Part shown: in pieces, positions 1 to 22,113 of the stretch
How positions within the stretch are numbered: the stretch's first letter is position 1
Layout of the letters: every line of letters begins with the position of its first letter
Assembly: GCA_002224055.1 (NCBI GenBank)
Contig: AZLU01000391.1
Span: forward strand, 1 to 22,113
Source of the DNA: Pezizomycotina sp. ARF18
Taxonomy: Eukaryota; Ascomycota
Direction: 5' to 3'
Length of the DNA: 22,113 nt
Program-made: the position numbers and the translations under genes
The notes under the pieces: generated by a model
The model's database searches: none
What the model saw: the letters and a program-made list of their open reading frames with translations, nothing else
What the model was told of the DNA's origin: nothing

Positions 1-199
1 TAAATGTGCGCAATTTTCTCGTCGAATTGAATGAATCCCTTGGAGCTAGCAAAAAATTACCTCCGCACCGACAGCCCATTTTCTTGGCACCTCCAGAGCT
101 TCTTTTTGGAGGAGATTTGTTTCCAAAGTCTTTGACTAACGGGAGTTGGACATTTGCTGTTTCGATTGTAGTCATAATTCAATTCCCGTACAACCCCGT

Positions 200-2146
200 G
201 AGCTAGTCGCCGTATTACGGAGGTGGAGCTGGACACGAACCGGGCGCACGCCGCCTTCGTAGGAGCGGGCTGCTTTCCTGTGCTATCACGGGTCCTTTTC
301 GCGAGCCCTTCGACCAAACAGATCACGAATGCGCTCAAGCAGTTTCAGGTCCCAAGGGTGCTGTTATTATGTGAAGAATTACACCGTACGAACTTTTCTT
401 CCCGAACCATTGTATGGATAATACGGCATTTAAAACATTACCAGGAGTGTTGGATTTCCAATTTGATGGTGATTGTGATCGCTTTCAAACATCGCACTGA
501 AGTGATGTGGGTTGGAAACTAGGTCAAAAAATGACCTCATCTAATCTATACACTGTTTTAGGGACGTCCTCACTTTGGCCTAGCTGCGACAAGCACACTT
601 CCGAAAACCGACCAACCCGTCGTAGGTCGTTGTCGCGACGATGTATCGGTTCCCGATCGCAATCCGGGAAAGTAGGTCGTCGCGGTATCGCTGGTACGGT
701 CTGATCCATAAAATCGCGGGTGCAATGACTTCACCCGTCCGGATTCTCCGCCGAACTCGTCGCCGACTACCTCAGTCACGTCGCGGATGGATTGTCAATC
801 GGCGCAAACGCTAGAGCACGTCCACATTCCAGGTCGTGATAAGCCCTGCGGCGAGGATAGCCTGAGAGATGAGATGGAGTTGGGAATGGGCATTCATAAA
901 ACGAACCGGCTGCAAAAACTGAAACCCGTGCCGACGCTTCCGGGCTCGTAAAGGAGATCTAGACCAGTTTTGGATATGAACGACAAGGAGAGGGCGTTCG
1001 TTGATTTCTCTCAAGCGGAGAAAGTTGTGCTGATGGTGAACAACCTTGGTGGTCTCTCTACGCTGGAGCTCGGTGAATTTTGAAGGAGGTTCACAACACA
1101 ACTAGTAGGAGCGAACATTCTCAACATCCCGGAAGATAAGCTAAAAAAAATTGTCACTACAGCGGAACGTAAAATCAACCCTATCCGTATCTTCTTCGGT
1201 ACCTATATGACGTCCCTCGATGTCGCGCTTCAGCATCCTCGCTCTTGAAGGCAGACGACGACATGATCGAGCTCCCGACCTCCCCACTAAGACTGTCGGA
1301 TGACACCAGGAGTCGACACGACCTTACCTAGAGGTGGTCTCACCCTCAAAGATTTCGAGGATGGAGTTTCGGCATTATCTTCAAAGATCAGGAAGACAGT
1401 GGCGAGGCTACAGGTTCGTATACGCGGAATTTACTCCTACTGCTTGTAGCGGAATCATTAACAATCAAGGTATACAGTCGATAAGCACCTGTTCGAGAGT
1501 GTTCTGAAAAGTCTCTGCATAATCTCATTGCGGCCGAGCCGACCATTACCAAGTACGATACCGCTGTTGGAGACGGCACTGCGGCCACAACCCTCAAGCG
1601 CGGAGCGAAGCCATCCTTCTCACTTCTCGTCGAACCCTAATCTCTTCGTCGCCCCGCAAAAATTTATCGACCATAGCACAAATTCTGGAATTCAAACACT
1701 GACGGTACCATTGGCTTCCTAATGACGCTGTGCCTCCATTCTCTGGCCTCGTCACTACCAAAGAAACCATCGGAATGGAGTGTTCAATGCATCGGAATGG
1801 GCAAATGCTGGCAAGAGGCGCTTGAGAAGCTGGCAAGTACACGCCTGCGGAACCCGGTGACAGGACTATGATGATGCCTTGACCCCGTTCGTGACGACGC
1901 TCAATGAATCCAAATGGCGACGTCAGGAAGGCAATGAAGGCAGCCAAGGACGGTGCGGAGAAAACGAAAGGCATGAAACCGACCCTGGCAGGGCTGTCTA
2001 TGTTCACAAAAAGGGATGGGATGAAGTTCCGGATGCTGGGCCACTGCCGTCTACGAAATAGTAAAGGGTTCGGTGAAATTGTTAGACCTGCGAAGCCCAA
2101 AAACCTCCTCGCGCAGATCACCGGCGATTCCTTGCCGTCGGCATAA
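200..2146 (+). pseudogene. Dihydroxyacetone kinase (Dak1 + Dak2 domains), many frame breaks
   Basis: The enzyme phosphorylates dihydroxyacetone with ATP, feeding glycerol-derived carbon into glycolysis and detoxifying dihydroxyacetone in the cytosol. Dak1 motifs appear in order: GGGAGHEP (219-242), FASPSTKQI (about 297-327), RRGIAGT then IHKIAGA (about 678-727), LEHVHIPGRD (811-840) carrying the substrate-binding His region, EMELGMGIH (about 872-898), VNNLGG (about 1036-1053) and GTYMTSLD (1198-1221). Dak2 follows with [14 protein letters not shown] (1536-1577), KYTPAEPGDR (1835-1864) and GAEKTKGMKP (1952-1981), ending at a TAA at 2144-2146. The motifs sit in different frames. For example, after 1570 a lost G, an extra C and another lost G move the reading within about 30 bases. 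I count at least ten breaks. No start is visible; the N-terminus may lie in 1-200 or before the window. Family assignment is firm; whether it is a true pseudogene or assembly noise is open. Confidence 0.9.
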
Positions 2147-2773
2147 AGCTACTTAGGACTGCTTTTCAGTTATTCCCTGAATTTGATAAATGTTGTGTCT
2201 ATATATCATATCTCATTTAGCATTTACAAAGCGTACTTTTTCATAAAGAAGACACAAAAAGTTTGAAGGCTACTTTTATTGATATCCATCGATATCAGTG
2301 CTTTTCCCTGAAGTGAACCGCCCTGTGGAATTCCACGATTTCGATCATTCGATCATGCGATCTATTTGTGCAGCCGACAGGGATTGCGGGATACCAACGC
2401 GGGTTAAAAAAAAAAAAAAAAAAGAAAGCTCTTTGCCACCAAATTTGGCCGCTCTTACTAAAGGGATTTGCTATTAACTTCGACGGTTCCGCGATCCGAG
2501 CTAATCGCATAGATCAGAAGCTCTGTAAAGCCAATACTTTAAATAAGAAAACACATCTGCCGCCATCAAAACGTCGCATGCAGTAGGAGTTCGCATCATC
2601 TCGTCGACGTCACGACCTTGCTCATCCAGCCTCGAACCAAAGCTCTTCTTCCCTCGCCGTTTTCGAACAGCTCATACTAGCTGTATTGTGCCTCGGAGGA
2701 CGTTCTCAACGTTATTACGACCGAAATATAGCTTGAATCCACCACTACCATACCGCGAGCACCACCACGGAAA
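2147..2773. other. Intergenic region between the DAK and aminopeptidase loci
   Basis: No coding signal was recognised here. It holds the presumed 3' flank of the kinase, an 18-base A run (2406-2423), and a leader-like stretch with CT-rich and ACCAC-rich patches just before the ATG at 2774. Confidence 0.5.
2406..2423 (+). repeat. 18-base poly-A run
   Basis: An intergenic homopolymer between the kinase and aminopeptidase loci. Confidence 0.95.
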
Positions 2774-4097
2774 ATGGACCAGGTAAAAATGTTCAGCGGC
2801 CAAAAGCCCATAGCGTCCAAGATGGGACTAGACAAGATCGTAGCTCGGAGAGGAGGGAGGAGCAGCCGGAGACGTATCTAGGTAGTACCTTGCTCGCCTG
2901 TTTGAGCTTTATTGCTAGAAAGCTAGCTCGTAGCGTAGCTTTTTCGTTTAAGCGAAATACTGTGGTGGGGTGACTTTTTTAATAGGCAACCACACGTAAC
3001 TGAGCGCTTCTTCGACGTACCGCTCAACCACGACGACCCTTCGAAAGGAACGATAAAGGTGTTCGCGAGATCGTACGAAACATGACGTCCCGCTGAAGAA
3101 GGCGAGGAAGCACCAGACGAACGTGAAGATGAGGAGATCAATTGAGAATCCGGGGTACTGTAAGGACTAATAGTCTAACGCTGGGAGGTTTAATAACATA
3201 GCTATAGCTTTTTGGATTTATTGTTTTTAAGTGTTATATTTACAAGGTGTTCCTGGTTTCGAGTGGCGGAATCCCGTCGAATTCAGCGTACACTGCTATG
3301 TTCCTGGAGAAAGGTAAGAGTACGTCACCATGTCCTTAATCAACTCTATCAGCTTATATGAACTAGCAAAAAGCTAACATCAGACGCACTCTATAGTTAT
3401 TCTCCTAGACCAACGCGGCAACCGGCCACTCCTGTATATCACCAACCTCAATCCCCGGCAAAACCGACGCCGAAAAAGCAGAATACCTCACCTACTTTCG
3501 CGCCGACAGCATAGTCAAGACTGCGAAGTATCCGGAAATCCCTGATCGGTCCAAACGGTAAATGGATCATCGCGGACAATCCATTCGGCGGTTCTGCGTG
3601 CTACATACCTCAGTTTCTTCCCCAGATCGTTAAACGAAGCGTCAATGTTCGGCGGAATACCACCGATGTCCGAAACCCATCCCGATGAAATATACCGGAA
3701 GCTATTCGAGAGGGTTAAAGTACGTAATTTTGCGTATTACAGGAAGTATCCTAGGGATTAGTCGGGTTAGGAGATAAAGCTACTTACTTAAGAGCCCGTT
3801 GATTTACCGGGAGGTGGAAAAACCGCGATATTATCTCTGCAGTTGTTGGCATTTGGCGGGCATGGGATAGATGAAGTGCACCAGGTGGTGTTTAGGGCGT
3901 GTAACGATCTTGAGCGGTTCGGGGAGATACTCGCGCCGACGCTTATGGGGATTCAGGCGGCTTCGGCGTTCGATTCGAACATTATATATGCGCGATTCAT
4001 GAGGCTATTTACTGCCAGGGGTAAAGTAACACCGCCAGCCTATTTTCTTTGCCTATTGGAGAAGATGAGAGTTGGAGAAGGATGTATCAATGGCTGA

Positions 4098-4102
<5 letters not shown>

Positions 4103-4136
<34 letters not shown>
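4103..4136 (+). repeat. 34-base poly-T run inside an intron
   Basis: An uninterrupted T run lies just upstream of the 3' splice site (GATAG at 4137-4141) of an aminopeptidase intron, where a polypyrimidine tract is expected. It is extreme in length. Confidence 0.95.
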
Positions 4137-4137
<1 letters not shown>

Positions 4138-4299
4138 ATAGGAACGCATCAAATTGGTCCGCCGAAAAAATGCGCTGCGCCGCCCGACGAGCGCATCCGC
4201 GTGTTAACATCGGACTAACGAGGCCTACGATGAGAAGAAGAGTACGGCATCCACGACGCCGTGTTCTTTACCGGCGAGATGGTAAAACCCTCTCTCTTT

Positions 4300-4312
4300 C
4301 CCCCCCCCCCCC
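4300..4312 (+). repeat. 13-base poly-C run inside an intron
   Basis: A C homopolymer follows a CT-rich stretch within the intron at 4282-4354 of the aminopeptidase locus. Confidence 0.9.
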
Positions 4313-4673
4313 AACATCCATAATCCCTCCCCACTAATACATGCAAATACACAGATCTTCTCCTCCATGTTCTCCGACTTTACCTCCTCCAACCCCTCAA
4401 AAACCTCGCCGACATCCTCTCCAAAAAATCGACTGGCCGAAACTCGCGACCCCGAACAGCTAAGAAGAATACCGTACCGGTTTATTCGGGACGTATTTAG
4501 ACGATAGTACGTCCGATTATGAATTTGACGAGACCCTTTGCGGAGAGTACGGTGCATTTAAGGAGTATGCTAATACGAACGTGCTTTATCATAACGCGCT
4601 GAGGATGCATGCGGGGCGGTGATGAGGCGCTGTGGAGTTGAGGGATGGGTGGAGGATTGATGGGGAGGTGTGA

Positions 4674-4893
4674 GAATGTATATGTGGTATTGGATTGTGC
4701 TTGTTGGTTTTTCAATGTCCGGCTTATATCGTGATAGAACATATGTTTTTGGTAGATCATCAATTTGCATGTACTTTTGGTATAAGAAAAATTATATTTT
4801 ACAAAATGTATGGGTCAATAAAACGAACAAGCAGATAACTTTTCTTAGCGCTGAAACGGAAAAATGACGCCTGAACGTGAAGAGAAATCCAAG

Positions 4894-4924
<31 letters not shown>

Positions 4925-6300
4925 TATATGTACAGTATATACAAAAGGTATCATGAGAATATTTACAGAACACCCATCCTACGTAACTTTTTACTTGTAG
5001 CAGGTCATAAAAACGCCTTTTACTTCGGTTCAGCGTAAACATCTCAAAAAGACCCGGAAGCAACCTCCACAACATCAAGTTTCCTGCCTAAGCGTAGTAA
5101 AGCCGAACGCTCTATTTCTAGCCTTGAGAATTGTCGCCGAATTCGAAGGACGTCTTTTGGTGCTGGGAAAGGTGTGTATAAAAATTGAGTTCGCAGGAAG
5201 CGAGGGAGAAGAATTGGAGGTGGATTTTGGTCGTGAGAAAAAGGAAAGAATTCGCCAAAAAGGGATGGGATGCATAGATCGCTAATCTTCAAAAACCGAA
5301 GAACGCTGAGAAGAAAATATAGAAAATGAAGAGCTTTTTTTTTTTTCTCTCGGTTATATTAATGGGTAACCTATGATTGGTGATCACCGGGAAGTCGTCC
5401 TATAAATTATAAACTGTCTCCTCGCTGCCCGAAATCTCGATGGTAACGCGCCTAGGCGCCTGTTAAAGAAAGGCATGCGGTTTTTGATGTAGCTGCATAT
5501 GGAAGGATGCGGGCTACGGACCTCACGCATATCGTTTCTTGCTGGAGTTTGCGTGGCCGTCTTGAATTGCTGCTGCCTGTGATCTGATCATTGGTGTTGT
5601 TGGACTTGTGGACTTGTCCTTCTTTGTTGCTGGAGAGAAGTCATTGGATCAGGCCTAGGGGTATATATATACACGTCGGCCAAGATTACCCTTTCTTTCT
5701 TGATATGATAATATGTTGTAAACGGGAAAGCTAAGATAGCTTATACTAGGGTAATTGTATTTCTGGAAGCCTTTTTGTTCCTCTTGTTAATTTTAGGCGA
5801 GTCGTTGTGATGTGTAAGAGTTTTTCCCTTCTTGATGTTGTGGCTATTTTGCGGCGTTCCTTTAAGGTAGGAGCGGCGGGCGGTGCTTAATTGGTCCGAG
5901 GATGATTGATAACGATAACATATAGAATAATAATTATAAATACCCTCTGGGCATATCTTTTTGTTTATATCTTGTCAATAATAGTGGGAAGGATCGAGAA
6001 AGATTGACACGCGACATGCCTCAGTCATTAGGTAGAAAGATCAAAAAGTGATAGTGATGACAACGAGGCCGCAGGAAAATTTTTTGCGGGGCTCCCCCTC
6101 CGGATATGTTGTCGCGTTGTCGTTTTCCGTCACATATCAACTCATATATCGCGGCGTTTCGCAATTGGACGAAAAATTCCGTGAAACGCATGTCGCTTGG
6201 CACGTGCGGCGGGGATGTTGAGCTATAGAGCGGTCTGACGGCACGCGAGGGAAATTCTTTCCGGAAAGAGTAAACGCCCACAGGACTTTAAAGGATTAAG
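4674..6300. other. Gene-poor intergenic stretch
   Basis: I recognise no gene. It contains a GA dinucleotide tract (4893-4924), a 12-bp perfect palindrome GCGCCTAGGCGC (5448-5459) and a small hairpin AAGCTA-AGA-TAGCTT at about 5729-5743. The + frame around 5091-5282 stays open for roughly 63 codons with a protein-like charged composition (pieces IVAEFEGRLLVLGKV and EELEVDFGREKKERI), but it has no recognised family and no clear start. It could be an exon, or chance. Confidence 0.4.
4893..4924 (+). repeat. GA dinucleotide microsatellite
   Basis: About fifteen GA units with one GG break near 4920, in intergenic DNA. No gene is attached to it. Confidence 0.95.
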
Positions 6301-7620
6301 CACAAAGAACAGCCCCCACGATGCACGCCTCCTAGCATTGAGTCGATTAGCCGCAAGGAGATATTTCATCCTTGCAGGTGGCTTTCGTGATAAGAGGATA
6401 AGAAAGTGTCACAAAAAGCTCTCTCTTGTGCACATATGTAGGTACATCGTGAGATTGAGCAATGCAATCGAGCCATTGGAAAACATCAGTGAGAGTTGCA
6501 CAATGCTTTCGGTCCGCAATCTCTTGTCGTAAATTGGAGTGCAAATCGCTCGTTCCCTTGCGAATGATACTTCTGGATGATGAAAGATGTGCTTATGCGC
6601 AACGTCTTGACGTCCTTTCGCAACTTCGTGGGTTACACCAGCGAGTGGATTGTGCCCATGATCCATGGATAACGATTCTGCGGAAGTAAATTACTCCTGA
6701 TAGGCACATTGAATACAAAATAAGCTGGTTTATGCCACGAGTAGTAGGAGAAGCTTCGGATTTGTGCCGGATCATCTGCTTAAGCTCTCTTATGGGCTGT
6801 AACTCTCTGTGGAAACCTTCCCCGAAGAAGATAGCAAGGCTGAACTTGACGATTTTCGTGACAAGAACACAGGATCCTTGATCATATCTCTAATTCAATG
6901 CAAAACGGCAGTGAGCAGAGACCTGTTATCTCCTTGTGTATAGGCAATCCTTGGACGAAACGATTGAACGTCGGAGAAGGTGGTATTCGTGGATCCTCAG
7001 CATGATCCATGTCCCTTCGGCCTAGACCGATCAAAGCCATTATTTCTGTCAGCCAAAATAGAGATGAAAGGATAAGAATATAGGGCAAAGCCTGATCTGG
7101 ATTGCGATACACTGATACCGGGTTGTGCCAGGAAGATGTCTTCAAAATTCCTTGGCAATTCAGAGGAACGACAACCGCCGCTCAAACGATGATCATGGGT
7201 AATGCTAATAGAAAAAAGGTAAGGCTCAGCATTCAAGGAATGTGAAAAGGGTTATAAATCGTGAGGATGGTTGTGAAACTGAAGTCAAACCTCATTTAGC
7301 ACAGCCTGACTAGGTTTCAACATTCTATCAAGGCGCATGGCAAAGTGTCGTGCTTGATTAAAATTACCCTTTATGCTCCAGCTTCAACTGAAGCGCGGGA
7401 ACAGTAGAATACCGGCGAGGACTCGGTAAAGCGAGCCGTCGGCCGTCGACGTGAGTTAAAAGAGACCATGATGACAGAAATTTGCATATAAATGAATAAG
7501 TAGTAAATACTAAGTAGGTGGAGTAGCAGATTTCTAGGTAGCTTAGGTGGAATTCGTAAACAATCGATGGTGATAATCATTGAAATTGAAGTGTTTTCCA
7601 TTGACCACCTAATCGTTTAT
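6301..7620. other. Intergenic stretch, no recognised gene
   Basis: Short open frames occur on both strands, none longer than about 87 codons. None shows a family motif, a splice-joined model or consistent codon bias. The 6340-6700 part has relatively balanced composition and overlapping frames on both strands, which could be a decayed gene, but I cannot identify one. Confidence 0.4.
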
Positions 7621-7630
7621 CATGTCTGTT

Positions 7631-7661
7631 TTTTATTTATTTATTATTTATTTATTTATTT

Positions 7662-7729
<68 letters not shown>

Positions 7730-7744
7730 TTATTTATATTATTT

Positions 7745-7776
<32 letters not shown>

Positions 7777-7778
7777 TT
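7631..7778 (+). repeat. (TTTA)n tetranucleotide microsatellite, about 150 bp
   Basis: Tandem TTTA units fill this stretch, interrupted at a few places by shortened TTA units. It opens long low-complexity frames (repeated Leu-Phe-Ile-Tyr) that are artefacts of the repeat and not genes. Confidence 0.97.
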
Positions 7779-10700
7779 CTTGGCTAGAACACGCAAATAA
7801 ATTCACCAACTTCAAACGATTGCATACTTAATATTTTCTTTTCTTTTTCTTTCAAATTTATCACAAGAACCCCCACGGCAAGTAGAATGCCCCAAAGTTC
7901 TAGAACAAATGTCAACACATTCGATTTTCGCAATTCCTTTAAACTCCTCTTTGGGACTTATTTGCCACTTTGGGTATTCGTTACTGCTTATTCTCGACTC
8001 TCGCGAGCTTACCGTTTTAACCTGGAAACATCGTTTCTGCAGTTGACATGCGGCTCGTGTTGGTGAGCTTGCATCAAGGAATAAGGTATCTGGGACAAGC
8101 TTTTTTACCCCCAAAGACGGAATAGCCAATTCTCCGGATGTCGGGAAATCCCTCAGCTACTCGTATCTACGCAAGGTTTATCTGTCTATACAGCTTGCCT
8201 ATAGACACGGATACGGATGGAAATATCACCTAGCTTGCGCAAGATAACCGGGACACGATGCGACTAGATCTTTGCTTTACTATGTGTAACTGACCAGTAC
8301 TCGAAAACACTTCAATTGAATATCTTAACAGCTCTTGCACGGCGAAAACAACCGGCCCGACGACTTATTGCTTGCAGGTTCTTCATCTGCTTTTTTGCTA
8401 CGTCCTAGAAACAGGTCGGGGTAGACGTTTCTCTTTATCTTTCTTCACAGAAAAACTTACAGTGTGTCATCGCTTACTGCTATTTTCAGACAGGAAATAT
8501 ACTTTTGCTGTCAATAGACGAGCAAAAAATTGTCCCGTGTTCGAAATCTGCTTATGTGGGCCCGGCGAGACTCGCCGGTCTCGTTACTACGCATCAAGCT
8601 TCCATTCAGATGGCAGGGCGGGCAGGGCTGCTAGTCCAGAGGACATTTTTTTCTTTTTAAAGGAAACGTCGACTCTGCCATGTCTGCCAATGCACTCATG
8701 CACTCAATCATGCACAGGAAGGGACCTGCAGGATTAATATATTTGCTTTATAATATTAATCTGCGCAAGAAAAAAAAAGAAAAAAGAATAGCTGGCTTTT
8801 ATCTTGCACAATTATTTTACGCCTCAGTGGAGCGTGGTCCTGTTGATCATGAGAAGAGATTTGTCTGTCGCCACCTCCACACAGGAAATTTATTTCGAAA
8901 TTGACCGATTTGATAGAATAGCAGTCTGGCGGCGTCGATCGAACGAAAAGTCTGCGCAGAAACGGGTCAAACTTGGGGCAGCCAAACGTCGCAAGCCATG
9001 CTCTACTTTGCTCTGCGTGTCTACCTTTTATTTTGCTTCGTTTCGCTTTGTTGTCTTTATAGACCCGCGAGACATTATTGTCTCTACAGGCCGAACCGTG
9101 CGTATATAGATACTGACAAAAGGAAGGGAGAATATCCTAATATCCTGCAGCGAGAGGGGTATTGATGATTGCAATTTGCAAAATAAAATAAAACTTACCA
9201 CAAAAATTGAACCCCGGCAGCTTTGTCTTAGGTCGACTTTTATTATTAGCGAGGTGCCGATCATTGGTTTTGAAAGCTGTTATCCGTTGTTTTGGGAATT
9301 GTAAATAGTCAGTAGTAAGAAACGAACAATCACAATTCTGGCCTTCAGTCTCATGCTAACTGAGTTGCTGATACGAATGTCCTTCAGGGGAAAGTAAACC
9401 TCGATACTTGGCAGAAATCTGCGAAAAACGAGTTTTTGTCGCCTTCGTTACCAATGCATGGAAGGAAGTACGAGAAGGGATTGGCCTGTAACACTAAAGA
9501 TTTGGCCACGTTTTTTTCTCTGCAAGCGACCTGCGTTTTGCCATGAAAACCGCGTGGCCGTCAAGACTCGAAAAATATGATACATATGGCTTTTGCCTGC
9601 AGAAAAGATATCTCTCAGTGTTAGCGCAAATTGAAACCTATTCTGATTTGAAGGGAGAGTCGATTTAAGCGAGGAACCTTCTGCACCCTCGCAATTCTAG
9701 TACCAAGCAGAGCATCAATCTGCTACAAACGTTTGTGTACGGTATCTAAGCGGTACATGCTCGCACGTTCTGAAGCGCTGATCATATCCGAAAATTGTTG
9801 TTCGAGAAGGTTGCCTATCAGTTGTATTGGAATAATTTGGGATGGGACGGCACTGAAGCAAAATTGTCCTCTTCATTGGCTAGATCGTTCCAATATTCGC
9901 TTCGGCTCACGTATTCCCCTGCGAACGCGAGCGCCACCGACCTTGACTAAATAGTTTTTAAGTTATTTCTATCCGGATTTTCTAGCTGTAAAAATTGCAC
10001 TGGTATAACCTAAAAGCGGGGGTGAAAGGAAACCAATCCCTATTTGGAAGGATACGGTGAGAATACTCCTGTGCCTGTCCTTTTTGTTCACTAACTGATC
10101 ACTCTAATGCCAGGATACAGTGATACTGCTGTCAGTATCAGAAGCCACCAAGTTAAACTCAAGGCTGTTAATAGACAGGCTGAAGCCATGAGGAAGTGCC
10201 AGTCAAGTTACGTCGCTACTGTTTGTACCGCTAGCGAAATTAGCAAGATTCAAGTACACAGCTGCGCTGAGACGAAAATATATTCTGTTGTTCAATATTC
10301 TTGTAGATTCTTTTTATTCATCGCGGTTCTCCCATGATATATTACTTCTTTCGACCCTTCGAATACCTCGACTTTCTCCGAATTGGACCCGATCAAGATA
10401 ATCCCAGAGTAAAAGCTCGCTGTGAGTACTCTGCGTTCAGGAGTCAAGTCCAGCGACATGAATAAAGGGGGTTTCCGGGGGTCTGAAGAGGGTTCAAGGG
10501 CACGTTAAGCATATACTTTTGCTGGAGATAAGGACGGGACCCCAAGTTCCGCTGATTCTTGGTCAACGCAAGCTGGAAAGACCCACTGAAGAGGATCCAC
10601 CCTCAAATACGTCAAAATTGCCCTATGTATTATTCTTCACTTGCTCATTACCATACTCCAGAAAGAGGAAAAAACAAAAAATTCGTTCTCATGCAAAACC

Positions 10701-10985
10701 AAAATATTCCAAGTCTGCCAAGTTTCTTTCTCTTTCCCTCTTTTTCTTTCCTTCTCCGTTTTCCTTTGTTTTCTTGCTCAGTAAACTTATTTGAGAAATA
10801 CTTACTGAAGTCGCAAATGCGGAAAAACTAGTCTACTAGGTGTGCGAGGAGTTACTGCCACACTGGCGTGACTAGCTACTTTCTGCTTGCCGTTCGCCGG
10901 AATTTGGAGACAAGCGTCTTCAAATCAGGCACCTAACAGCCACTGCCTTCTTTCTTTTTCTTTTTGCTTTCTTGCTTTCTTTTCC

Positions 10986-11007
10986 TTTTTTTTTTTTTTT
11001 TTTTTTT
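10986..11007 (+). repeat. 22-base poly-T run
   Basis: A homopolymer at the end of a CT-rich stretch in intergenic DNA. Confidence 0.95.
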
Positions 11008-11142
11008 ACCTGCTTCGCTTTGGTGTGGGACGAATATTTACGCCTGCACTTCGCTGCCAGCCAACCAGCGTTTCCTTCCAAGGTTATTCCTTGCTGTACG
11101 TCTGTGGCCCCAGTTATCCGGGAGAGCAGATTATCCAAGGCA

Positions 11143-11164
11143 ATATATATATATATATATATAT
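11143..11164 (+). repeat. AT dinucleotide microsatellite, 11 units
   Basis: An uninterrupted AT repeat in intergenic DNA, about 480 bp upstream of the receptor start. Confidence 0.95.
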
Positions 11165-11647
11165 GCAAGTCACTGCCAGGGTCTATAGGGAAAAATCGCT
11201 CCCAGAAATAATGTGTTCTGATTTATTCATTTCCTAGGATTTACAAAACGGAAAAAAGGGAAAAATAACCCTTCTTCGATATTATTCTCTAGATCACTGG
11301 CATTATTCTCGACCGATAACGACTTATAACGAGCGAACAGTCCAAGCGTGCCGACTGCGAATATAACGTGGCGTTGACGATTTTTGATATTCATGCGAAG
11401 CGCTTAAAAAATTGGCCAAACACCGAAGAGCACACAGAAGGCACTTTTATACGTGGTTATATCCCAATGGTAGTGCAAGCCTCGCAAGATAAAACATCGA
11501 TATAGCAGCGAATAGCGTAGGTCTTTCGGGTTCCTCTTTCTGGAACAAGGCCTTCGGAACTACCTCAGCCTTCTTTTTATCTCGATATTAATAATATCAC
11601 ATCCACCTCCCCCTCCTCGACTTTGAAAATCCGTACCGCAAAAAACC

Positions 11648-13664
11648 ATGGCATCACCACCCTCGATAGAGCTGTTAACATGGTCCCTGCCGAAGGAGCT
11701 GTTCTCGCGAACAGTAAGCGAGGCACCTCATCCCTCGCCTACCTCGTGGTTAACGTCGGACCGCATTTTGTTAATGGTACGTTAGGCTGGGATAAATTTG
11801 ATCTTCACATGCGGGGGCACAGGTTCGATATTCGGGTAATTGTACCGATAAAACGAGGCTAACAACCATGCAAATTTGCTTTTATAGAATAACATGTCTG
11901 CTATCCTTGCGGGCATAGCTGGTGTTCTCTGCCTTATGGTCCTAGCGTTTACAGCGCTCATTGCTACGAACAAGGAGTCGCGGAAATATCTTAATCGAGT
12001 CTCTTTCCGGCTTCTATCTATGCTTTGATATCGAATTGCATTACTCCATTGGCTATATAATATGCGTGAAGGTTAATCCAGGTGTAAGTGTTATTTTTCA
12101 TGCCAATTCTGCCTTTTTGCTTCATGATTTCAGGATTTAAGGCTAATAAGTGACATAGTTTTGGTGTGTTGCTGGCGTCTGGATGATTCAATTCTGGCTC
12201 GGCGTTACGAACTGTCTCATCATGTTCATAGCATTGAATTTATTCCTCGTTCTTGTTCATCTGAAGAATGGTATAGCACTGGAAAAATGGTACCTGGTCG
12301 GAACCATTTGCTTGAATTTAGCAACGACTCTACCACCTCGTAAGTCACTCTTTGATGATAGATAGAAAACTTTGTTTCTCGAAGCCTTCAAATGAATTTT
12401 GTTGTTCTAACTGCCATGTGCAGTCATCAAGGGGAAATACGGCTGGGATCCGATCATCAAAGTGTGCTGGTTGACGTCCAACAACGACCACAATAGGCTC
12501 ATATGGCAGTTCTGTACACAACTCATGTGGATCCTTCTTGAAGTCTTTATAACGTTGTTGGCCGCGACTGTTACTATCTGCTCGATCTACAAGCACAAAT
12601 TCACCGCCATCAAACTCCTGAAGAGCAACCAGCCAACCGATACGACGATGAAGTCTTTCAGCTCTCATCCACCTTCCGCACCAATGATGACAAAAAAAAG
12701 ACGGGTAGCAAATACAGCATCGCTCAGAAAGCGAATAGGAGTCTCCTAGGCAATAGTGACTTTAGGCGTATCATTTGGCGTATAAGTCTATATCCCATTG
12801 TCATGATCCTGATTAATGGTAAGACCTCCAAAATTCCTTTATCTTTTTGCAAGGTAAAAAATACTAATGTATCCCAAAATAAAATTTAGTGGTGATTACG
12901 GCTGCAGACATCAGGATATCCACGCCAATGGAATATACAACCGCTACGATTACGGGCTCTACGTCGTCTACTACGCTCTTTACGGGGCTCGAGGTATCTT
13001 CTACGCGGCCATAGCCTGCTGCGACCCAGCTCTCCACCGTGGCTTCAGATTATGGAGGGGAGCCCACGGATACTCTTCGAATTCCTCAGATAACCTCACC
13101 GATGGCGCCGCGGCCGAAGCCAACAAAGTTCCCGACCAATTCGTCGAAGCGAAGCAGCGCGCCCAATTCGGTGGCATCAACGTCCAAACGCAGATCACAA
13201 CTTTTATCGACAACGAGGACGAAGTCGACCCCTCGATACCTCCATGCCCATGACGCAAATACGCAACGGCCCTGCTGCGGGAGCCGTGCACACCGTTATC
13301 GGGCACGGGCAACAGGGACCTCAGATTACCCTACCGCCCGCGGCAATGCTCAGCGACCACGAAGAGCTCGACGGCTGAATGCATTACCGTCGAACATCGC
13401 GGTAACAGGCTGAGTAAGGACAAGGTACGCGTGCAGACGCGGCCGGAGCTCGCTGGCCTCGAGGGTGACGCGGAGAGCGAGTTCTCGCTCGAAGAACTAG
13501 ATGATGCTTCCACGACGCATCTTACCTTCGTCGACGCTTACGGCGACGTCACTTCGCCGCCGGCCCAGTTCAGCCGCGCTGACATCGAGGGTATAAGGCA
13601 GAGGCAGAGGCAACGGTCGATAGCGAGGAGAGAAGCTGAGCGGAAGATGAAGATGCAGATTTAA
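11648..13664 (+). CDS. Fungal seven-transmembrane G-protein-coupled receptor (Gpr1/Git3- or cAMP-receptor-like), frame-broken as read
   Basis: A plasma-membrane receptor likely to signal through a heterotrimeric G protein; the ligand is unknown. Exon 1 (11648-11776, 43 codons) joins in frame to exon 2 at 11888 (intron 11777-11887). Further introns are about 12084-12133, 12340-12423 (CTAAC branch, in-frame join) and 12819-12889 (ACTAAT). Hydrophobic segments: TM1 11894-11965, TM2 about 12003-12055, TM3 12183-12263 (ending LFLVLVHL), TM4 about 12288-12339, TM5 about 12504-12590, TM6 about 12769-12818 continuing past the intron (RIIWRISLYPIVMILIN), TM7 about 12954-13034 (YVVYYALYGARGIFYAA then CCDPAL). 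A cytoplasmic tail of roughly 200 residues follows. It is polar and charged, ending in an Arg-rich stretch (RQRQRQRSIARREAERK) before TAA. Frame breaks lie near 12020, 12640, within 12890-12950, and in the tail near 13240 and 13375. The exact subfamily cannot be settled by eye. Confidence 0.85.
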
Positions 13665-14070
13665 TACAAGATTTTTTTTCTTGTAGGCTATGCAGTAATC
13701 TGTGCCTTATTTGTTTTATATAACGCTTTGCGTTTGCGCGGGGTTCTGGGGTTTTTTTTACGCTTTATGCTTGTGAACTTTTTGCTTTTTGGGTCATGTA
13801 TACTATTTTCATGTAAAAGATCGTGTAACAGCTGTCGAGCGCGCCCAGATTCGAAATGAGAACTGACTGTTCTCGGTTCGATTTTTGAGTACTAGACTAT
13901 AGCTAAATGTAATAGTTTTTCTTAGAAAATGGGATATAATAAGGAGATATAAAACCCCTTCCGATCTATTTAATAATATAATTATGAAATACCTATATAT
14001 TCTGATCTCTGTTCAATAAACCTATATTCTACCGCGGAGAACATACAGGATATACCGATGACAGCGGATC

Positions 14071-14090
14071 GCGATATTTTAAAATATCGC
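14071..14090. repeat. 20-bp perfect palindrome
   Basis: GCGATATTTT is followed directly by AAAATATCGC, a self-complementary 20-mer with no spacer, in the AT-rich region downstream of the receptor. It could extrude as a hairpin, bind a dimeric protein or be chance in AT-rich DNA. Confidence 0.9.
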
Positions 14091-14294
14091 TACCTTGCGA
14101 GACTTAACTTGTACATAGCCCGGGCGGCGTCACGATAAAGTTAACCTCCTTCAAGTAAATATTCAAGCGCGTATTTAGGGAATATTAAAGATTTTCAGTT
14201 ATAACTAATATAATATTGCGAATAGTATTAAGTACTTAAGTAGCCAGTGATATTGACCTTGATTCCGGTCCTAAGTCTTATATAACGGGGCGAC

Positions 14295-14320
14295 TTTTTT
14301 TTTTTTTTTTTTTTTTTTTT
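14295..14320 (+). repeat. 26-base poly-T run
   Basis: An intergenic homopolymer flanked by a GGGG on each side. Confidence 0.95.
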
Positions 14321-14720
14321 GGGGCTTACTATGTTTCTCGGTAAAAATTTAGTGGTCTAGGACTCTCGGGTCAGGGGTTCAGAAAAGGTCCGGAAAACGG
14401 ATGGAACCGCGTGAAGCCCTAGAGCTCCCTTAGGCGAAATGTGGATCACGAGCCGCGTGACCCCTTGGTTTAACTGCGCAAGTTTCGAAATCAAAACTGG
14501 ATCTACGAGAACGTTACTTATATATTGCTATATCCGTCTTACAAAATACTATATCCAATTAGATAAACTGGGCGAGCTATGCCGCTGTTCTCTGGAAGTA
14601 AATAAGAAACGACACTTGGATCTTTACCCCTAAACAATCCGGGATAGAGCAAACAACGGGTCTCAGACAACGAATCTCTAATAACCCCTTAACTACCTCT
14701 ATCCACGGACCTACCTCCTG

Positions 14721-14727
14721 TATAAAT
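14721..14727 (+). promoter_or_regulatory. Possible TATA box of the esterase gene
   Basis: TATAAAT lies 41 bases before the ATG at 14768, followed by a CT-rich leader ending CTTCAACTCAAAATGG. The composition fits a filamentous-fungal core promoter, but a TATA element this near the start codon implies a very short 5' leader. Confidence 0.4.
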
Positions 14728-14767
14728 CATCTAACCTCCAGTTCCCACCGAATCTCTTCAACTCAAA

Positions 14768-15820
14768 ATGGAAGAAGAAGCTATAAAAATGGAAAGAGCT
14801 ATATCCGAGAACAAGATCGCCGTCAACGATCTGAAGAGAAAACTCGGCATCAAATCTGAGAGTGACCACGATCTCAAAAACACTGAAAAAATGGAAACCG
14901 AAACCTCATCTTTTCCCGACCTCCTAATCCACGAACCGACCTCAGAGCAACACACGCACACCCTAATTCTAATCCACGGCCGCAGCTCCAACGCGCGCAA
15001 ATTCAACCACCGCCTCTTCACACATCATACTCGCTCCTCCTTCCAACCTCATAATTTCCCGTCGTGGCGCATAGTAATGCCGTCCTCGAAGCGTATATTG
15101 TACACCCGCTTCGGCGACGTCCGGCCGCATGGTTCGATCAGTACGACTCGACGACGATTGGTTGCGGTGGAAACTCATGAAGGCCGGATTACAAGATTCC
15201 GTGGAGTACCTTAAAAGTATTATAAGGGATGAGGTGGAAATGTTAGACGGGAGGAGTGAGAATGTTGTCGTAATGGGTATTAGCATGGGGTGCGCGGTGG
15301 GCTGTGGACGTTACTTTCGTTATACGGGGATGGAGATGGAGATGGAGGTGGTAGATTGGTGGATCCGTGGGCGCGAGCGGGTGGTTACCGTTCGCGGATG
15401 AAATTGAGGAGGTACTATGGGGTTCGGAGGAATTAGAAGGGGAAGGGAGGAGAAAAAGAGAAGAGGTCAAAGTTCGTACGGAAGCTGTTGGGCGGTGGTG
15501 GTAAGCTGCGAAACAATCCGGAGGTTTTAATAAAGACGCCGGTGTTCTGGGACACGGGAAGGACAAATCATAAGGTGAAGATGCACCTCGGAAGGCGGGC
15601 GATCGATGTACTGGGCGATGCGGCGTGGGTGGATTGGAGAGAGTATGAAGGCGCTGCGGATGGAGGCCACTGGTTTAAGGAGCCGGAGGAGCTTGACGAC
15701 GTAGCGGACTTTCTAGCTGGATTGAGGGTTAGAATTGTGCGAAGTAAAGCGAAGCGTTTTGCATATTTCTGGTCGAAAGACATCATTGCCGTAAATAATA
15801 CACGCATTTTGTACATATGA
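14768..15820 (+). CDS. Acyl-protein-thioesterase/carboxylesterase-like alpha/beta hydrolase, frame-broken as read
   Basis: A serine hydrolase of the phospholipase/carboxylesterase group (Abhydrolase_2 type), probably cytosolic. Motifs in order: LILIHGRSSNARKF (about 14960-15004), RIVMPSSKRILYTRFGDVRP (about 15070-15129), DSVEYLKSIIRDE, the nucleophile elbow GISMG (15276-15290), GASGWLPFADE (about 15370-15402), GHGKD (15550-15564, likely acid residue), and GGHWF with the likely catalytic His at 15668-15670. These sit in at least four successive frames, with breaks near 15130, 15300, 15360, 15490 and 15565. No intron is needed. The first ATG gives about 41 extra Lys/Glu-rich residues; the ATG at 14891-14893 would give the more usual short N-terminus before HEPTSE. 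The final residues after FLAGLRV look like read-through, so the native stop may be earlier. Confidence 0.85.
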
Positions 15821-16557
15821 CAAGGAAGACCGGAAAGGAGTTTCATAGCATTGTTCCCTTTTCAACATAATGTTATTTTGTCGCACCATGGTTCTCCTGG
15901 AAGGCGCGGGGTTGCGATCGCGGTGATAGTGGCAGATTCAGGCCTGGGGGAATACAGCTTTCGCTTAACCTTTTTCCCTTTGTGGGCAATGAAGAAAAAA
16001 AGGCCGTATATGGGGACGGAATGCGTGTAACCCTCGGTTTGCCAATCACAGTGTCTCGATGGTTCCAAACGTAGTAAACATTACCTCCGGTACACCCTTT
16101 TAAGATAAATTGCCCCCCATGCAGGGAAACCAAAAAGGCCAGGGCTGTCCTGGCCTACTCGTTTGCATGGGACGCTTGGTTATCATGCATGCATTCTCAC
16201 GATCTTTACTTTTTTAACGAAATTTTACGGCCATTCCGATCGCTCCCGCCTTTGAATCGAGCAGTGCGGATGAGAGTGGGGAAAGGGCCGTAAGGCTACT
16301 AGTTCTGTGGTGGCAAAGTGCGGATATATATTTCCACAGCTGCCGAGCAGATTACTTCCGAAAGCGGTTTCTTTTTAGATCTGGGATTAAGGGTAAATAT
16401 TGAGAAATGAATAGAATGAACATGTGGAGAAGAAAAAAATTGCAGGCAAAAAATCAATCTCAGCACTTATCCGTGAAATCACGTAGTCAAGGTCCTGGAA
16501 ATCCGTAGCTCTATCTATGTGGTAACCTTCGTCATCGATAGAACTTGCTAGAATTTA
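15821..16557. other. Intergenic region, nothing recognised
   Basis: No open frame with a recognisable motif is present on either strand. The minus-strand frames around 15862-16133 overlap each other and show no family signature. Confidence 0.5.
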
Positions 16558-17023
16558 ATGCAGGGAGCTCAAGCATCATTATTGACAGCTTGCGGCTTCC
16601 AAAGACGGGAAGAGGAGTTAGAAGGAGGAGCAAAAACCGGTAAGCTGGACCCTTCAGAAATGTCCCTCGATTGATTTCGCTTTCTTCTCAGAACTGAAAC
16701 CTATTTCGATAGTCTGTGATGTAGCCAGGACCTATTCGAAAATCTTGGAAGTTTGTCCGTGTGCAAAATGCGACAAGAGCAGTTCGAACCTTTCAGTTAG
16801 AAATGTGATAGTAGCGGTCCGATCTAAAATGGAGGGTTTAACAAAAGATCAGCGATCAGCGATTCGTATTGAGAATCAGACGGTAGGCACAGTTGCCCAC
16901 TTTGCGGCAGCTAGGGTTTCCCGAAGGAAGCTAAGATGTTTGAGCTACAAGACAAGCATTGAGAGCTTAAAATCTGGGCGTAGTCGTCCTTTTTTTCCCC
17001 TGCGGGAACTGACGTCAGCCTAA
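16558..17023 (+). CDS. Possible small two-exon hypothetical protein (137 codons)
   Basis: ATG at 16558 opens 27 codons (16558-16638) plus one base. A 52-nt intron with GTAAGC and a pyrimidine-rich TTTCTTCTCAG end (16640-16691) then joins in phase to an open stretch that runs to the stop at 17021-17023. The product begins MQGAQASLLTACGFQRREEE, contains a small cysteine group CPCAKCD near residue 45, and has a basic C-terminal half (VSRRKLRCLSYK). No signal peptide or membrane segment is seen. I recognise no family. It is the only multi-exon model in the window that needs no frame correction. It could be a genuine orphan gene, the N-terminal remnant of a larger gene, or a chance join; the short length makes chance realistic. 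Confidence 0.35.
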
Positions 17024-18106
17024 AACAGCTAAAAGGAAAAAGAAGGTTCAGATGCTGCCTTTTTAATAAATACCACGAGGAAACTTTTGCATCTGCAGGA
17101 TAAAATTTTCTTCTTGCATTGCGTAAGACAAACAGACAGTACCCACAATGAAGCGGAGCTTTTTACGAGGATAACTACCATGACCAGCTAAGCAGACCCC
17201 CTTCTATTTTTTCACCACGGTTCAAAATGGAAACCTTTTGATGGCGCTGGAATGTCAAAATGGAGTTCAACCGAAAAGCTGCATCGCATCGGTGGAGCCG
17301 TCTCCGGTCTTACCGGACGGCGGAGAGGGGTAGAAGAAGAGAGAGGAGTTGTTTGAGTGAGACGTAGCGAGTTTGTTTCTAGAATCGCGCAATGTTCCAC
17401 AAGCGTATGATGATGAGATGGACGAGAGATTTTTCGGCAACTCTGGGTATCGAAATGAAGATGAAAGATAACGCTAGGCGGGTGAGGGACATGTGGCTTG
17501 ATCAGTAAATGTATCATCAAATAAAAAAGTGACATTCAAAAGACACCTTAAAGGTTAGTAGAAAGTAAAGAAGAGTCTTGTAAGAGAGAATTGTAAGAAG
17601 TTGTCTTCTCATCTTCGAAGCTTTTTGAGATATTTTTATAAATGAATAAAAAATACTCGTGAATTGCAGTAATAATAATATTTATTTATTTACTTTTCTA
17701 TTGCTTGTTCCCTCGTCAAGGATCGTCGTTTTTGAAGCAGATCGAATTAAATTTCCCACACCCTAAAAGAAAAGGATCGAGCCATATAAAGAAATATATA
17801 TAATACGCTTGAAAAAAGCAGTCTTTTTTAAACCCCCCCCCCCCCCTCTTTCGCAGTATAATAAATCCTCCTTTACTGCCAACTTTTTTTTCCAACTTCA
17901 TTACTCGTAAACCACTTCACTTCACCTCTTCTATCGTCTGGTATACATAGAAGAGACAGTATAGTCATATCCTCCTTCATGTTCATTAGTATCCGTCTTT
18001 TCATCGCTCTTCCTTTTTCCACGCACGACTGCTTGGTTTTGAGTTCCCTTTCCTGCAATCGTTATTCTCGGGAGTTTTACCCCGCTATATCCTTAACACG
18101 ACAATA
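17024..18106. other. Intergenic region upstream of GLC8
   Basis: No supportable gene. A minus-strand frame of 107 codons (17212-17535) has no motif. Present are a 14-C run (17833-17846) and, from about 17880 to 18106, a CT-rich leader that probably includes the GLC8 promoter and 5' UTR. Confidence 0.5.
17833..17846 (+). repeat. 14-base poly-C run
   Basis: A homopolymer directly after TTTTTTAAA, about 260 bases upstream of the GLC8 start. Confidence 0.95.
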
Positions 18107-19310
18107 ATGTCACATTCGCCTCCAGCCAGCTACAAGAACGCCGAGAGGCCTAGGGGTGAGTGACTGGACAGACTCCTTCGATAGTGTGCTGCTTTTTTCT
18201 TAAATCCTACGAGGGAGAAATACTCCGAAATATATAGTGCCCTAAAAGCTAACACTTTTCCTTTCGTGATTTCCCCTTTAGGCATTCTCAAGAACAGCTC
18301 CTTCCATGTTTCACCCCTCTCGAGCCACAAGCGTCAGCTCCGCCAGTGGTGAGCCGCAACCAGCTACACCTGATGCCACCACCAGCAGCAGGTTCAGATT
18401 CCGGACAGCGCAGCCACCTAGCGACAAAGACCTTACTATCCAAAACACGCTCCAGAATGCCGGTCGCCGACGCTCCTCTTCTGCCCTCGGTCGCACTAAT
18501 TCTTCAGGTTCCAGACGCCAATCCCTAGCTTCGCGGCAGAATTCCTCCTCTTCACAAACCGGTTCGGCAGCGCAAATTGACGCTCCCGATGCCTCCCCCG
18601 CCTCAAGTGGGATGAAGCCAACCTCTATCTCACCGAGCAGGAGAAGAGCTCCACCATGAAGATCACCGAACCAAAAACCCCTTACGCCAAGCACTACGAC
18701 CCCGCAGAGGACGAAGAGGAGCTCCAGCTGCTGGACGCGGAGAACGTAGTTGTCGACGAGCTTGATAGCCTCAAGAAGAGGACGCCGGTCTAAACCACTC
18801 CCAAATCGGTGAGAGCAGCAGCAGCGGCGGTGCGAGGGATAAAGATATTCCCGGCCTAGACATTGGGGAGCCGGAGGAGCCTATTTAGCACGTTCTCGGC
18901 TGTGCAGGAAGACGACCCGGAGGAGGACGATCGTGAAGAACGGTCGTCTAGCAGTGGCAAGCAGGTCGTCGTCGAGGACGACGGGCACCACGATGCCGAA
19001 GATGATCCGACAGAGAACGTTGAAGCGCATCAGAAATTCGTCGATCTCCGCAGGAAACATTACGAAATGAAAGATGTCAAGGAACTCTTGGGGTAAGTTC
19101 GTCTTGAAATATAATCTTCAATGGGATGGAAGTTGAAGTTGCATGCGTCCCATGGCTTTTACTAATTCGTACTTTTTTGTTCTCGCTAGACATCCCGAGA
19201 TGCTCGAAGATGACGAAGATGACGATGGTGACGTGCCAATGGATGAGAATGCGGACAATACTCCAAACGGAATCCCTCCGGTACCTCCGCTGCCTAACGG
19301 CCGAGTATAA
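18107..19310 (+). CDS. GLC8: GLC8 / protein phosphatase inhibitor 2 (IPP-2), frame-broken as read
   Basis: A regulatory subunit of type-1 protein phosphatase that modulates PP1 catalytic activity. Exon 1 (18107-18155) encodes [17 protein letters not shown]; intron 18156-18281 (CTAAC branch) joins in phase to ILKNSS, giving the PP1-binding motif GILKN. Further family marks are a Ser/Arg-rich segment with [15 protein letters not shown] (about 18438-18483), [13 protein letters not shown] (18605-18643, second PP1-contact region), [18 protein letters not shown] (TPY is the counterpart of the regulatory threonine site), [11 protein letters not shown] (about 18849-18881) and KKHYEM-like [14 protein letters not shown] (about 19051-19092). 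Intron 19093-19189 then joins in phase to [12 protein letters not shown], ending at TAA 19308-19310. Frame changes lie near 18300-18345, 18590, 18780-18800 and 18880. Splice phases and motifs are intact, so the gene was recently functional or still is. Confidence 0.92.
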
Positions 19311-20550
19311 TGGAATAGCTGCGAAAACCCCCCCCGCCGGGACACTTGAGTTGAATTCGAAGAAGGATCTCAGGTTCATTATTACTGGTCACGATCATTA
19401 TATAATATATTCTGGGTCAATTTCAATTAAAAAAAAAAAAAAAAAAGGAAATATGTCAGCAATGACTTGGATAGAGACAAGAAATCTGCTTTGTCTCCTG
19501 TACATTTTTGTTTTAATAATCGCTAGCAACAAGAGCAGGAAGATTTATTGATACATGGGTTTTCGTTTGCGTGTTCTTTTCCGTTTTTCTTCCTCTTTCT
19601 TTTTTTCCCCTTTCTACAAATACTACTGTCGCCATTCTTCACGATCCCCCGATATCCATTTCTCTTAAGTGTACTCTTGCTTCACCATCCCCCTCACCCT
19701 CACTTCTCTCCAACACTTCTTCACTATCACCACGCTCGCAGTAATCCTCACAATAAACCTCACTTTGACACCGAAGTCGAAATTTCACCTTTTCGTACAA
19801 TTGTAATCGAGACCCGATAATAGGCTGTGCATACACAAATTGAGTGGCTTAGGCCACACAAACACTACCATATTTTTTTTGTTTTCTTCTTCTCTTTGGG
19901 AGTTGGAATTATTATTTGACAGAATTTCACCAGAGCATCAAAAAGTAAATTTGAGATGACACCTCGTCTACAAGCTGCACTTCTCAAGAGTTTGCCACCC
20001 TTGCAGCAGGTTTTTATTCTTCTTATAGATCAACAACGATATATTTCCTCTACCTATACCCTCTTCTTTTGAACTGTTCGTTCTCTTATCATTACTATCA
20101 TGTCTGGATCCGGGGAATATGCTCGTGCTCTTGCTAAGAATATTTGCGAGGCCGGTTGAAAAATATTGATTCATATAACTAAGTAAAATCTTTTTCCTTT
20201 TTCCCGTAATTTGGTACCGAAAATTTAAAAAAGCAAGGATGAGACGAAAATTAAGTTGTTTTTGCTGTGTTAATGGTGCGGCGGAAGTTGCCGAAAACGC
20301 GTTCCTTAATAATTAATTAGATAGGAACTTATTTGGGGTCACACCTTTTCGTGATTCATCCGTTGGAATTCACACAGCTCCCCCAACACACAAACAGAAT
20401 ACAACAAACAAACAACTAACAATATTGCTGTTTTTTCCATCGATCTATCCATCATCAAACATCGTCATCCCGTCCATCAAAGCTATGTAATCAACACTCG
20501 AAGGAAGAAGGAAGAATATTACTCGAGTCTCACTTATTAAGTTTATCAAA
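19311..20550. other. Intergenic region between GLC8 and the last gene
   Basis: No supportable gene. It contains an 18-A run (19429-19446), CT-rich DNA at about 19570-19760, and from about 20380 a CAAA-rich then CATC-rich leader typical of a fungal 5' UTR leading to the ATG at 20551. Confidence 0.5.
19429..19446 (+). repeat. 18-base poly-A run
   Basis: An uninterrupted A run about 120 bases past the GLC8 stop. It is genomic, not a transcript tail, since unrelated sequence continues beyond it. Confidence 0.95.
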
Positions 20551-20634
20551 ATGGACTCAAATCAGGAGGAGTCCCTGGACTTCCACGGGCTGCAGGCGTT
20601 GATGTACACGGACCCGCCGTGAGTGTTCCTCATT

Positions 20635-20674
<40 letters not shown>

Positions 20675-22113
20675 GTTCTTCCCTTATTGGATAATTCGTA
20701 CCAACAGCATATGTATCTTCAGCCTTGTCACCAACTTACTAATTCTGATTCTTTCTCTTTCCTAGAGTCAATCGTCCCACTTCGACAAACCGCAGGATGT
20801 CGACCTTCCTCCGGGGTTAGTTACTTTACAGGAATGCGCGACGAAAGCTTCAACAGAGAAATAGACAACGACTCAGTAACCAGTGCTGGGACAAATATAA
20901 CAACCGTGAACCGTTGATCCCACCGACCCCATAGAACCCCGAGAGGAGCAAGACCAACGGACCTCGCCGACCGTCGTTATGGAGAGGAGTCCAAACGCAA
21001 GGCAGTCCAATGCCACCCCTTTTAACGATACGGGTGTCGATAAGACTGGTACCTTGCAGCTGGGATATTCTCCTTCCAAGCAGGACGATCTCGGTTTGGA
21101 CGATCCGACGCAGCGGGACTCGGATTCGTATAATGAGAGGCTGAGGCAGAGGGTTGGAGGGGCGAGAGCCTCGACCACCTGATCAATTTTGACAACGACG
21201 TCGAGAACGCGGATACGCAGCCGGTGATAGACGACGACGATGAAGAAATCGAGGTGGACGAAATACGCACGCAAGAAGAAGAGTTGGTCACATTCTTTGA
21301 CGAGAGTAGGCGGTTTGAGACGCCGCGTCAAGAAGCGGAAGACCGGTCCCCGGAGACGACGAACAGAACCTTCCGCTGGCGGATCTCGGGATAACGACAT
21401 GCCGCTCGGATAACGCAAATGTTCAACGCCTCCGCCTGTCAGAAATTTTCGAGCACTGTCTCGAGGAATACACTTCTCCAGCCGTTGTGTTGCAAACAAA
21501 CGTGGCTACGAATTACCCTGCTGACGGATCTCGCCGCCCGCTCCCGCATCGTTGGGGATTAAAAATGTTACAGAACCGGCTGCAGATTACGTCTCACTAC
21601 AAGAATCTCAAGAACGGCGAAAAGGACGGAAGAAGGCATTCACGGAAGCCGATAAGAGCGACGACGTGGACGACATGATCCGTTCAGAGCCCGCTGGGGA
21701 GCGTGAGAGGAGGGAAAGGCACAGGGAGAAGACGTAGAGGAGCAACTGAGAAATATTAAAGCACCTGCAAGGCCTAACGCTGTTCGATACGGAAGGAAGC
21801 CGAAGGATAAGACCAAATCGAGCTCCCGCACCAATTCGCCGGTTAATGTTAGGATACGCCGACAAGAGTCCGAACAACAGGAAGGTTATAGAGCCGATAG
21901 AAATAATGGGAATACAGAGGAAGAAGTAGAGGAAGAGGAGCATGTTAGGAGTCGACGGTGGATATCCGTGAGATAGAAGAACAACACAGGTGGACGAAGA
22001 GGAAATTGAGCCTCGGAGATTCAAGTCCCCAGCACCGCTAAAGAAGGCGACCAGAAAGACGCGAATGTTTTGCCTTCTGACGACACGCCCCTACGGGCGG
22101 CTAAGGTTAATGG
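20551..22113 (+). CDS. Unrecognised charged, probably disordered protein (3' truncated, frame-broken as read)
   Basis: ATG at 20551 follows a CAAA-rich leader. Exon 1 (20551-20618) encodes MDSNQEESLDFHGLQALMYT and a few more residues. An intron at 20619-20765 has GTGAGT, a 35-T run, an ACTAATT branch-like motif and TTTCCTAG. Downstream, coding-like pieces follow in changing frames: FDKPQDVDLPPG; TGTLQLGYSPSKQDDLGLDD (about 21042-21101); a very acidic stretch with DDDDEEIEVDEIRTQEEE (about 21229-21282); LQESQERRKGRKKAFTEADK (about 21600-21657); and GRKPKDKTKSSSRTNSP (about 21794-21843). Alternating acidic runs and basic nuclear-localisation-like clusters with few hydrophobic residues suggest a disordered, possibly nuclear or chromatin-associated protein, but I recognise no family. 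At least five frame changes are needed. The end lies beyond the window. Confidence 0.55.
20636..20670 (+). repeat. 35-base poly-T run inside an intron
   Basis: An uninterrupted T run 17 bases after the 5' splice site of the first intron of the last gene, well upstream of that intron's own branch and pyrimidine tract. Confidence 0.95.

Follow-up and report, generated by a model that had tools for sequence, protein, structure and literature searches.

Frame-broken genes on a fungal contig very probably reflect consensus errors present throughout the assembly

Do the frame changes that interrupt gene after gene on contig C391 of the ARF18 assembly belong to the organism or to its assembled sequence? 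The whole contig, 22,113 bases with a G+C content of 45.4%, is the window analysed here; the assembly comprises 46,361,250 bases (46.36 Mb) in 408 contigs. A fungal origin is suggested by its gene content, by its short GT-AG introns and by an actin that shares 92% identity with that of yeast. The features of the window are collected in Table 1. Stretches 5000-11500 and 15900-18000 contain no recognisable gene, and the codon model used below marks only short segments in them. Searches of the window and of six other assembly loci detected no tRNA, and no Rfam family reaches its gathering score in the window. Pure T-runs of 34, 26 and 35 bases lie at 4103-4136, 14295-14320 and 20636-20670, respectively; in other loci A and T runs reach 80 bases, with one T-run of 80 outside the window.

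Table 1. Features of the window and the basis on which each was placed
Feature	Position	Strand	Basis
Dihydroxyacetone kinase (DAK) gene, frame broken	202..2146	+	Dak1 Pfam match; DhaK alignment over 219-939 (N-terminal part); both outer ends (202, 2146) set by open stretches, not by alignment
Prolyl-aminopeptidase-like alpha/beta hydrolase gene, frame broken	3014..4619	+	Alignment to Salinivibrio hydrolase
(TTTA)n array, irregular units all short	7632..7778	.	T-run counts
Putative seven-helix receptor gene, frame broken	11648..13664	+	Codon model; ends read from sequence
Putative phospholipase/carboxylesterase-type gene, open stretches alternate in frame	14768..15820	+	Open stretches; Abhydrolase_2 below cut-off
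GLC8 / protein phosphatase inhibitor 2 gene, frame broken	18108..19310	+	IPP-2 and codon model; ends read from sequence
Unrecognised last gene, frame broken, off contig end	20551..22113	+	Codon model

The first-pass annotation had claimed that the genes of the window must be read in several frames. This was confirmed by alignment for the DAK and aminopeptidase genes and by a homolog-free codon model for the receptor, GLC8 and the last gene. A frame-slip alignment of the aminopeptidase with a Salinivibrio prolyl-aminopeptidase-type hydrolase (40% identity, residues 17-412) places 9 slips in 1,128 coding bases, or 8.0 per kb. Four of these are net minus one and five net plus one, an excess of deletions being absent there. 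The alignment also proposes five GT-AG introns, one of which sits at the 40-base floor and is perhaps spurious; any survival of splice sites in the window genes is visible solely in such putative introns from alignment. The same method, applied to the N-terminal part of the DAK gene and E. coli DhaK, gives 4 slips in 525 coding bases and one intron. The Dak1 Pfam match at C391:805-1119 is above cut-off in one search and below it in two others.

By the codon model GLC8 has 3 slips (18324-19087), and the receptor tail (12912-13658) and the last gene (21137-21731) have 2 each. IPP-2 matches GLC8 in two separate open stretches (E 7e-13 and 7.5e-6), Pfam searches of the receptor gave no match, and four of the last gene's open stretches are likewise without one. 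The model is specific (synthetic intact sequence totalling 42 kb produced 1 false event) but insensitive outside strongly biased genes, giving 9 slips on C70 against 16 by alignment and 0 in the DAK gene on C21 against 3. Its slip counts are a lower bound, and it saw only 78 bases of the coding sequence of the window aminopeptidase. On the minus strand of these genes, too, it marks coding-like segments that contain a few slips. For the esterase the model found no slip, and its probable frame break is read from successive open stretches that alternate in frame (14735-15211, 15078-15398 and 15437-15817). The names given to two of these genes come from sub-threshold matches: Abhydrolase_2 (E 0.014) and carboxylesterase SOBER1 (E 1.7) for the esterase, and an adhesion GPCR in the PDB (E 0.29) for the receptor.

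If the window were a local pseudogene block, a region that lost its function and gathered indels by neutral drift, essential genes elsewhere should be intact. A search of the whole assembly therefore covered the families of HSP70, CCT chaperonin, actin and tubulin. Together with Dak1 they provide 26 loci, a comparison weighted toward genes still recognisable, and 18 of them switch frame one or more times across a gap shorter than 40 bases, which is too short for an intron. Such tight frame changes occur in 5 of 7 HSP70 loci and 7 of 8 CCT loci, and the 8 family loci without one consist of only 1-3 pieces each. Against errors throughout the assembly stand a few essential stretches that are unbroken, such as a MutS domain on C54 over 188 positions.

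Seven loci on seven contigs were compared with yeast actin or yeast Ssa1 by a base-level alignment that permits slips and introns. The actin-family loci have 2 (C15) and 4 (C382) slips, and the HSP70 loci have 7 (C49), 16 (C70), 18 (C3), 8 (C208) and 8 (C303). All seven are thus broken, each at least twice, with 63 slips in 10,851 coding bases, or 5.8 per kb. A net loss of one base accounts for 53 of the 63 (p = 3e-8). The control, E. coli dnaK aligned by the same method at 53% identity, shows 0 slips in 1,809 coding bases. The locus on C15 is an actin relative at 39% identity, while identity to yeast actin is 92% for C382 and identity to Ssa1 is 81% for C70, values so high that these are working-type genes and not relics. 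The reach of open frames was also compared. Per 3 kb, the longest open reading frame reaches 110-189 codons in the 7 pieces of the window; 29 loci from elsewhere in the assembly reach 98-441 codons (median 156), and four bacterial stretches 442-645 codons.

Non-coding sequence is affected as well. Fifteen copies of 5S rRNA (L038-L052) are dispersed over several contigs and, apart from a few divergent ones, belong to two main sequence classes. Two copies served as references for the two classes, 4 divergent copies (L049-L052) were dropped, and the 9 compared copies contain 13 deletions, 1 insertion and 9 substitutions, with at least one deletion in 7 of the 9. Twelve of the 13 deletions lie inside runs of two or more identical bases, which hold 34-41% of the bases (p = 2e-4). 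Against their nearest reference, the dropped copies L049 to L052 have 3, 2, 1 and 8 deletions, 0, 1, 4 and 5 insertions, and 8, 9, 21 and 5 substitutions, respectively. The first-pass annotation had read the window as an indel-rich, unpolished consensus. Such a consensus predicts the same damage in essential and non-coding genes elsewhere, and its presence in both, on other contigs, supports that reading.

The (TTTA)n array of the window offers a further view of the direction of error. The T-runs between its As have length 3 in 32 of 39 cases, 2 in six and 1 in one, and none is longer. With 7 short runs and 0 long ones, the direction of error is the same as that of the deletions elsewhere. Coding slips are not nearer to long identical-base runs in the 10 coding alignments (mean longest run 2.63 versus 2.60 for the background, p = 0.36), although a deletion shortens its own run and slip positions are uncertain by several bases.

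Mitochondrial sequence was considered as a source of replicates. Pieces of a mitochondrial-type cox1 are spread over about 115 kb at C50:91811-206518 (L096-L100), with the first exon matched twice, at 91811 and 136069. The flanks of these two matches are 79% alike over 1.6 kb, so L097 and L100 are paralogous stretches and were rejected as replicates. The spread of cox1 reflects either a misassembly or a mitochondrial genome that is very large and intron-rich or duplicated.

In a mixed account, errors occur everywhere and one or two window genes, such as DAK, are truly lost besides. A second DAK gene at C21:201124-201915, in 4 Dak1 pieces with 3 tight frame changes and 3 slips in 693 aligned coding bases, could leave one copy to be spared, although it is itself broken. 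The rate of the window aminopeptidase is also high. However, DAK and aminopeptidase together have 13 slips in 1,653 coding bases, and their 7.9 per kb does not differ significantly from the 5.8 per kb found elsewhere (p = 0.31). Eight of these 13 slips are net minus one. Rates in the window lie inside the range of loci elsewhere, which differ among themselves from 1.8 to 10.3 per kb (chi-square p = 0.03), so uneven density within the window needs no separate cause. The lower counts for the receptor and GLC8 come from the less sensitive codon model and are not comparable with the aligned DAK and aminopeptidase rates. Extra true decay of single window genes is possible and is not needed to explain the rates; the mixed account as a whole is unlikely.

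The local pseudogene block fares worse and is highly improbable. The window genes are indeed broken, and no second copy exists in the assembly to display an intact version: apart from simple-repeat matches, the only match to the window is one of 68 bases at 85%, and direct comparison with a duplicate was ruled out by this single-copy state. Yet the damage is not confined to the window. Essential genes on other contigs show a comparable rate of breakage, and 7 of 7 aligned housekeeping loci are affected where intact ones were predicted. A cell in which all HSP70, actin and CCT genes were broken would be inviable, and the block is rejected on this ground. It would also require five unrelated families in a row to decay together yet stay recognisable, at 37-40% identity to bacterial homologues. 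Repeat-induced point mutation (RIP) would not fit by its definition, C-to-T changes in repeated DNA; the damage counted here consists of indels, and the window is single-copy.

Accounts that accept genome-wide indels as real meet the same obstacle or others. A mutator lineage lacking mismatch repair would accumulate indels in identical-base runs, as the preference of 5S rRNA deletions for short runs might suggest, but living cells need actin, HSP70 and CCT at any mutation rate. Nor are MutS-type repair genes lost, since the MutS_V profile, on which this test was run, matches on four contigs (C54, C171, C308 and C18), some of the genes being broken in turn. This origin has an extremely low probability. 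Alternatively, the DNA could be correct as written and the frames restored by RNA editing or widespread programmed frameshifting, and the motifs do remain recognisable across slips. We know of no such process at this density in fungal nuclear genes, and the untranslated 5S rRNA is also hit, which excludes frameshifting as a full account; restoration of this kind is given almost no credence. Equally negligible in our estimate is a variant in which nuclear and rRNA genes would truly lack single bases throughout and their RNAs would be repaired by insertion editing, as in the mitochondria of slime moulds.

The frame changes of the window are thus, with high confidence, base-calling or consensus errors of an insufficiently polished assembly. 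The damage spreads through the genome, strikes essential and non-coding genes, is single-base in scale and has an excess of deletions. We infer that the sequencing method was one of long reads. A long-read assembly released without polishing, or polished too little, would leave base-calling or consensus errors, mostly the loss of one base and often in short identical-base runs. These would amount to roughly 0.6 to 1.3% of positions throughout the assembly, and the genes would presumably be intact in the living organism. The survival of T-runs of up to 35 bases in the window, and of one of 80 elsewhere, may be more in keeping with PacBio continuous long reads than with early nanopore data.

With a coding kilobase carrying about 6 slips, the majority of genes of usual size would be broken on paper, and gene calls, pseudogene counts and claims of gene loss or frameshift made from this assembly would be unreliable. 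The artefact is an ordinary one and matters mainly to annotators of the ARF18 genome. Slip counts in actin and HSP70, together with a comparison of 5S rRNA copies, quickly separate such an assembly from true decay without recourse to reads.

A comparison with known systems places the window. Pseudogene clusters and degenerate subtelomeric blocks resemble it in having several adjacent genes with indels and differ in that the damage here spreads beyond the region and into indispensable genes. Errors of long-read-only assemblies resemble it in single-base indels that break frames genome-wide, and the residual indel errors of such assemblies were reportedly described by Watson and Warr in 2019. 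According to PMC8812927 and PMC12007338, residual single-base indels in long-read-only assemblies break frames and are mostly errors in the length of identical-base runs. Two differences remain. Here the run context is seen in the 5S rRNA deletions, with no enrichment in the coding loci. In addition, even for a long-read-only assembly the rate seen here is high, at about 6 to 13 per kb; in the example given by PMC12007338, errors affect less than 0.05% of the genome. Residual long-read indels are nonetheless an already-known artefact, and the breaks in the window are no true biological feature.
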